Assembly: GCA_900314745.1 (NCBI GenBank)
Contig: OMWK01000001.1
Span: 1-64,000, forward strand
Direction of reading: 5' to 3'
Length of the DNA stretch: 64,000 nucleotides
DNA from: an uncultured Eubacteriales bacterium
GTDB lineage: Bacteria; Bacillota; Clostridia; Saccharofermentanales; Saccharofermentanaceae
Of this stretch, positions 1 through 64,000 are shown in pieces. A program made the position numbers and the translations under genes. The notes beneath the pieces are model-generated. The model worked only from the letters and a program-made list of their open reading frames with translations, searched no databases and was not told the DNA's origin. Positions within the stretch are counted from its first letter, which is position 1, and every line of letters begins with the position of its first letter.

Positions 1-149
1 GGGTATTTTACGTGATAATCATAGCGGATACGACTGATATCAATATCCGGATTACTCTTATACTCATCCTTCTGACGTTCATGGTGTTTTTCGAGTCGCC
101 CTACGGCTCCCATTTTGCATTTGCTGATTCTCATAATTGCGTATGACAT
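1..149 (-). CDS. MobV/Pre-family relaxase, N-terminal fragment (cut by window edge)
   Basis: The reverse strand from the ATG at 149 reads MSYAIMRISKCKMG, then a segment containing HHERQK and DIDISRIRYDYHV. This matches the start of the Mob_Pre (MOBV) plasmid recombination/mobilization relaxases, which open with MSYAIxRxxK and have an N-terminal region nicking DNA at oriT. About 49 codons are visible and the gene runs off the left edge. A ribosome site (AAAGGA on the minus strand, about 157-162) precedes the start. It indicates a mobilizable element or integrated plasmid to the left. Family assignment rests only on the N-terminus; the catalytic residues lie outside the window. Confidence 0.85.
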   Translation of the reverse strand, partial: MSYAIMRISKCKMGAVGRLEKHHERQKDEYKSNPDIDISRIRYDYHVKY

Positions 150-183
150 TTTTTAGATTCCTTTCGTAGTTATGTTTTGGGCA

Positions 184-212
184 AAATAAAAACCCCGCTT
201 CTTTTAGCGAGG
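184..212 (-). terminator. Rho-independent terminator upstream of mobV
   Basis: On the minus strand a CCTCGCT/AGCGGGG stem (206-212 with 193-199, loop of 6) is followed by a T-rich run (184-192). It sits between the candidate oriT and the mobV start, so it would stop minus-strand transcripts before mobV. It could end a small RNA or act as an attenuator; no protein gene was found just upstream. Confidence 0.6.
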
Positions 213-334
213 CTCTCTTCGTGTTTTGGCAAGATATCAGCATATTTATGGTGTGTGTAAAAGTGACGATGACATCTTGCGGTTATCTTCGGTCTATACA
301 CCGCAACAGAGATAGAAGGACGCTTCTTATGTGG

Positions 335-476
335 AATTGCCCGCAATAAGCGGCGGACAATTTCACAACGAAGCTTTGTTGTGTCGTTATAAGAGCGCGG
401 GAATGGTGGCGCTCTTATATCTCCCCAACAACCTCGAATATCGTCGTACGGTCAGTCGTCCACTGGAAGACTGACC
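335..476. repeat. Cluster of short inverted repeats in the mob upstream region
   Basis: Four hairpins occur in 140 bp: AATTGCCCGC/GCGGACAATT (335-344 with 353-362, one mismatch), an imperfect palindrome around AAGCTT with CACAAC/GTTGTG arms (364-383), a perfect 10-bp pair ATAAGAGCGC/GCGCTCTTAT (389-398 with 409-418) and a perfect 8-bp pair GGTCAGTC/GACTGACC (450-457 with 469-476). No convincing protein gene lies on either strand here. Such density is usual in mobilization and replication control regions, but the role of each hairpin is unknown. Confidence 0.6.
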
Positions 477-504
477 TCCCTAGATATTCTTTCTATATCT
501 GTGG

Positions 505-540
505 GTGTAACACACTACACCTTGCAAGCAAGGTGGTGTG
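505..540 (-). other. Candidate MOBV-type origin of transfer (oriT)
   Basis: The minus strand carries TAGTGTGTTA (508-517). This matches the core of the pMV158-type MOBV oriT, where the relaxase cuts in TAGTGTG/TTA. It abuts an inverted repeat with 13-nt arms (513-525 and 528-540, 11 of 13 pairs), as in known MOBV origins, where hairpins flank the nick. It lies about 360 bp upstream of the MobV start and on the same strand. The match to the family core is direct; function is inferred. Confidence 0.65.
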
Positions 541-620
541 CAAGGGGACCCCCTTGACCCCGTCATTCTAAGGTGGAAATCTACACGCAGGTACCGCTTC
601 GCCCTGCGCGTACATTTCCA
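541..620. repeat. Two further hairpins next to the candidate oriT
   Basis: CAAGGGG-AC-CCCCTTG (541-556) is a perfect 7-bp inverted repeat. It is followed by a long stem, 574-591 with 603-620, with 16 of 18 positions paired and a loop of about 11 nt. Together with the oriT hairpin and the terminator at 634-659 they form a nearly continuous row of stems. Such a row could be oriT plus a single-strand origin, though only the structure is seen. Confidence 0.55.
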
Positions 621-633
621 TCAAAATCAAAAA

Positions 634-659
634 AGCGGTTGCTCTTGTGAACAACCGCT
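634..659 (-). terminator. Rho-independent terminator reading leftwards
   Basis: AGCGGTTG (634-641) pairs with CAACCGCT (652-659). On the minus strand the stem is followed by TTTTTTGATTTT. No minus-strand gene is visible between it and the blaI promoter at 804, so it may belong to a small RNA or be left over from insertion of the mobile element. The rest of 660-800 is AT-rich and I see nothing else in it. Confidence 0.55.
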
Positions 660-803
660 ATGTAGTGCAGATATGTTATTGTAAATACTAGGCAATTCAT
701 TCATTTGGAAATTCGCATAATTACCCAAACCCATACTACTACCCTTTTCAAAGCTTGTCAAGCGATATCTATAACTTAACTATGGACGGATCATCTTATA
801 GGG

Positions 804-853
804 TTGACAAACGTATACCACGATGCGATACTTGCGGTATACAACCGTATACC
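804..853 (+). promoter_or_regulatory. blaI-blaR1 promoter with BlaI-type operators
   Basis: The -35 TTGACA (804-809) and -10 GATACT (827-832) are 17 bp apart. A perfect dyad GGTATAC-N4-GTATACC (836-853) covers the start of transcription. A third half-site, GTATACC (813-819), lies in the -35/-10 spacer. BlaI/MecI repressors bind dyads overlapping their own promoters, so autoregulation is expected. The half-site differs from the staphylococcal TACA/TGTA version. Confidence 0.8.
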
Positions 854-866
854 ATAATGGAGGTTC

Positions 867-1229
867 ATGATGATCAAGTTATCTGACGCCGAATGGAAAA
901 TCGCAAGCTGTCTCTGGGAACAGGGCCCTATGACGATAACTGAACTTACAAGATATCTTAAGGACAACACCGGTTGGGCTAAGAACACTATTATTACTCT
1001 GCTTAAGCGTATGCAGGAAAAAGAAGCTGTAGGTTATGTTCAGGAGGATAGGGCAAAGAGATTCTACCCTCTCATAGACAAAACTGAAGCAGAGATAGAA
1101 GAAACGACCTCTTTTCTTGACAGAGTATATAAGGGCAATGTCGGCCTTATGATATCTAATCTAATTAGTTCAGATAAACTTACCAAAGAAGAGATTAAGG
1201 AGCTTCAGAGAATACTGGAGGAGGACTGA
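867..1229 (+). CDS. BlaI/MecI/CopY-family transcriptional repressor
   Basis: A 120-residue protein of the usual BlaI length. The N-terminal winged helix is recognisable (LSDAEWKIASCLWEQGPMTI, then a recognition helix around NTIITLLKRMQEK), and the second half is a helical dimerization region. A GGAGG site (859-863) serves either of two adjacent ATG codons; the second, at 870, is better spaced. The stop is 1 nt before the downstream M56 peptidase gene, the classical blaI-blaR1 order. BlaI repressors release DNA after cleavage triggered by the partner sensor-protease. The inducer here is not visible, and nothing shows that it is a beta-lactam. Confidence 0.9.
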   Translation: MMIKLSDAEWKIASCLWEQGPMTITELTRYLKDNTGWAKNTIITLLKRMQEKEAVGYVQEDRAKRFYPLIDKTEAEIEETTSFLDRVYKGNVGLMISNLISSDKLTKEEIKELQRILEED

Positions 1230-1230
1230 T

Positions 1231-3123
1231 ATGCTTCGGTATGTTATAGGTATTTCAGTAATTACTATCATAATTACCTTAATAAGGTTTCTTACCGATG
1301 GAAAGATTAGTCGTAAGTATCAGTATGCAATGTGGCTTGTAATACCTGCGTTTATGCTGCTATATCCTTTCGTAAACGTGACTGTTACGTTGCCATTTGT
1401 ACCTTTGCCTAATAATAAAGCTGAGTTCGCAGTCACTTATAATGGTGCTGATGCTGACGATGACATCAGTTTTGCCGATCATAGTTCACTCGCACCGATT
1501 GATTCTGATAACAACAGCATAGCGGTAATTCAGCAGGAGAATAATGAGATCAATTGGGAGGCTACATTTAAAATAACTTCATTGATTGTTTCGGGTTGTA
1601 TCTTCACGATGCTTCTTTTATATAACATAGGTTTCATTGCTTATGTAGCCAGAAGACGAAGCCTAATTAGAATTGATAGGGAGAGCGGTCTAAAAGTATA
1701 TAAGATTGATATTGCGGCAACACCGTTTCTTTTGGGGAGAAGCATATATATAAGGGACGAGGATGAGACTTTTTCGAGATATATACTATGCCATGAGGTG
1801 TGCCACTACAGGCAGGGGGATCGGCTCTGGATAATACTGCGGTATGTAGTATTAGTACTTAACTGGTACAACCCTCTTATTTGGGCATCATTTGTTCTTT
1901 CCGGTATTGATTGCGAGCTTGCATGCGATGAGAGAGCACTTATAGAACTTGGGCAGGAGGAAGCATCATCTTATGGAAACATGCTTCTTGAGCTCGCGAA
2001 AAATCATAGTGCCGACTCTTTAAACTTCACTGTATCTACGGGGGTGAAGGGTGCATTTGTTGTGATGAAGAAAAGAATAACCAGTATAAAACGTCCTCAC
2101 AAAAACAATAGAGTTATTCTCATAATCAGTATTTTGATAGTTTCAATAACCGCCGGATGTTCGCTTGTTGAATATGCTAGTGAAGAATCAGGTGTATTGA
2201 CATACAACTCGGAGGGAGAGTTGTCTACCGATGAGAGATTGTTTGGTGAGTGGTTAGGTGAATCCGATGGAACAGATGTTGTTTTCAGATTTTGGGATAA
2301 CAACACAGGTTCTATGACACTTGTCAGCTATGGATACGAAACAACCACGGAGTTTACTTACAGCGCTGACGGCACTTATCTGACTCTCTATGGGGAGGGG
2401 TTTGATGGCAATCGTGGCTTATATGCAGTTGGAGGCGATCTTTTGACCATTGTGCATGACGGAACTTTGTGTCTTAGGCGTAGTGTATCGATAATCAATG
2501 CTCCAAGTATCGGTTCTCTCCCTGATGGGTTATATACGGTTACAATGACTTCTAATGTTATTCCTGATGATAGAGGAAATGAAACATGTATGTTTTATCC
2601 ATGGACTCAATATGAAGTAAATCAGGATTTCATTGATTCACTCGCTACAGGGCAATCTATAGATCTAACAGATTGGGGCGGTTTTGGAATTATAACGATT
2701 CAGTATATAAGTACTGAAGCACAAGAATCGGAGAATTATATAGGGACAGATTACTCAGGCTTAAGAAAGAGTTTTACGACCGATACCACTTCATTTAGCT
2801 TCTATCAAGAAGAAGGATCTGACAAGTGGAACTTGTTCTCCTCTGGTTATCTCCCGGTCATGCAGCAATATGAGATGATGAGAATGGTCATTGCCGAAGA
2901 TTGCACAATATACGATGCATATTCTTTCCTGCATGGAGATCATCCTAATATGACTCCAGAAGAATATGAAGACGTTATTCAATTCCGAGACACTTCGCTT
3001 ACAGAAGGAGTATCAAACAGCATTAGCGATTTCTTCGATGTGTTCGGGTATACTCAATATGATTACACTGTTATCCGTGTTGAGAATAACGTGGTTACAG
3101 AAGTCTACTTCTGGTATGTATGA
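1231..3123 (+). CDS. BlaR1/MecR1-like M56 membrane metallopeptidase with an unrecognised sensor domain
   Basis: A 630-residue antirepressor. Two membrane segments lie near residues 1-20 and 33-50, another near 115-138. A zinc-peptidase core follows with HEVCH at 188-192 and a downstream DCELACDE segment expected to supply the third ligand. A final membrane segment (about 293-308) ends in TAGCS. The remaining 320 residues should be extracellular, but I do not see the penicillin-binding SxxK/SxN/KTG set of true BlaR1, so the signal is probably different. Translation starts at a GGAGGAGG site inside the end of blaI. In the BlaR1 model, ligand binding activates the peptidase, which inactivates BlaI. 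Confidence 0.85.
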   Translation: MLRYVIGISVITIIITLIRFLTDGKISRKYQYAMWLVIPAFMLLYPFVNVTVTLPFVPLPNNKAEFAVTYNGADADDDISFADHSSLAPIDSDNNSIAVIQQENNEINWEATFKITSLIVSGCIFTMLLLYNIGFIAYVARRRSLIRIDRESGLKVYKIDIAATPFLLGRSIYIRDEDETFSRYILCHEVCHYRQGDRLWIILRYVVLVLNWYNPLIWASFVLSGIDCELACDERALIELGQEEASSYGNMLLELAKNHSADSLNFTVSTGVKGAFVVMKKRITSIKRPHKNNRVILIISILIVSITAGCSLVEYASEESGVLTYNSEGELSTDERLFGEWLGESDGTDVVFRFWDNNTGSMTLVSYGYETTTEFTYSADGTYLTLYGEGFDGNRGLYAVGGDLLTIVHDGTLCLRRSVSIINAPSIGSLPDGLYTVTMTSNVIPDDRGNETCMFYPWTQYEVNQDFIDSLATGQSIDLTDWGGFGIITIQYISTEAQESENYIGTDYSGLRKSFTTDTTSFSFYQEEGSDKWNLFSSGYLPVMQQYEMMRMVIAEDCTIYDAYSFLHGDHPNMTPEEYEDVIQFRDTSLTEGVSNSISDFFDVFGYTQYDYTVIRVENNVVTEVYFWYV

Positions 3124-3347
3124 TTAATTCGATAACATCACTCGTACAAGATGTAACTCCGAATAGGAGAGTTACAATTGCTGTAGTAAGAATAACCTTG
3201 CTTCTTGATATGTGATGTGTTCTCATGGTTTAATTATAACTGTAATTTGAGAAATCAATTCCTTCGATTGATATATTTTTATATCGTGCTACTAAATATT
3301 CTATCAAATCATTATAAATGACTCGCACAATGCAGATATAAGTTACG
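3124..3347. other. Intergenic stretch after blaR1
   Basis: About 220 AT-rich bases. The only structure is a 7-bp inverted repeat GTAACTC/GAGTTAC (3153-3159 with 3169-3175) without a T run, a weak candidate for the end of the blaIR transcript. I see no gene here. Confidence 0.4.
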
Positions 3348-3356
3348 TGATATAAT
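3348..3356 (+). promoter_or_regulatory. Extended -10 promoter of the VYGPP peptide gene
   Basis: TGATATAAT (3348-3356) is a perfect extended -10 element. It lies 24 bp before the peptide start codon, with a GAGGAGGG ribosome site at about 3365-3372 in between. There is no good -35, as is common for extended -10 promoters. The 5' leader would be short (about 18 nt). Confidence 0.5.
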
Positions 3357-3380
3357 CAAACTGTTGAGGAGGGCATTAAG

Positions 3381-3686
3381 ATGAAGAAGCCAAGTAATGA
3401 TAAGATTACTGCCGCGAAGATTATTGCCGGTGTAGTAGCTTCGCTTACTATCGGTGCCAATATAACAGGATGCGTTTATGGACCGCCGCCGGAAGAGACA
3501 GCTTCCTCCACACCGGAGACCAAGACTGAGGAAACAGCAGCTCCTGAACCGACCGTCGATCCTGACGATAATATTAACGCAGACGTTTATGGTCCTCCGG
3601 AAGATTTCAATGTAGATAATAATGAGGTTCCTTGTGTCTACGGACCTCCGGAAGCCTTCGAAGAAGCTACTGATGAATCCCATTAA
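3381..3686 (+). CDS. Small lipoprotein-like precursor with three VYGPP repeats, putative radical SAM substrate
   Basis: A 101-residue peptide with a strong GAGGAGGG site. Residues 1-30 look like a lipoprotein signal peptide (lysines, then a hydrophobic stretch, then ITGC with Cys31). The acidic Pro/Glu/Thr-rich remainder holds three copies of VYGPP: residues 32-36, 69-73 and 86-90. The first and third follow a Cys (CVYGPP) and the second follows Asp. The last 14 nt overlap the start of the radical SAM gene, which implies coupled expression. A short repeated core beside a SPASM enzyme is the usual layout of a RiPP precursor. I do not recognise a named family; modification of the Tyr or Cys in each repeat is inference. 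Confidence 0.7.
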   Translation: MKKPSNDKITAAKIIAGVVASLTIGANITGCVYGPPPEETASSTPETKTEETAAPEPTVDPDDNINADVYGPPEDFNVDNNEVPCVYGPPEAFEEATDESH

Positions 3687-4764
3687 TCCTGGTATCGCAA
3701 GATTAAAGACCGAACACTTGGATCAGCTTGCCGATCATGTCGACGGCCTTTACGGAAAGCCTCAGTTGAGGCATCTGTTTTTTGAACTCACCTCCGCCTG
3801 TAACGAGAGGTGTTTTCATTGCGGAAGCAACTGCTCCGTTCCGGGTAAGGATGAGCTCACCACAGAGGAGTTTAAGTCCATCTTGGATCAGGTCAAAGAG
3901 GACTTCGATATCAACCGCCTGCAGTTATGCATAACAGGTGGCGAGCCTCTCATAAGGAAAGATTTCTTTGAGATAATGAACTACGCCAGAAGCCTGGGAT
4001 ACCACTGGGGCATGACGTCGAATGCGACTCTTATCACCAAAGAAGTCGCACATAAGCTTGCAGAAGCCGGAATGGGTACGATATCCGTTTCCATCGACGG
4101 TCTGCCCGAGACGCACGACAGGCTTCGCGGCATGAAGAACGCATACAAGCTTGCCATGGAAGGCATACAGAACCTCATAGACGAGAACGCATTCAAAGCA
4201 ATACAGGTAACTACTGTATTTAATCACGAGAACCTTAAGGAGATCGATGATCTTTTCGAGGTGATGAAGGGCATCGACATTGATTCGTGGCGTGTAATTA
4301 ACCTGGAGCCGATAGGGCGTGCTTTGACGCGTCCGGAGCTTATGTGTACTCCCGATGACCTCCGTACTATGTTCGAGTTCATTCGCCAAGCTCGAAAAGC
4401 AGGTTACCCCGTCGAGTACGGATGCAGCCACTACCTTGGACTCGACTATGAAGTTGAGGTGCGCGAGTGGTACTGGCTATGCAACGCCGGCGTGTATACC
4501 GCTTCCATCATGAGTAACGGCGACATAGGTGCGTGCCTTGATATCGAGCGTGACCCGAAGGTTATACAGGGTAATATCAGACACGACAGATTCAAGGATG
4601 TCTGGGAGAACCGTTTCGAGATATTCAGACGTGACAAGGCGGACTCTTCATCAAAGTGCCGTGACTGCTCACACAAGAAATACTGTCGTGGTGATGCATA
4701 TCATTCCTGGGACTATAAGAAGGATGAACCGCTCGTTTGCATGAAGGGCGTGCTGTTTGATTGA
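3673..4764 (+). CDS. Radical SAM/SPASM enzyme, putative peptide maturase
   Basis: About 363 residues from the ATG at 3673, chosen over an upstream in-frame ATG at 3622 because it sits just before the peptide stop and the homologous region starts there. The N-terminal CNERCFHC is the CxxxCxxC motif binding the SAM 4Fe-4S cluster (Cys43, 47, 50), followed by the glycine-rich TGGEPL. The C-terminus has a SPASM layout: C-x12-G-x4-C, then C-x2-C-x5-C, and a final Cys. The Cys normally found at x3 after the third of these is Ala (CRGDA), so six of the seven SPASM cysteines remain. Related enzymes (PqqE, sactipeptide and cyclophane synthases) crosslink ribosomal peptides. The adjacent VYGPP peptide is the obvious substrate. 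Confidence 0.8.
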   Translation: MNPINPGIARLKTEHLDQLADHVDGLYGKPQLRHLFFELTSACNERCFHCGSNCSVPGKDELTTEEFKSILDQVKEDFDINRLQLCITGGEPLIRKDFFEIMNYARSLGYHWGMTSNATLITKEVAHKLAEAGMGTISVSIDGLPETHDRLRGMKNAYKLAMEGIQNLIDENAFKAIQVTTVFNHENLKEIDDLFEVMKGIDIDSWRVINLEPIGRALTRPELMCTPDDLRTMFEFIRQARKAGYPVEYGCSHYLGLDYEVEVREWYWLCNAGVYTASIMSNGDIGACLDIERDPKVIQGNIRHDRFKDVWENRFEIFRRDKADSSSKCRDCSHKKYCRGDAYHSWDYKKDEPLVCMKGVLFD

Positions 4765-4869
4765 ATTTGACAGTGCCGAGCGGGCTGATATGAGACAGCA
4801 AAATTGATATAAAAAGAATAAACGAGATTGACGATAATATTTTTATCAAAATGTTTAAGGGGACCTAAT

Positions 4870-5145
4870 ATGAACATTCCATTGGTCATCAAAACATTGA
4901 AAAAGCTTTCAGTCTGGCTTGATTGCTCAAAGCCAAATCAAGAAAGGCTGAATAAAATTATAAATGAATTAGAGAATTCTGAGCTTACTGAATATCGCTT
5001 ACAACAATTGAGATTTGAGCTTTCTTCAAAAATGTTGTTCCATCCCAAATGTCTTGGTGATATTTATGTTCCAGGTTTTGGAAGTAATATTGCGTGGCAA
5101 AACTATTTAGACAGGGTTGCTAATATTTGTCAGAAAAACTTATAG
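4870..5145 (+). CDS. Hypothetical small protein, AT-rich
   Basis: A 91-residue protein. The ATG at 4870 is chosen because AAGGGGAC (4857-4864) lies directly before it; an in-frame upstream ATG at 4828 has no such site. It is mostly helical, with an amphipathic N-terminal half rich in Leu, Asn, Glu and Lys and a C-terminal part containing CLGDIYVPGF. There is no signal peptide or membrane segment. Base composition is clearly more AT-rich than the radical SAM gene upstream, which suggests separate acquisition. Small orphan proteins like this are often immunity proteins of polymorphic toxins, but nothing here proves it. Confidence 0.6.
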   Translation: MNIPLVIKTLKKLSVWLDCSKPNQERLNKIINELENSELTEYRLQQLRFELSSKMLFHPKCLGDIYVPGFGSNIAWQNYLDRVANICQKNL

Positions 5146-5189
5146 TTGGGTCAATTAGATTAGAATTAGCTTAATGGGAGCAGCTATAA

Positions 5190-5642
5190 GTGGAAAATAA
5201 GATAAAAGAGTTTTTAAATCTTTGGATTGGAAGACAACTAGAAAGCCTGCATTGTGCATGTGAAATTATAGATTTCGGATTCAGCGGTGACCTTGTTTTA
5301 CATGGAATGGGATTAACAAGAGTCTTTTTGAATGATGATCTGGTGATAACGACTATAGATTACCAGTCATGGGATCAGACTGACAGTAAGAATAACGATG
5401 AGTGGTACAACAAAGACAAATATAAGGATCTGATAATCGGGGGAATTGTCACCAGCATATCTATTAATAGTGTCAATGATCTGTTTATTGAAACGGATAA
5501 TGGAGTGAGAATTGAATGCTATGTTGCTAATGCGTATCCACATTATGACGATGAAAAAGAGCAATGGCTTTTGTTTGAGCACACAAAGGACAATTCGGGA
5601 AGATTTTTGACTGCATACAATAAAAGGCTATCGTTTGATTAA
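5190..5642 (+). CDS. Hypothetical protein, AT-rich
   Basis: A 150-residue protein starting at GTG (5190) behind GGGAGC (5176-5181). The N-terminal part (GRQLESLHCACEIIDFGFSG) and the alternating hydrophobic pattern after it suggest a small beta-rich domain. No catalytic motif, signal peptide or membrane segment is evident. It lies 44 nt after the previous orphan gene, shares its AT-rich composition, and may be co-transcribed. The layout resembles small immunity-type proteins, which is inference only. A strong bidirectional terminator follows. Confidence 0.6.
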   Translation: MENKIKEFLNLWIGRQLESLHCACEIIDFGFSGDLVLHGMGLTRVFLNDDLVITTIDYQSWDQTDSKNNDEWYNKDKYKDLIIGGIVTSISINSVNDLFIETDNGVRIECYVANAYPHYDDEKEQWLLFEHTKDNSGRFLTAYNKRLSFD

Positions 5643-5656
5643 TCGCAAGATAATAG

Positions 5657-5685
5657 ACAAAACTCCCGGGAATCGGGAGTTTTGT
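5657..5685. terminator. Bidirectional terminator between convergent genes
   Basis: ACAAAACTCCC (5657-5667) pairs perfectly with GGGAGTTTTGT (5675-5685), giving an A-rich and a T-rich flank. It ends both the rightward accessory transcript and the leftward folate/methyltransferase transcript, so it marks the border of the accessory region. Confidence 0.85.
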
Positions 5686-5689
5686 AATA

Positions 5690-7066
5690 CTACTGAATCA
5701 TCTTAAAATGCTTCAGTGCATCAACAATGGCAATCTCTTTCTCCGGCGGGCAGTTAGGTTGTCTAGAATCCTCACTTTTGGGTAGATTGTAGTTCTGCCT
5801 CTCGATGATGCCGTACTTTCTTTTAGTCTGCGCTATGTTCAGATTTGAGACATGTAACCCTGTGGCAGCCATAACATATTCTTGTATCTCTTCGTATGTA
5901 GCCTTAGCTTCAGAAGCTGTCAGATCGAGCTCCGACATCTTGATGTTTACCTGTAATTTAGGTGCCTCAGAAAGTTTGGACAATAAAACGCACGTCTCCA
6001 CATGCTCCGTGCCGCTGAACATATCCACGGGGCACGCCTTCACGGCCTTGTACCACTCCCCGTCGAAAAGCTTAAGATCCCTCGCCAAAGTCTCGGGATT
6101 ACAGGACACATACACTATGCGCGAAGGCGATATCTTAGCGCATGCTTTAATGAACTCAGGGGTCGTGCCTTCGCGGGGCGGGTCCAGGACAACAACATCG
6201 AAGATGCCTTCGGAAGCATTGTCATTCATATACTCCGTGGCATCCTCCTTGACGACCTTCACATTGGAAGCGTTGTTCTTACGGATGTTGTGACCCGCAT
6301 CCGACACAGCCTTCGCATTAAGCTCCACGCCCGTAACGGATCCGCAGTGATCCGACATGCAGATGCCGATCGTACCCGTTCCGCAGTAAGCATCGAGCAC
6401 GTGGTCAGTCTTGGTCAACGAAGCATATTCTATCGCCTTCGAGTAAAGCTTCTCGGCCTGCTTCCTGTTGACCTGATAGAACGACTCGGCACTTATGGAA
6501 AACTTCTTGCCGAGAAGCGTGTCGACGATATATCCCGGGCCATACACAGTCTCGGATTTGTCGCCTAAGATCATGGAATCGGTCCGGCGGTTGAAGTTTA
6601 TCACCACTGAAGTTATCTCAGGATGCTTGCTTACAAGTGTCTTAACAAAATTCTTCTTGCCCGGGAACATGTAATCACCGAGCACCAGGACCACGAGCAT
6701 CTGTCCCGTCCCGTCCGCAGTCCTTATAAGGATTCTGCGAAGAAGTCCCTGTCCGGTCTTCTCGTTATAGACGCTCATGTGATATTTATTCGCTATCGCG
6801 ACTATATCGGCGATGACTGCCGACGCGGCCTCGTTCTCAAGCTCGCTGCCGCCGCCTTCGATAATGCGGTGTGTTCCGGGTTCGTATGTTCCCGCGATTA
6901 CTCTTCCCTTCGATACCCCGACCGCGGCATGAACCTTATTTCTATAGTGATACGGATTATCAGAACCGATTATCGGCTCGACAGAAGAAACGAGTCCCTC
7001 AAGAAGAGACTCGACCCGCTGCTGCTTTGCCGCAAGTTCCTTTTTGTAATTACTTCTGCCCGGCAT
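5690..7066 (-). CDS. 23S rRNA (uracil-5-)-methyltransferase, RlmD/TrmA family, with C-terminal extension
   Basis: A 458-residue SAM-dependent enzyme forming 5-methyluridine in rRNA. The Rossmann core has VLDAYCGTGTIG, the DPPREG motif and YVSCNPETLARDL with the catalytic Cys; HVETCVLL ends the core. It lacks the N-terminal TRAM domain and the CxxxxxCxxC iron-sulfur cluster of E. coli RlmD. About 80 extra C-terminal residues (from SELDLTASEAKATYEEI, including IAQTKRKYGIIERQNYNLPK) form a helical module seen on many clostridial homologues. The start codon lies inside the end of folD (17-nt overlap) without a clear ribosome site, so translation is probably coupled. The exact target uridine is not deducible. 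Confidence 0.88.
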   Translation of the reverse strand: MPGRSNYKKELAAKQQRVESLLEGLVSSVEPIIGSDNPYHYRNKVHAAVGVSKGRVIAGTYEPGTHRIIEGGGSELENEAASAVIADIVAIANKYHMSVYNEKTGQGLLRRILIRTADGTGQMLVVLVLGDYMFPGKKNFVKTLVSKHPEITSVVINFNRRTDSMILGDKSETVYGPGYIVDTLLGKKFSISAESFYQVNRKQAEKLYSKAIEYASLTKTDHVLDAYCGTGTIGICMSDHCGSVTGVELNAKAVSDAGHNIRKNNASNVKVVKEDATEYMNDNASEGIFDVVVLDPPREGTTPEFIKACAKISPSRIVYVSCNPETLARDLKLFDGEWYKAVKACPVDMFSGTEHVETCVLLSKLSEAPKLQVNIKMSELDLTASEAKATYEEIQEYVMAATGLHVSNLNIAQTKRKYGIIERQNYNLPKSEDSRQPNCPPEKEIAIVDALKHFKMIQ

Positions 7067-7892
7067 TCTGAACTACTGCACGGAGCAGAACTGAAGTCGT
7101 TACTGAACCTACTCCGCGGGGAACGGGAGTGATCGCATCGACGATCTCACTTACCGAAGCGAAGTCAACATCGCCGCAGAGCTTTCCTTCCTCATCGACG
7201 TTCATTCCGACGTCGATAACAGTCTGACCTGCACGGAAGTAATCCGCGTCCAGCATCTTGGCCTTGCCTGCGCATGCTACTACGATATCAGCCCACCGGC
7301 ATTCTGCCTTAAGATCTTCAGTCTTGGTGTGGCATACCTTAACCGTCGCATTCTCCTTAAGAAGAAGCATGGATACAGGCTTGCCGATAACGAGCGAACG
7401 TCCGACGACAGTAACCTTCTTACCCTTGATATCGATGCCGTGGAACTTGAGCATCTCGATTACGGCCTGAGCCGTGCAGGGCGCGTGTCCCTCTCCTGCT
7501 CCGGAGAAGATGTCAGCCATATTGGCCTTGCCCATTCCGTCGACGTCCTTAAGTGCGCTTATGGTATTGAGAACATTCTTATCCGTCAAAGTCTTCGGCA
7601 AAGGTCTGAACATCAGGATACCGTCAACAGCCGGATCAGCATCAGCAGAAGCAACAGCTGCATCGAGTTCTTCCTGGGTTACGTCCTCGGGAAGTTCGAT
7701 CTTCCTGACAGCGCAGTTCGCGCCCTCGAATCTCTTGGTAAGGCCTCTCTCGTAAGCAAGGTCATCTTCCCTCGCTCCGACTCTTATTACCGCGAGAGTA
7801 GGAACTACGCCCTTCTCCTTCATCGCCTCTACTTCAGGTGCAAGTGATTCAACAATGGAATCTGCTACAGGCTTTCCGAGTAATTCTCTCAT
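7050..7892 (-). CDS. folD: Bifunctional methylene-THF dehydrogenase/methenyl-THF cyclohydrolase
   Basis: A 280-residue cytosolic enzyme interconverting 5,10-methylene- and 10-formyl-tetrahydrofolate with NADP. Seen in the sequence are the YxxxxxK region (AYERGLTK), the KDVDGMG loop, APCTAQAVIEML and the nucleotide-binding VVGRSLVIGKPV, all FolD signatures at normal spacing. The length is typical of the family. It overlaps fchA upstream by 4 nt (ATGA) and the rRNA methyltransferase downstream by 17 nt, forming a one-carbon operon. Confidence 0.95.
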   Translation of the reverse strand: MRELLGKPVADSIVESLAPEVEAMKEKGVVPTLAVIRVGAREDDLAYERGLTKRFEGANCAVRKIELPEDVTQEELDAAVASADADPAVDGILMFRPLPKTLTDKNVLNTISALKDVDGMGKANMADIFSGAGEGHAPCTAQAVIEMLKFHGIDIKGKKVTVVGRSLVIGKPVSMLLLKENATVKVCHTKTEDLKAECRWADIVVACAGKAKMLDADYFRAGQTVIDVGMNVDEEGKLCGDVDFASVSEIVDAITPVPRGVGSVTTSVLLRAVVQNAGQK

Positions 7893-8503
7893 GCTCCGAG
7901 ACCTCCCTTAACTTCTTCGTATGCCGAATCACATGCCTTAACGACCTCGTCGACCAGACTCAATGTCTGCTTATTGAGGTCAGCCGCTACTTCGCGGTTC
8001 TTCATGAGTTTGGTGTTGATATAGACGTTCATCGATGCGCCTTTCGCGCAGGCAACGCATGCAGAAGCCGCGACACCGACGTCGCTTATCGCAAGACGAG
8101 AGCCCTTTACCGTGAGTTCATTTATAAGGGCAGAAACCTCCGCGGACTTCTTCACGATCTCAAGGGGAGCTAATGCTGCCTCGTAGAGCGCCTTCTCAAG
8201 GATGTCGTCCCTGCCGGGATCCTCCTTGGGAATGGAGTATGCCTTTGCCAGCGGCTCGAAAGCTTCCGCGTCCTTCTCGATAAGTGCGAGCATATCCTCA
8301 TTAAGTCTTACTGCGTCAGCTATAATGCGCTCGATGTCCTGCTGGTACTCGGCATACTTCTTCTTGCCGGAAGTAAGGTTGCCTACCATGGAGCAAAGTG
8401 AAGCTGATACCGCTCCCATGAGTGCCGAAGCTCCTCCGCCTCCGGGGACCGGTGCTGCTGATGACAACTGATTTGTAAACTCGTTAAGACTTAATTCTCT
8501 CAT
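7889..8503 (-). CDS. Formiminotetrahydrofolate cyclodeaminase family protein
   Basis: A 204-residue FTCD C-terminal-type protein. The N-terminal APVPGGGGASALMGAVSASL motif is the family hallmark, and the rest is all-helical, as expected. Family members release ammonia from 5-formimino-THF to give methenyl-THF, or act as methenyl-THF cyclohydrolases (FchA). Pairing with folD by a 4-nt overlap places it in one-carbon interconversion. No histidine-degradation gene is nearby, so the cyclohydrolase or purine-fermentation role is as likely as histidine breakdown. A GAGGGA ribosome site precedes the ATG. Confidence 0.88.
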   Translation of the reverse strand: MRELSLNEFTNQLSSAAPVPGGGGASALMGAVSASLCSMVGNLTSGKKKYAEYQQDIERIIADAVRLNEDMLALIEKDAEAFEPLAKAYSIPKEDPGRDDILEKALYEAALAPLEIVKKSAEVSALINELTVKGSRLAISDVGVAASACVACAKGASMNVYINTKLMKNREVAADLNKQTLSLVDEVVKACDSAYEEVKGGLGA

Positions 8504-8553
8504 TTGGTTCCCTCTTAATAATTTAATGCTTTTTATTATAACATCTCATGCGA

Positions 8554-8585
8554 TGTAAAAAGGCTGCCGGTCACCCGACAGCCTT
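8554..8585 (-). terminator. Terminator after the DUF4214/YkuD pseudoenzyme gene
   Basis: On the minus strand AAGGCTGTCGG pairs with CCGGCAGCCTT (8560-8585), followed by TTTT. It separates the transpeptidase-like gene from fchA. Confidence 0.8.
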
Positions 8586-8614
8586 GATAAATAATCGATT
8601 TGTGAGACCTTGGA

Positions 8615-9880
8615 TTATCTCCAGATATCCGAAGGATCAGAACCGTAGTCACCGCTGATCAGTACAGGCTGGTTGATGCCGGGCTGATCGAAGGGGATCG
8701 TAGAACTCTCGTTGTAGATCCTGATCTGCGAATTGCCTGCGCAGTGCTCCCAGATCCATCTCGCGTCGTTAGCGTTAAGGATGATGTCTCCGTTCGTAGC
8801 GGCAGTTCCGAGCTGGTTATATGCTGATACTGACATCGTATCGTGGTTGCCCTGAACATAGTACCATGCTGTGTGGAACATCGTTGTTCCGTTAATGACT
8901 GAAATATACTGATTGTATCTTGTCTGTCCGTTAACTACCTGTGAACCCCATGACGCACCCTTGGAGATATTGAATGTTCCCTGAGGTGTCTCGGAACTCG
9001 GTGCACCTGTTGAACATCTCATAGCCATAACGGGGATGTTGTACTGTCCGCCGGGTGTATCCTGAGCGTAAACGATGATCGTGTTTGTCTGAAGGTTAAG
9101 TGAGAGGAAGTAAGATGTCTGATTTCCGATCAGGCTGCTTACGTTCTGAACGAGTCTGTAGTTATCGTCGAAGTAGTACTTAAGACCGTCGATGAACTTC
9201 CATCCCTTTACGGCCTTACCGTTGTTCTCGGGATCGAAGTAATATCTGTAGCCGTCGTACCTCTGCCAGCCCGTGAGCTTGATGCCCTGATCGTTATAGA
9301 AGTAGACACCGTCGGATTCACGGGAGAGTCTTCCTGTGTTTGTAGGAGCGGTAGCGGCTGTTGAAGTTGTTGTTGAGGCAGGTGCATTCTGAACGGCAGC
9401 GGTTGTGCTCGCATCAGCATTAAGTGTTCCTACTGCGATGTTATATGCCTGACAGATCTGAGCATACTCCTGCGAACCTACAAAGCCTGCGAGAATATTG
9501 ACTCTTGCAGTTCCGCCTGCAAGGAAGTTCAACCAGTACTGAAGTCCTGCGGGATCGCACTCACGGCCGAGGATTACATTGTAAAGTGTTCTTACATACT
9601 GCTCGTTGCTTGTGTTGAAGCTTCTGTACTCCGCGCTCTCGAAGAAACCGTAAGCGCATGTGGCACCTGTTGTCTCACCGCTTAAGATCCTTGATTTCCA
9701 GTACTCGTAGCCTGCGGCCTCGGATCTTCTGCCGAGTACCATTGTGTACATTCTCTCAACGAACTGTCCGACGTACTCGTCACGCGTCAAAGCGCTGACC
9801 GGAGCAGCCTTCGGGATCATGCAAACAAAGCTTGCTATTACCAGGACAGTCGAGATAAACTTGACCAGCTTTTTTTTCAT
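8615..9880 (-). CDS. Secreted DUF4214 / cell-wall repeat / YkuD-like protein, catalytic site lost
   Basis: 421 residues from the ATG at 9880, which follows AAGGAGAGAG; an in-frame codon at 9922 has no ribosome site. In order: signal peptide (1-30), DUF4214 domain (about 32-145), low-complexity Ala/Thr linker, two or three aromatic cell-wall-binding-type repeats (GWQRYDGYRYYFD, GWKFIDGLKYYFD), and a YkuD L,D-transpeptidase fold (about 255-395). The paralogue next door has SHGCIRL; here the same place reads TNGDIIL (Thr362, Asn363, Gly364, Asp365). The nucleophilic Cys and its His are both replaced, while the outer His336 and MRCSTG remain. It should be inactive and may bind wall peptides as a structural or regulatory partner. 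Confidence 0.85.
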   Translation of the reverse strand: MKKKLVKFISTVLVIASFVCMIPKAAPVSALTRDEYVGQFVERMYTMVLGRRSEAAGYEYWKSRILSGETTGATCAYGFFESAEYRSFNTSNEQYVRTLYNVILGRECDPAGLQYWLNFLAGGTARVNILAGFVGSQEYAQICQAYNIAVGTLNADASTTAAVQNAPASTTTSTAATAPTNTGRLSRESDGVYFYNDQGIKLTGWQRYDGYRYYFDPENNGKAVKGWKFIDGLKYYFDDNYRLVQNVSSLIGNQTSYFLSLNLQTNTIIVYAQDTPGGQYNIPVMAMRCSTGAPSSETPQGTFNISKGASWGSQVVNGQTRYNQYISVINGTTMFHTAWYYVQGNHDTMSVSAYNQLGTAATNGDIILNANDARWIWEHCAGNSQIRIYNESSTIPFDQPGINQPVLISGDYGSDPSDIWR

Positions 9881-9972
9881 AATCTCTCTCCTTAAAGTAT
9901 TCCTTACAAATAATTCTAACAATACTCTTCAGAGGGACTATTTAAATTAGATTACAAATTGTTTCAATTATG

Positions 9973-11178
9973 TTACACGTCCGTCGGATCGTGACCGTAG
10001 TCTCCGTTGATACGGATAGCGGGAACAGGCTGCGGCCTGTCGAAAGGCGCGGGTTCGTTTGAAGTGAATAGATATACATTAGATGTATTCGCGCAGTTCT
10101 CGTAGATCCACCTCGCATCAGCCACACAGAGCCTGATGCAGCCGTGTGAAGCCGGATTTCCGAGACGGTTATACTGACTTACCGACAAAGAGTCGCGATT
10201 GCCGTTCTCGTGATACCAGCATGAATGGAACAGATAGTTGCCGGATATCTGACATGTGTACTGTCCGTATACCAAGGATCCGTCATTACCGAGAACGCCC
10301 CAGTAGCTTCCTCTTCTTATGGGATATGTGCCCTCGATGTTATCGTAACCTGCTCTTGCAGTAGAACAGACCATCGCTCTTACGGGGATGTTGTAAGGAC
10401 CGCCCGGAGTTTCCTGAGCGTAGATCATGACAGTCTGCGTCGCATGGTTTACGGTTACGTAGTACGAAGACTGGCGGCCGATGATCGAATCGACGTTCTG
10501 TACCAGTCTGTGGTCGGAATCAAAGTAGTACTTAAGACCTCCGATATAAGTCCATCCCGACGCCGCGCGTCCGGTTGCAGGATCAAAATAATACCTGTTT
10601 CCGCTTATTCTCTGCCAGCCCGTAAGACGGGTTCCGGATGTGGAATTGAAGTAGAGGTTTCCTTCCTCATCCGTTACCAGATTACCGGGATTACCGATCA
10701 TGACGACATTGGGATCCATCGGGATCTCACCTCTGGTGATGCCGTAGGAATTGCAGATCGAAGAATACTCGTTAGAATTAACAAGTCCTGCGAGAACGTA
10801 AAGTCTGGGAGTTCCGCCGGCAAGATAGCTTAACCATGTCGTAAGTCCCTCAGGATCTACGGTTCTTCCGAGGATTACCGAATACAGTGTTTTTACATAC
10901 TGCTCATCGGTCTTGTTCTTGGCCTTGTACTCATCACTTTCAAAGAAACCGATCGCACAATCCGCACCCGTGAGCTGACCACTCAGGATTCCCTGTGACC
11001 AGTAGTTCATTCCGTATGCATCCGATGTCCTTCCGAGCACCATTGTATACATGCGTTCTACGAACTGTCCGACATACTCCTCGCGGGTTGTGGCATTTAC
11101 CTGAATGTTAAATACGGAGAGAAGAATGCTCGCCGTAAGGATTGCCACCATTGCCTTGATCGATCTTTTAAACTTCAT
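9973..11178 (-). CDS. Secreted L,D-transpeptidase with DUF4214 and cell-wall repeats
   Basis: 401 residues: signal peptide (1-29), DUF4214 (about 31-145), aromatic repeats (GWQRISGNRYYFD, GWTYIGGLKYYFD) and a YkuD domain (about 236-375) with the full SHGCIRL active site (His345, Cys347) and His318. L,D-transpeptidases make 3-3 crosslinks in peptidoglycan or attach proteins to it outside the membrane. DUF4214 often occurs on secreted proteins of anaerobic Firmicutes; its ligand is unclear. Same domain order as the gene at 8615-9880, so they are tandem duplicates, but only this copy can be catalytic. An AAGGGG site precedes the ATG. Confidence 0.9.
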   Translation of the reverse strand: MKFKRSIKAMVAILTASILLSVFNIQVNATTREEYVGQFVERMYTMVLGRTSDAYGMNYWSQGILSGQLTGADCAIGFFESDEYKAKNKTDEQYVKTLYSVILGRTVDPEGLTTWLSYLAGGTPRLYVLAGLVNSNEYSSICNSYGITRGEIPMDPNVVMIGNPGNLVTDEEGNLYFNSTSGTRLTGWQRISGNRYYFDPATGRAASGWTYIGGLKYYFDSDHRLVQNVDSIIGRQSSYYVTVNHATQTVMIYAQETPGGPYNIPVRAMVCSTARAGYDNIEGTYPIRRGSYWGVLGNDGSLVYGQYTCQISGNYLFHSCWYHENGNRDSLSVSQYNRLGNPASHGCIRLCVADARWIYENCANTSNVYLFTSNEPAPFDRPQPVPAIRINGDYGHDPTDV

Positions 11179-11196
11179 AATTAACCCCTTATCGCA

Positions 11197-11230
11197 ACAG
11201 GCCGCACCGGATTGCTCCGACGCGGCCTGT
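11197..11230. terminator. Strong GC-rich hairpin after rpoC
   Basis: ACAGGCCGC (11197-11205) pairs with GCGGCCTGT (11222-11230), and the stem extends inward through CCGGA/TCCG. It lies 32 bp past the true rpoC stop. It has no T run, so it may work as a terminator with help or as an RNA-stabilizing end. Confidence 0.5.
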
Positions 11231-11261
11231 AATTGATCATTGATTCAATCGCGGTAGATCA

Positions 11262-14992
<3,731 letters not shown>

Positions 14993-15011
14993 TTATTTCA
15001 GGTCTCCTTTA

Positions 15012-18000
15012 TCAGATGTCCTCGGAATCGTCAAAATCCGAATCATCGCCAAATTCATCTTCTGCTATATCACCGTTCTCGTCAGCCTCTACATAGCCGT
15101 TGTCGAACAGCTTCTCCTGATCGATCTGAGACTCGTCGAACTGTCTTCTTGTATCGTCATCCATCTCAGCGATGCTCTCATCGTCAGATGCGTTCTTCAC
15201 ACCGTACTCCTTGTTATCATCTGTATAGAGTGAAACATCGAGTGCGAGAGCCTTAAGTTCGCTCGTAAGAACGTTGAAGGACTCAGGGATACCGGATGCA
15301 GGAACATTCTTGCCTCTGATGATCGCATCATAAGTCTTGGAACGTCCTTCGATATCATCGGACTTGACTGTCAGGATCTCCTGGAGAGTATGAGCAGCAC
15401 CGTAAGCCTCGAGGGCCCAAACTTCCATCTCTCCGAATCTCTGACCACCGAACTGAGCCTTACCTCCGAGAGGCTGCTGAGTAACGATGGAGTAAGGTCC
15501 GATGGAACGTGCGTGCATCTTATCGTCAACGAGGTGGTGCAGCTTCATGTAGTACATGACACCGACTGTTACTCTGTTGTCGAAAGGCTCACCCGTACGG
15601 CCGTCGTAAAGAACAGTCTTACCGTCCTTATCGATACCTGCGAGCTGGAATGCATCCATGATGTCTGCCTCGTTAGCACCATCGAAAACAGGTGTAGCGA
15701 TCTTCCAGTTCAAAGCCTTTGCAGCTCTTCCGAGGTGAACCTCGAGGAGCTGACCGATGTTCATTCGGGAAGGAACACCGAGAGGATTCAAGCAGATATC
15801 AAGTGTTGTACCGTCAGGGAGATAAGGCATATCTTCCTCAGGAAGGATCCTGGAGACAACACCCTTGTTTCCGTGACGTCCGGCCATCTTATCACCGATA
15901 GCGAGCTTTCTCTTCTGAGCTACGTACACACGAACCATTGTGTTGACGGATGTCTTAAGGTTAGGGTTGTTATCCTTTGTGAAGACGTCAACCTGAACGA
16001 CTACACCCCACTCACCGTGAGGAAGTCTAAGGGAAGTATCTCTAACCTCTCTTGCTCTGTCACCGAAGATTGCTCTGTAGAGTCTCTCCTCAGCCGTAGG
16101 ATCAGTCTCACCCTTAGGAGATACCTTACCTACGAGGATATCGCCTGCCTTAACCTCAGCACCGACACGGATGATACCGTTATCGTCGAGGTTCCTCAGA
16201 GCATCCTCAGGTACGTTAGGAACTTCTCTAGTGAGCTCCTCGGCACCGAGCTTTGTATCTCTTGCCTCGCACTCATGCTCCTCGATATGGATGGATGTGT
16301 AAACATCATCTCTTACGATTCTCTCGTTGATGAGAACGGCGTCCTCGTAGTTGTAACCTTCCCATGTGGTAAATCCGATGAGAACGTTTCTACCGAGAGC
16401 GAGCTCTCCGTTATCTGTAGCAGGACCGTCTGCGATTACGTCACCGGCCTTGATCTTCTCGCCGAGTGCGCAGATGGGGCGCTGGTTGATACATGTGCTC
16501 TGGTTGGATCTTCTGTACTTGGAGAGCTTGTATGTGTCCTCAACTCCGTCTTCTCTTGTAATCTTGATGAGATCAGCGGCTACGTAGCTTACGACACCGT
16601 CGTTCTTTGCAACAGCGCAGACACCGGAGTCCTTAGCTGCTCTGTACTCCATACCTGTACCGATGATAGGTGCTTCAGGCTTGATAAGAGGTACAGCCTG
16701 ACGCTGCATGTTCGAGCCCATGAGAGCACGGTTAGCATCGTCGTTGCCAAGGAACGGGATAAGAGCTGTGGAAACGGATACGAGCTGCTTAGGAGATACG
16801 TCCATGTAGTCGACCTGTGAAGGGTCAAGCTGCAGGAACTCATCCTTAAATCTGCAAACGATCTTCTTCTGAACGAACTTGCCGTTATCGTCGAGCTCTT
16901 CGTTAGCCTGTGCAATTTTGTAGTTATCCTCTTCGTCAGCTGTCATGTAGACAACGTCGGATGTTACGACACCGTTCTCCTTGTCATACTTTCTGTAAGG
17001 AGTCTCGATGAATCCGTACTTATTAACACGTGCGTATGTAGCAAGTGATGTGATAAGTCCGATGTTAGGACCTTCAGGTGTCTCGATAGGACACATTCTT
17101 CCGTAGTGTGAAGAGTTGATGTCTCGAACTTCGAAGGAAGCTCTGTCTCTGGAAAGTCCGCCGGGACCCAGAGCTGAGAGTCTTCTCTTGTGAGTAAGCT
17201 CAGCAAGAGGATTGTTCTGGTCACCGAACTGGGACAGCTGTGAAGAACCGAAGAACTCACGGAATGCAGCGGACAGAGGTCTTGTGTTAACAAGCTGAGC
17301 TGCTGTGAGCTTATCGGACTCGTTCTCATCGATAGTGGACATTCTCTCACGGATGTTCTTCTCGAGTCTTGCCATACCCTGACGCATCTGGTTCTGGAGG
17401 AGCTCACCAACGGATCTGATTCTTCTGTTACCGAGGTGGTCGATAACATCGATCGTGCCGATACCGTGACGGAGTCCGATATAGTAGGAAACCATAGCGT
17501 AGATATCATCTACTACAAGGGATCTGGGCATGAGCTCATTTCTTCTCTCCTCGAGAGAATACTGAAGCTCGGATGCATATTCCTTCTTATCGTGTGTTCT
17601 AACCTCATCGATGATCTCGCGGAGTACGCTTACTCTTACGCGCTCATTGATGGGTGTGTTTGCAATATCAAAGTCCTTGATATCCTTAGCGGGGAAAGAA
17701 GCACGGATGAACTTGTCGCAGTCAACTCTGCCGTTGCCTACTACGATGACAGTCTTATCCTCATCAACCTCTTCGATATCACCGACCTTCCTTACAGGAT
17801 GAACCTTAACGGCGTTGATTCCTGCATCTTCGATCTGTCTTGCAAGCTCAGAAGAGAACTTAACGCCTTCCTTGGCGATAACCTCACCGTCTTCCGTTAC
17901 AACGTTCTCGGCTGCAATGTGGCCGATGATACGGTCGGAAAGACCGAGCTTCTTATTGAGCTTATAAATACCTACTCTTGCAAGGTCATACTTCCTGGGG

Positions 18001-18788
18001 TCAAAGTAGAGACCGTTCAGGTGGGAACCTGCAACCTCAGCGGAAGCGGGGTCGCCGGGACGAACCTTGGAATAGAAAGTAACAAGAGCATCAGCCTTTG
18101 TTCTGGAGCTGTCCTTCTCGAGAGTTGTTCTCAGGCATTCCTCATCACCGAACATATCGATAATCTGCTCGTCTGTCTCAAGACCCAATGCCTTAAGGAA
18201 TGTAGTAAGAGGGAACTTACGTGTACGGTCGACACGGACGTTCATTACGCCGTTCTCGTCTTCCTCAAGCTCGAGCCATGCTCCTCTGTTAGGTATGATC
18301 TGTGAAGTATAGAGAATTGCATCTCTGTCCTTCTTACCGGCCTCACGGCCGAAATATGCTCCCGGAGATCTTACAATCTGGGAAATAATAACTCTCTCGG
18401 CACCGTTGATAACAAACGTACCATGGTCCGTCATTATGGGGAAATCGCCTACGTAAGCATCCTGCTCCTTGCTCTCGCCTGTCTCTGTGTTACGGAGACG
18501 AAGCTTGATCTTAAGAGGAGCTGCATAGTTGCTGTCCTTCTCGTGACAGTCATCAAGCTCACAAATGGGGTTAGTGGGATCGAATTCCTTACCGAGGAAA
18601 TAGATCTCCCAGACACCCTGGGAATCTGTAACCGGAGATACTTCCTGGAAGATCTGCTGGATTCCCTCATCGAGGAACCAGTTATAAGAATCCTTCTGGA
18701 TCTCGATAAGATTGGGGACTTCGATTACTTCGTTGATACGGGAATAGGACTTACGCTCGGTCTTGCCCTGTTTGACGGTGTGCACCAT
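15012..18788 (-). CDS. rpoB: RNA polymerase beta subunit
   Basis: 1258 residues from the ATG at 18788, which is spaced correctly from AGAGGTGA; an in-frame TTG two codons earlier sits too close to it. The protein is collinear with bacterial beta: lobe domains, the rifampicin pocket with [35 protein letters not shown], the catalytic-face [13 protein letters not shown], and an acidic C-terminal tail. Within the pocket, the residue aligned to E. coli Met515 is Gly (Gly522 here); Asp516, His526 and Ser531 equivalents are wild type. It is followed 19 bp later by rpoC. No rplKAJL genes precede it; a foldase-like gene does, and rpoB has its own consensus promoter. Confidence 0.97.
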
Positions 18789-18928
18789 TATCAAATCACC
18801 TCTTAATATGCTTCAGACTTGAATCTAAAGCGGCTTTTACAGAAGAAACGGGTCCGTGCAAGCACAAAAACCTGTTTCCGTCAAGTTAAGAGGGCGCAAT
18901 AACCCCCCACCCTATGACGCATTAAAAG

Positions 18929-18957
18929 ATTATACGCACGAGGTTGGGGGTTGTCAA
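18929..18957 (-). promoter_or_regulatory. Consensus promoter of rpoBC
   Basis: On the minus strand TTGACA (18952-18957) and TATAAT (18929-18934) are separated by exactly 17 bp, a perfect housekeeping sigma promoter. The leader to the rpoB ATG is about 135 nt. A C-run (18902-18907) and a G-run (18946-18950) flank the promoter, but only the first would be transcribed, so no attenuator is claimed. Confidence 0.85.
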
Positions 18958-18979
18958 TTAAAACTTTTTTGACTTTTTA

Positions 18980-20506
18980 TCAGTTCGAGAGGCGTCTGAT
19001 CAGATCGTATGCGATCAGGTACGTGGGTGAATCGGAGAGGATGTCATTTGACCAGCTGTTGACCATGCTTGTGATGATCTGTGTTCTTGCTGTATACATC
19101 CACTCGGGAACAACGTTCTCGAAGTAATAAACTGTTACGTAAGAGCTGTCCTCGGAAGGAAGAACGAGCATGTCGCCTGTAACTCTTGAAGAATCGAAGA
19201 GCCAGTTTCCGAGCTGAACATCTCTGTCTGAGATGGGGTTCTCATCTGTAGCCTGGAATCTTGAAACTGTAGTACCGTCGTTGTAGCCTCCAGTGATGAT
19301 CTCGGATACGGAATCGGAGTTAGCCTTTACAGTATCTGCAAATGCGAGGGAATCCATGGGAGTTGCCGCAATCTCATTTGCTCTCTGCTGAACCTCAGCA
19401 AGACCTGCTGCGATGCTCTCGGGTGTTGCACCCTGCTCATTTGCAGCTTCGTTATACATTGTGAGTGTTCTGTAAGTAGCTGCGGGAGCGTCGTTGATGC
19501 TTCTTGCCTCGAACATTACGGCATATACACCGAACTCGGACTCGATTACTGTTGTGTCGCCTTCTACTCTCTCATCAGCGAAAAGGTAATCGCTCAATCC
19601 CTCAACAATGCTGTCGCAGGAAGCGCTTGTGTAGCTTGTTACGTGAGTAGGATTGTAGTCCTCTGTGAAGCCTGCAAGCTCTGCCGTCTCATCACCGATG
19701 ATGGCAACTACCTCACTTGCGAAGGAAGCTTCGTCAGTAGCATTGTCGATAACAGTATTAGCATTCTCCGTAGCTTCTGTGAGGTCGTATGTTCCGTCCT
19801 CCTGAAGTTCACCTGAGAAGAAATAGTAATCAAAATCAACTCTCTGATATACGAGAGGGTTAGCATCGTAAGCAGCGTTCAGCTCTTCCTCGGATACCGT
19901 GAAGATGAACTGTCTTACATAGTTCTCGTACTCCTGTGTGAGAGCCTGTCTCTCGAGGCAGTTGCGGAGTATTCTTACGGACATTCCTCTGCCGTAGAGA
20001 GCCTCAAGGTAAGCGTCAACGGACTGGAATCCGTAAAGAGCAGCTGTAGACTCAACTGACTCTACGCTTAAGTCTGCATATCTTGAAGCACCGGAATGAG
20101 GCAGATATCCTCTGGCCTCAGCCTCCTCATTAACGAGAACGCTGTTCATAAGCTCGCTTCCTGCCTGATCGAGGAGGAGCTGACGGTATGTTGTTCCGTT
20201 CGTTGTATCGTATACGGAATCAAGATCGACATTGTTGTTGATGATTCCGTAGTTATAGTAAGAGCTCAATACCTGATAGTAATGATAATTAGTCTCTGCA
20301 ACGGAGATATTGTCGATGGTCTGTGTAACTCCGTCCACTGTTCTCTGGATCTTAACACCGGTCATAACCTTGGGAAGCAAACCGGAGATGTAAACGAACC
20401 ATCCGATTACGATTACTGCAAATACAGTAACAAGAGTTATTACGATAGCCTTGCTTCTTCTTGAAGCTTTGATTCCGCTGTCTGCTCTCTTATCATTCTT
20501 AGCCAT
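18980..20506 (-). CDS. Membrane-anchored SurA/PrsA-like foldase (peptidyl-prolyl isomerase-like)
   Basis: 508 residues. A lysine/arginine-rich cytoplasmic start is followed by one membrane segment (about 19-43), so the rest is outside the cell. The N-terminal helical part (about 60-215) resembles SurA N-terminal chaperone domains, with EEAEARGYLP typical of them. The C-terminal half holds parvulin-like elements, including NWLFDSSRVTGDM and FGVYAVMFEA, but I cannot assign isomerase residues. PrsA-type proteins fold secreted proteins at the membrane. It shares its layout with the lipoprotein at 25129-26535. The ribosome site is weak (GGCGGGG, about 11 nt before the ATG). Confidence 0.7.
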   Translation of the reverse strand: MAKNDKRADSGIKASRRSKAIVITLVTVFAVIVIGWFVYISGLLPKVMTGVKIQRTVDGVTQTIDNISVAETNYHYYQVLSSYYNYGIINNNVDLDSVYDTTNGTTYRQLLLDQAGSELMNSVLVNEEAEARGYLPHSGASRYADLSVESVESTAALYGFQSVDAYLEALYGRGMSVRILRNCLERQALTQEYENYVRQFIFTVSEEELNAAYDANPLVYQRVDFDYYFFSGELQEDGTYDLTEATENANTVIDNATDEASFASEVVAIIGDETAELAGFTEDYNPTHVTSYTSASCDSIVEGLSDYLFADERVEGDTTVIESEFGVYAVMFEARSINDAPAATYRTLTMYNEAANEQGATPESIAAGLAEVQQRANEIAATPMDSLAFADTVKANSDSVSEIITGGYNDGTTVSRFQATDENPISDRDVQLGNWLFDSSRVTGDMLVLPSEDSSYVTVYYFENVVPEWMYTARTQIITSMVNSWSNDILSDSPTYLIAYDLIRRLSN

Positions 20507-20561
20507 AATTATTAAAGCCCCGCCTTATTAATATATCTATTAAGATATGTTGATCGAATTT

Positions 20562-20595
20562 GCAAAAAAGCAACGTAGATTATATTACGTTGCTT
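20562..20595 (-). terminator. Terminator after the CorC-like gene
   Basis: AAGCAACGTA/TACGTTGCTT (20568-20577 with 20586-20595) is a perfect 10-bp stem followed on the minus strand by TTTTTTGC. It ends the gat/corC transcript before the foldase gene. Confidence 0.85.
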
Positions 20596-20609
20596 AAGGT
20601 ATTGCAAAC

Positions 20610-21941
20610 TTATTCTGTCTTGCCGCTAACTTCCTCATCCTTTTCCTCAACCTCAGGAAGCACGTGAATGAGGACCTTTGATATCCACCTGTCCTCCACG
20701 TGAAGTACCTTGATAGAGAGGTTCTTGTACGTGATGATTGGCTTTTCGCGGTCTTCAGGCACCCTGTCGAGGTTCTGGATGACGAGGCCTGCGATGGTGT
20801 CGTACTCGTCCTCGTCGAACTCGATGTCGATGAGATCCTCGAGGTCCGAGAGCGTCGTGTCGCCCGCGACGATGAGGTCTCCGTTAGAGAGCCTTATGAG
20901 GTTCTGCCTCTCCTCGTCGTCGAACTCATCAGTGATCGAGCCTACAAGCTCCTCGAGCATGTCCTCGATCGTGCATATGCCCATGGTTCCGCCGTACTCA
21001 TCGACGATAACCGCCATCTGAATTCCGCCCTTCTTCATCTCGCTGAAAAGTGACGATATCTTACGTCCTTCGTGAACAATGAGAGGATCTCGCATGAGTT
21101 CGGAAAGATCATACGTGTCCTCCCTCACTCCGAGAAGGTCCTTGATGTGAAGGATTCCTATGATGTTGTCGATCGTGCCGCTGTAGATCGGGATTCTGGA
21201 GAAGCGCTCGCCGGTCGCGACCTTAAGCGCATCCTCATAAGAGGCATCATCGGGTATAGCGACGATCTTCTTCCTGTGCGTCATGACCTCGGAGACCTCC
21301 GTGTCGTTGAACTCGAAGACGTTGTCGATCATCTCCCTCTCGGTATCCTCGATATTGCCGCTCTCGGAACCGACATCTACCATCATCCTGATCTCTTCCT
21401 CGGTAACTTCCTTGTCCTTCTCGTTGGGATCGATCTTAAAAAGTCTCAGCATCAGGTTGGTTGAAGCCGTGAGGAACTTTACAAAAGGATTGGTGATAAT
21501 GCCGAACGCCCTTACGACGCCGTATGCCCTGAACGCCCACTTCTCGGGGTTCTTCTGGGCTATGCGCTTCGGGACCAGTTCTCCTAAGACAAGCGAGAAA
21601 TACGCCAGCACGATCGTGATGAGCACCGTAAACACGGGCACGGGCCACTTTCTTATGCTGTCGGGATCGACTATAAGTGCGAGCCTTCCCGCGAAGTTAT
21701 TCGCAGCGAAAGCGGATGACAGGAAGCCCGCGAGTGTTACGCCTACCTGAATGGTCGCGAGGAAAGTTCCGGGGTTGTTGAGGAAGACAAGTATGCGCGA
21801 TGCATTCTTATCGCCGTCCTCCGCGAGCTTTCTCATCTTCGTGTCATTTAAGGATATGACTGCCATCTCTGTCCCGGAGAAAAAAGCATTCACAAGGACA
21901 AAGAAGATTACAACCAGAAGATCAAATATCAAGTCACCCAT
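20610..21941 (-). CDS. CNNM/CorC (hemolysin C) family membrane protein with CBS domains
   Basis: 443 residues. An N-terminal DUF21/CNNM membrane domain (about 1-190, roughly four membrane segments, with NAFFSGTEMAVISLN near the start) is followed by a CBS pair (about 205-335; VMTHRKKIVAIPDDASYED, EYGGTMGICTIEDMLEELVG) and a C-terminal CorC/HlyC domain (about 350-430). Relatives are linked to magnesium/cobalt efflux or Mg homeostasis, with CBS domains sensing nucleotides. It starts 12 nt after gatB without a clear ribosome site, so it probably depends on coupling to gatB. Hemolytic activity is not implied. Confidence 0.88.
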   Translation of the reverse strand: MGDLIFDLLVVIFFVLVNAFFSGTEMAVISLNDTKMRKLAEDGDKNASRILVFLNNPGTFLATIQVGVTLAGFLSSAFAANNFAGRLALIVDPDSIRKWPVPVFTVLITIVLAYFSLVLGELVPKRIAQKNPEKWAFRAYGVVRAFGIITNPFVKFLTASTNLMLRLFKIDPNEKDKEVTEEEIRMMVDVGSESGNIEDTEREMIDNVFEFNDTEVSEVMTHRKKIVAIPDDASYEDALKVATGERFSRIPIYSGTIDNIIGILHIKDLLGVREDTYDLSELMRDPLIVHEGRKISSLFSEMKKGGIQMAVIVDEYGGTMGICTIEDMLEELVGSITDEFDDEERQNLIRLSNGDLIVAGDTTLSDLEDLIDIEFDEDEYDTIAGLVIQNLDRVPEDREKPIITYKNLSIKVLHVEDRWISKVLIHVLPEVEEKDEEVSGKTE

Positions 21942-21953
21942 ATATTCAATTCA

Positions 21954-23387
21954 TTATTCGGCGAGGAGCTTCTCGAGAAGATCCTTAACGGTCTTGGGAT
22001 CAGCCTTACCCTTAAGCTCCCTCATGGACTGACCGATGAGGAACTGGATATTCTTAACATTTCCGGCCTTATACTCATCAACGGCCTTGCCGTTCCCGGC
22101 GATGACCTTCCTGATGGCGGGCTCGATAGCAGAAGCATCGGATACCTGTGCAAGACCGTTGATGTCAGCGTACTCCTCGGGATCGACATTCTCTTCGAAT
22201 ACGGCCGTGAGTATCTTCTTGCCGCTCTTACGGTTGATCTTGCCGTCGTTAACCATCTTGATTATCGTACCGAGCTTGTCTCCGTCGAACTCCTTATCCT
22301 CAGGCGTTACGCCCTCGTCCTTATAGAGCTTCAGAAGATCCGTGAGTATCCAGTTAGCAGCATCCTTGTAGTTGCCGCACTTGGCACCTGCCGTCTCGAA
22401 TACCTTAACAACGGTTACGTTGCCCGTGATGATGTCTGCATCGTATTCAGTAAGACCGAGCTCACTTACATAGCGCTCACGCTTCTTGTCGGCAAGCTCC
22501 GGAAGCGCCTTCCTGACACTTTCGAGGTATTCCTCAGAGATAACTACCGGCATCAGGTCAGGATCCGGGAAGTACTTATAGTCCTGAGCATCCTCCTTGG
22601 ATCTCATCGCATATGTGTACTCCTTCTCGTCATCCCATCTTCTCGTCTCCTGGACGACTTCGCCGCCGCCCTCGATGAGGTCGATCTGACGCTCGCACTC
22701 GTACTCGATAGCGCGCTCGATTGCCTTGAACGAAGCGATGTTCTTCATCTCGGTTCTTGTACCGAACTTCTCCTGACCTCTGGGCCTTACGGAGAGGTTT
22801 ACGTCAGCTCTCATGGAACCTTCCTGCATCTTGCAGTCGGATACGCCGAGATACTGCATCGTGTCCTTGATCTTATTGAGGTAAGCAATAACCTCCTCAG
22901 CCGATCTGAAATCAGGCTCGGAAACGATCTCGAGAAGCGGAACACCGCATCTGTTGAAATCGACCTTGGTCATGCCCGTCTCCTCATCGTGAACGAGCTT
23001 GCCTGCATCCTCCTCCATGTGGATCTCGTGGATGCCTATGGACTTCATCCCGTTCGAAGTCTGAATATCCACATGTCCGTTCCTGCAGATAGGAAGGTAC
23101 AGCTGTGATATCTGATAAGCCTTTGGAAGATCGGGATAGAAGTAGTTCTTACGGTCGAACTTGTTGTTCCTCGTAATCTCGCAGTTAAGTGCAAGTCCCG
23201 CCTTAACAGCGAATTCGACTACCTTCTTATTGAGCGTAGGAAGTGTTCCGGGCATACCGGAGCAGACTTCGCATACGTGTGTATTGGGTGCGCCTCCGAA
23301 CTTGGTGGAGCATCCGCAGAATATCTTTGATTCGGTCGAGAGCTCGCAATGAACTTCAAGACCTATGACCATCTCATAATCTTTCAT
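21954..23387 (-). CDS. gatB: Asp-tRNA(Asn)/Glu-tRNA(Gln) amidotransferase subunit B
   Basis: 477 residues from the ATG at 23387, which overlaps the gatA stop by one base (TGATG) and follows GGAGGG by 6 nt; an in-frame GTG lies one codon upstream. GatB recognises the misacylated tRNA and activates its carboxylate. Visible features are VIGLEVHCEL, CEVCSGMPGTLP with zinc-binding Cys, YFYPDLPKAYQISQ, RTEMKNIASFKAI and the helical YqeY-type tail that contacts tRNA. With gatA and gatC it forms the trimeric transamidase that supplies Gln-tRNA (and often Asn-tRNA). Confidence 0.97.
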   Translation of the reverse strand: MKDYEMVIGLEVHCELSTESKIFCGCSTKFGGAPNTHVCEVCSGMPGTLPTLNKKVVEFAVKAGLALNCEITRNNKFDRKNYFYPDLPKAYQISQLYLPICRNGHVDIQTSNGMKSIGIHEIHMEEDAGKLVHDEETGMTKVDFNRCGVPLLEIVSEPDFRSAEEVIAYLNKIKDTMQYLGVSDCKMQEGSMRADVNLSVRPRGQEKFGTRTEMKNIASFKAIERAIEYECERQIDLIEGGGEVVQETRRWDDEKEYTYAMRSKEDAQDYKYFPDPDLMPVVISEEYLESVRKALPELADKKRERYVSELGLTEYDADIITGNVTVVKVFETAGAKCGNYKDAANWILTDLLKLYKDEGVTPEDKEFDGDKLGTIIKMVNDGKINRKSGKKILTAVFEENVDPEEYADINGLAQVSDASAIEPAIRKVIAGNGKAVDEYKAGNVKNIQFLIGQSMRELKGKADPKTVKDLLEKLLAE

Positions 23388-24841
23388 CACTTGCCCTCCC
23401 TGCTTAATCTCTCATAGGCATATGCGAATCCCATGAGTGTCTGCTCGTCAAAATGCCTGCCGATGATCTGCATTCCTACGGGAAGTCCTTCCGAAGTAAG
23501 TCCGCAGGGAACGGAAATCGCGGGAACACCGACGATGTTGATAAGTACCGTGCATATGTCGCCAAGGTACATCTTAAGAGGATCGGAAAGGCTCTCCCCT
23601 GCCTTAAGAGCAGCCGTAGGAGCAACGGGACCTATAACGGCATCGTACTTCTCAAAAGCCTCATCGAAAGCCTTCTTGATGAGTGCCTTAGCCTGCAGTG
23701 CCTTGTTGTAGTATGCGTCGTAGTAACCCGAACTAAGAACGAAGTTACCGAGCATGATCCTTCTTTTTACCTCGAGGCCGAAGCCTTCGGATCTGGATCT
23801 TATGTAAAGCTCCATGAGGTCATCAACGTCCTCGGGAGCATAGCCGTACTTGATGCCGTCGTACCTTGACAGGTTCGAGCATGCCTCGGCACAGCAGATA
23901 ATGTAATAAGTCGGGATAGCGTAATCCATGATGGGCATCGGGAATGTCTCAACTGTTGCTCCCGCCTGCTCCATGAGCTTTACGGCCTCCATTACGCGGG
24001 CTCTTACATCCTCGTCCATTCCCTCTGCAAAATACTGCTCGGGAAGTCCGATCTTCCTGCCCTTGAGATCGAAGTTCTTAACAGCCTCGAGATCGAGCTT
24101 GGAAGAATCAGCTGAAGACTGGTCCTTCTCATCCTGACCGCTTATTACGTTGAGCATGTAAGCCACATCGAGAGCGTCGCGGCCCATGGGACCGATCTGG
24201 TCGAGAGATGAACCGAATGCAACGAGTCCGTATCTGGACACCTTACCGTATGTGGGCTTAAGACCTGTGATTCCGCAGAATGAGGCGGGCTGTCTTATGG
24301 ATCCGCCCGTATCGGAACCTAAGGCTATAGGAGCAAGCTTTGCAGCTACGCAGGCTGCGGAACCGCCCGAAGATCCTCCGGGAACCCTGTTCTCGCCCCA
24401 GGGGTTGACCGTGGGACCGAAGTAGCTCGTCTCGGTCGTTGAACCCATGGCAAACTCGTCCATGTTGGTCTTGCCGAGGATTACCATACCCTCTTCCTTA
24501 AGCTTCCTTACCGCCGTCGCGTCATAAGGCGGGATGAAGTTATGAAGCATCCTGGATGCACAGGTAGTGAGCACCTTATCAGTGCACATATTGTCCTTAA
24601 CTGCTACGGGAACGCCGGCAAAAGCACCGGTAAGTTCTCCTGATGCGATCTTCGCGTCGATCTGCTCAGCGTCCTTAAGAGCATCCTCCTTACGCACCGT
24701 GATGTAGGAATTGTACTTGCCGTCCAGTTCCTCTATGGCGTCAAGGTATGCTCTGGTCGCTTCCACCGAAGTGGTCTTCTTGTCTTTGATGGCTTGACCG
24801 AGTTCAAGTGCGGTAAGCTTAATAATCTCGTTAGAATCCAT
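23387..24841 (-). CDS. gatA: Asp-tRNA(Asn)/Glu-tRNA(Gln) amidotransferase subunit A
   Basis: 484 residues from the ATG at 24841, which follows AGAGAGGAC; a longer in-frame start at 24880 lies inside gatC and has no ribosome site. GatA is the glutaminase. Its amidase signature is complete: AVKDNM carries the catalytic Lys, and GGSSGGSAACVAA with GSDTGGSIRQPASFCG provides the cis-Ser and nucleophilic Ser. Ammonia passes to GatB through a tunnel. It starts 16 nt after gatC and overlaps gatB by one base. Confidence 0.97.
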   Translation of the reverse strand: MDSNEIIKLTALELGQAIKDKKTTSVEATRAYLDAIEELDGKYNSYITVRKEDALKDAEQIDAKIASGELTGAFAGVPVAVKDNMCTDKVLTTCASRMLHNFIPPYDATAVRKLKEEGMVILGKTNMDEFAMGSTTETSYFGPTVNPWGENRVPGGSSGGSAACVAAKLAPIALGSDTGGSIRQPASFCGITGLKPTYGKVSRYGLVAFGSSLDQIGPMGRDALDVAYMLNVISGQDEKDQSSADSSKLDLEAVKNFDLKGRKIGLPEQYFAEGMDEDVRARVMEAVKLMEQAGATVETFPMPIMDYAIPTYYIICCAEACSNLSRYDGIKYGYAPEDVDDLMELYIRSRSEGFGLEVKRRIMLGNFVLSSGYYDAYYNKALQAKALIKKAFDEAFEKYDAVIGPVAPTAALKAGESLSDPLKMYLGDICTVLINIVGVPAISVPCGLTSEGLPVGMQIIGRHFDEQTLMGFAYAYERLSREGK

Positions 24842-24857
24842 GTAGTCCTCTCTAATC

Positions 24858-25145
24858 TCAGTCGAACGTCCTCGGTACAAGGATGGTCTCTTCGCTCTTC
24901 CTTGCGGCGTTGCTTATGATCTTATCTCTCATGTCGCCGTTGGTAACCTGATCCTCACGAACGACATTCGTCCTTCCGAAGACATGGCTCATCGGCTCAA
25001 CACCTGAAGTATCAAGCTCGTTAAGCTTATCTATGTAGCCCATGATGGAGCCCAAGTCCTTCATGGTCTTCTCCCTGTCCTCTTCAGACAGGCGGATACG
25101 GCCCAGTTTCTGAAGGTAATCGATCAGTTCACTCGTTATCTCCAT
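24858..25145 (-). CDS. gatC: Asp-tRNA(Asn)/Glu-tRNA(Gln) amidotransferase subunit C
   Basis: 95 residues, the normal GatC length. The helical N-terminus (LIDYLQKLGRIRLSEED), the LGSIMGYIDKLNELDTSGVEPM segment and the C-terminal region around LVPRTFD match the family belt that wraps GatA and GatB together. The start lies inside the end of the upstream lipoprotein gene (17-nt overlap), with GGAG a few bases ahead, so translation is coupled. Confidence 0.95.
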   Translation of the reverse strand: MEITSELIDYLQKLGRIRLSEEDREKTMKDLGSIMGYIDKLNELDTSGVEPMSHVFGRTNVVREDQVTNGDMRDKIISNAARKSEETILVPRTFD

Positions 25146-26535
25146 CAGACTCCGCCTCCTTCTTCTCTTTTATTAAGGAATCTCCTTCCTTCTTCCTGGA
25201 AAGATGCATTACGCCGATTGCTGCAAGGCCGATGATCGCCACGCCGCCTACTACGGAGAGCGAGATGAGAAGGATGTCGATAGCCTTATTGCCTGTGAGG
25301 CTTCCTACTGCGGAACCCGTTCCGGCATTAACACCTGTAGTCTCGGTCGTAAGTCCGAGTTCAGCGAGAGCATCATCTGTAGCAGGTGCAACCGTGGGTG
25401 CCGGAGCATATTCATCAGCAACGTAGAAATCGTACTCTTCGTTATTGATGGCATCGGAGATTATGAGGCTCATAGCCTCAACTGCGATCTGATCCTTGGC
25501 GCTCTGGGATACTTCGGTAGTGCCAAGATAAGCCAGAACAAAGTAACCGAAGTTGCTTGAGTAGATTACATCGATGTCGCCTTCCTGTCTGGATGCATCC
25601 CAGGCCCAGTTGGTGAAGGTCTCATCGAGAGATCCGTCATTGGGAACAGCGATGTCGCCATAGTCTGCAGTCTCGCCGTTTGTGTATGCGAGAGCAGCCT
25701 CTACCGTGAATGTGTCGAGGTCGCCTGCAGCCTCATCGAAAAGCGCATTTGCCGACTCTTCGGCAGCCGCGATCTGCTCTTCTGTTGCGCCCTGAGGGAC
25801 CTGATAGAGCGTGTATCTTACGTTAGGTACGGTGATCTCGCTCTCGTCGAACTCATAGTTATCAATGAAATCCTGAGTGTAGAGATCAGCCATGTAGTAG
25901 TTGACTATGGTCTGTCTGAAGGACTCTTCCGTAACGCCTTCTCCGTAGTAGATCGACAGATACTGATCTAGGGAGATTCCGGCAGGATCCGCATAAGTTG
26001 TCTGAAGGTTGGCGATTATCTCATCGATCTGAGTCAGCGTCTCAGCGGGAAGCTCAAGTCCCTTCTCTGCTGCGAGCTTGTTGATGATGAGGGAGCTCTC
26101 GAGCATCTGCTCGGAATAAGCTACGAAGAAATCACCGTAAGTACTGTACTGTGCCATCTCTTCGCTCATGCCCGTCGTATCGATAGCTGCGGACAGATCG
26201 ATAAAGCCTTCAGCCGTAGCGGGATAATAGTAGCCGGCATACTGGGTAAGCTCCGTAAACGTATCGACAAAGTAGAAATTGGACTCTGTCATGGATACGG
26301 GCTCGCCCTCGAAATAATACTGGTGATTAAGATAATTACCCAACTGGCTTCCGTAGATATCATCGAGTGTCTTGTCAGCGAGACTGACTGCATTAGGATC
26401 CGAGGATGATGCATCGGTCGAAGCAGGAACGCTCTCGGATGCTGAAGTTGCAACTCCGTCATTGGCAGTACATGCAGACAGAAGAAGCACGAGGGATAAG
26501 CCTGCGGCCATTGTTCTTAATTTAAATCTATTCAT
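25129..26535 (-). CDS. Lipoprotein with SurA/PrsA-like foldase layout and C-terminal membrane anchor
   Basis: 468 residues from the ATG at 26535 (GGAGAG, 7 nt ahead); another ATG five codons upstream is worse placed. The signal peptide ends in the lipobox LLSAC. A helical chaperone-like region (about 120-240) precedes a parvulin-like region with NWAWDASRQEGDI and FGYFVLAYLG. The C-terminus has a membrane segment (about 427-449) and a charged cytoplasmic tail, unusual for a lipoprotein because it would be anchored at both ends. It resembles the protein at 18980-20506 and probably assists folding of exported proteins. It overlaps gatC by 17 nt. Confidence 0.7.
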   Translation of the reverse strand: MNRFKLRTMAAGLSLVLLLSACTANDGVATSASESVPASTDASSSDPNAVSLADKTLDDIYGSQLGNYLNHQYYFEGEPVSMTESNFYFVDTFTELTQYAGYYYPATAEGFIDLSAAIDTTGMSEEMAQYSTYGDFFVAYSEQMLESSLIINKLAAEKGLELPAETLTQIDEIIANLQTTYADPAGISLDQYLSIYYGEGVTEESFRQTIVNYYMADLYTQDFIDNYEFDESEITVPNVRYTLYQVPQGATEEQIAAAEESANALFDEAAGDLDTFTVEAALAYTNGETADYGDIAVPNDGSLDETFTNWAWDASRQEGDIDVIYSSNFGYFVLAYLGTTEVSQSAKDQIAVEAMSLIISDAINNEEYDFYVADEYAPAPTVAPATDDALAELGLTTETTGVNAGTGSAVGSLTGNKAIDILLISLSVVGGVAIIGLAAIGVMHLSRKKEGDSLIKEKKEAESDGDNE

Positions 26536-26585
26536 GTTAGCACTCTCCATTCAACCCGTTATTGTATCATAAAGCTCAATATATC

Positions 26586-28385
26586 TCATCTGGCGGCAAT
26601 CACTATCGTATCGGTGTCCACGGGAGCGCTGTTGCTTACGGGATAGACTTCCATGCGTCCGGCCTCGATGACCTCCGTAACCGTCTGCTGTGTCCCGGGG
26701 TCAACATACGAGAATTCATATGTGCCGGGATGCGTGGAAACGAAGACCAAATCGCCGTTGGAGACCCACTCGCTCTCGGGATCCGTCGGATTGCTTATGC
26801 CCGTATACCATCCGGCTTCGACAGACGGCTTATAGACGAATACACCCCAGTAATCGCTGTACAGGCTCTGCTCCCTGTACCAGTCGATGTCATTCGCGAG
26901 GGTAAGGTTTCTGTTGACCTCGTAATCCGCATATTCGTCATCCACGCCGATATCGAAATGTATTCCGGTATAGCCCGGCATATAGATGAGTATCGCCGAA
27001 TAGTCCTCGGCGTAATCGCTCGTGAAGAAGGAATAGAACGCCTGTCCCCTGTAGGACATCTGCTGTCCGGTTACGGCATCGGATTTCCTGTACACCATGT
27101 TGATATTCATCGTCACCTCAGAAGCGACGAAGAAGAGCACTGACATTATGACGGCAGACAGCGCGAACACAGGTCTTCCGGTTGATGATAGAAGATTGAT
27201 CAGTATCGATACCACACAGGACACCATCAGCGCCCAGCCGAAGTAGCACAGGGACGAGGTCAGGTATCCTTCTGCATGAAGGTCTCTAACCCACATCTGG
27301 TAATTTGCCGTCATTGAATGGGGAAGGCAGAAGCTCATGGCGTAGAGGAAACCCGCGAGTCCCATAACAAGAAGGCGGATGTTGTCTTGGCCACGGGACT
27401 TGGCATCGCTGCTTCTTACCGACATGAAAGCCGAGAACATGACTCCTGCCGCGAGCAGTGCGAAAAGCAGTATAAAAGGCGTTGCGCAGATGACTTTAAG
27501 ACTCGTTAGAACATCGACATTATCGATGTCGTTCAGAGGGAAAAGAGCAAAAGTGAATGTGTTCCACGTATTCACAAAATCGCTGAAGTCACCGTACTCA
27601 TCGACGGCTGTTACCGCGACGGTGTCAACAACGTAGAGTATCTTCATCGCCTTGAGGATAACGAAGAAGAGAATTGCCGTAAGGGCATGCGTGAACAGGT
27701 TTCTTACGAAGATGAAGAAAGACTTCCGGCCGTTCTCCTTCCTGTCCCTATAGACGTAGCAAAGTGACAGGAGCGCATAGATGATGCAGGCCGTGATGAA
27801 GGGTTCGTAGACCGTCATGGACTCGTAGTAGAAGAATGCACTCAGCGCGAGGCGGATGCCGTTACGCTTCTCACCCTTATGCATGAGCCAGCAGTCGTAC
27901 AGGTAAAGTCCCAATATCATGAGCGACATTCCGTACATGAAGTCGAACGGATAGCACTCCATGAGATTGTGGTTTGTATCAAGCTGAACGAGTCCTGCGA
28001 ACACACCCACGAACAGGAAGCCGAACACGGGTCTTGTCTTCTTCGCGATCACATAACCCAGAAGGCCTACCGTGAACCAGATCGGCACCTGCTGAAGAAG
28101 CCAGATCGCAGTGTAGTTGCCGGTATGAAGTATGAAGAATCTGAATGATATGACGAGCGAAGACAGTATTCCTACCCTGCCTCTCGCGAACATGAAGTCG
28201 AGATTATGTCTGAACCATTCCGGGAATCCTGTCATTCTCGCGAACATGAATTCCTCGAATGAATCGTGACATCCGAGCACCTCATTCTTCAGGAAATAAC
28301 ACACGAGTACCGCCATCGAAGCGGCAAAGAAGGCCGTCAGCGCGGGCCAGATAAACTTCTTATCAGGCTTTGTCTTCAGATTCAT
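26586..28385 (-). CDS. Large multi-pass membrane protein, GtrII-like putative glycosyltransferase
   Basis: 599 residues with about ten to twelve membrane segments in the first 430, then an extracytoplasmic soluble C-terminal domain of about 165 residues. The first loop carries CHDSFEEF, an acidic patch where GT-C enzymes often keep catalytic Asp/Glu. There is no named signature I can assign with certainty. Its start overlaps a GtrB-like GT2 gene by 23 nt, and a GtrA homologue lies in the same operon. In Gtr systems GtrB loads a sugar on undecaprenyl phosphate, GtrA flips it, and a large polytopic Gtr transfers it, so this protein is the likely transferase. Confidence 0.6.
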   Translation of the reverse strand: MNLKTKPDKKFIWPALTAFFAASMAVLVCYFLKNEVLGCHDSFEEFMFARMTGFPEWFRHNLDFMFARGRVGILSSLVISFRFFILHTGNYTAIWLLQQVPIWFTVGLLGYVIAKKTRPVFGFLFVGVFAGLVQLDTNHNLMECYPFDFMYGMSLMILGLYLYDCWLMHKGEKRNGIRLALSAFFYYESMTVYEPFITACIIYALLSLCYVYRDRKENGRKSFFIFVRNLFTHALTAILFFVILKAMKILYVVDTVAVTAVDEYGDFSDFVNTWNTFTFALFPLNDIDNVDVLTSLKVICATPFILLFALLAAGVMFSAFMSVRSSDAKSRGQDNIRLLVMGLAGFLYAMSFCLPHSMTANYQMWVRDLHAEGYLTSSLCYFGWALMVSCVVSILINLLSSTGRPVFALSAVIMSVLFFVASEVTMNINMVYRKSDAVTGQQMSYRGQAFYSFFTSDYAEDYSAILIYMPGYTGIHFDIGVDDEYADYEVNRNLTLANDIDWYREQSLYSDYWGVFVYKPSVEAGWYTGISNPTDPESEWVSNGDLVFVSTHPGTYEFSYVDPGTQQTVTEVIEAGRMEVYPVSNSAPVDTDTIVIAAR

Positions 28386-29316
28386 TGAAGTTGATCCTCT
28401 CCTCTTCTACGACAAGAGGTCTGTTCATTATTCTCTCGTTGATATTAAGGATATATTCACCCAGGAATCCTATGAAGAACATCTGGACGGAGCCCAGAAT
28501 GAACATACCTATAGTTACGGGCGCCATACCCGCAGGGAAATCATTCCAGTTGCAAAGCTTGAGAATAAGGTATACGAGCGCTACCAGAATGCTTACGGCA
28601 GCTACGATACCGCCTCCGATCGTCGCGATTCGAAGACCGATCTTCGTGTACGAAGTGATGGACAGCATAGCCGTATCATAAAGCGTGTAGAAATTATTGT
28701 GCGTCTTTCCCGCTCTTCTCTGGGGCTGCTCAAAAGGGATCTTCTGGATCTTGAATCCGAGCTCACCGACGATACCCCTTAAGAAAGGCTTCGGATCCTT
28801 AAGGTCTCTCATGACGTCGACAAAGCTTCTGTCATAGAGGCCCGCACCCGTAAAATGCTCTATCTGCTCAACGTCGGAGAACTTCCTTATGAGCTTGTAG
28901 TAGATGCTTCTCAGAAAATAGATGAATCCGTTCTCCTTGGATGATGTCTTGACTCCGACGACGATCTTGTACCCCTTCTCCCACTCGTGAACATACTTCG
29001 GGATCATCTCGACCGGATCCTGGAAATCGCATGCCATCGATATCGTGCAATCGCCCGTCGTCTGAAGGATGCCGTAGTACGGGGAGTTGTTCTGGCCGAA
29101 GTTTCTCGCGTTGAATATGGCTTTGATCTTCCTGTTCTGTCCGCATATCTGACGGAGCCTCGGTCTCGTGAGGTCGCTCGAATCGTTATCAATGAACACT
29201 ATCTCGTAATCGTATTCCGGAAGGTCTTCAGCGAACATCTTAACCAGAGCCTCGGACATAGGTCCGACATTCTCTTCCTCGTTGTAACACGGGATAAGAA
29301 CACTTATCTTCTTCAT
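28363..29316 (-). CDS. GT2 polyprenyl-phosphate glycosyltransferase (GtrB/DPM1-like)
   Basis: 317 residues. The GT-A domain starts ISVLIPCYNEEENVGPM, continues with VFIDNDSSD and ACDFQDP (metal-binding Asp), and is followed by the GAGLYDRSFVDVMRDL and QPQRRAGKTHNNFYTLYD segments of the DPM1/GtrB branch. Two C-terminal membrane segments lie at about 230-255 and 265-290. Such enzymes transfer a sugar from its nucleotide to undecaprenyl phosphate on the inner face of the membrane. It overlaps the SDR gene upstream by 4 nt and the membrane protein downstream by 23 nt, with a GAGAGGAG ribosome site. Confidence 0.88.
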   Translation of the reverse strand: MKKISVLIPCYNEEENVGPMSEALVKMFAEDLPEYDYEIVFIDNDSSDLTRPRLRQICGQNRKIKAIFNARNFGQNNSPYYGILQTTGDCTISMACDFQDPVEMIPKYVHEWEKGYKIVVGVKTSSKENGFIYFLRSIYYKLIRKFSDVEQIEHFTGAGLYDRSFVDVMRDLKDPKPFLRGIVGELGFKIQKIPFEQPQRRAGKTHNNFYTLYDTAMLSITSYTKIGLRIATIGGGIVAAVSILVALVYLILKLCNWNDFPAGMAPVTIGMFILGSVQMFFIGFLGEYILNINERIMNRPLVVEEERINFNESEDKA

Positions 29317-30254
29317 ACGGAGAACTCCTCTCTATACCACTCCACTGTCTCTTTTATACCCTGCTCAAAAGTGTAATCCGGAGTAAATCCGGTATCCGCT
29401 TCAAGCGAAGCCGTATCGGCACAAAGATACATAACCTGTCCGGGATAATAATCCACTTCCCCGAAGCCTATCGGAAGCTTCGGATTAATAGCATCCCTGA
29501 TCGCGGTGATGTATTCGGACAGGGGTCTGACGCTTCCGGATCCCACGGGATATACCGCGCCATCCTTACCCTTTGTCGCTGCGAGGAAGAACGCTTTCGC
29601 CGCGTCCTTCGCATAAAGGTAGTCCCACATCTGCTCTCCCTTTGTGTAGGAAGCCTTCTTCCCCTCGAGCATGATACCGATTCCGCTCATGACCATCGTA
29701 TGAGCGCCGTCGTAGGGACCGTATACGCTTAAGATCCTGCACCACACGTGCTTCATCCCGAGCTTCTGCGCGAGAACTCTTGTCATCTGTCCTGCACAGA
29801 GCTTGCCGATGCCGTAGCCGTTTACGGGGAAGCAGGGCGTGTCGGGCGCGACCTTAACGCCGTCCTTAAGTATTCCGCATTCCGCCTGTGAACCTGCGCC
29901 GAGGAAAGTTTTGCACTTAAGTTCCGCTGCTGCCTTTACGGCATCAAGTGATGCCCTGATGTTACGAAGCTGCAGCTCCATGTCATCTCTTGACGCACCG
30001 TGCGTTCCGTCCCAAGAGAAATGGAAGAACAGGTCCGCCTCCTCGATACCCGATGTCTTAAGAACTTCAGGGAGCTCAATAATATCGTTAAGATCGAGCT
30101 CAACCACCGTGACGCGGTCGTCATCGGGAATGTTCATGAGCCTCGAAGAACCGGGGCGTGCGATGGCAACTACCTCGTAATCCTCCTTAAGAAGATATTC
30201 AATGGTCGCTACGGCGAGCATTCCGGTCGAACCTGTGACAATCGCGCGATTCAT
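29313..30254 (-). CDS. NAD-dependent epimerase/dehydratase (extended SDR), putative CDP-dideoxysugar reductase
   Basis: 313 residues. The N-terminal dinucleotide site (VTGSTGMLAVATIEYLLK), the active-site YGIGK (YxxxK) and a C-terminal sugar-binding part make it an extended SDR. In CDP-dideoxyhexose pathways such enzymes (abequose, paratose or YerF-type) reduce the 4-keto group last. Its place directly after the YerE-like TPP enzyme, with a one-base stop/start overlap (TAATG), supports that role. Specificity is inference; it could also be an epimerase. Confidence 0.75.
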   Translation of the reverse strand: MNRAIVTGSTGMLAVATIEYLLKEDYEVVAIARPGSSRLMNIPDDDRVTVVELDLNDIIELPEVLKTSGIEEADLFFHFSWDGTHGASRDDMELQLRNIRASLDAVKAAAELKCKTFLGAGSQAECGILKDGVKVAPDTPCFPVNGYGIGKLCAGQMTRVLAQKLGMKHVWCRILSVYGPYDGAHTMVMSGIGIMLEGKKASYTKGEQMWDYLYAKDAAKAFFLAATKGKDGAVYPVGSGSVRPLSEYITAIRDAINPKLPIGFGEVDYYPGQVMYLCADTASLEADTGFTPDYTFEQGIKETVEWYREEFSV

Positions 30255-32080
30255 TAAGCTTCCTTCTTTCCAGGCATGGATGCCTTGATCTTATCGAACT
30301 CTTCCCTGTCAAGGAAAGGGAACATGTCGTCGATTGGCGGAGATACCATCGTACCGTCAGGAAGAGCCTTGCTCGAGAGCTTAGGCTCGAAGTTCTGCCT
30401 GTAGTCGACGACTACTTCGCAGAGCACCGGATCGTTCCCGGAGAGAGCTTCACGCACCTTCTCCTCGATCTCGTCCACGCTCTCGATCTTCACATATCTC
30501 ATTCCGTAAGCGGGTGTGAGCTTCGCAAGATCCGGGAACGACAGACCGTTGCCGTCACATACGCCTACGAGCGGCGGATCGAACCTCGCGGTCTGTGACT
30601 GTCTTATCGAATGGTATCCGTTGTTGTTGATTATGAATGTCTTCAGGTTGAGTTTGTTGTAGATGACGGTCTGCATCTCCTGAATGTTCATCTGGAATGA
30701 ACCGTCGCCGTCGATGCAGACAGTTCTTCTGTCACCGCGGCTTACCGCACAGCCCAAAGCTGCGGGGAATCCGTAACCCATTGCCGCACATCCGGAGTTG
30801 GTAAAAAGCCTCGTCTCATCCTTGATGTGCATAGCCTGGAATGTGATGACGCAGGCGGAACCGTTGCCGCAGATGACGGCATCATCGCTGTCCAGGATCT
30901 TCGAGAAACGGTCGATGAAAACATACGGATTAATGGGGTTATTCGTCTTCTCATATGAGGGCAGACACGCAGGGTACTTCGCATCGATATCGCGGCACCA
31001 CTTAAGCCATTCGCTGTGTGTGTCGCCGCCGTCAAAACCTGAATCGATTATCGACCGGAGCACATCCTTGACATCGGCATGCACCTTCATGTCTATCTTC
31101 AACGTCGGCTTGTTGAGCTCGGCATCATCGATGTCCACCATTATCTTGTAGGCATCGGGGGACCATCCCTCGTAGTTGTAGCTGATCTGACGGATATTAA
31201 GTCTGCAGCCCAAAGAGAGAATGAGGTCGCTTCCCTGCATTACGAAGTTGCCGCCTCTCGTTCCGACAGAACCCGGACGGCCTGCGTAGTAAGGGTTGTC
31301 GTCCGCTATGAGATCGTGTGCATTCCACGCTGTGACAACGGGGATCTTAAGCATATCCGCAGCCTTAAGAAGAAGGTCCTTCACGCCTGCGAACCTGATT
31401 CCCTCGCCGACAATCATGACGGGGCGCTCCGCCTCTTCTATCTTCTTCAGGATCTTAGCGGTAAGCGCTTCATCGTAGGAGGGGTTCTCCTGAACCCTGA
31501 GCGCAACTTCCTCCTGGCTTCCCTCGAAATGCCTTAATGTATCGGAATCAACGGGAGCCGCCTGCACATCTATCGGGATGTCGAGCCAGACAGGGCCCTT
31601 ACGACCGGAGTTCGCGAGGAACCACGCCTTCTCGAGGTGGTAGAGGATGTCCGTGGGCTCCGTTACCATGACGGCGTACTTTGTCATGCATGAGACGGAC
31701 TTCACTATCGGGAACTCCTGATCGCCTAACTGCCTTAATCTTAAGTCGGGCACAGACCACGTTGTGGTGGCGCGCTTTACCTGTCCGGATACTACAAACA
31801 TCGGAACTGAATCGAGGTAGCCGCCCATGACGCCCGTGATAGCATTCGTTCCGCCGGGACCGGATGTGACGCATACGGCAGCGATCTTTCCGGTTAATCT
31901 CGCGTATCCTTCCGCCGCTATCGAGCATGCCTGCTCGTGGTGATTATAAGTGCACTTAAGCCCCGGATGGTGTCCGAAGGCATCGTTGAGGAACATCGCT
32001 CCTCCGCCTGTGACAGTAAAGACATCCGTTACGCCCTTACCTGCAAGAAAATCCGCTATTACCTGCGCTGCTTTCTTCAT
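30254..32080 (-). CDS. Thiamine-diphosphate-dependent enzyme, acetolactate synthase-like (YerE-like candidate)
   Basis: 608 residues with the full three-domain TPP fold: PYR domain with catalytic Glu49 (NHHEQACSIAAEGYARLTGK), central domain, and PP domain with the ThDP/Mg motif DGDGSFQMN ending in NNNGY. The length fits acetolactate synthase large subunits, but there is no small subunit or ilv gene nearby. In CDP-yersiniose synthesis a homologue (YerE) adds a two-carbon unit from pyruvate to the keto-dideoxysugar, and RfbF/G/H homologues are present here. The alternative is a 2-keto acid synthase working with the aldolase at 32744-34345. A strong GAGGAGGAG site precedes the ATG. Confidence 0.75.
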   Translation of the reverse strand: MKKAAQVIADFLAGKGVTDVFTVTGGGAMFLNDAFGHHPGLKCTYNHHEQACSIAAEGYARLTGKIAAVCVTSGPGGTNAITGVMGGYLDSVPMFVVSGQVKRATTTWSVPDLRLRQLGDQEFPIVKSVSCMTKYAVMVTEPTDILYHLEKAWFLANSGRKGPVWLDIPIDVQAAPVDSDTLRHFEGSQEEVALRVQENPSYDEALTAKILKKIEEAERPVMIVGEGIRFAGVKDLLLKAADMLKIPVVTAWNAHDLIADDNPYYAGRPGSVGTRGGNFVMQGSDLILSLGCRLNIRQISYNYEGWSPDAYKIMVDIDDAELNKPTLKIDMKVHADVKDVLRSIIDSGFDGGDTHSEWLKWCRDIDAKYPACLPSYEKTNNPINPYVFIDRFSKILDSDDAVICGNGSACVITFQAMHIKDETRLFTNSGCAAMGYGFPAALGCAVSRGDRRTVCIDGDGSFQMNIQEMQTVIYNKLNLKTFIINNNGYHSIRQSQTARFDPPLVGVCDGNGLSFPDLAKLTPAYGMRYVKIESVDEIEEKVREALSGNDPVLCEVVVDYRQNFEPKLSSKALPDGTMVSPPIDDMFPFLDREEFDKIKASMPGKKEA

Positions 32081-32081
32081 G

Positions 32082-32747
32082 TCACTCCTCCTCGAAAAGC
32101 ACCGTCATATCCATCGGGTGATCCGCATAGAAAACGTGCTCGAACTCATTTATATCTTCGCCGCCGAACTTACCGAAGCCGAAGCCGTAGGACACTCCCG
32201 CGAACGGCGCGCCCGCGAGCTTGGCACCGCCTGCGTCGTGGCAGGAATCGCCTACCATCAGGACCCTCGAAGGATCGCCCACATTGAGCGCCTCTATGCA
32301 CATCCTGATAATGTCCTTCTTAAGAAGCTTGCCGCCGTAGTCGGAACCGAAGATGCATTCCGTGTACTTCGTAAATCCCGTGGCGATGAGAAGCTTCTCG
32401 GCATAATCCTGCTTCTTGTATGTCGCTATGCCGATCGGAATCCCTCTGTCCTTAAGGAAAGAAAGGAACTCGAAGATGCCGTCATAGGGCTTTGCCAGAA
32501 GCAGATTGTGATTGCTGTACCTGTCCCTGAAGTGATTAGTTACTTCAGCGAGTTTATCTCCCGTAACGCCGCACTTGCCTTCGAACGACCACTCAATGGG
32601 AGGACCTATGAACTTAAGAAGTTCCTCCTCGGGAAGCTGCTTCAGGCCGTAGTACTCGATGGTCTCCTTAACGGACTTCAAAATGCCTTCCGACGTATCG
32701 AGAAGCGTTCCGTCCAGATCAAATAAAACAGCCTCGTATTTCCTCAT
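32082..32747 (-). CDS. HAD-superfamily phosphatase (phosphoglycolate phosphatase-like)
   Basis: 221 residues, subfamily IA. Motif I is FDLDGTLLD with the nucleophilic Asp, motif II lies around GIATYKKQ, and motif IV is VGDSCHDAGGAKLAGA. The cap domain is helical. Embedded between an aldolase and a TPP enzyme with a 4-nt overlap upstream and one base between its stop and the next start, it probably dephosphorylates a precursor in the same sugar or keto-acid route. Substrate cannot be read from sequence. Confidence 0.82.
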   Translation of the reverse strand: MRKYEAVLFDLDGTLLDTSEGILKSVKETIEYYGLKQLPEEELLKFIGPPIEWSFEGKCGVTGDKLAEVTNHFRDRYSNHNLLLAKPYDGIFEFLSFLKDRGIPIGIATYKKQDYAEKLLIATGFTKYTECIFGSDYGGKLLKKDIIRMCIEALNVGDPSRVLMVGDSCHDAGGAKLAGAPFAGVSYGFGFGKFGGEDINEFEHVFYADHPMDMTVLFEEE

Positions 32748-34345
32748 GTTATATCGTACCTTGTATCCGTCAGGAATTTGACCTTGATCGCATCCTTGTT
32801 TGCACGGATGAATTCTGACATATAGTTATTGAGATAATCCGCCTTCTGCTTGGCGAATTCATATTCCTTACCCTCGTCGAGATAGTTCGCATCGGTTCCC
32901 GAATATCCGTCGAATCCTGCAAGGTTTACTTCCTTAATATTGCATCTCATCAGCACCTTAAGGATCATCATAAGCGAGTTGTCGGCATACTCGGAAGATC
33001 TGTCGAGAAGCTCGCTTATGTTTACGACATACTCAAAAGGCGTATCCGTGGGCGTCACATTGGATGTCGCGATAACGGGTATCTTCTGCTTCGACAGAAG
33101 CGTAGACAGCTGAATGTAGCGCTTGCTGTTCGTAAGGAATATGTAGTCAGGCATGAATGCCTTGCTCGCGTAGTTGATGGATATGATGACAGGGTTCGCG
33201 CTCATTACGAATTCGCTTATCCTGCGGCTCTGGGTCTCCATTGTTGTTCCTGGACCCGTGATGAGAATGGTCTTGCCGGTAAGCTCCTCCGACAGCGCAT
33301 TCACGGATTCGGTATCGTTGATCTCCTTATCCTGGAACTCGACGTAGAGCTTCTCCATGTAGTCCTTGTCGTAAAGAAGCTTCTTCTCGCCCTGAAGCTT
33401 ACCCAGAAGCTCAGTCATCTGCTTTATAGAGAGTGTGTGCTTGTTAGTTAACTGCTTAACGTAATCGGGGTGGCAGTCATTGCTCGCCGCGATGAAGAAG
33501 AACAGGCTGTACCCCCATGTCGCAGGCTGGTAGAACTGCATGATGTTCGCGTCGATAGCCTCGAGATACTGACTAAGTTGGTAGTTCTTGCCGTACTCGT
33601 TATTCATGTGCATAGCGACAAGCTCGATCGGAGCATTGCCCGCACTCTTGCCCATTCCGTAAAGTGAGCCGTCAACGAGAAGGTCTCTGTCTGTCTTTGC
33701 AGAATATGCGAGCACCATCTGGCAGTTCGCATAACCCATCTGGAAATTGTTGTGACCGTGATAACCGATCGCTATGTTCTTCTCGAGATTCTGGTCCAGT
33801 ATCTCGAGTATGTGTCTTAAGTCCTTCTGATGTGTAAGGCCGTATGTGTCCACCATTGATACGGCATCGGGCTTCCTCTCATTCGCTATTTGGCACAGGT
33901 CCAGAAGCTCCTCATCAGAATAGGCCGTAACGCTTACGAGCTGTGCGAATACGATGTAGCCGAGCTTCTTGAGTTCTTCGCAGAACAGAAGAGCCTGCTC
34001 CCTTAAATGCTTCTTGAAGATGACTCTGATACCGTCAAGGTAGCTCTCGGACTGAGGCTTTATGTGGTCTATTCCGCATGTACCGTAGTCGATCATGCCG
34101 AAGACCTTCGTACCCTTCCTGTCGAGATCCCCGTAGATCTTCCCCACGGAATCCGTGTCGGGCATTATACTTCTGTCGTAATCAAACGGGCGTCTCTCAT
34201 CGAGGAATCCGATCTCTATGATGTCTGTTCCCGCATCGACGACGCGCTCAAACACCGAGACCATATTGTCATGACCGAACTTCCAGTCATTGACATAACC
34301 ACCGTCTCTTAAAGTACAGTCAAGCAGGCTGATCTTCCGGCTCAT
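32744..34345 (-). CDS. HMGL-like aldolase fused to a DUF115-like C-terminal domain
   Basis: 533 residues from the ATG at 34345 (GGGAG, 7 nt ahead); a longer in-frame start lies inside gtrA. The N-terminal 300 residues are an HMG-CoA lyase/4-hydroxy-2-oxovalerate aldolase barrel: LLDCTLRDGGYVNDW, the metal-binding GYHGHNNFQMG and the GMGKSAGNAP loop. The C-terminal 180 residues (TGPGTTMETQSRRISEFV, INYASKAFMPDYIF) resemble DUF115/motility-accessory-type domains found in glycan modification. The combination occurs in surface polysaccharide clusters. It may make or cleave a 2-keto acid used to decorate the glycan. It overlaps gtrA by 26 nt. Confidence 0.75.
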   Translation of the reverse strand: MSRKISLLDCTLRDGGYVNDWKFGHDNMVSVFERVVDAGTDIIEIGFLDERRPFDYDRSIMPDTDSVGKIYGDLDRKGTKVFGMIDYGTCGIDHIKPQSESYLDGIRVIFKKHLREQALLFCEELKKLGYIVFAQLVSVTAYSDEELLDLCQIANERKPDAVSMVDTYGLTHQKDLRHILEILDQNLEKNIAIGYHGHNNFQMGYANCQMVLAYSAKTDRDLLVDGSLYGMGKSAGNAPIELVAMHMNNEYGKNYQLSQYLEAIDANIMQFYQPATWGYSLFFFIAASNDCHPDYVKQLTNKHTLSIKQMTELLGKLQGEKKLLYDKDYMEKLYVEFQDKEINDTESVNALSEELTGKTILITGPGTTMETQSRRISEFVMSANPVIISINYASKAFMPDYIFLTNSKRYIQLSTLLSKQKIPVIATSNVTPTDTPFEYVVNISELLDRSSEYADNSLMMILKVLMRCNIKEVNLAGFDGYSGTDANYLDEGKEYEFAKQKADYLNNYMSEFIRANKDAIKVKFLTDTRYDIT

Positions 34346-34883
34346 ACTCGGCTCCCTTCTTTTGTCCATATGCCCAGAACTTGTTAAGCACAAAGTTTAT
34401 CGGTACCGCCACAACCAGGTTTATGAGCGGCGGGATGTATTTGCTTAAGTGGAATACGTTTACTCCGACGTGAGATATGAGATTTGAAAGTCCGAGACCC
34501 GTGAAGGCATATGCGAGATATGTCTTGATAAGTGTCTTCCACCAGACTCTCTTCTCCTTGCTCTCGTCCTCTTTGAACACGAACTTGTTGCTCAGCATGA
34601 ATGCCCAGAGAACACTAAGAATGAAGGCGACAGTATTGCCGATGTAGATATCGGTATTCGGGAACAGGTTGAACTTATCCAGAATAAAGAGCGTAACCGC
34701 ATTGATAAGATAGGAGATTACCGTGTTCGTTACGCCGACAAGAGCAAATTTGACGAACTGAAGAAATCCTTCGGCTGCCTCGCCTTCGAGCTTCTTATGG
34801 AACGGCATCAGGAGAAGGTTCATGCACCAGAGCACAAACCTCTCGAACCAGTTCCTCTGTACTGTCTGTTCTTCGTTTTCCAT
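34320..34883 (-). CDS. GtrA-like membrane protein, putative lipid-linked sugar flippase
   Basis: 187 residues with four predicted membrane segments (about 43-65, 78-102, 118-140, 150-172), the GtrA/PF04138 layout; QFVKFALVGVTNTVISYLI, SVLWAFMLSNKFVF and NFVLNKFWAY are typical family segments. GtrA proteins are thought to flip polyprenyl-phosphate sugars made by GtrB. Its ATG overlaps the rfbH stop by one base (TAATG), and its end overlaps the aldolase gene, so it belongs to the same operon. Confidence 0.9.
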   Translation of the reverse strand: MENEEQTVQRNWFERFVLWCMNLLLMPFHKKLEGEAAEGFLQFVKFALVGVTNTVISYLINAVTLFILDKFNLFPNTDIYIGNTVAFILSVLWAFMLSNKFVFKEDESKEKRVWWKTLIKTYLAYAFTGLGLSNLISHVGVNVFHLSKYIPPLINLVVAVPINFVLNKFWAYGQKKGAEYEPEDQPA

Positions 34884-36220
34884 TACTGATTAAGCGCTTC
34901 CCTGATCGTCTTGATCATGTAGTCGATCATCTCATCAGTCATTCCGGGATATACGCCGATCCAGAATGTGTCATTCATGATCCTGTCTGTATTCGTAAGC
35001 TCGCCTACGATCCTGTATCCCTCGCCCGAAGCTCTCATCTCGTCAAAGCAGGGATGCTTTGTGAGGTTTCCTGCGAAGAGGTTTCTCGTCTGGACGCCGT
35101 GGTCCTCGACGTACCTGACTACTTCAGTTCTGTTGACGCCTTCCCTGACTGTCATCATGAAGCCAAACCATGAAGGCTTGGAACCCTCACAGGGCTCGGG
35201 GAGGATGAGCTTATCCTGGCAGTCCTTAAGACCTTCCCAAAGCCTGTCGAAGTTGTGTCTTCTTCTTTCAACGAACGAAGGGAACTTAACTATCTGTGCA
35301 CATCCGACTGCAGCCTGAAGATCTGTTGCCTTGAGGTTATAGCCGAAGTGTGAATATACGTACTTGTGATCGTATCCGTAAGGAAGCTCTCCGTACTGTC
35401 CGTCGAATCTGTGTCCGCAGAAGTTGTCGCGGCCTGAAGGACATACGCAGTCTCTTCCCCAGTCTCTCATGGATCTGATGCACTTATTGAGGAGAGCATT
35501 GTTCGTATAGATGGCTCCGCCCTCACCCATCGTCATGTGGTGCGGAGGATAGAATGAGGATGTTCCGATATCGCCGATGGTACCCGTGAACTTCTCCTCG
35601 CCGTCGATCATGTACTTAGAACCTAATGCATCGCAGTTATCCTCGATGAGCCAGAGGTTGTGCTTCGTACAGAAATCCTTAACAGCCTTAAGGTCAAAAG
35701 GATTGCCCAGCGTATGAGCGATCATGACAGCCTTAGTCTTATCGGACAGAGCGTCCTCGAGTTTGGTTACGTCGATATTGTACTGGGGGATTGTAACATC
35801 AATGAATACGGGAACCGCACCGTACTGGATGATGGGAGCAACAGTTGTAGGGAATCCTGCCGCAACCGTGATGACCTCATCACCTCTTCTTACTCTTCTT
35901 TCCTTCAGAAGCGGGCTTGTAAGCGCCATGAAGGCTCCGAGGTTAGCGGAAGAACCGGAGTTAACGAGTGAGACGAACTTCACGCCTAAGTACTCGGCGA
36001 ACTTCTTCTCGAACTCATCCGTATATCTTCCGGACGTAAGCCAGAACTCGAGCGATGAATCAACGAGATTTACCATCTCCTCAGATCCGTACACACGTCT
36101 CGCGTAGGGGATCCTGTCACCTTCGCTGTAGGGCTTTACCGCGTGAAACTTCTCGGCATACTCCTTAACTTCCTCGAGTATCTTCGCGCGTGCATCCTGC
36201 TCATTCATGTTCTCAAACAT
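34883..36220 (-). CDS. rfbH: CDP-4-keto-6-deoxy-D-glucose 3-dehydrase (E1)
   Basis: 445 residues of the DegT/AspC fold, but the PLP-anchoring Lys is replaced by His in PPHHMTMGEGG (His227/228), the mark of E1/DdhC, which uses PMP to remove the 3-hydroxyl. The iron-sulfur cysteines are present: Cys258-x-Cys260-x7-Cys268, with Cys196 upstream, as in Yersinia E1 enzymes. The partner reductase E3 (DdhD/AscD) is not in the window. The operon context (rfbG, rfbF) confirms CDP-3,6-dideoxyhexose synthesis. Confidence 0.93.
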   Translation of the reverse strand: MFENMNEQDARAKILEEVKEYAEKFHAVKPYSEGDRIPYARRVYGSEEMVNLVDSSLEFWLTSGRYTDEFEKKFAEYLGVKFVSLVNSGSSANLGAFMALTSPLLKERRVRRGDEVITVAAGFPTTVAPIIQYGAVPVFIDVTIPQYNIDVTKLEDALSDKTKAVMIAHTLGNPFDLKAVKDFCTKHNLWLIEDNCDALGSKYMIDGEEKFTGTIGDIGTSSFYPPHHMTMGEGGAIYTNNALLNKCIRSMRDWGRDCVCPSGRDNFCGHRFDGQYGELPYGYDHKYVYSHFGYNLKATDLQAAVGCAQIVKFPSFVERRRHNFDRLWEGLKDCQDKLILPEPCEGSKPSWFGFMMTVREGVNRTEVVRYVEDHGVQTRNLFAGNLTKHPCFDEMRASGEGYRIVGELTNTDRIMNDTFWIGVYPGMTDEMIDYMIKTIREALNQ

Positions 36221-36229
36221 TATCCTTTA

Positions 36230-37288
36230 TCATCCTTTCGATATGTAATCGCTGATCTGCTTATCCATAATGGCGGGGATATCCTCTCCTGCCTGATATG
36301 CCTTGGTCCACTCGACGACTCTCTCTATGGCCTCGTCTATGTGCCATACCGGAGCCCAGCCGAATGTCTTCTTAAGTTTGCTCGAGTCGAGCTTCAGGAA
36401 GTTCGCCTCGTGGGGAGCGCCTGTCTCAGTTCTGTCCACACGTCTGATGCCGCCCCATTTCGAAGTGAACATGTCTACTATGTCGCCCGTGCATACGCAG
36501 TCGCAGTCATCGGGACCTACGTTATACCAGCCCTGAAGCGACTTATCCTCGTACTGTGCCTTCGCTATCATGAGATATGCGAACACGGGCTCGAAGACAT
36601 GCTGATAAGGCCTCGTGGAATAAGGGTTTCTAACGACGATGTCCTTACCCTCAAGAGCCGCTCTCACGGAGTCGGGAATGATCCTGTCGTTAGCGAAGTC
36701 TCCGCCGCCAATGACGTTACCTGCTCTTGCCGTGGAGATGGCGGGAGCATCGTCTGACGTGAAGAACGAATTCTTATAGCTATGTGTAACAAGCTCACTG
36801 CAGGACTTGGAATTCGAGTAGGGATCGAAGCCGTCGAGGGGCTCATTCTCCCTGTATCCCCAGACCCACTCATTGTTCTGGTAAACCTTATCGGTGGTAA
36901 CGTTCAGGAATGACTTAACATTCTTCGATGCCCTTACGCACTCGAGGATGTTGACCGTGCCCATTACGTTCGTCTCGTATGTATATCTCGGGTCCTTATA
37001 GGAATCCCTTACGATCGGCTGAGCCGCCATGTGAATGACTATCTCGGGATCAGCCTCTTCAAAGGCCTTCTTCATCGACTGAAGATCCCTGACATCGCCT
37101 ATAACTGATGTCATCTTCCCCTCGAGGCCTGCGAGTTCAAAAAGATTCGGCTTCGTCGGTGCTTCGAGCGAGTAACCCGTAAGAACCGCATTGCTGTTAA
37201 CAAGTATCCTGCTCATCCATGAGCCCTTGAAGCCTGTGTGTCCGGTGAGGAAGACCCTCTTGCCGTTCCAGAAACTCATATCCTGCAA
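36230..37288 (-). CDS. rfbG: CDP-glucose 4,6-dehydratase
   Basis: 352 residues from a TTG at 37288 (GGAGG about 9 nt ahead, overlapping the rfbF stop); an ATG at 37279 is the alternative. Extended SDR with the NAD site FLTGHTGFKGSW, the catalytic TTDKVYQN region and the YSNSKSCSEL helix (YxxxK). It converts CDP-glucose to CDP-4-keto-6-deoxyglucose. It lies between rfbF and rfbH in the canonical order. Confidence 0.93.
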   Translation of the reverse strand: MQDMSFWNGKRVFLTGHTGFKGSWMSRILVNSNAVLTGYSLEAPTKPNLFELAGLEGKMTSVIGDVRDLQSMKKAFEEADPEIVIHMAAQPIVRDSYKDPRYTYETNVMGTVNILECVRASKNVKSFLNVTTDKVYQNNEWVWGYRENEPLDGFDPYSNSKSCSELVTHSYKNSFFTSDDAPAISTARAGNVIGGGDFANDRIIPDSVRAALEGKDIVVRNPYSTRPYQHVFEPVFAYLMIAKAQYEDKSLQGWYNVGPDDCDCVCTGDIVDMFTSKWGGIRRVDRTETGAPHEANFLKLDSSKLKKTFGWAPVWHIDEAIERVVEWTKAYQAGEDIPAIMDKQISDYISKG

Positions 37289-37292
37289 AATA

Positions 37293-38060
37293 TCAGTCCT
37301 CCCACTTGATCCACGGCGCCTTGCCGTCTCTTATAAGACCCTCAAGAAGGTCCTTGTCGCGCTTCGTATCCATGCACTGCCAGAAGCCCTCGTGCATGAA
37401 TGCATTGAGCTGACCTTCTGCCGCGAGTCTCTCGAGAGGAGCCTTCTCGAAAGGCACCTCATCTCCGTCAATATAATCTATTACCTTGGGGTCGAGGACC
37501 ATGAATCCTGCGTTTACTACAGTTCCGTCCTGATCGTTCTTCTCTCTGAACTTGCTTACGGTCCCCGTCTCGTCGATATCGACGCAGCCGAAGCGCTGGC
37601 CGACCTTCGCCACCGTGATGGTTGCAAGCTGACCCTTACTCTGATGGAAATCGAGATCAACGTCGCTTACTCCGTCACCGTATGTAAGCATGAACGGCTC
37701 GTCGCCGATGTAGTCCCTTACTCTCTTGATTCGTCCGCCGGTCATGGTATTAAGACCCGTATCTACGAGCGTGACCTTCCATGGCTCTGTGTGAGTCCTG
37801 TGAACGATCATCTTATTCTCATCCGTGAAGTCGAATGTTACGTCGGATGTATGGAGATAGTAATCAGCGAACCACTCCTTGATGACATACTGCTTATAGC
37901 CGCAGCAGATAACGAAGTCGTTAAATCCGTAGGAAGAATAGTATTTCATGATATGCCAGAGTATCGGCATACCGCATATCTCTACCATCGGCTTGGGCCT
38001 ATAAACACTCTCCTCGGAAATTCTCGTTCCGAAGCCGCCTGCAAGCAAAACTACCTTCAT
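37293..38060 (-). CDS. rfbF: Glucose-1-phosphate cytidylyltransferase
   Basis: 255 residues from the ATG at 38060, just after GCGGAGGA; an in-frame codon six residues upstream overlaps that site. Nucleotidyltransferase with KVVLLAGGFGTRISEES, the RPKPMV motif, TYGDGVSDVD (metal) and NAGFMVLDPKV. It makes CDP-glucose from CTP and glucose-1-phosphate, the first step of the CDP-deoxysugar route. It is the first gene of the long cluster running to 26586. A small inverted repeat (38079-38085 with 38094-38100) lies upstream. Confidence 0.95.
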   Translation of the reverse strand: MKVVLLAGGFGTRISEESVYRPKPMVEICGMPILWHIMKYYSSYGFNDFVICCGYKQYVIKEWFADYYLHTSDVTFDFTDENKMIVHRTHTEPWKVTLVDTGLNTMTGGRIKRVRDYIGDEPFMLTYGDGVSDVDLDFHQSKGQLATITVAKVGQRFGCVDIDETGTVSKFREKNDQDGTVVNAGFMVLDPKVIDYIDGDEVPFEKAPLERLAAEGQLNAFMHEGFWQCMDTKRDKDLLEGLIRDGKAPWIKWED

Positions 38061-38113
38061 GGTCAGTCCTCCGCACATAGTATTACATTATAATAATACT
38101 ATAAGGGAGACTA

Positions 38114-40381
38114 TTAGTCTTTAAGATAGTTGTTGCACTCTTTTACAAAATTATTAAAATCAGCGGCGTTCTTATATATGACGTTTATCCTCGCATTCGG
38201 GGTATAGCGCTCGCTGTCTATCATGGCCTGATAGTCCGCACCGGTCCTTCTTATATCCGCGATGAGAGCATCGCGGAGCGCGGGGCGGTACATGATATCC
38301 AGGAACCTCGAATTGATGCCGAGCATGAGCTCCTCCGAACCCTTACGTATCCTTATCGAAGCCGTCGCCCTTATGTCATCTAAAGAGAATGCGAGACTTA
38401 TGTTATAGACGCCATCCTCGATGAGGAACTTGCCGTAATCCTCGCTGTAGGAGCCCAGATCCTTAATGTCAAATTCGAGTGTCAGCTCACGGCTCTCGCC
38501 CTTTTCGAGATGGTACTTGCCGAAGGCGCGAAGCTCCTTAACAGGCTTTCTTTGAACCGAGACGGGGTCACCGACGTAAAGCTGAACGACCTCGGAGCCC
38601 GCCATGCTGCCGGTGTTCGTAAGCGTGAAACTCACCTTCACCCTGTCGCCAAGCTCGTACTCGGTCTTATCCGTCTTCGCATCCCTGATCTCGAACGACG
38701 TGTAGGACAGGCCGTAGCCGAACGGGAACAGAGGCTTAACTCCCCTTATCTCATAGCCTCTGTAGCCGACGAAGATGCCCTCGCCGTAATTGCACGTGAA
38801 GCCGTCGGGATAGTTAAGGAATGCCGGCGTGTCCTCGTATCTTACGGGGAATGTTACCGTGAGTCTTCCGGAAGGATTTACCTTGCCGCTCATGATGTCG
38901 TAGAGTGCCGTCGCGCCCTCCATGCCGGGATAATACAATAGGAATACCGCATCGACATCGTCGATGAAATCGCCGAGCTCGACAGGACCCGGAATGTTAA
39001 GAACGAGAACGATCTTACGGGAACCGTCGTCGATAAGACCTCTTATGATGCGCACGTATTCATCGGGAAGCTTCAGGTCGATTCTGTCGGTTCCCTCTGC
39101 GGAAGGAAGAGAGATGACTACTACTGCAACGTCGCCGTCACTGTTATCGCCGAAGACCTCCTTAAGCGAAGGTGCGCGGTCCGTTATTACCTGTGCGCTT
39201 CCGCTGCCGTAGATACGAAGCTCCGGGCTTCCCATGAGACTTATGCGGCTCATGTCATCAAGCGGGAACAGATTGTCCCTGTTCTTGAGCATTATGATGC
39301 CCTCCGCGTTCGCGTCGTAGCACGCCTTCCTGCCCTGCTCCACGTACTCACCGTTTGTTACGGGGAATACCCTGTCGTTCGCGTTGTATTTTGCCGTGAG
39401 CTCTATAACATGCCCTGCCGCCTCCTCGAAAGCGGAACGGCTCAGTCTTCCGTCATTAAGTGCCGCGAGGATCTCGTCCTCCTTGTTCCACGGACCCGGC
39501 ATGAGAAGGTCGATGCCCGATGCGACGGAATCACCGGAATCACCAACACACGCCCCCCAGTCGGTCATGCAAAGGCCATTAAATCCCCAGCGTTCGCGGA
39601 GGACCTCACGAAGCAGCCACGGGTTCTCCGTGCAGTGCGCTCCGTTGATCTTGGGATATGCCGCCATGACTGTCGCTGCCCCCGCCTTAACGCATTTGCC
39701 GAACGCCGGAAGATACATCTCCTCGATCGCCCTTCGCGATATGTGCTGGTCGATGCCGGAGCGGTTAATCTCGAGGTTATTCGCAGCAAAATGTTTAACG
39801 TTGGCCGCCACGCCCTTCGACTCGACGCCCTTTACCATCTCCCTTGCAAGAACGCCTCCGACCAGCGGATCTTCGGAGTAGCCCTCGAAGAATCTGCCGT
39901 TCCTGGGTTCCCTCAGAAGGTTGACATTCGGAGTTCCGAGAAGGCATGAGATCTTATACATCAGAGCCTCAAGTCCCAAAGCCTGACCGTTCTCATAAAC
40001 CACTTCGGGATTCCATGTTGAACCGAGAAGGATTCCCGGAGGATAGCATCCGGGATGGGGCTCGAAGCCGCCTGTATATTCTGTGAGTTTCTTGAACAGC
40101 TCTTCCCTTAACTTCTTCTCTTCGTCGGTAAGATTATCGAGCTTGTAGAAGTTATGGATGACGTGGTCAAACTGCTCTCTGGTGTAATTATTCTCGATTG
40201 CATAGGCAATAAAGATATCTCCGAACAGCTGCTCGAAGTTCATGCCCGTGCCGCCGTCCAGAAACTGCATACGCTTTATGCCGTACTCGCTGATCTCTCT
40301 CGTAGAGAAAAAACCGGCACCGCATATTAGAGATGCCTTCTGCCGGTCATTAAGTTTTGAAAGAATATCCTTAGTTGTCAT
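38114..40381 (-). CDS. Glycoside hydrolase family 3 beta-glycosidase
   Basis: 755 residues from the ATG at 40381 (GGATGG upstream). The N-terminal barrel has NVKHFAANN (acid/base-side loop), the nucleophile motif CMTDWGA and an (alpha/beta) sandwich domain. A fibronectin-III-like domain follows (FGYGLSYTSFEI, then KVSFTLTNTGSMAGSEVVQLY). No signal peptide is seen, so it acts inside the cell, probably on beta-linked oligosaccharides. The extra 60 residues at the C-terminus are unassigned. It lies upstream of the CDP-sugar genes but is probably a separate catabolic function. Confidence 0.9.
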   Translation of the reverse strand: MTTKDILSKLNDRQKASLICGAGFFSTREISEYGIKRMQFLDGGTGMNFEQLFGDIFIAYAIENNYTREQFDHVIHNFYKLDNLTDEEKKLREELFKKLTEYTGGFEPHPGCYPPGILLGSTWNPEVVYENGQALGLEALMYKISCLLGTPNVNLLREPRNGRFFEGYSEDPLVGGVLAREMVKGVESKGVAANVKHFAANNLEINRSGIDQHISRRAIEEMYLPAFGKCVKAGAATVMAAYPKINGAHCTENPWLLREVLRERWGFNGLCMTDWGACVGDSGDSVASGIDLLMPGPWNKEDEILAALNDGRLSRSAFEEAAGHVIELTAKYNANDRVFPVTNGEYVEQGRKACYDANAEGIIMLKNRDNLFPLDDMSRISLMGSPELRIYGSGSAQVITDRAPSLKEVFGDNSDGDVAVVVISLPSAEGTDRIDLKLPDEYVRIIRGLIDDGSRKIVLVLNIPGPVELGDFIDDVDAVFLLYYPGMEGATALYDIMSGKVNPSGRLTVTFPVRYEDTPAFLNYPDGFTCNYGEGIFVGYRGYEIRGVKPLFPFGYGLSYTSFEIRDAKTDKTEYELGDRVKVSFTLTNTGSMAGSEVVQLYVGDPVSVQRKPVKELRAFGKYHLEKGESRELTLEFDIKDLGSYSEDYGKFLIEDGVYNISLAFSLDDIRATASIRIRKGSEELMLGINSRFLDIMYRPALRDALIADIRRTGADYQAMIDSERYTPNARINVIYKNAADFNNFVKECNNYLKD

Positions 40382-40437
40382 GATGATCACCATCCGTATT
40401 ATTATCAGCTGTTACTGCCATAATAACACCCCGGCAA

Positions 40438-41172
40438 TCAAGACTCAAAAATTAAATCCCTAAGGTTGTTTATCCTGTCAGACGGAAGATTGCGCGGGAA
40501 CGATGGTGACTGCTCGGACTGGATATAGCAGGCATCGATTCCGGCTCCCATGGCCCCTCTGATATCGGCGAATTCATCATTGCCGATCATGACGCATGAA
40601 GAAGGGTCGATGTCTCCTATCGCCTTCTCGTAGAACGCGAGCGACGGCTTCTTGACCTTAAGGTCTGACGATATGAATATCCCGTCGAACATATCATAGA
40701 GTCCGAGACTTCTTATCTCGGGAATCGTGAAGCACGACTGCGCATTAGAAAGAAGGCATATCTTCTTCCCTCTGTTCTTAAGTTCCTTAAGAACCTCGAT
40801 CGCTCCGTCAAACAATCTAAGCTTAACGATGGATACACTTCTCATCATAACGGCCGTATCGGATATCAGCTGAGATCCGGCCTTCACGCCCTTACCCGCA
40901 TAAAGAGCCTTGAACACATCCTTAAGATCGATCTCAACGTCGCTTCCTGTGAGCTTATGGTTGGACTTACGCATGTACTTAAGAAGCTTCGCCGTCTCTT
41001 CTTCGCAAAGTCTCATATAGGCACGGCGAAGATCCGTGTCATTATAGACTGCGCCGTTCATCGAATAATAATTAGCAAGGGAAGCCCATACGAACGGGCT
41101 CCCCTCGTCTGTCCTTATATCTACCAGCGTTCCGTAAAGATCGAACAGAAAATAGTCTTTATTATCAAACAC
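40438..41172 (-). CDS. HAD-superfamily hydrolase (subfamily IA, YjjG-like)
   Basis: 244 residues. Motif I is FDLYGTLVD with the nucleophilic Asp, motif II CLLSNAQ, motif III the Lys in VKKPSLAFYEKAI, and motif IV MIGNDEFADIRGAMGAG. The closest known type is the 5'-nucleotidase/house-cleaning group, but the substrate is undetermined. It ends 56 bp before the GH3 start and begins 7 bp after fabZ, so it may be read with the fab operon. Confidence 0.82.
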   Translation of the reverse strand: MFDNKDYFLFDLYGTLVDIRTDEGSPFVWASLANYYSMNGAVYNDTDLRRAYMRLCEEETAKLLKYMRKSNHKLTGSDVEIDLKDVFKALYAGKGVKAGSQLISDTAVMMRSVSIVKLRLFDGAIEVLKELKNRGKKICLLSNAQSCFTIPEIRSLGLYDMFDGIFISSDLKVKKPSLAFYEKAIGDIDPSSCVMIGNDEFADIRGAMGAGIDACYIQSEQSPSFPRNLPSDRINNLRDLIFES

Positions 41173-41179
41173 GGTTACA

Positions 41180-41614
41180 TCATACCATTATCGCGAACTT
41201 CAGTGTGCACTGAACGGCAACCTTGCCGTCAACAGTTGCGGTAGCTTCGCCGACGCCCATAGGACCTCTTACCTGAGTGATCTTTGTCTCAAGTCTTAAT
41301 GTATCACCGGGTGTGACCTGCTTTCTGAACTTGCACTTGTCGATACCTGCAAAGACTGCGATCTTGCCCTTGAACTCCTCCTGTGAAAGGATTGCGACAG
41401 CACCTGTCTGAGCAAGAGCCTCTACGATCAGAACGCCCGGCATGATGGGATACTCGGGGAAGTGTCCTCTGAAGAATGACTCATCGTAAGTTACGTTCTT
41501 GATAGCAACGCAGTACTCGCCCGGAACATAATCCTCTACCTTGTCGATGAGAAGGAAGGGGTGTCTGTGGGGGATGATCTCCATAATGCCCTTTGTATCA
41601 AGTGAGTTAGCCAT
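41180..41614 (-). CDS. fabZ: 3-hydroxyacyl-ACP dehydratase
   Basis: 144 residues, normal FabZ length. The active-site stretch [20 protein letters not shown] carries the catalytic His and Glu, and [11 protein letters not shown] opens the hot-dog fold. It dehydrates 3-hydroxyacyl-ACP in each elongation cycle. It is the last fab gene of the operon, 29 bp after fabF, with an AAAGGAGA site. Confidence 0.96.
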
Positions 41615-41643
41615 AGTAGTAAGTCTCCTTTTCGATATGGTGC

Positions 41644-42879
41644 TTATGCTTCGTACTTCTTAAGAAGAAGTGTAGCATTATGTCCGCCGAAGCCCAAAGA
41701 GTTGCTCATTGCGTAGTTGATGTCAAGCGAGCGGCCCTCGCCCATTGTGTAGTCGAGGTCGCACTCCTCATCAGGCTCTGTGAGGCCTGATGTGACGTGG
41801 ATGAAGGAGTCGAGGATGGACTTAACGCATACGATGAACTCGACACCGCCGGCGCCTCCGAGAAGGTGTCCGATCATTGACTTTGTGGAGTTGATAGCAA
41901 CCTTCTTCGCAGCATCGCCGAATGCATACTTGATGCCTCTTGTCTCGAAAAGGTCATTGTGGTGCGTGGAAGTTCCGTGAGCGTTGATGTACTCGACCTG
42001 ATCGGGTGTGATGCCGGCTTCCCTCATTGCAGCCTTCATGGCCTCGCCTGCACCGGAACCGTCCTCGGCAGGTGATGTGATGTGGAAAGCATCGTTAGTA
42101 GCACCGTAACCTACGACCTCAGCGTAGATGTGAGCGCCTCTTGCCTTTGCATGCTCGAGCTCCTCGAGAACTACGACACCGGCACCCTCGCCGATTACAA
42201 AACCGTCTCTGTTCTTGTCGAACGGTCTTGAGCAGGTGTCAGGATCCATGTTAGTGGAAAGAGCTGTCATGTTGGTAAAGCCCTGAACGCCCAATGGGCA
42301 GATGGCTGCTTCAGAACCGCCCGCTACCATTACGTCAGCATCGTCGAACTTAATTGCCCTGAATGCATCTCCTATTGAGTGTGAACCTGAAGCGCAGGCC
42401 GTAACGATAGCCACGTTCTTGCCCTTCATGCCGTACATGATCGAGATATTAGCGGAAGCCATGTTGGCGATCATCACAGGGATATAAAGAGGGCTCACCT
42501 TCTTGCCTTCCATGAGTTTTTGGTGCTCTCTCTCGTTAGCCTGCATGGAACCGATACCGGAGCTTACGATAACACCGACTCTGTAAGGATCTTCATCTGC
42601 CATGTTAAGACCTGCATCCTCAACGGCTTCCTTGGCAGCTGCGCAGGCGAACTGTGAGAATCTCTCCATTCTCTTTGCTGTCTTGAAGTCCATGTACTTT
42701 GTAGGGTCGAAGTCCTTGACCTCGGCACACATCTTAGCCTTGTAACCCGTGCAGTCGAAGGCAGTGATCTCACCGAAGGCACGCTTGCCTTCCTTAAGGC
42801 CGTTCCAGAAGCACTCTACTCCCTCACCTAAGGGGGTAATGGCGCCCATTCCTGTTACTACAACTCTTCTTCCGTCCAT
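41644..42879 (-). CDS. fabF: 3-oxoacyl-ACP synthase II
   Basis: 411 residues. The Cys-His-His triad of condensing enzymes is visible in [23 protein letters not shown] and [13 protein letters not shown]. It extends acyl-ACP with malonyl-ACP. Length and motif spacing are typical. It follows fabG by 24 bp. Confidence 0.96.
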
Positions 42880-42903
42880 TCTCTTATTCTCCGATTTCTA
42901 TAA

Positions 42904-43641
42904 TTACATGTGCATTCCGCCGTCTACGGAAAGAACCTGACCTGTGATGTAGGAAGCATCATCAGATACGAGGAATCCTACGGCATTCGCGATATCCTCA
43001 ACCTGGCCGTAACGCTTCAGAGGGATACCTGCGAGCATCTGCTCCTTAACCTTCTCAGGGAGCACGTCTGTCATGGGTGTCTGAACGAATCCGGGAGCGA
43101 TGGCATTACATGTGATGTTCTTGCCTGCATACTCTCTTGCGGCACTCTTTGTAATACCGATGACGCCTGCCTTAGATGCAGAGTAGTTGACCTGGCATGC
43201 ATTTCCCTCGAGTCCTACGATGGAGGAGATCGATACGATGCGGCCGTACTTCTGCTTGCTCATTACGGGAACAACCTCACGGAAGAAGTTGTATGTACCC
43301 TTGAGGTTAACTGCGATAACAGCGTCAAAATCCTCTTCCTTCATTCTTACGAGGAAGCCGTCTCTTGTGATGCCTGCGTTGTTTACGAGAGCATCGATGG
43401 AGCCGAATGTTGCTGCTACATCTGCAACTGTCTCCTTAACGGACTCGGAGCTTGAGACGTCGCATCTGTAAGCCTTTGTCTCAACGCCGTATTCCTTCTT
43501 GATCTCGTCAGCTGTCTCCTGTGAGCCCTCGATGGGACATGCATCTACAACTGCGATGTTGTAGCCCATCTTAGCAAGCTTTACTGCGATAGCCTTGCCG
43601 ATTCCTCTTGCGCTTCCTGTTACGATTGCTGTCTTTGCCAT
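42904..43641 (-). CDS. fabG: 3-oxoacyl-ACP reductase
   Basis: 245 residues from the ATG at 43641 (AAGGAG about 10 nt ahead); an in-frame TTG at 43650 is too close to that site. SDR with TGSARGIGKAIA, NNAGITRD, the catalytic SSIVG/YSASKAG set, and a C-terminal YITGQVLSVDGGMHM, typical of FabG. It reduces 3-ketoacyl-ACP with NADPH. It sits between fabD and fabF in the usual clostridial order. Confidence 0.95.
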   Translation of the reverse strand: MAKTAIVTGSARGIGKAIAVKLAKMGYNIAVVDACPIEGSQETADEIKKEYGVETKAYRCDVSSSESVKETVADVAATFGSIDALVNNAGITRDGFLVRMKEEDFDAVIAVNLKGTYNFFREVVPVMSKQKYGRIVSISSIVGLEGNACQVNYSASKAGVIGITKSAAREYAGKNITCNAIAPGFVQTPMTDVLPEKVKEQMLAGIPLKRYGQVEDIANAVGFLVSDDASYITGQVLSVDGGMHM

Positions 43642-43658
43642 TTTTATCAATCTCCTTA

Positions 43659-44588
43659 TTATGCTTCTAATGCCTTGAGGTTCTCGGAAAGAGCCTCGGC
43701 TTCTTCTACTGTTGATACGTTGATCACGGGGATCTCGGGGATAGTCTTCTTAACGAAGCCTGCGATGGTCTTGCCGGGACCTATCTCCACCAGAACATCC
43801 ACGCCTAATTCCTTGAACTTAAGAAGCGTCTGCTCCCACATTACGGAAGAGTAGACCTGCTTCTCGAGAAGCTCTCTTGTGTTTGCCGTGTCTTCGATTA
43901 CTTCCGCGTTGAAGTTCGCGATGTAAGGGATCTTAAGGTCAGAGATCTTCGCCTTATCAAGCTCCACGCGAAGCTTCTCGCCCGCGCCCTTGAGCATGGG
44001 GGAATGGAAGGGGCCCGATACCTTGAGCTCAACTGCTCTCTTCGCACCCATCTCGGAAAGCTTCTCCATGCCTTCGTGCACGGCATCCTTCTCGCCAGTG
44101 ATTACGATCTGTCCGGGGCAGTTGTAGTTAGCTACCTCAGCGCCGTCGATGTTGTCGATGCACTGCTGTACCGTCTCCTTGGGCAACGCGATGATCGCTG
44201 CCATCGTGCCCTGGCCTGCAGGTACGAACGAACTCATGAGGTTGCCTCTGATCCTTGTAAGTCTTACCGCATCCTCGAAAGTCATCGCGCCAGCCGTTAC
44301 GAGTGCGCAGTACTCTCCGAGCGACAGTCCCGCCGTGATGTCAGGCTTGATTCCCATATCCTCGACGGCCTTTGTCATGATGGAACATGCCGTTACGAGG
44401 CAGGGCTGTGTGTACTCTGTTACGTGGATGTCCTCGTTCTCTTCGAAGAGGATCTTCTCCATATCGAAGCCCGCGGCATCTGTCGCCTTCTTAATCATAT
44501 CCTTTGCCCAGTCGTACTTCTCAACGAAGTCCTGAGCCATTCCAACCTTCTGAACGCCCTGACCGGGATAAACAAATGCTATCTTCAT
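43659..44588 (-). CDS. fabD: Malonyl-CoA:ACP transacylase
   Basis: 309 residues from the ATG at 44588, which overlaps the fabK stop by one base (TGATG) and follows GGAG. AFVYPGQGVQKVGM opens the protein, AGLSLGEYCALV carries the catalytic Ser and GPFHSPMLKGA the catalytic His. It loads malonyl groups on acyl carrier protein. Confidence 0.95.
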   Translation of the reverse strand: MKIAFVYPGQGVQKVGMAQDFVEKYDWAKDMIKKATDAAGFDMEKILFEENEDIHVTEYTQPCLVTACSIMTKAVEDMGIKPDITAGLSLGEYCALVTAGAMTFEDAVRLTRIRGNLMSSFVPAGQGTMAAIIALPKETVQQCIDNIDGAEVANYNCPGQIVITGEKDAVHEGMEKLSEMGAKRAVELKVSGPFHSPMLKGAGEKLRVELDKAKISDLKIPYIANFNAEVIEDTANTRELLEKQVYSSVMWEQTLLKFKELGVDVLVEIGPGKTIAGFVKKTIPEIPVINVSTVEEAEALSENLKALEA

Positions 44589-45523
44589 CAGCAAATCTCC
44601 TTCGCGTTCTTAAGGAGTGCGTTAGCGTCGTTCATCATGGTCTCGATGATGTCCTTAACAGGTCTTATCTCGTTGACCATACCTGCGATCTGACCGGCCA
44701 TAAATGTGCCGCCCTTTGTGTCACCGTCGATTACTGCTTTTCGAAGGGCACCTACACCGAGAGCCTCGATCTCCTCGAAGCTTGCGTGTGCCTCCTCGAG
44801 CTTGATGAACTCATTTGTGAGCTGGTTTCTAATCTGTCTTACGGGAGCACCCGCAGACCTTCCTGTAACTCTCGTGGAGCTGTCCTTGGCCTTGATGATC
44901 ATGTCCTTGTAGTTCTGGTGGATGTTTACTTCCTCGGAAGCGCAGAATACTGTTCCGCACTGAACTGCTTCGGCGCCGAGCATGAATGCTGCCGCTACTC
45001 CCCTGCCGTCTGCGATACCGCCTGCAGCGATAACGGGAATGCTTACAGCATCTACAACCTGGGGAACCAAAGCCATAGTTGTGATCTCACCTACGTGTCC
45101 GCCTGACTCTGTACCCTCTGCGATTACAGCATCGGCTCCGTCCTTCTCCATCTTCTTTGCAAGTGCAACACCTGCTACAACGGGGATGACGATGATGCCT
45201 GCTTCCTTCCACATGGGAATGAACTTGCCTGCAGAACCTGCACCTGTTGTTACGACCTTTACCTTCTCCTCGGCAAGGACTTCTGCGATCTGGGGAGCTC
45301 TCGGGTTCATGAGCATTACATTCACGCCGAAAGGCTTGTCCGTTAACTCTCTGCACTTATGGATCTGATCTCTTATCCAGTTCTCGTCTGCACCGCCGCA
45401 TCCGATGATGCCGAGACCGCCTGCGTTAGAGACAGCAGCTGCGATGTGATAGTCTGCTACCCATGCCATACCGCCCTGGAAGATCGGGTACTTGATGCCA
45501 ATCATTTCTGTGATCTTTGTCAT
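44588..45523 (-). CDS. fabK: Enoyl-ACP reductase II (FMN)
   Basis: 311 residues of the nitronate monooxygenase-like FMN barrel. IKYPIFQGGMAW, NAGGLGIIG, AEGTESGGHVG and PVIAAGGIADGRGVAAA match FabK, the triclosan-insensitive enoyl reductase of many Firmicutes. Position directly after fabH and before fabD fits. It is the only enoyl reductase seen in the window. Confidence 0.94.
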   Translation of the reverse strand: MTKITEMIGIKYPIFQGGMAWVADYHIAAAVSNAGGLGIIGCGGADENWIRDQIHKCRELTDKPFGVNVMLMNPRAPQIAEVLAEEKVKVVTTGAGSAGKFIPMWKEAGIIVIPVVAGVALAKKMEKDGADAVIAEGTESGGHVGEITTMALVPQVVDAVSIPVIAAGGIADGRGVAAAFMLGAEAVQCGTVFCASEEVNIHQNYKDMIIKAKDSSTRVTGRSAGAPVRQIRNQLTNEFIKLEEAHASFEEIEALGVGALRKAVIDGDTKGGTFMAGQIAGMVNEIRPVKDIIETMMNDANALLKNAKEIC

Positions 45524-45550
45524 GAACGTTACTCCTTTATGATCTGCTAA

Positions 45551-46534
45551 TTAATATTCAATGTAGTTGGCGTCCCACGTAAGTCCGCCTCCGAAGCTTG
45601 CGAGAACGAGCTTCATACCCTTCTTCAATCTGCCGTCCTTCTTCATGGTGGACAGCAATGAAGGAATCGATGCGCTCGAAGTGTTGCCCGTCTCCTGTAA
45701 AGTCATCGGGAACTTCTCTATATCTATATTCAATTTCTTTGCCGTAGCTTCGATGATACGCGCGTTAGCCTGATGAAGGATGAAGTAATCTATCTCATCG
45801 AGGCTGAAGTTATACTTGGCTGCAAGATCCTTAATAAGCTTCGGTACCTCAGTGATAGCGAATCTGAATACGTCTCTTCCTGCCATATAGAAATATGTGG
45901 ACTGCTCGAAGCCCTCTTCATCATATCTTTGGGGCTGCTTTCTGTTCTCACATCTTAAGCAGTCTCCTCTGTTTCCTGAAGATCTCATAATAAACTCGTT
46001 CTTCTTGCCTTCTTCGGCTCTTAAGACTGCTGCACCTGCACCGTCACCGAAGAGTATACACGTTCCCCTGTCGTTCCAGTCAACGAAGTTCGAGAGTGTC
46101 TCCGTTCCTACGACAAGAGCGAGCTTAACATTTCCTGACTCGATAAAGCCCTGTACGGTATTGAATGCGGCGATCCATCCGGGACACGCTGAATTGACAT
46201 CAAAGCATCCGACATTCTCGGAACACCCGAGCGCTTTCTGAACGCAGACAGCCATAGACGGAAACAGAAGATCCGGCGTGGTCGATGCCGCTACGATAAG
46301 TTCGATATCCTTAGGATCGATACCGGCATCTTCGACAGCTGCCTTTGCAGCCTTTATGGCCATTGTTGATGACTTGTCTTCGATACCGTCGGCGATATGT
46401 CTTCTCTTGATACCCGTTCTCTCGGTGATCCACTCATCATTAGTCTCCACCATCTTCGACAGATCGTCATTGCTGAGGACCTTCGGCGGCAGATATGAAC
46501 CTAATCCTATGATCTTTCCGGTAATTTGAGCCAT
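45551..46534 (-). CDS. fabH: 3-oxoacyl-ACP synthase III
   Basis: 327 residues from the ATG at 46534 (GAAGGA, 8 nt ahead); a longer in-frame start at 46582 would lie in the promoter. The Cys-His-Asn triad is in DVNSACPGW, FILHQANARI and ETGNTSSASIP. It condenses acyl-CoA with malonyl-ACP to begin each chain. First gene of the fab operon. The gap to fabK is only 27 bp, so acpP, often found here, is absent. Confidence 0.95.
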   Translation of the reverse strand: MAQITGKIIGLGSYLPPKVLSNDDLSKMVETNDEWITERTGIKRRHIADGIEDKSSTMAIKAAKAAVEDAGIDPKDIELIVAASTTPDLLFPSMAVCVQKALGCSENVGCFDVNSACPGWIAAFNTVQGFIESGNVKLALVVGTETLSNFVDWNDRGTCILFGDGAGAAVLRAEEGKKNEFIMRSSGNRGDCLRCENRKQPQRYDEEGFEQSTYFYMAGRDVFRFAITEVPKLIKDLAAKYNFSLDEIDYFILHQANARIIEATAKKLNIDIEKFPMTLQETGNTSSASIPSLLSTMKKDGRLKKGMKLVLASFGGGLTWDANYIEY

Positions 46535-46559
46535 TAATACAATCCTTCTTTGATAATTC

Positions 46560-46601
46560 CTTTGATTATCAAAGTATTGCACACTAAAATAGCTTAGTCA
46601 A
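46560..46601 (-). promoter_or_regulatory. fab operon promoter with FabT-like operator
   Basis: On the minus strand TTGACT (46596-46601) and AATACT (46573-46578) are 17 bp apart. The dyad CTTTGAT-A-ATCAAAG (46560-46574) overlaps the -10 and start region. It matches the FabT box known from lactic acid bacteria (TTTGATTATCAAA core). Another half-site, CTTTGATAA, lies at 46548-46556. FabT is a MarR-type repressor using acyl-ACP as co-repressor; no fabT gene is in the window. Confidence 0.7.
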
Positions 46602-46686
46602 TAGACTGCACACCCGACTGTAAGCGGAATTGCGAGAGTCCCGTGAGAGTCTCTCGTGAGTCCGGGCGTCCTCTTAATGCCCTTTC

Positions 46687-46876
46687 TGCACCATTTTCCC
46701 GATTCTTCGATTTTGGTGCACAAAAATGGGGAAAAATATGCACCAAAATGAGAAAAACTCGCTTTTGGTGCAGAGAAACAGTGATATTTGTGCACCAAAT
46801 TCTTGAATTTGAAGATTTGGTGCATTTTTAAGTCGGATTTTGTGCACCAAATCGCTGATTTCTCAATTTTGGTGCA
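46687..46876. repeat. Four tandem 34-nt hairpins with an exact 52-bp period
   Basis: Each unit has arms TGCACCAAA...TTTGGTGCA, a 14-nt loop of different sequence, and a linker of exactly 18 nt. Units: 46687-46720, 46739-46772, 46791-46824 and 46843-46876. The arms are nearly identical in all four (the first left arm reads TGCACCATTT), while loops and linkers are diverged. Half-sites therefore alternate in orientation with 28/24-bp centre spacing. Since 52 is not a multiple of 3, the array is not coding. It lies between the end of the DUF4173 gene and the fab promoter. No known element name fits. Confidence 0.85.
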
Positions 46877-46892
46877 CAAACCGACCCGGTGA

Positions 46893-48143
46893 TCAGATAA
46901 CAAGAGCCATTATGCTGGAGATTATGCTCATAAGAGCGAATGAGACTGTCGTAAAGTAGATCCACGGGCGGGACATATCCTTACGTTTGAATATTGAGGC
47001 GATGACCATGACTGCTCCGGCTGCAAATATCAGCGTTCCCCAAATCGCGAGAAGTCTTTTGGGGGTATAGCCGAATCTTGAATAGTAGAGTGCGAGCTTC
47101 GAGAATGAGATGACCGCGAATACTACGCTCTCGCACATAAGAGCGGTTATCATGCCATTCGATATCTTACGTCCTATGGAATCCCGCTTCGTAAGATACG
47201 ATACGACAAAATATACCAGCATGTTAATTGCCATAATTCCGGTAAGCTCGAAGAATCCCTGTCTCGCATATTCTGCCGCCGTGAATTCCTCGGGAAGAAT
47301 TCCGGCAAAAGCGCTGAACAGATAACTTCCTTCAAATACGAAGAATATGATGTACAGAAGGACAAATGCTCCGGTTATCAATGACGCTACAATCGGAGAG
47401 AGCTTGTGGCATTTCTGTCTCCAGGCTACAAGCTTCCCGAAGGTTTCTCTCTCCTTCTCCCCGGTACTTCCGGCGCTCTGCGATATCATTCCATAGATAT
47501 ATAAAGAAGCGGGAACTGCCAGAACAAAGAAGTTGAAATTCTCAAAAAACCAGAATGCATCTATAGACTGCAGCACCTTTGATACCGCTATGTCAAAGTC
47601 ACTGTTGATTCCGCTAAGAAGAGCAACTGCGACAATAAATACAGGGATCATGAATAACACACTCAGCACTCCGGCTGCAAAGGATGATGCTTTCATCTCC
47701 CCATTTTTACCTTTACGAATTGCCGCTAAATCTTTGAAAATATTCCCAAATCCCGAGAACGCCTTGAGCGCTCCCGCATTGAACAGATCTGCGGCTATGA
47801 AGCTTCCTGTACGTCCTTCGTACAATATTCCGCAGCTTACGACCGTCACATACAGCGCACAAAGATGAAGAGCGAGCATCGAGACCGGTTCGGATATTCC
47901 GGTTACGGAAGTCAATGCCACTATACACATGACTATATACCAGAAATATGACACAGAAGCAGGCTTCCTGCCGTGCCCTCTTACGATGAGTTCATGAAGC
48001 ACTATGAAGGCCATCGTGAACAGAACTCTTTTGATAACGGAATTCTCTCCGGAAAAATCCAGCAGAAAATACTTCAAATAGGCAAAAGCTATCGGATACG
48101 CCAGGAGTACCCCGGCGATTCGTGATGTCTTTACGGTGTCCAT
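46893..48143 (-). CDS. DUF4173-like multi-pass membrane protein
   Basis: 416 residues from the ATG at 48143 (AGAGGTAA ahead); an upstream in-frame codon at 48188 lacks a site. About ten to twelve membrane segments. The C-terminal YYSRFGYTPKRLLAIWGTLI is characteristic of the DUF4153/DUF4173 family of bacterial inner-membrane proteins, whose function is unknown. Followed by the hairpin array, with no clear terminator. Confidence 0.75.
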   Translation of the reverse strand: MDTVKTSRIAGVLLAYPIAFAYLKYFLLDFSGENSVIKRVLFTMAFIVLHELIVRGHGRKPASVSYFWYIVMCIVALTSVTGISEPVSMLALHLCALYVTVVSCGILYEGRTGSFIAADLFNAGALKAFSGFGNIFKDLAAIRKGKNGEMKASSFAAGVLSVLFMIPVFIVAVALLSGINSDFDIAVSKVLQSIDAFWFFENFNFFVLAVPASLYIYGMISQSAGSTGEKERETFGKLVAWRQKCHKLSPIVASLITGAFVLLYIIFFVFEGSYLFSAFAGILPEEFTAAEYARQGFFELTGIMAINMLVYFVVSYLTKRDSIGRKISNGMITALMCESVVFAVISFSKLALYYSRFGYTPKRLLAIWGTLIFAAGAVMVIASIFKRKDMSRPWIYFTTVSFALMSIISSIMALVI

Positions 48144-48257
48144 TGTGATTACCTCTTTATCCCTTAGGTTTATGAGGATACTATACACCGGTGCATAGCG
48201 ATTTGCAATACTTTTTTATTGTTTTTCAATAATTATTATCTGAAGAACAATCTTACA

Positions 48258-49148
48258 TCAGGAGACAGCGACCTCTGCCCAGCATCCTTCGAACGGTATG
48301 TCGTACATCGGAACAGCGCCTGCGCTTATGAGTTTATTGGTGCTCTCATACTGAACCTTACCCTTATGCACGGGACCGAGATAACACTTAACACCAGCGT
48401 CCTTCGCTCTTGCGATAAGTTCGGGAAGTCCTCGCACGGAAGCAGTTCCGCTGTGGAAAGCCTCGATAAGGACTGCATCGAATCTGGATACGTCAACTAA
48501 GTCAAAAGGATATCCCGGCACATCCGGGATCGTAAGTATCTTCTTAACGGGCGACTCCAGATATGCCTTAACTTCATCCTCCTTAAGAGCATCCGCCGTG
48601 GGCTTACCCGGGAACTTGCCGTAATCGCCGTCAAAACCTGCGTCGGTAACGCGGGATGCCTGAACAAAAACGGTATCCTCCATCAGGGAGTCGGAATAAA
48701 CTATGCCGAAGGTGACGGCTCCGAGGTGACCTTCGCATGCGGCGCCGAGAAGCCCCATTGCATATTTAACATTGCGGACCGCGTCGCTGTGCGGGTCGTC
48801 CATTGGAAGCTTGGAACCCGTAATGATCACGGGAAGATTGAGATAAGACAGTACCCGCACGGCAAGCTGGGCAAAATAAGCCGCGCTGTCGGTGCCGTGA
48901 AGTATGAGGATACCGTCCGGCTTGCTGCTCCCGCACTCGTTTATGATCGCGGCAAAAGCTTTTCGAAAGTAGTCCTCATCCGCGTTCTCGGAAGAGTACA
49001 GGATGGGGGTAAGGAAAGTAAGCTCGTTCCTGCCCTTAACCGCATCGAAAAAGTTCTTTCCGGGCGCGTTCCTAAGCTTGACCGTATCCTTGTTCTCAAC
49101 TGCGGAACAGATGGTGCCTCCGAGTGTAACGACGAGTATCCTGTTCAT
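48258..49148 (-). CDS. L-asparaginase
   Basis: 296 residues from the ATG at 49148 (GGAG upstream). LVVTLGGTIC carries the first catalytic Thr and LHGTDSAAYFA the second, with Asp next to it; GSKLPMDDPHSDAVRNV is also typical. No signal peptide, so it is a cytoplasmic type I-like enzyme turning asparagine into aspartate and ammonia. It is divergent from the exonuclease gene, with only 60 bp between the start codons. Confidence 0.9.
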   Translation of the reverse strand: MNRILVVTLGGTICSAVENKDTVKLRNAPGKNFFDAVKGRNELTFLTPILYSSENADEDYFRKAFAAIINECGSSKPDGILILHGTDSAAYFAQLAVRVLSYLNLPVIITGSKLPMDDPHSDAVRNVKYAMGLLGAACEGHLGAVTFGIVYSDSLMEDTVFVQASRVTDAGFDGDYGKFPGKPTADALKEDEVKAYLESPVKKILTIPDVPGYPFDLVDVSRFDAVLIEAFHSGTASVRGLPELIARAKDAGVKCYLGPVHKGKVQYESTNKLISAGAVPMYDIPFEGCWAEVAVS

Positions 49149-49208
49149 TTGTCTTTCTCCGTATAACAAGTAAAATATAGTAAATTATACCTTAAAAGAG
49201 GACGTATT

Positions 49209-49976
49209 ATGAGGCTGGTAAGCTGGAATGTTAACGGTATCCGCGCAGTCGCGGGCAAAGGTTTTCTCGATTCATTCAAGGCGATGGGCGCCGATATCCT
49301 GGGCATACAGGAGATAAAGGCCCTGCCCGAGCAGGTGCCCGGGGAGATCGCGAACATCCCGGGATACAAAAGCGTATTCTACCCCGCAGAACGCAAGGGT
49401 TATTCCGGAACAGGACTTTACTACAGGGACACTCTTGATCCTAAGATAGAGCTCGGCTTCGGTGTCGAGGAGTTCGACCACGAAGGCAGAGTCATCAAGG
49501 CGGATTTCGGCGACTTCGTCCTCTTTAACATCTACTTCCCGAATGGCGGAAGGGGCGACGACTACGTCAAATTCAAGCTTCGTTTCTACGACTGCTTCTT
49601 AGATCAGGTCAGGGAGCTTGAAGCTCAGGGCCGCGAAGTCATCTGCTGCGGCGACGTAAACACCGCTCATAAGGAGATCGACTTAAGCAACCCCAAGGCT
49701 AACTCCAAGATCTCGGGGTTCCTTCCCGAAGAGCGCGTCTACATGGACCACTTCGCAAAGGCAGGTCTCATCGACTCATTCCGCATGCTCTATCCCGACA
49801 AAAAAGAAGCGTACAGCTGGTGGTCGTATAAGACATTTGCCCGCGAGAGAAACGTCGGCTGGAGAATCGACTACTTCTTCGTTACAGAAGGCATAAGCAA
49901 AAAAGTGGCCGAATCCGACATGATGACTGACATCATGGGATCCGACCACTGCCCTATTTATATCGATCTTAAGTAA
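49209..49976 (+). CDS. Exodeoxyribonuclease III
   Basis: 255 residues of the Xth/ExoA family, an AP endonuclease and 3'-5' exonuclease for base excision repair. Catalytic motifs are WNVNGIRA, the metal Glu in GIQEIKA, CGDVNTAHKEIDL and the final GSDHCPI with the catalytic His. Ribosome site GAGG. It is one of the few plus-strand genes and converges with the acyl-CoA synthetase gene. Confidence 0.96.
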   Translation: MRLVSWNVNGIRAVAGKGFLDSFKAMGADILGIQEIKALPEQVPGEIANIPGYKSVFYPAERKGYSGTGLYYRDTLDPKIELGFGVEEFDHEGRVIKADFGDFVLFNIYFPNGGRGDDYVKFKLRFYDCFLDQVRELEAQGREVICCGDVNTAHKEIDLSNPKANSKISGFLPEERVYMDHFAKAGLIDSFRMLYPDKKEAYSWWSYKTFARERNVGWRIDYFFVTEGISKKVAESDMMTDIMGSDHCPIYIDLK

Positions 49977-49980
49977 GGCT

Positions 49981-50052
49981 TAATCGACATATGCGCTGCA
50001 AGTTGCGGAGCGCAGCGAGCGCACTGTTCGCGGCCAAGCGCATATTCGATTA
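49981..50052. repeat. Long-armed hairpin between convergent genes
   Basis: TAATCG and ATATGCGCT (49981-49997) pair with AGCGCATAT and CGATTA (50037-50052), enclosing about 39 nt that contain GCGGAGCGCAGCGAGCGC. It lies just after exonuclease III and touches the stop of the acyl-CoA synthetase. It could serve both as terminator and as an extragenic repeat. See the similar element at 51799-51855. Confidence 0.65.
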
Positions 50053-51690
50053 AGACATATTTTCTTTCTCTACTAAGCGATCTGCGCCGTACTTCTTACG
50101 GAGCGCGGGCTTCTCGATCTTACCCGTCGCATTACGGGGTACGTCTGCGAGGATGATCTTCTTCGGCCTCTTATAGCGGGGAAGCTGCTGGCAGAACTGA
50201 TCTATCTCCTCAACAGTGCAGCCTGAGCCGGGCTCGATCTGAACGATGGCGCCCGTGATCTCGCCGAGTCTCTTGTCGGGAAGGCCGATTACGGCAACGT
50301 CCTTGATCTTCGGATACTCCTGCAGGAAGTTCTCGATCTCTACGGGGTAGATATTCTCACCGCCTGATACGATAAGGTCCTTCTTACGGTCTACGAGGAA
50401 GTAGAAGCCGTCCTCGTCCTGTCTTGCCATGTCGCCGGTGTAGAGCCAGCCGTCGTGCAAAGCAGCTGCAGTAGCCTCGGGGTTATGGTAGTACTCGAGC
50501 ATTACGCCGGGACCCTTAACACAGAGCTCTCCGACATCGCCCTGCTTAACCTCATTGCCGTTCTCGTCGATGATCTTACACTGCCAGCGATAACCCGGAA
50601 CTCCGATGGCACCAACCTTGTGTGTATTCTGAAGTCCGAGGTGAACGCAGCCAGGGCCGGTAGACTCGGAAAGACCGTAGTTGGTGTCGTACTGGTGATT
50701 CGGGAAGTAATCCCTCCAGTGACGGATAAGTGACGGCGGAACGGGCTGTGCGCCGATGTGCATCAGTCTCCACTGAGAGAGCTCATAGTCTTCCAGCTTA
50801 AGTTCGCCGCTGTCCAACGCATCGAGTATGTCCTGAGCCCACGGCACAAGGAGCCATACGTTCGTGCAGTGCTCATCCGATACCGCACGGAGGATGACAT
50901 CAGGCTTGGTGCCCTTAAGAAGAACAGCCTTGCTGCATGTCCAAAGCGAGCCCATCCAGTGGAACTTCGCGCCCGTGTGATAAAGAGGAGGAATGCAGAG
51001 GAAGCAGTCATCCTTAGTTGTCTCATGGTGAACGGCCTCCATCTCGGCAGCCTGTGTAAGGCTTCTGTGAGGATGAAGGATGGCCTTCGGGAAACCTGTG
51101 GTTCCGGAAGAGAAGTAGATGGCAGCTAGATCATCTTCGGTGAGCTCGATTCCGGGATCCGAGCTCGGATAATCAGCTACGAGAGACCAGTAGTTCTCGG
51201 CGAAATCAGGCTTGCCTTCACCGCCGACGAAGATGAGCACTCTGTTTCTCGTAATCTCATCTGCGTTGGTGTTGATACGGTCTACAAACTCAGGTCCGAA
51301 GATAAGAATCGATACCTCGGCAAGATTCGCGCAGTAAGATATCTCATTTGCCGTATATCTGAAATTGAAAGGAACTGCAATGGCTCCGGCCTTCAGGATT
51401 CCGAAGTAGATGGGAAGCCACTCGAGGCAGTTGAACATGAGGATAGCGACCTTATCGCCCTTCTGAATGCCCTTATCCAGGAGCATGTTGGCAACACGGT
51501 TCGCCTTCTCTTCGAAGACCTGCCATGTCAGCTGTCTTCTGTAGTACTTTGTAGGTTTGGTCTGCTGAACGAGATCATATTCCTTATATGAGAACTTCCT
51601 CGTCTCTTCCATTGTCGGATTGATCTCTACAAGAGCAACTTCCTTGCCGTGCTCTGCGGCATTTCTCTTAAGTAATTCGGTAACAGGCAT
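50050..51690 (-). CDS. Acyl-CoA synthetase (AMP-forming)
   Basis: 546 residues of the ANL superfamily. The P-loop YFSSGTTGFPKAILH, the YGLSESTG motif, GWLYTGDMARQDEDGF and DRKKDLIVSGGENIYPVEIE hinge, and the C-terminal catalytic Lys in RNATGKIEKPALR are all present. It activates a fatty or aromatic acid to its CoA thioester through an acyl-AMP. The chain-length preference cannot be read. An AAGGAC site precedes the ATG. Confidence 0.9.
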   Translation of the reverse strand: MPVTELLKRNAAEHGKEVALVEINPTMEETRKFSYKEYDLVQQTKPTKYYRRQLTWQVFEEKANRVANMLLDKGIQKGDKVAILMFNCLEWLPIYFGILKAGAIAVPFNFRYTANEISYCANLAEVSILIFGPEFVDRINTNADEITRNRVLIFVGGEGKPDFAENYWSLVADYPSSDPGIELTEDDLAAIYFSSGTTGFPKAILHPHRSLTQAAEMEAVHHETTKDDCFLCIPPLYHTGAKFHWMGSLWTCSKAVLLKGTKPDVILRAVSDEHCTNVWLLVPWAQDILDALDSGELKLEDYELSQWRLMHIGAQPVPPSLIRHWRDYFPNHQYDTNYGLSESTGPGCVHLGLQNTHKVGAIGVPGYRWQCKIIDENGNEVKQGDVGELCVKGPGVMLEYYHNPEATAAALHDGWLYTGDMARQDEDGFYFLVDRKKDLIVSGGENIYPVEIENFLQEYPKIKDVAVIGLPDKRLGEITGAIVQIEPGSGCTVEEIDQFCQQLPRYKRPKKIILADVPRNATGKIEKPALRKKYGADRLVEKENMS

Positions 51691-51751
51691 CTTAAGTCCT
51701 TGTCCCCCCTATCTTGATACCCGTTTATACTACCACCCGCAATACATAACG

Positions 51752-51779
51752 TCAAAAAAGGACTGCCTTCCGACAGTCC
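51752..51779 (-). terminator. Terminator after rubrerythrin
   Basis: On the minus strand GGGACTGTCGGAAGGCAGTCC (51759-51779) forms a 6-7 bp stem followed by TTTTTT. It lies 70 bp past the rubrerythrin stop, beyond the large hairpin at 51799-51855. Confidence 0.85.
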
Positions 51780-51798
51780 CTTATAATCCTGTTTGTTT

Positions 51799-51855
51799 CT
51801 ATTAAGCGGACGTACTCCGAGCGGACTTACGTAGCGAGGATACTCAGCTTAATAG
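51799..51855. repeat. Long-loop hairpin overlapping the rubrerythrin stop
   Basis: CTATTAAGC (51799-51807) pairs perfectly with GCTTAATAG (51847-51855). The loop of 39 nt holds CTCCGAGCGGACTTACGTAG followed by CGAGG. The right arm contains the last sense codon and stop of the rubrerythrin gene. The arrangement (arms derived from the gene end, about 39-nt loop rich in GAGCG/GCGAG) is like the element at 49981-50052. Confidence 0.6.
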
Positions 51856-52388
51856 TTATCTGCGCTTACCTCGAAATAGCTCTTGGGATGAGCACATACA
51901 GGGCACATCTCAGGTGCCTTTGTTCCTACTACGATGTGACCGCAGTTTCTGCACTCCCATACCTTGACTTCACTCTTCTCGAAGACCTTGGCAGTCTCAA
52001 CATTATTGAGAAGTGCACGGTATCTCTCCTCGTGTCTCTTCTCGATAGCGGCAACCATTCTGAACTTGGCAGCCAGGCCCTTGAAGCCCTCTTCCTCAGC
52101 TGTCTTCGCGAAGTCCTCGTACATGTCTGTCCACTCGTAGTTCTCGCCGTCAGCAGCAGCCTTGAGGTTAGCAGCTGTATCACCGATGCCCTCGAGCTCC
52201 TTGAACCACATCTTCGCATGTTCCTTCTCATTGTCAGCTGTCATGAGGAAGATGGAAGCAATCTGCTCGTAGCCTTCCTTCTTTGCAACTGATGCGAAAT
52301 AAGTGTACTTGTTTCTTGCCTGGCTCTCACCAGCGAAAGCAGCCTGAAGATTCTTCTCTGTCTGTGTGCCTGCGTACTTGTTTGCCAT
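51849..52388 (-). CDS. Rubrerythrin
   Basis: 179 residues. The N-terminal ferritin-like diiron domain has [17 protein letters not shown] and [11 protein letters not shown] with the metal-binding Glu residues, plus a second Glu pair at [11 protein letters not shown]. The C-terminal rubredoxin-like iron site is CRNCGHI and [11 protein letters not shown]. It reduces hydrogen peroxide in the cytoplasm of anaerobes. AAGGAG ribosome site; it appears to be monocistronic. Confidence 0.96.
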
Positions 52389-52434
52389 AGTTGTTCTCCT
52401 TGTGTAAATATATTTTGATTATATACCATTCAGC

Positions 52435-54723
52435 TTATGATACGGAAAGATTCTTCTTCTCGTACTCATCAAGACTTACAGGTCTTGCAAAATAGTAGCC
52501 CTGGAAGTAATCGCATCCCATCTTAACGAGAAAGTCGACCTGATCGATGGTCTCGACACCTTCAGCGATAACGGGAACATCAAGACTCTTCGCGAGGTCG
52601 ATGATGAGGGACATTATCTTCTTGGTCCTCTCGTTCTTCGCGGTATCCTTAAGGAATATCATGTCGAGCTTCAGTACATCGACCGGCATGTCCTTAAGCA
52701 TGTTAAGTGATGAGTAGCCGCTTCCGAAGTCGTCCATCTCCACGATGAATCCGGCGTCTCTTAACCTGTCTATTGTCTTAAGCTTCTCGTCGATATCGTC
52801 CATCATGATGGACTCGGTGATCTCGAGTCTTAAGCGCTTCCTGTCGAGCTCATACTTATCAGCAAGCCCGATTATGACTTCGGGAACATCCATCATGTAG
52901 AAATCCTTGGGCGAGATGTTTACGGAAAGGTACAGATCATTTCTGCCCTCGAAAGACCATCTTCTCAATATCCTGCACGCGCACTCCCAGATATACTGGT
53001 CGATCTTGCCGATCATGCCGTTCTTCTCGAGGATTCCAAGAAACTTGCCGGGAGGCATGAATCCCTCATCCGGATGTATCCATCTTACGAGAACCTCTGC
53101 ACCGACAACCTTGCCGTCACGCGATACCTGAGCCTGAAGATAAGGAACTATCTGGCCTGTGAGTATCGCATTGTCAAGCTGCTCGGTAATCTTCTGATCC
53201 CACAAAAGCGCATCTCTCGAATTCTCTTCATAGTGTGCAACCTTAAGCTCCGCATCATGCTTAACTCCGGCAATCGCGATAAACGCTCTGTCGAACATCG
53301 CGGATACAGGCATGCTCTTGTCCTCTATCTCATAAGCGCCGACGTGCATTATGATCGGGATAACGAGATTGCGTCCTACGTTCGGAACATCACGCATCGC
53401 CGCTATGAATGTCTCCTCATCGTAGTTATCCTTCTCGATCAGAACACCGAACTTATCGGACCCCAATCTGCCGTACCTGGTCGTCGCCGATACCGCCTTC
53501 TCCTTAAGAAGATCCGCTATCCTGATCAGGAGCTTATCCGCGAACTCCTTGCCGTATCTGTCATTAACGAGTTTGAACTCCTTAATGTCGGATGCGAGAA
53601 CCAGGAATTCCTTATCGGGATTCGCCTGAAGCGTCTCTCTTATGGAATCGTAGAGACGGTCGGTGTTATAGATACCGGTAAGCTTATCGTGAGTCGCGAG
53701 GAAGCGGTTAAGATTCTCCCTCTTTGTTCTCTCCGTGTTATCCGTTATCTTCGCGAATGAACCTATGAGCTTGCCCTGAAGATCGTGAAGCTTATGGAAC
53801 TCGATATCGTAGATATACTCTTCCCCATCCTCGACCTTGGTGCAGTTAAGGATCTTGGATTGGTAATTAGCTGAATCTTCCCTGTCCTCTCCGGTCAATG
53901 CCAGAAGCTTCTCAAAGCCTGCAGACGTCTCATTGGTTCCGAGTCCCAGCTGGAACTGCGCCGCGGCATTGGTGTAGATACAGTTTCTCTCCTCGTCGAA
54001 GAACAGGATTCCGTCGGATATCGTGGCAAGAACGGTCTTCTTCATCTCCTCCATCAGCGCCTGAGGCTGATACTCGATAGCATAGATGTAAATGAAGACG
54101 CCCATTACGCACATGCCGATTATGGACTGATCGATCTTCTCATTGCTCACAATATGGAACACCTGCCACAGTGACGTCAGCAGGAACACCGACAGTATCG
54201 TGATGTATCTGTCCCTGTAAAGCTTGGATGTCTTGATTGTCTTCAGCGAAAAGGCTACTACGGCAATCATCCAGAGGGCAGCGCTTATGAGAAGGTGGAT
54301 CTTGTGATACCAGAGGGACTGGAAAACATATCCGCTCTCTTCAGCCGTCGTAACGTACTCGAGTGTGAATACGTGACCCCAAAGATAGTTCAGTGCGACA
54401 CTTACGACATCCAGACCCATTATGCTTGTCATGAAATAACCTATGGCCGGATGTCTGATCCTGAAGTTGCAGTACTCGAGTGAGAACTGGGCAAAGTAAT
54501 AAAGAAGCACGGTAGTGCTTATGAAGTAGACCGTATAGCAGAATCTTAGAACGTCTGCACCGGTGCTTACTGCCAGGATCGTATTGGAAATGATTGGGAT
54601 AAAAAGCCATATCAGCAGATTCGTAACGTATGGAGCGATTTCTCTCTTGCTCCTTATGGAGCGGATGAGACAGAAGACTGTCACAACCGCCAGAACAGCC
54701 ATTGTTACGACATACCACATCAT
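52435..54723 (-). CDS. Membrane c-di-GMP phosphodiesterase: 7TM-PAS-GGDEF(degenerate)-EAL
   Basis: 762 residues. About seven membrane segments occupy the first 225 residues, followed by a PAS-like region (about 230-330), a GGDEF domain (about 340-480) and an EAL domain (about 495-755). The GGDEF signature is degenerate (RLGSDKFGVL), so cyclase activity is unlikely. The EAL site looks complete: AEVLVRW, SVNISPKD, EITES, DDFGSG, LKLD and AEGVET. It should therefore hydrolyse c-di-GMP, with the dead GGDEF possibly sensing GTP. The start has no clear ribosome site. Confidence 0.88.
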   Translation of the reverse strand: MMWYVVTMAVLAVVTVFCLIRSIRSKREIAPYVTNLLIWLFIPIISNTILAVSTGADVLRFCYTVYFISTTVLLYYFAQFSLEYCNFRIRHPAIGYFMTSIMGLDVVSVALNYLWGHVFTLEYVTTAEESGYVFQSLWYHKIHLLISAALWMIAVVAFSLKTIKTSKLYRDRYITILSVFLLTSLWQVFHIVSNEKIDQSIIGMCVMGVFIYIYAIEYQPQALMEEMKKTVLATISDGILFFDEERNCIYTNAAAQFQLGLGTNETSAGFEKLLALTGEDREDSANYQSKILNCTKVEDGEEYIYDIEFHKLHDLQGKLIGSFAKITDNTERTKRENLNRFLATHDKLTGIYNTDRLYDSIRETLQANPDKEFLVLASDIKEFKLVNDRYGKEFADKLLIRIADLLKEKAVSATTRYGRLGSDKFGVLIEKDNYDEETFIAAMRDVPNVGRNLVIPIIMHVGAYEIEDKSMPVSAMFDRAFIAIAGVKHDAELKVAHYEENSRDALLWDQKITEQLDNAILTGQIVPYLQAQVSRDGKVVGAEVLVRWIHPDEGFMPPGKFLGILEKNGMIGKIDQYIWECACRILRRWSFEGRNDLYLSVNISPKDFYMMDVPEVIIGLADKYELDRKRLRLEITESIMMDDIDEKLKTIDRLRDAGFIVEMDDFGSGYSSLNMLKDMPVDVLKLDMIFLKDTAKNERTKKIMSLIIDLAKSLDVPVIAEGVETIDQVDFLVKMGCDYFQGYYFARPVSLDEYEKKNLSVS

Positions 54724-54800
54724 GATTTGATTTTATCACGCGGTCAGATTCGATTCTTAAGCCATATATGAACAATCAGTTAAATATATTATTATTAATA

Positions 54801-54828
54801 AACAATAAAGGCGGGGATACCCCGCCTT
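54801..54828 (-). terminator. Terminator after the XRE-DUF2975 pair
   Basis: AAGGCGGGG (54808-54816) pairs perfectly with CCCCGCCTT (54820-54828). On the minus strand it is followed by TATTGTTTATT. It separates this pair from the EAL gene. Confidence 0.8.
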
Positions 54829-54863
54829 CTCTATCTCCTTATTCTTATTCCATCAAATCCTGC

Positions 54864-55070
54864 TCATTCATCTTCCCTGTATTCGAGAATATCTCCGGGC
54901 TGGCAGTCCAGCGCCTTGCATATGTCGTTCAAAGTAGAGAACCTCACCGCCTTAGCCTTCTGATTCTTAAGAATGGAAAGGTTGGCAGGCGTTATGCCTA
55001 TCTTCTGCGCGAGGTCTCCGGAGGAGATCTTACGCTTTGCCATCATTACATCAAGATTAACTATAATCAT
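54864..55070 (-). CDS. Small XRE-family transcriptional regulator
   Basis: 68 residues, essentially one helix-turn-helix (SSGDLAQKIGITPANLSILK then FSTLNDICKALDCQPGDIL), the YozG-like small Cro/CI type. A very strong GGAGGGGGGA site precedes the ATG. It follows the DUF2975 gene by 19 bp. Pairs of a DUF2975 membrane protein with this small regulator are frequent in Firmicutes; what they control is unknown. Confidence 0.9.
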   Translation of the reverse strand: MIIVNLDVMMAKRKISSGDLAQKIGITPANLSILKNQKAKAVRFSTLNDICKALDCQPGDILEYREDE

Positions 55071-55089
55071 TCTGTCCCCCCTCCTTCCG

Positions 55090-55542
55090 TCAGATCGTGA
55101 GATCCATCTCTTCCTTCATCGCGATGGCCTTGGCAAAAACCACCTTAACACACATTACGATAAGTGCCATGAACAAAGAGATTATTGTAAGGAAATATGC
55201 GCCGAACCAGACAAACCCTCCGGCAACACAGATGAAGCCGATACCGATAAGAGCTGCCGTTATTACGCTCATGAGACGCGTATTAACCCTGTCGAACACA
55301 ATGTCCTTACTCATGTTATTAAGAAGCTTATACACACTTATGAGAATGACGTAAGCTCCTACGGTTCCAAGGTACCAGACCACTGACATCATCGCAACCG
55401 CCGCCGTATCAAATCTGTCTGCAACGCAATAGCATAAATACTGAGCTAAGGGAATGCCGAACACATCAGCGACGGCTACTATTACTATGAACAGAAGCGT
55501 CGCGATCTTAGACCACTTGATGATACCGTCATTGTATTTCAT
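55090..55542 (-). CDS. DUF2975 membrane protein
   Basis: 150 residues from the ATG at 55542 (GAGGAGG upstream); a longer frame start at 55602 lacks a site. Four membrane segments at about 8-30, 45-67, 88-112 and 117-138, the DUF2975 layout, with the conserved NMSKDIVFDRVNTRLMSV loop. The function of the family is unknown. Co-transcribed with the XRE gene. Confidence 0.85.
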   Translation of the reverse strand: MKYNDGIIKWSKIATLLFIVIVAVADVFGIPLAQYLCYCVADRFDTAAVAMMSVVWYLGTVGAYVILISVYKLLNNMSKDIVFDRVNTRLMSVITAALIGIGFICVAGGFVWFGAYFLTIISLFMALIVMCVKVVFAKAIAMKEEMDLTI

Positions 55543-55645
55543 TTCCCTATTCCTCCTCAAAAAAAGAATTGAGCATGCTCTTATGACATCATAGTAGCAC
55601 ACTCAATATTGTTTTGCAAGAAGTTTTTATTGTTTTTCGATATAT

Positions 55646-56470
55646 TTATTCTGCAGCGAAGAAAGTACCGACATCGTCCTGATCAAGGATCTGCTCGATG
55701 ACCTGAGGGCAGGAACCCTCGGCGATGACACCGTTGATGCCGCGCTCGGTTACCATCTTCATGGCCGTTATCTTCGTAGCCATGCCGCCGGTTCCAAGCT
55801 TGCTTCCGGCTCCCTTCGAGAAACCCATCATCTCATCAGTGATCTTATCAACATAGGAGATGCGCTTTGCATCGGGGTCCTCCTTCGGATTGCCTGTGTA
55901 AAGACCGTCGATGTCGGAGAGGATGATCAGAAGATCCGCATTCATGAGAGTCGCTACATCCGCAGACAGAGTATCGTTGTCTCCGAACGTACCGTTATGC
56001 CAGATCTCGTTCGTGGACACCGTATCGTTCTCGTTGATGACGGGGATAAGATGCCTCTCGAGCATAGCCTCGATAGTATTTGTGATGTTGTGTCTCTGAA
56101 GCTTGTCTGCAATGCCGTCCTTGGTAAGAAGGATCTGTCCGCATACATATGAATACTCTGCGAATGATCTCGTGTAGGCATTCATGAGCTCGCACTGTCC
56201 TACCGCTGCGATGGCCTGCTTCTGAGGGATCTCAGTCGGCTTCTCGGGTAGGTTCAGACTTCCGATGCCGACGCCGATGGCGCCCGATGTAACAAGTATT
56301 ATCTCTCTGCCGCTGTTCCAAATATCAGCGATACCGCGGCACAGTCTGTCGATGTTGCCGTGGTTCATCTTACCGTTCTCATAGGTAATGGTCGATGTGC
56401 CGACCTTGACCACGATTCTTTTCGCGAAGTTTACGGCATAACGCGAACCGCCGTTGTCCCCGACCTGCAT
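55646..56470 (-). CDS. proB: Glutamate 5-kinase, short form without PUA domain
   Basis: 274 residues from the ATG at 56470 (AAGGAG, 7 nt ahead). Amino-acid kinase fold with RIVVKVGTSTI, VTSGAIGVG, NENDTVS, GDNDTLSADVA and the GTGGMATKITA loop. It phosphorylates glutamate in proline synthesis. The C-terminal PUA domain of longer ProB proteins (about 370 residues) is absent, as in several Firmicutes. proA, its usual partner, is not adjacent. Confidence 0.93.
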   Translation of the reverse strand: MQVGDNGGSRYAVNFAKRIVVKVGTSTITYENGKMNHGNIDRLCRGIADIWNSGREIILVTSGAIGVGIGSLNLPEKPTEIPQKQAIAAVGQCELMNAYTRSFAEYSYVCGQILLTKDGIADKLQRHNITNTIEAMLERHLIPVINENDTVSTNEIWHNGTFGDNDTLSADVATLMNADLLIILSDIDGLYTGNPKEDPDAKRISYVDKITDEMMGFSKGAGSKLGTGGMATKITAMKMVTERGINGVIAEGSCPQVIEQILDQDDVGTFFAAE

Positions 56471-56496
56471 CAGCAAGCTCCTTCCTAATCAATACA

Positions 56497-56520
56497 GGCG
56501 GCCTCCTTAAGAAAGCCGCC
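56497..56520 (-). terminator. Hairpin after potD
   Basis: GGCGGC (56497-56502) pairs with GCCGCC (56515-56520). It lies 43 bp past the potD stop and before proB. There is no strong T run on the minus strand (TGTATTGATT), so terminator strength is uncertain. Confidence 0.5.
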
Positions 56521-56562
56521 CGTTAAGAATATACTCTAAGTCTTCAAAATACAAGTAATTAC

Positions 56563-57672
56563 TTACGCAGAAGCCTTTACTGTGTTCCAGATCTCAGTGT
56601 ATCTCTCCTCGATCTCGGAAGATGTGTAGTAAACCTCGAGTGTCTCGAATACTTCACGTGTCGGATAGTAGTAGACATTGTTAGCGATCTCGGGGTCGAG
56701 CATCTCTCTTGCAGCCGTGTTAGGCGTGGAGTAACCGATGTACTCACAGTTCTCGAGAGCGATCTGCGGATCGTACATGAAATTGATGAAGTCGTGAGCA
56801 CCCTCGTAGTTAGCTGCATTTGCGGGGATGCACATCATGTCTACGGACCAGTTACTGCCCTCAGGGAGAACGAACTGGATATCAACGTCATCTCTGCCGA
56901 GCTCAGCGAGTCTGTCGAGCATGACGATGTGGTCGCCTGCCCATGTAACTGTAGCAGCGAGCTCGCCGGAAACCATCTTGTCCTTGAGGTTATCTACGCC
57001 GTATGTGGGGTTAATGTTTGTCTTCTGGTCGATGAGAAGCTGCATAGCCTCGTTGAGCTCGTTCTCATCCATGGAGTTGATGGAGTAACCTAAGTAGTTA
57101 AGAGCTACGCCGATGGACTCTCTCATGGAATCGTACATGCCGATAGTACCTGCATTGGACTCGTCAAATACAACACCCCAGATCTCCTCGGGATCTGTTG
57201 TGCCCTCGGGGATGCTGATCCTGTTTGCATCGTAAGCAAGACCTACAGTGCAGTACATGTAAGGAACACCGTAATCGAAGATCTCACTGTTGATCTCGGG
57301 ATCGTTGGAGTATGTGAGGTCCCGGAGCATGGGATCCATGTACTGTGTTACGTTGGGAAGCAGCGACCAGTCGAGAGGCTGGATTCTCTGCTCGTTAATG
57401 AGTCTGCAAACCATGTACTCGGAAGGCACGATGACATCGTATGTGTTATCGAGGTTCGGATACATCGTCTCGTTTGTCTCAAAGGTCCTGTAAATTACCT
57501 TATACTGCGGATATGCAGCCTCAAACTTGGAGATCGTCTCCTCTGCGATGTACTCGCCCCAGTTGTAGATGATAAGCTCCTGTCTGCTGTCGCAGGCAAC
57601 GGATCCCAGCATCGCAAAGGCAAGTATCGCGGCAGAACCGGCGACGCTTACAAGCTTTCTCATTGTCTTCAT
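56563..57672 (-). CDS. potD: Spermidine/putrescine-binding lipoprotein
   Basis: 369 residues. The signal peptide ends at GSVAC (lipobox-like, Cys27), giving a membrane-anchored solute-binding protein. IIYNWGEYIAEETISKFE at the mature N-terminus and VPSEYMV are PotD/PotF family signs. It captures polyamines for the PotABC importer. The ATG overlaps the potC stop by 4 nt, with GGAGG 6 nt ahead. Confidence 0.93.
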   Translation of the reverse strand: MKTMRKLVSVAGSAAILAFAMLGSVACDSRQELIIYNWGEYIAEETISKFEAAYPQYKVIYRTFETNETMYPNLDNTYDVIVPSEYMVCRLINEQRIQPLDWSLLPNVTQYMDPMLRDLTYSNDPEINSEIFDYGVPYMYCTVGLAYDANRISIPEGTTDPEEIWGVVFDESNAGTIGMYDSMRESIGVALNYLGYSINSMDENELNEAMQLLIDQKTNINPTYGVDNLKDKMVSGELAATVTWAGDHIVMLDRLAELGRDDVDIQFVLPEGSNWSVDMMCIPANAANYEGAHDFINFMYDPQIALENCEYIGYSTPNTAAREMLDPEIANNVYYYPTREVFETLEVYYTSSEIEERYTEIWNTVKASA

Positions 57673-58481
57673 TTCTTCATTCCTCCATTTTTATCTTTTC
57701 TTCCCTTCACACGGGATAAGTTGGACAACAGAAGCAGCATGATAACAGCTGCGAACAGGATGGCTGTGAGCGCGTTCATCTTGGGATTAACGCCGAACTT
57801 CGCCATCGCGTATATCTTCATCGGCAGTGTCTGCACGGAAGAGCTTACGTTGAAGTTGCTTATGAGGTAGTCGTCTACCGAGAGCGTGAACGTCAGAAGC
57901 AGGGACGATATGATTCCCGGCATTATCTCGGGGATGATAACGAGTCTCAAGGTCTGGAAGCGTGTGGCACCGAGGTCCATCGCCGCTTCGGAGAGGTTCT
58001 TGTCGAGCTGCTTGATCTTCGGCTCAATCGACAGTATCGAGAACGGCACGCAGAAAGCGATGTGCGCGAGGACAAGTGTGAGCTCGCCCTTCTGAACTCC
58101 TAAGAAGGAGAACAGCAGCATGAACGAGATACCTATGACAAGCTCCGGCATTACGTTCGGAATGTAGGTGACATTCATGAGGAAGCCCTGCAGCTTCTTG
58201 CCAAGGTACGCCATGCCAAGACACGTTACCACGCCGAACACTGTGGATACGACGGACGCGATCGTCGCCACCTTAAGCGTGGTTACAAGCCCCTCGAAAA
58301 GCTCGACTCCGTCGCTTCCCGAGAACAGATTAATGTAATGGTCCAGCGTGAATCCGCCCCATACGAATGACTTCGGAATCTTGTTGAACGAATACACGAT
58401 CATCAAAGCAATCGGCAGATACAGGAATACGAGAACGATACCTATATAGATATTCGGGATCATCTTACGGATAAATCTCAT
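57669..58481 (-). CDS. potC: Spermidine/putrescine ABC transporter permease PotC
   Basis: 270 residues with six membrane segments. The cytoplasmic EAA loop, AAMDLGATRFQTLRLVIIPEI, meets the ATPase PotA. Length and motif positions match PotC. It overlaps potB upstream and potD downstream by 4 nt each (ATGA), with a GGAGGT ribosome site. Confidence 0.93.
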   Translation of the reverse strand: MRFIRKMIPNIYIGIVLVFLYLPIALMIVYSFNKIPKSFVWGGFTLDHYINLFSGSDGVELFEGLVTTLKVATIASVVSTVFGVVTCLGMAYLGKKLQGFLMNVTYIPNVMPELVIGISFMLLFSFLGVQKGELTLVLAHIAFCVPFSILSIEPKIKQLDKNLSEAAMDLGATRFQTLRLVIIPEIMPGIISSLLLTFTLSVDDYLISNFNVSSSVQTLPMKIYAMAKFGVNPKMNALTAILFAAVIMLLLLSNLSRVKGRKDKNGGMKK

Positions 58482-59914
58482 AATACAAGACCTCCGCTTC
58501 CTGAAGCTTCCTTGTCCTGATTACGCAGAAGCCTCATAGTCACAAGTACGAAGATAAGAAGTATCAGGGACAGAACGTTGCCCGCCTGCTGATTCGTCGG
58601 GCTCTCGCTCAGTATGAACGTCTGAACAGTATTACCTATCGTCGTCTTCGATCCTTCGGTGATGATATCGGGGATCATGTAGAAGGTCATTGAAGGCATG
58701 AATACCATCTGGATTCCCGAGATGACGCCCGGAAGCGACAGCGGGAAGATGACCTTGAGGAATGTCTGAACCTTGTTGGCTCCGAGGTCAGCAGCTGCCT
58801 GACCGAGGCTCTCGTCGATCTTAACGAGAACGGAGTATATGGGAAGTATCATGAACGGCAGGAAGTCGTTCACCATTACAAGCTTGGTGATAACGTCAGA
58901 CAGGATGGGATCTTTGAGGAAGAGGATCGGCTCCTGCATTCCGAAGGTGCCCTGAAGGAACGTATTGAGAACGCCTGTCTGGCCGAAGAAAGCTCTCCAC
59001 GCATATGTGCGGAGCATCGTGTTCATCCACATGGGAAGCACGACAAGGATGAGAAGGATTCCGGAATCGCTGTGAAGCTTTTTCGCGCGGGACTGAAGTA
59101 TGTATGCGAGAGGGTACCCGATCACGAGGCAGCCGAACGTAGTCCACAAAGCGTAGTCGAGGCTTCGAAGGAAAACCGAGAAGTACTCCTGCAAAGTAAC
59201 CCTCACGCCGTAGAACTCCGCCGTTACCGTCTTGTTCGCGAACAGCGTCTTGAAGCCGTCGAGGTTGAATATGTAACCTCCGGAAGTCTTCGCGAAGAAG
59301 GCTCTGAAAAGGATAAGAACAAGAGGCAGGATCGTGAACACCGCTATCCACGCGATGTAGGGATAGGACAGAAGCTTCATGTTCATCTTAAGTCCGAGCG
59401 CGCCGTAAAGCGAAGCCGCGATGCCTATGAATAGCACAACGCAGAGAATGTTTCCGACGATCGACTGAACGACGTAAAGGCGCTGCTCAGTGAGGTTGTT
59501 GGCTGCGATCATGGCAGGCGTGATGAACTTGTTCAGAGTAAAAATGTGGAGGATGATCCTCGCGATGAAGAGCACCATGACGGTGAGGCAGCCGAGTCTC
59601 TTGGTATTTCTCGAATGCGAATAAAGCTGGAACCCGAGCGACATTGTAAGAGCCGCAACCGCAACAACGATCGTAAGAGTGAAGAACAGTCCGCCGAAGC
59701 CTCTAAAATCGAGGTCTACCGTAGTATCGCGGAGCTGCACGTATACGCGGGGCGACATGATGAGAGTGAAGAGAGAGTATACCCTCTCCTTCTTGTACTG
59801 AACGAACAGCTCGAACATGGGGATGAAGACCGATATGAACGAGAGTGTCGCTACGATGCACATTATGATGCCGTGAAGAGGCATCAGCTTAAATCTTGAT
59901 CTGATATCGCTCAT
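58478..59914 (-). CDS. potB: Spermidine/putrescine ABC transporter permease PotB with extra N-terminal membrane domain
   Basis: 478 residues, against about 280 for usual PotB. The permease proper begins near residue 180 (YIAWIAVFTILPLVLILFRA) and holds the EAA loop AAADLGANKVQTFLKVIFPL. Residues 1-178 add about four membrane segments (about 13-37, 73-96, 108-127, 150-172) with no family I recognise. There is no internal ribosome site or frameshift suggesting two genes. The extension could modulate transport or help assembly; that is a guess. It overlaps potA and potC by 4 nt each. Confidence 0.88.
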   Translation of the reverse strand: MSDIRSRFKLMPLHGIIMCIVATLSFISVFIPMFELFVQYKKERVYSLFTLIMSPRVYVQLRDTTVDLDFRGFGGLFFTLTIVVAVAALTMSLGFQLYSHSRNTKRLGCLTVMVLFIARIILHIFTLNKFITPAMIAANNLTEQRLYVVQSIVGNILCVVLFIGIAASLYGALGLKMNMKLLSYPYIAWIAVFTILPLVLILFRAFFAKTSGGYIFNLDGFKTLFANKTVTAEFYGVRVTLQEYFSVFLRSLDYALWTTFGCLVIGYPLAYILQSRAKKLHSDSGILLILVVLPMWMNTMLRTYAWRAFFGQTGVLNTFLQGTFGMQEPILFLKDPILSDVITKLVMVNDFLPFMILPIYSVLVKIDESLGQAAADLGANKVQTFLKVIFPLSLPGVISGIQMVFMPSMTFYMIPDIITEGSKTTIGNTVQTFILSESPTNQQAGNVLSLILLIFVLVTMRLLRNQDKEASGSGGLVL

Positions 59915-61095
59915 GCGTTCTCCTCTGAGGAATCATCGTTCTTGACACCCCTGACACCGAAGCTTCCGGGCAGTGGCGAGAATCTGGATTTCCTCATGAT
60001 CTGAATATCGTCGGGGTCTACCGTGAGGCCTACCCTCTTGCCGACTTCAACGGGGTCGACATCCTGGATCATCCACTCGGTTCCCGTATCGCCCTTGACG
60101 ATGATCTCGTAGTGAACGCCCTTGAAGATGATGCTCTCGACAGTACCGTTAACGTACTCGTCGTTCTCTTCCTTAATATAGATATCCTCAGGACGGATGA
60201 CGACGTCAACATCGTTTACCGCCCCCTCCTTCATCTCGGGGAACAAGGGATCGACGCAGGCGAACTTCCTTCCCGCGAATGTTACTTCCATATCCTTCGT
60301 CATTGTGCCGGGGATGATGTTCGACTCGCCTATGAAGTCAGCAACATAAGCGTTCTTAGGCTCGTTATAGATGTCGATAGGAGTGCCGATCTGCTGAATG
60401 TAGCCGTCCTTCATTACGATGATGGTGTCGGACATAGTGAGGGCTTCCTCCTGGTCGTGAGTAACATATACGAACGTGATGCCGAGCTCTCTTTGCATCT
60501 GCTTGAGCTCGATCTGCATCTCCTTCCTCATCTTGAGGTCGAGAGCTCCGAGAGGCTCGTCGAGAAGCAGAACGCGGGGCTTAAGTATGATGGCTCTCGC
60601 GATGGCAACTCTCTGCATCTGGCCGCCTGAGAGCTGGTCGATATAGCGGTTGCCGTAGCCGTCGAGACCTACCGTGTGAAGCGCCTTGTTAACGCGCTCC
60701 TCCACTTCCTTGGCAGGCACCTTCTTAAGGTGAAGACCGAATGCGACATTATCAAACACGTTAAGGTGCGGGAAAAGTGCATACCTTTGGAAAACCGTGT
60801 TGATGTGCCTCTTGTGAGCCGGCACGGAAAGAAGATCCGACCCCTCGAAAGTAACGATGCCCGAATCTGCAGTCTCGAATCCCGCGATGATCCTCAAAGT
60901 CGTCGACTTACCGCATCCCGAGGGACCCAGAAGAGTTACGAATTCATTGTTCCTGATATAGAACGTAATGTCGTGAAGGACCTGTGTCCCGTCATAACTT
61001 TTGTTTACGTCCTTAAGCTCAATGATGTGCTCGCGCCCGGTTGAATCCGGGAGCAGCTGCGCATTCCTTGTCTTATTCTCTGTGCTCTCGCTCAT
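59911..61095 (-). CDS. potA: Spermidine/putrescine ABC transporter ATPase PotA
   Basis: 394 residues. Walker A GPSGCGKST, signature LSGGQMQRVAIARAI, Walker B VLLLDEP and the switch His in VTHDQEEAL are intact. The C-terminal third (from about 275) is a TOBE-type regulatory domain. It drives uptake by PotB and PotC. It starts 13 bp after the cupin regulator, with an AAGGAGG site. Confidence 0.95.
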   Translation of the reverse strand: MSESTENKTRNAQLLPDSTGREHIIELKDVNKSYDGTQVLHDITFYIRNNEFVTLLGPSGCGKSTTLRIIAGFETADSGIVTFEGSDLLSVPAHKRHINTVFQRYALFPHLNVFDNVAFGLHLKKVPAKEVEERVNKALHTVGLDGYGNRYIDQLSGGQMQRVAIARAIILKPRVLLLDEPLGALDLKMRKEMQIELKQMQRELGITFVYVTHDQEEALTMSDTIIVMKDGYIQQIGTPIDIYNEPKNAYVADFIGESNIIPGTMTKDMEVTFAGRKFACVDPLFPEMKEGAVNDVDVVIRPEDIYIKEENDEYVNGTVESIIFKGVHYEIIVKGDTGTEWMIQDVDPVEVGKRVGLTVDPDDIQIMRKSRFSPLPGSFGVRGVKNDDSSEENA

Positions 61096-61107
61096 TACAC
61101 GTCCTCC

Positions 61108-61647
61108 TTAGAAACTCGGCGGTGAAGATATCCAGATGATCTTCGCCGGGCGTTTCCCCTCATTTGATATAAAGTGAGGCTTGTCGGGTTTGATGAGAAA
61201 GCTCTCTCCCTTCCTTGCCCTGTTGATGTTCTTACCTATGTGAATATTGACGATACCCTCGAGTACATAACCGATCTCCTCGCCTTCATGCGGGTTGTCC
61301 GGATATGTCCTTCCTCCGGGTTCGATCGTTACGAGTATCGGCTCCATCTCGTTCTTCTGCGCATTGGGAATCAGCCAGCAGATCTCGTTATGAAGCTCCT
61401 GGTCTTCCTTAACGGCGTAGTCCTCGTCACCGAATACGACCTTCTCCTGCTCGGCGTCGTCAAAGAAGTCGGCAAGGTTGGTCCCCAGTGCTTCGAGTAT
61501 GTCCTTAAGTGTCGCGATGGAAGGCGATGTCTGGTCTCTCTCCAGCATGGATATAAAGCCCTTGGAAAGCTCGCATCTGGCCGCCAGATCTTCCTGCGTC
61601 AGGTTATTCTGCTGTCTTAGGAACTTGATCTTCTCTCCTATCTCCAT
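61108..61647 (-). CDS. XRE-cupin transcriptional regulator of the pot operon (PuuR-like)
   Basis: 179 residues from the ATG at 61647 (GAGG just ahead). The N-terminal helix-turn-helix (IKFLRQQNNLTQEDLAARCE, then SKGFISMLERDQTSPSIATL) is joined to a C-terminal cupin (about 110-175; HEGEEIGYVLEG, then GESFLIKPDKPHFI). Such fusions regulate polyamine genes in many Firmicutes, with the cupin as ligand sensor. First gene of the operon, so it probably represses its own promoter. Confidence 0.9.
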   Translation of the reverse strand: MEIGEKIKFLRQQNNLTQEDLAARCELSKGFISMLERDQTSPSIATLKDILEALGTNLADFFDDAEQEKVVFGDEDYAVKEDQELHNEICWLIPNAQKNEMEPILVTIEPGGRTYPDNPHEGEEIGYVLEGIVNIHIGKNINRARKGESFLIKPDKPHFISNEGKRPAKIIWISSPPSF

Positions 61648-61670
61648 AACCGCCTCATTAAACATAAAGT

Positions 61671-61730
61671 TCAGTTATATTAAACTGACGAAACGGAATG
61701 AATTATATAATATACTGAACACCGTGTAAA
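61671..61730 (-). promoter_or_regulatory. pot operon promoter and candidate operator
   Basis: On the minus strand TTTACA (61725-61730) and TATAAT (61702-61707) are exactly 17 bp apart. Just downstream, a dyad TCAGTT-N6-AACTGA (61671-61688) lies in the transcribed leader, and a related TTCAGTATA sits in the promoter spacer. These are the best candidate sites for the XRE-cupin protein. Confidence 0.7.
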
Positions 61731-61763
61731 GTATTTCTTAACAAAAATTATCATGATAATTAG

Positions 61764-61791
61764 AAGGGCTGTCCCCGGAGTAACAGCCCTT
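61764..61791 (-). terminator. Terminator after lysA
   Basis: AAGGGCTGT (61764-61772) pairs perfectly with ACAGCCCTT (61783-61791), 30 bp past the lysA stop. The following minus-strand bases (CTAATTATC) are only moderately T-rich. Confidence 0.7.
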
Positions 61792-61820
61792 AACCTATCA
61801 TCTTCTGTTTACAGGTCTTC

Positions 61821-63095
61821 TTACCTGATGAGATCGCTTCTATACTCAGACCCGTCGAAGGTAGCGAAGTAGTCATTAAGCGTCTCGGCACGCCTTATGA
61901 GCTTAACTGACCCGTCAGTCTTAAGAAGAAGCTCGGCAGACCTTAATCTTCCGTTATAGTTGTATCCCATCGAGAATCCGTGAGCGCCCGCATCGTGAAT
62001 TACGAGGTAGTCACCAATGTCTATCTTCGGAAGCATTCTGTCGATCGCGAACTTGTCGTTGTTCTCGCAAAGCGAACCTGTTATGTCGTACTTATGAGTC
62101 TTTGCAGCATTCTCCTTGCCGAGAACGGTGATGTGATGATAAGCACCGTACATTGCTGGTCTCATGAGGTTGGCAGCGCATGCGTCCACTCCGATGTATT
62201 CCTTGTAAGTGTGCTTCTCGTGGATTGCCCTGGTTACGAGTTCGCCGTAGGGAGCGAGCATGAATCTTCCCATCTCTGTATAGATGGCGATATCGTCTCT
62301 TCCTTCCGGTACAAGTATCTCCTCATACTTCTTCCTTACACCCTCACCGATGATCTTAATGTCGTTGGGAGTCTGGTCAGGCCGGTATGCGATTCCGACA
62401 CCTCCGGACAGATTTACGAATTCGAACCTGATGCCGACTTCCTTTTCGATCTTGAGCACAAGCTTAAAAAGGTCGCCCGCAAGCATCGGGTAGTAATCGT
62501 TTGTGAGTGTGTTGCTGATGATGAAAGCGTGAATTCCGAAGCGCTTTACTCCTCTTTCCTTAAGCATCGCGTAAGCTTCAAGAAGCTGCTTCTCAGTCAT
62601 GCCGTACTTGGCGTCGCCGGGGTTATCCATGATGCCGTTGCTCATCGTGACGACTCCTCCCGGATTATAACGGCACGACATAACTTCGGGATACTTGTCG
62701 CCGATGATGCCGTCGAGGAACTCGATGTGAGTAATGTCATCGAGATTTATGATCGCACCCATATCGTAAGCCAGCTTGTATTCGCTCGCGGGAGTGTCAT
62801 TCGACGAGAACATGATGTGGTCGCCGTCTGCCTTGACCGCACCCGAGAGAACGAGTTCTGCCTCGCTCGAGCAGTCAAATCCGATATCGTAATCCTTAAG
62901 GATGTCCATGATATAGGGATTCGGTGTGGCCTTGACCGCGAAATACTCACGGAAGCCCTTGTTCCATGAGAAAGCTTCCTTTACGGCTTCGGCATTCTTC
63001 CTTATTCCGGCCTCATCGTAGATGTGGAAAGGCGTCGGATAAGTCTTCACGATCTGCTCGACCTGTTCTTTGGTTACGAATGGTTTCTTTTCCAT
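61821..63095 (-). CDS. lysA: Diaminopimelate decarboxylase
   Basis: 424 residues, fold type III PLP enzyme. The PLP-binding Lys is in FAVKATPNP, the Gly-rich phosphate loop in NLSGGVGI, the active-site Cys in GSLCENNDKFA, and the C-terminal GAHGFSMGYNYNGRLRSAEL is typical of LysA. It makes lysine from meso-diaminopimelate. Although it follows the polyamine operon, the terminator and promoter between them argue for separate control. Carboxynorspermidine decarboxylase is the main alternative but is shorter and lacks this C-terminal motif. Confidence 0.88.
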   Translation of the reverse strand: MEKKPFVTKEQVEQIVKTYPTPFHIYDEAGIRKNAEAVKEAFSWNKGFREYFAVKATPNPYIMDILKDYDIGFDCSSEAELVLSGAVKADGDHIMFSSNDTPASEYKLAYDMGAIINLDDITHIEFLDGIIGDKYPEVMSCRYNPGGVVTMSNGIMDNPGDAKYGMTEKQLLEAYAMLKERGVKRFGIHAFIISNTLTNDYYPMLAGDLFKLVLKIEKEVGIRFEFVNLSGGVGIAYRPDQTPNDIKIIGEGVRKKYEEILVPEGRDDIAIYTEMGRFMLAPYGELVTRAIHEKHTYKEYIGVDACAANLMRPAMYGAYHHITVLGKENAAKTHKYDITGSLCENNDKFAIDRMLPKIDIGDYLVIHDAGAHGFSMGYNYNGRLRSAELLLKTDGSVKLIRRAETLNDYFATFDGSEYRSDLIR

Positions 63096-63169
63096 AGTTA
63101 TACACCCTCAAATTAAACTTTAAGGATAATAACATATATTCTTGGGAAACTCACCTATCGGATCACTTC

Positions 63170-64000
63170 TTATTTGATGACGATCTTATTCTTGCCCGTG
63201 TTCTTGGCTTCGTAGAGCGCAGCATCTGCCCTCTGGCACCATGTATCAACGTGCTCACCCGCTATGGCAAACGTTACTCCGAGAGAAATGGTATGGCTTC
63301 CCGACACATCGAAAACCTTCGCTTCGAATGTCGTGCGGATCTTCTCGGCAAGTGCCTCTGTACCATCCCTGAGCGTATTCGGAATCAGTATCATGAATTC
63401 CTCACCGCCCCATCTTCCGATACTGATATCAGTATCCGTATCAAAACAGATGTCCTCCATGATGTGGCTTATCGTCTTGATGACTATATCACCCTCATGA
63501 TGACCGAAGGTATCATTTACATGCTTGAAATTATCAATGTCGATCATGATGAGCGAAGGCCTGTTCACGTCATCCGGATTCTCGGTATACGCCTTGTTCC
63601 TGGCAGTTATCCTGTGCTGGATCTCGGTACGGTTGTAAAGTTTAGTAAGGCCGTCGCGGATGGATGTCTGCTCAAGCATCATAACCGTCTCTTCAAGGTC
63701 AGCTGTTGCCGCCTGTACAAAATTCGCGAGTCTGTTTACGAGTGAAGCCTGACCATCGAGCTCGTGATCTCTTATCCTGAAGTTATGTCTCTTGCCTGTC
63801 GCAGGACCTTCGCGAAGTCCCGTGATGAGCAGTGTAACGTTATGCTGGTTAAGGTTCTTTCCTGTCCTCATGAACTCTCCGGATGTATAGAATCCGGATG
63901 TCGGAGCGATATTCTGGAAAGGCGAAGTCTCACGGTCACAGCCCTCATTACCCCAGAATGATCTTCTTGCTGCACATGAGAAAAGGAATATCGCCTGAGG
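63170..64000 (-). CDS. FIST sensor-diguanylate cyclase, N-terminus cut by window edge
   Basis: The frame is open from the right edge, so this is not a gene starting at the internal Met at 63871. The 277 visible residues begin IFLFSCAARRSFWG, then PTSGFYTSGEF, the end of a FIST C-terminal sensory domain (usual LFSCxxR and GFFTxGE pattern). A helical linker (about 85-110) leads to a GGDEF domain with intact GRWGGEEF and YEAKNTGKNKIVIK at the end. It should make c-di-GMP in response to a small ligand bound by FIST. The I-site RxxD does not appear at the usual place. Confidence 0.88.
   Translation of the reverse strand, partial: PQAIFLFSCAARRSFWGNEGCDRETSPFQNIAPTSGFYTSGEFMRTGKNLNQHNVTLLITGLREGPATGKRHNFRIRDHELDGQASLVNRLANFVQAATADLEETVMMLEQTSIRDGLTKLYNRTEIQHRITARNKAYTENPDDVNRPSLIMIDIDNFKHVNDTFGHHEGDIVIKTISHIMEDICFDTDTDISIGRWGGEEFMILIPNTLRDGTEALAEKIRTTFEAKVFDVSGSHTISLGVTFAIAGEHVDTWCQRADAALYEAKNTGKNKIVIK

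Follow-up and report, generated by a model that had tools for sequence, protein, structure and literature searches.

The splicease PlpXY recognizes the substrate motif X-Y-G and removes a tyramine equivalent (C8H9NO), leaving an alpha-keto-beta-amino residue (PMC10533398, PMC11002830). A tag derived from PlpA2, PIRPLYGLPI, again contains Y-G-x-P (PMC10533398). PlpX acts together with PlpY, an RRE protein, and the ketoamide is described in a review as a protease-inhibiting moiety (PMC11002830). The mycofactocin maturase MftC acts on a Val-Tyr peptide and joins Val to Tyr (PMC9062424).

A further system is visible in genome annotation. In the NCBI annotation of Parabacteroides and Treponema, radical SAM enzymes of family TIGR04133 (rSAM_w_lipo) directly follow a "radical SAM-associated putative lipoprotein". 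In Phocaeicola, an unannotated lipoprotein lies just downstream of the enzyme. Neither TIGR04133 nor its lipoprotein is named in any paper within our search, a scope that does not extend to the splicease studies Scott 2022 (Chem) and Richter 2024 (Chem Sci). The same literature search returned no paper with both YGPP and "radical SAM", and no report of the chemistry of the pair described below.

A putative two-gene operon

The window is the whole analysed stretch of 64,000 nucleotides, from a bacterium of the gut. It contains the following features of interest, all on the plus strand.

3348-3356 (+): extended -10-like element TGATATAAT, likely promoter of both genes
3367-3372 (+): AGGAGG, ribosome-binding site of the precursor gene
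3381-3686 (+): open reading frame of the VYGPP-repeat lipoprotein-type precursor, 101 residues, with homologues upstream of the enzyme gene in other genomes
3381-3470 (+): lipoprotein signal peptide, residues 1-30 (MKKPSNDKITAAKIIAGVVASLTIGANITG-C), with a matching lipobox in relatives
3471-3473 (+): lipobox Cys31, right after the signal peptide
3474-3488 (+): core 1, VYGPP, immediately 3' of the lipobox Cys
3585-3599 (+): core 2, VYGPP, preceded by Asp
3636-3650 (+): core 3, VYGPP, preceded by Cys
3673-4764 (+): radical SAM/SPASM enzyme, 363 residues from ATG 3673 (PF04055, PF13186; best NCBIfam model TIGR04133)
3799-3834 (+): CxxxCxxC SAM-cluster motif (Cys43, Cys47, Cys50), extended by Cys54 (CGSNC)
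4423-4740 (+): SPASM region with Cys251, Cys270, Cys288, Cys329, Cys332, Cys338 and Cys356, and with Ala342 and His344

The -10-like element has no -35 hexamer and is not listed by a consensus promoter scan, which requires one. The precursor has a charged, Lys-rich N-terminus, a hydrophobic stretch and a lipobox of the [LVI]-[ASTVI]-[GAS]-C type (MKKPSNDK..ANITGC). The preliminary description of a 101-residue lipoprotein-type precursor with three VYGPP cores, two of them CVYGPP (cores 1 and 3; core 2 is DVYGPP), thus agrees with the open reading frame and its ITG-C lipobox. The signal is of the ordinary Sec type for lipoproteins, and the proposed membrane anchoring is supported. Because the three copies of the core are encoded by different codons (GTTTATGGACCGCCG, GTTTATGGTCCTCCG and GTCTACGGACCTCCG), selection acts on the peptide and not on the DNA. 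In the source genome, the VYGPP codon pattern is found only in this reading frame. By homology with the starts in relatives, ATG 3673 is the most probable start codon of the enzyme, and it gives the 14-nucleotide overlap with the precursor gene noted earlier.

Some other regions of the window deserve mention. A BlaI-type repressor and a BlaR1/M56-type membrane peptidase are encoded directly upstream of the operon (867-3123, plus strand). The M56 protein has a long extra C-terminal region, and the two genes are not conserved with the operon. At the end of the rpoC frame (11339-14992, minus strand) is a long stretch, rich in Ser and Arg, with no resemblance to RpoC; a frameshift at about 11.7 kb, either an assembly error or real, would account for it. 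Two adjacent, similar secreted proteins are encoded at 8615-9922 and 9973-11178 (minus strand), the former with DUF4214, choline-binding repeats and a YkuD L,D-transpeptidase domain.

Conservation of the pair

A scan of 84,980 species genomes yielded 61 loci. In sixty of them the encoded enzyme is closely related to that of the window (52-93% identity), and most of these are from MAGs of Clostridia, Erysipelotrichaceae and Coriobacteriia from ruminant or herbivore guts; the remaining locus, L064, is a distant match in Bacteroidetes. DNA upstream of the enzyme start is available for 58 close loci. A VYGPP-repeat reading frame precedes the enzyme on the same strand in 55 of these, mostly overlapping it or a few bases away and at most 283 bases away. 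Homologues of the enzyme are thus regularly accompanied by the peptide, the opposite of what the preliminary description had named as grounds for refutation. At three Lachnospiraceae loci (L054-L056) no such frame precedes the enzyme, but each of these genomes has a cluster of three VYGPP codon runs in an unlinked gene for a DUF805 membrane protein. Two VYGPP carriers stand in tandem ahead of a single enzyme gene at L015 (3414-3966) and L067 (914-1466).

The same association is seen within the genus of the window (34 genomes). The 22 genomes with the enzyme all have VYGPP codons directly upstream of it, and none of the 12 genomes without the enzyme has the peptide. These 12 have either no VYGPP match or a single isolated one, and the five isolated matches were rejected as real peptides, being in short or unrelated frames. 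A random split of 22/22 versus 0/12 would have a probability of about 2e-9, a figure to be read with the caveat that related genomes are not independent. Chance pairing was rejected from this co-occurrence and from the nature of the isolated matches; the recurrence of the adjacency in two phyla is also far beyond chance.

A conserved third gene (protease, exporter or RRE protein) was sought in the 60 loci and none was found, in keeping with the earlier remark that no transporter or protease gene is adjacent. The search also leaves the system without a counterpart of the RRE partner PlpY. A recurrent cluster of ABC ATPases was rejected as a conserved partner, since these are generic ATPases at scattered positions. 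Taken together, the genomic distribution indicates that the VYGPP peptide and the enzyme form a real and widespread substrate-enzyme pair, as first proposed for this locus, and that the same pair recurs in many ruminant-gut bacteria.

The VYGPP unit and its carriers

We gathered 288 unique sites with the pattern YGP, so that Y, G and the first P are fixed by the search. The consensus unit is [FY]-D-P-x-x-N-E-x-x-D-V-Y-G-P-P-E-D-F. Val is found in 95% of the sites, with other residues at this position in the rest, and the X-Y-G motif of the spliceases is therefore present throughout; the second Pro is found in 96%. The core also occurs in variants such as VYGAP and EYEAP, which look rare. In many units the core is followed by acidic residues, and the acidic residues near it vary. 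Cys precedes Val in only 45 of the 288 sites, where it is often the lipobox Cys itself, and Asp, Thr, Ala and others occur elsewhere. The emphasis first placed on CVYGPP is therefore not supported.

Each protein carries 1-7 repeats. In most Bacillota the carriers are lipoproteins. Those of Coriobacteriia are lipoproteins with RRxFTAAG signals of the twin-arginine type, as recognized by eye (a profile search gave no match). Elsewhere the cores lie at the C-terminus of a DUF805 membrane protein (L058 and the three unlinked cases), or they are carried by a Big_2 (Ig-like) protein of the cell surface (L042) or by a dockerin protein (L046). The core and an exported or anchored destination are constant across carriers. 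Separately, three Lachnospiraceae zinc-ribbon proteins (L115, L128 and L130) contain a single CVYGPPPIER, with no signal peptide seen; these may be additional, cytoplasmic substrates or chance occurrences.

The enzyme

The enzyme scores above the cut-offs of Pfam PF04055 (Radical_SAM) and PF13186 (SPASM). In an alignment of 40 homologues, Cys43, Cys47 and Cys50 and the seven cysteines listed above for the SPASM region are invariant, and Cys54 is at least 90% conserved; Cys54 is also found in TIGR04103-like relatives. Compared with the SPASM pattern CX9-15GX4C..CX2CX5CX3C..C, the last Cys of the CX2CX5CX3C stretch is replaced by Ala342, as the preliminary description had noticed in speaking of a six-cysteine SPASM domain. 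Its view that one of seven cysteines was lost is too simple, however, because Cys251 and His344 are extra, lineage-specific and invariant in the same alignment. Cys251, a residue other than Cys at 342, and His344 occur together in the VYGPP and TIGR04133 clades and in no other enzymes compared. The ligands of the auxiliary clusters have thus probably been rearranged, and not merely reduced by one Cys.

The AlphaFold model of the enzyme is confident (mean pLDDT 93). Its best solved structural matches, SuiB, ChlB, anSME, SkfB, CteB and PqqE, all act on peptides or proteins. The thioether maturase CteB is the closest solved relative by sequence. None of the PDB matches is labelled as a splicease, which in itself proves nothing. 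In the model, a single helix precedes the radical SAM core, too little to accommodate an RRE domain at the N-terminus.

Relationship to TIGR04133 and to TIGR04103

The best NCBIfam model for the enzyme is TIGR04133, with 274 bits and an E value of 1.5e-81. Because this is below the cut-off of 425, the enzyme is regarded as belonging to a sister group of TIGR04133 and not as a member. Maximum-likelihood trees also place the VYGPP clade as sister to the TIGR04133 clade, although the deep branches are long and the deep tree is uncertain. The enzyme has all four features by which we defined the TIGR04133 clade by comparison (Cys54, Cys251, no Cys at 342, His344), and the adjacent putative lipoprotein of that family has its equivalent in the signal peptide and lipobox of the window precursor and most relatives. 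Around the lipid anchor, the partners in Parabacteroides, Treponema and Phocaeicola have the sequences CGENGEIPCEYGSP, CYGMP and CDSDGPGNELCEYGTP, with the motifs CEYGSP, CEYGTP and CYGMP. A search for further TIGR04133 enzymes in two Bacteroidota orders gave nothing new. The pair had been described as matching no named family. The TIGR04133/lipoprotein association is in fact already named by NCBI, and the VYGPP pair, related to it yet below the cut-off, appears from the sequences to be its multi-core variant.

The nearest sampled outgroup in the tree, which does not include the characterized PlpX, is a clade resembling TIGR04103 (nif11-class peptide radical SAM maturase 3). We take this family to be IPR026482, that of PlpX. 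The tested members of the clade have TIGR04103 as their best or second-best model and are far below the family cut-off. The window enzyme itself reaches 120 bits against TIGR04103 (cut-off 725), less than against heme-pathway and mycofactocin models. No TIGR04103 enzyme above the cut-off was found in the 398 genomes searched from the phylum of the window or in the 396 from the phylum of G061, nor was one seen among the plasmid matches listed.

Two TIGR04103-like genes are preceded by peptides with an XYG motif. At L170 (1094-1480), the peptide is an NHLP-type precursor (..GGAVNLNLGITTAYGIARPG.., with AYG), and at L134 (2698-2910), on an Agathobacter rectalis plasmid, it contains ..GPVMYGTGVRM, with MYG. 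Both loci, from Bacillota, are candidate spliceotide systems in their own right. In Bacteroidota, TIGR04103-like enzymes directly follow a conserved small protein (RLHLKFDPSVVMYLVI.DKLL..) without a YG motif (L107, 1027-1365; L111, 927-1301).

Proposed reaction and alternatives

The enzyme very probably modifies the VYGPP core in one way or another. The sequences themselves show that the two genes are paired, that the motif is kept, that the carriers are anchored or exported, and that the enzyme is related to TIGR04133 and to SPASM enzymes that modify peptides. From these we infer YG as the modified site, splicing as the chemistry, and the biological role. Y-G is constant in the VYGPP and TIGR04133 clades, and is preceded by V, L, M, I, E or the lipobox Cys. 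The residue after it is P, S, T or M, usually with P next. Since Y-G is constant with a variable X, since X-Y-G is the motif of PlpXY, and since the nearest sampled outgroup is TIGR04103-like, with two members beside XYG peptides, we favor excision of tyramine to give a ketoamide (-135 Da per site). We give this reaction an even chance, and it would be the likeliest single one. By analogy, the enzyme most probably works like a splicease. The crosslink of -2 Da per repeat suggested at the outset is not our favored prediction, because a constant Y-G with variable X points to backbone chemistry at X-Y-G.

The near-constant Val and the Pro-Pro exceed what X-Y-G requires, and other chemistry could explain them. 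A radical reaction at Tyr, Val or Pro that leaves the backbone intact (crosslink, epimerization or oxidation) is a serious if lesser possibility. Candidate crosslinks are a three-residue cyclophane, a Tyr-Glu/Asp C-C bond as made by PqqE, and a Val Cbeta-Tyr bond as made by MftC. SPASM enzymes of the same fold do crosslink, SuiB, ChlB and PqqE being among the best structural matches; Val is almost constant, and MftC links Val to Tyr (PMC9062424); acidic residues are frequent after the core. Yet those acidic residues vary, and the TIGR04133 clade keeps only Y-G and the Pro two residues after Gly. A fixed side-chain partner is missing there because the residues before Tyr and after Gly vary. A thioether formed by the Cys before Val would suit the two CVYGPP cores of the window and the proximity to CteB, but this Cys is not conserved. 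We therefore rejected thioether chemistry at CVYGPP, which is the least probable of the readings considered.

It is also improbable that a structural lipoprotein and a metabolic enzyme, for instance of heme synthesis, are mere neighbors. The heme-pathway models AhbD and NirJ are among the better scorers below TIGR04133, but the best profile places the enzyme in no known metabolic family, an outcome raised beforehand as one that would speak against a peptide substrate. Such an arrangement is also difficult to reconcile with the perfect co-occurrence in the genus, with the persistence of the motif when its carrier is replaced or unlinked, and with the YG lipoprotein partner of the sister family TIGR04133.

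Returning to tyramine excision, we propose the following scheme. The first gene of the operon would encode the membrane-anchored carrier, in this case a lipoprotein whose three V-Y-G-P-P cores lie in an acidic linker that is probably disordered, and the second a stand-alone radical SAM/SPASM enzyme. The enzyme would act on each core before export, recognizing the core unit itself and not a leader held by a separate binding domain. The signal peptide would then direct the product to the membrane, where the lipobox Cys would be lipidated. Reactive ketoamides would face outward and perhaps trap proteases or other nucleophiles; that a surface ketoamide array could trap proteases is the weakest step. 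The complete proposal, in which radical SAM enzymes edit the backbone of cell-surface proteins (lipoproteins, DUF805, Ig-like and dockerin proteins) by turning VYG into ketoamide arrays with neither a RiPP leader nor an RRE, is tentative, and we hold it somewhat less likely than the reaction alone.

If it is correct, the ketoamide chemistry of spliceotides would be a widespread way of modifying surface proteins in ruminant-gut Bacillota and Coriobacteria. The site of modification would be set by a short, repeated tag transferred during evolution among unrelated carriers, and the system would offer a compact, leader-free and multi-site route for introducing electrophiles into proteins. The TIGR04133/lipoprotein pairs of Bacteroidota and Treponema would gain a testable substrate site, YGxP. 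Even with a different chemistry, a constant tag, a fixed partner enzyme and changing carriers make the modification directly testable.

Comparison with known systems

The closest system is the TIGR04133/lipoprotein pair of Bacteroidota and Treponema. Both show the same gene order or adjacency, a lipoprotein-type partner and Y-G-x-P near the anchor, and their enzymes share Cys54, Cys251 and His344 and lack the SPASM Cys342. The TIGR04133 partner has one YGxP before a folded domain, whereas the VYGPP carriers have 1-7 cores in a linker, include DUF805, Ig-like and dockerin proteins, and belong to Bacillota and Coriobacteriia.

With PlpXY, the window system shares the X-Y-G motif and Y-G-x-P as in PlpA2, and with the TIGR04103-like enzymes CxxxCxxCGSxC. 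It differs in having no NHLP/Nif11 leader or RRE partner, an exported and anchored carrier, altered SPASM ligands and a TIGR04103 score far below the cut-off. Cys251 and His344 also set the VYGPP clade apart from TIGR04103-like enzymes. SuiB, CteB, SkfB and ChlB have the same overall fold and SPASM domain but crosslink at other motifs, and nothing in the alignment with the enzyme corresponds to the N-terminal part of SuiB ahead of residue 97. MftC is likewise a SPASM enzyme acting on a Val-Tyr peptide, and the window enzyme scores 139 bits against its profile. However, the MftC site is a C-terminal, decarboxylated Tyr whereas VYGPP is internal, and in the tree MftC lies outside the group formed by the TIGR04133 and TIGR04103-like enzymes.

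Follow-up and report, generated by a model that had tools for sequence, protein, structure and literature searches.

The closest described counterparts of the array reported here are the REP/REPIN-RAYT systems, which, according to two papers (PMC3116915, PMC8266576), consist of inverted repeats scattered through intergenic DNA and lying near an enzyme gene, with each enzyme paired with a repeat type and with tandem higher-order arrays among the repeats. The enzyme is a Y1 (HUH) transposase (TnpA-REP), and the REP repeats are single-stranded DNA hairpins. Two further points of comparison are nucleases, namely I-Bth0305I, an EDxHD/Vsr-like homing endonuclease, and TnsA. Repeated protein sites placed in phase with the helix are also known from plasmid iterons and phased operator arrays.

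We analyzed a palindrome array in a 64,000-nucleotide stretch of DNA (the window) from an uncultured Eubacteriales bacterium, together with related arrays in other genomes. These arrays share with REP/REPIN-RAYT a scattered intergenic distribution of inverted repeats, a position near an enzyme gene, and the pairing of a repeated word with an enzyme. They differ in that the enzyme is a PD-(D/E)XK-type nuclease, that the half-sites stand at a whole-turn pitch of duplex DNA, and that copies are few. The Y1 transposase profile PF01797 has no match in the genome of the window (control matches were obtained in 5 of 14 genomes), and the GTAG/CGTC tag of REPs is absent from the four window palindromes and their linkers. 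The window array works like REP/RAYT in its population logic and, with no Y1 transposase and no tag, stands outside the RAYT group. The linked nuclease is predicted to share its C-terminal fold and catalytic acids with I-Bth0305I and TnsA; unlike these, its family consists of free-standing multicopy chromosomal genes with tandem arrays, with no intron or Tn7 partner noticed, and, set against a homing endonuclease element, the family gene adjoins its own array. Unlike plasmid iterons and phased operators, the arrays are made of alternating inverted words and are chromosomal, dispersed, and tied to a nuclease gene. We consider it reasonably probable that the window array is a dispersed, now orphan copy of a small PD-(D/E)XK nuclease recognition cassette.

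Structure and setting of the window array

The array spans positions 46687 to 46876 by our own analysis and consists of four palindromes of 34 bp each, to which no strand is assigned, at 46687-46720, 46739-46772, 46791-46824, and 46843-46876. Their starts are spaced at exactly 52, 52, and 52 bp, which confirms the tandem arrangement with an exact 52-bp period reported in an earlier note on this DNA. Arms are 9 nt and loops 16 nt, and the palindromes are separated by 18-nt linkers (46721-46738, 46773-46790, and 46825-46842), the second of which is near-identical to linker 2 of another array in the same genome (G000:C5:158448). The fixed linker length given in the earlier note therefore stands, but its 14-nt loops are obtained only when a tenth A-T pair is counted. 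The word TGCACCAAA is perfect in seven of the eight half-sites; half-site 1, the left arm of the first palindrome, reads TGCACCATT, and with a right arm of TTTGGTGCA this palindrome has two mismatches, while the 9-nt arms of the other three are perfect.

Both flanking genes were recognized by eye and lie on the minus strand. A membrane-protein ORF (46893-48188) has its stop 13-17 bp from the array, and the fabH ORF (45551-46582) has a probable ATG near 46534, about 150 bp from the start of the array, so that the setting before the fab promoter and after a membrane-protein gene is as previously described. At both outer ends of the array there is no T-run after the hairpin, as an intrinsic terminator would have. 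Just upstream of fabH is a separate palindrome, CTTTGATTATCAAAG (46560-46574), which is kept there in many genus genomes and may resemble a FabT-type operator. Elsewhere in the window, a 21-bp tandem repeat of 2.5 copies (11277-11328) is probably coding.

Related arrays in the genome and the genus

Using the window word as a spaced pattern with up to three mismatches, we found 17 palindromes at five loci in the 2.28-Mb genome of the window (G000), and none with a reversed-pattern control, so that the array is no product of chance. Four of these loci are arrays of four palindromes, one array including a step of 53 bp, and the fifth is a lone palindrome. Arms are almost invariant among these arrays, and loops and linkers differ. 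Same-rank linkers of different arrays resemble each other, and the arrays align mutually at about 67-78%, so these cassettes probably share ancestry. A covariance model of two palindromes (E <= 0.01) was then applied to 59 genus genomes, and arrays of the window layout occur in at least 27 of them among the matches listed. The search for further copies, which the earlier note had set as its test, thus succeeded both within the genome and across the genus. A local duplication product as the origin of the array is disfavoured by the five scattered loci in G000.

The genus arrays have a common layout with a pitch of 50-54 bp and arm words that differ between species and arrays (TTTTACACCAAA, TTATCCCAAA, CCTGTACTAAA, GTGCTCCAAA, CATAACAAA, and more), sometimes with several words per genome. 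When 60 distinct 52-bp units drawn from several genomes are compared, A/T blocks recur five times per 52 bp, near unit positions 8, 17, 27, 38, and 49, and position 17, at the loop centre, is A/T in all 60. The loops, earlier described as free, are therefore constrained in composition; the accompanying view that selection does not act on coding we judge to be right. Arrays of two different words adjoin each other at L026 (G069) and L039/L040 (G061/G042), at L026 in an unbroken 51-52-bp register, which suggests word replacement within one locus. By title and abstract, the open-licence literature yielded papers on REP/RAYT, homing, and defence and no description of such arrays; they apparently form a large class without earlier description, although one may exist elsewhere.

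A nuclease family beside the arrays

An all-against-all comparison of the ORFs surrounding arrays identified a recurrent uncharacterised protein family beside arrays or in array loci of seven genomes; larger or equal clusters (ABC transporters, secreted proteins, regulators) were set aside as generic. The family protein is about 265 aa long, with a helical N-terminus and a Vsr/TnsA-like PD-(D/E)XK nuclease C-terminus. Its profile matches 58 of 59 genus genomes (E <= 1e-10, with C-terminus-only matches included) at 1 to 11 matches per genome, and named hosts include Saccharofermentans, Lachnospiraceae, Butyrivibrio, Eubacterium, Treponema, and Fibrobacter. No credible relative was found in Pfam or NCBIfam for three family members or among PDB sequences for one. 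The AlphaFold2 model (pLDDT 95.6) has a long helical N-terminus, which matches unrelated coiled coils, and a C-terminal nuclease. Foldseek returned nothing at E <= 0.001 for this model; a second structural alignment gave the I-Bth0305I catalytic domain (3r3p; Z 8.7, rmsd 2.6, 89 aa), TnsA (1f1z; Z 8.3, rmsd 3.3, 114 aa), Bax1 (6p4w; Z 7.4), 4qbn (Z 7.0), and Vsr (1cw0; Z 6.8), scores that are each near the aligner's stated background, with several independent PD-(D/E)XK entries falling on the same residues. Residues E163 and D193 are present in 78 of 78 family proteins, and E208 and H209 in 77 of 78; from their position we regard these four as putative catalytic residues. The model thus predicts a PD-(D/E)XK fold of the Vsr/EDxHD/TnsA-like kind for the linked protein.

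Divergent relatives with only the C-terminal nuclease in common are encoded at G000:C10:138916, C5:211950, and C14:9941 (L273, L279, L282), and other inverted repeats lie upstream of L273. The phage search gave two records, one of which, an unannotated 4.2-kb 'Bacteriophage sp.' entry, matches over the full length at 32%, and the plasmid search gave eight records that match the C-terminus only; with results this sparse, no carrier element was found for the family. The PADLOC candidate PDC-S68 matches the family C-terminus at E 1e-25 (three members searched), and, as in PDC-S68, the same nuclease domain is part of AAA/RecD-like helicase genes that plasmids of Rhizobium, Vibrio, and other bacteria carry (H3-H10). 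This likeness to PDC-S68 and to the C-termini of the plasmid helicases favors a defence or decoy role, with the nuclease attacking invading DNA and the arrays storing, inhibiting, or licensing it. We think such a role improbable, given a multicopy family with private words and arrays at unrelated housekeeping loci.

Arrays lie mainly upstream of the family genes. An array score of at least 4 was reached upstream in 64 of 91 genus family-gene flanks (7 downstream) and in 48 of 80 flanks from named genomes (11 downstream), and in no shuffle of either set. A stricter detector, run on 168 flank sets, found 72 arrays upstream and 11 downstream, against none in 168 shuffles, with about half of the flank sets below its threshold. 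Within the same loci, an array stands upstream of 31 of 74 family genes versus 5 of 196 other genes, and four of these five (L214, L215, L229, L245) belong to loci whose family gene has a downstream array. By eye, about a dozen of 27 upstream regions (including L100, L101, L108, L114, L115, and L124) have a GAGAC[CT]AGTCTCA palindrome between array and gene, often accompanied by another AGTCTCA; this is possibly the site of a separate regulator.

Helical pitch and the form of the nucleic acid

Beyond the window class, pitches change in whole turns, at about 41, 52, 63, 74, 84, 95, and 106 bp; the 32 arrays outside the 50-53 class fall near 41-45, 62-64, 72-75, 84, 93-95, and 104 bp. The best common pitch unit is 10.53 bp (mean cosine 0.86; equalled by 0 of 5000 uniform nulls, with a null maximum of 0.62), a value obtained from 76 of 83 gene-linked arrays after removal of those with the same word plus pitch, some of which, coming from two collections, may be near-duplicates of each other, the single 106-bp array being left out, L183 being scored at 104 bp though a 52-bp array, and the doubtful values of L173 and L221 (41 and 45 bp) being kept here and in the protein-tree analysis. 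Pitch classes follow protein clades, with 18 changes on the protein tree versus a shuffled mean of 31 (0/200), so that pitch steps recur; sister proteins have pitches of 84 versus 95 bp and 64 versus 74 bp. Apart from protein contacts along one face of duplex DNA, little would readily account for a whole-turn pitch. The earlier remark that 52 bp is about five turns is borne out by these related arrays with pitches differing by whole turns, and regularly spaced protein sites on one helix face are the better of the two ideas then offered.

The other idea, that a transcript of the array forms a series of hairpins or switches conformation, draws on the very stable folding of the window array (z about -9 on both strands, with no dinucleotide shuffle as good). 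Arm mismatches, however, are 47 G.T, 41 A.C, and 47 others, with no G-U bias and with both kinds inside 12 arrays, and the pitch follows DNA helical turns; in Rfam, no match near a gathering score was obtained for the window array. A stem within the loops was considered and rejected: against shuffled loops it gave a Stouffer score of -5.4, but half-swapped loops folded as well in 130 of 300 cases. A structured RNA, for which covariation, wobble pairing, or a known family would be expected, is thus very improbable as the basis of the array, and the lack of wobble bias together with the helical pitch speaks for duplex DNA rather than a folded single strand.

Private words

Among 50 dispersed arrays, 28 match a gene-linked word of their own genome, against a mean of 2.3 and a maximum of 17 in 5000 random genome pairings; arrays within one genome are not independent in this test, they were detected by a model tuned to YYAAA arms, and the dispersed ones come from the matches listed, which are part of all arrays. 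The match is present in only 8 of the 18 genomes with both linked and dispersed arrays. Those lacking it in the permutation test include G000, G045, and G071, although in G071 a looser detector did find a matching word at L095. Similar proteins weakly tend to have similar words (Spearman 0.10; 0/2000). Genes and arrays taken together show each gene/array set to have its private words, which the linked and dispersed arrays of one genome often share.

The window genome has an enzyme-adjacent copy for another word and none for the window word. An intact family gene on its contig C15 carries a TATATTCCA array upstream, and three further arrays of this word (TATRTTCCA), at about 52-bp pitch, are dispersed at C25, C5, and C19; for a second intact gene (C5, word TTGTACTCT), one more palindrome was found, standing singly. 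Because neither G000 nor G045 yielded a nuclease gene linked to TGCACCAAA, the link of the window word to a nuclease rests on G043, where a family gene has TTGCACCAAA upstream. The nearest gene-linked form of the window word seen, TTGCACCA, is also in G043, and the linked protein is 43-44% identical to both intact G000 proteins.

Some arrays, in G071 and at L034, are near-identical tandem copies, as would be expected if neutral tandem duplication had acted locally, with template switching between the inverted arms homogenising the copies. Such an origin is barely credible for the arrays given their quantised pitch and the recurrence of one word at unlinked loci, where it matches the nuclease-gene word of the same genome.

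Turnover and position of the arrays

At the window locus, G045 has the same array at 95% identity, G050 has a different TTATCCC array, G004 has similar flanks without an array, and the array is absent in G054, G073, G016, and G001. Where G000 has its rpmF-der array, G045 has a short spacer, and one G045 array is missing in G000. These alignments show whole cassettes to have been gained or lost between close species. We infer mobility rather than observe it, because the compared loci have ragged boundaries with no target-site duplication or clean insertion boundary.

The upstream position of arrays at family genes, the suitability of phased dyads for cooperative binding, and the retention of arms while loops drift would all accord with operator arrays, that is, with immobile host regulatory sites at which a protein of nuclease fold would bind, both at its own promoter and across a small regulon. 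We regard this as unlikely. Near-invariant putative catalytic residues are unexpected in a mere repressor, and fabH lacks the array in G054, G073, G016, and G001. In raw counts, moreover, of 48 dispersed arrays only 5 are bounded on both sides by gene 5' ends, with 16 between two 3' ends and 27 mixed, where the arrays scored were those flanked on each side by an ORF of 100 aa no more than 700 bp away.

A proposed nuclease recognition cassette and its significance

Under the favored reading of the window array as an orphan nuclease recognition cassette, we infer binding, cleavage, autoregulation, copying, and mobility. Dimers or oligomers of the nuclease would bind the inverted half-sites in duplex form, with every site on the same face of the helix and with help from the phased A/T blocks. 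Binding to the upstream array may regulate the nuclease gene, and the cassette would serve as a substrate for copying or gene conversion into new intergenic sites in a REP/RAYT-like or homing-like cycle. The G000 gene for the TGCACCAAA word would have been lost or never linked, leaving five loci without a gene.

A broader reading, which we put forward tentatively, is that a fast-diversifying nuclease family, each member reading a private word of about 9 bp on multi-palindrome cassettes of whole-turn pitch (4 to 10 turns), is a further enzyme-plus-repeat parasite or domesticated drive, whose cassettes spread in the intergenic DNA of gut Clostridia, Spirochaetota, and Fibrobacterota and leave orphan arrays when the gene is lost. 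If this is true, enzyme and repeats would here form a system distinct from transposases, CRISPR, and restriction-modification. A single genus would then supply dozens of natural nuclease/word pairs as direct material on how nuclease specificity changes, and the arrays would bear on the persistence of repeats in compact genomes and on the reading of helical-turn pitch. Such a system would also offer an explanation, open to test, for much of the intergenic palindromic DNA of gut bacteria that is so far unexplained.
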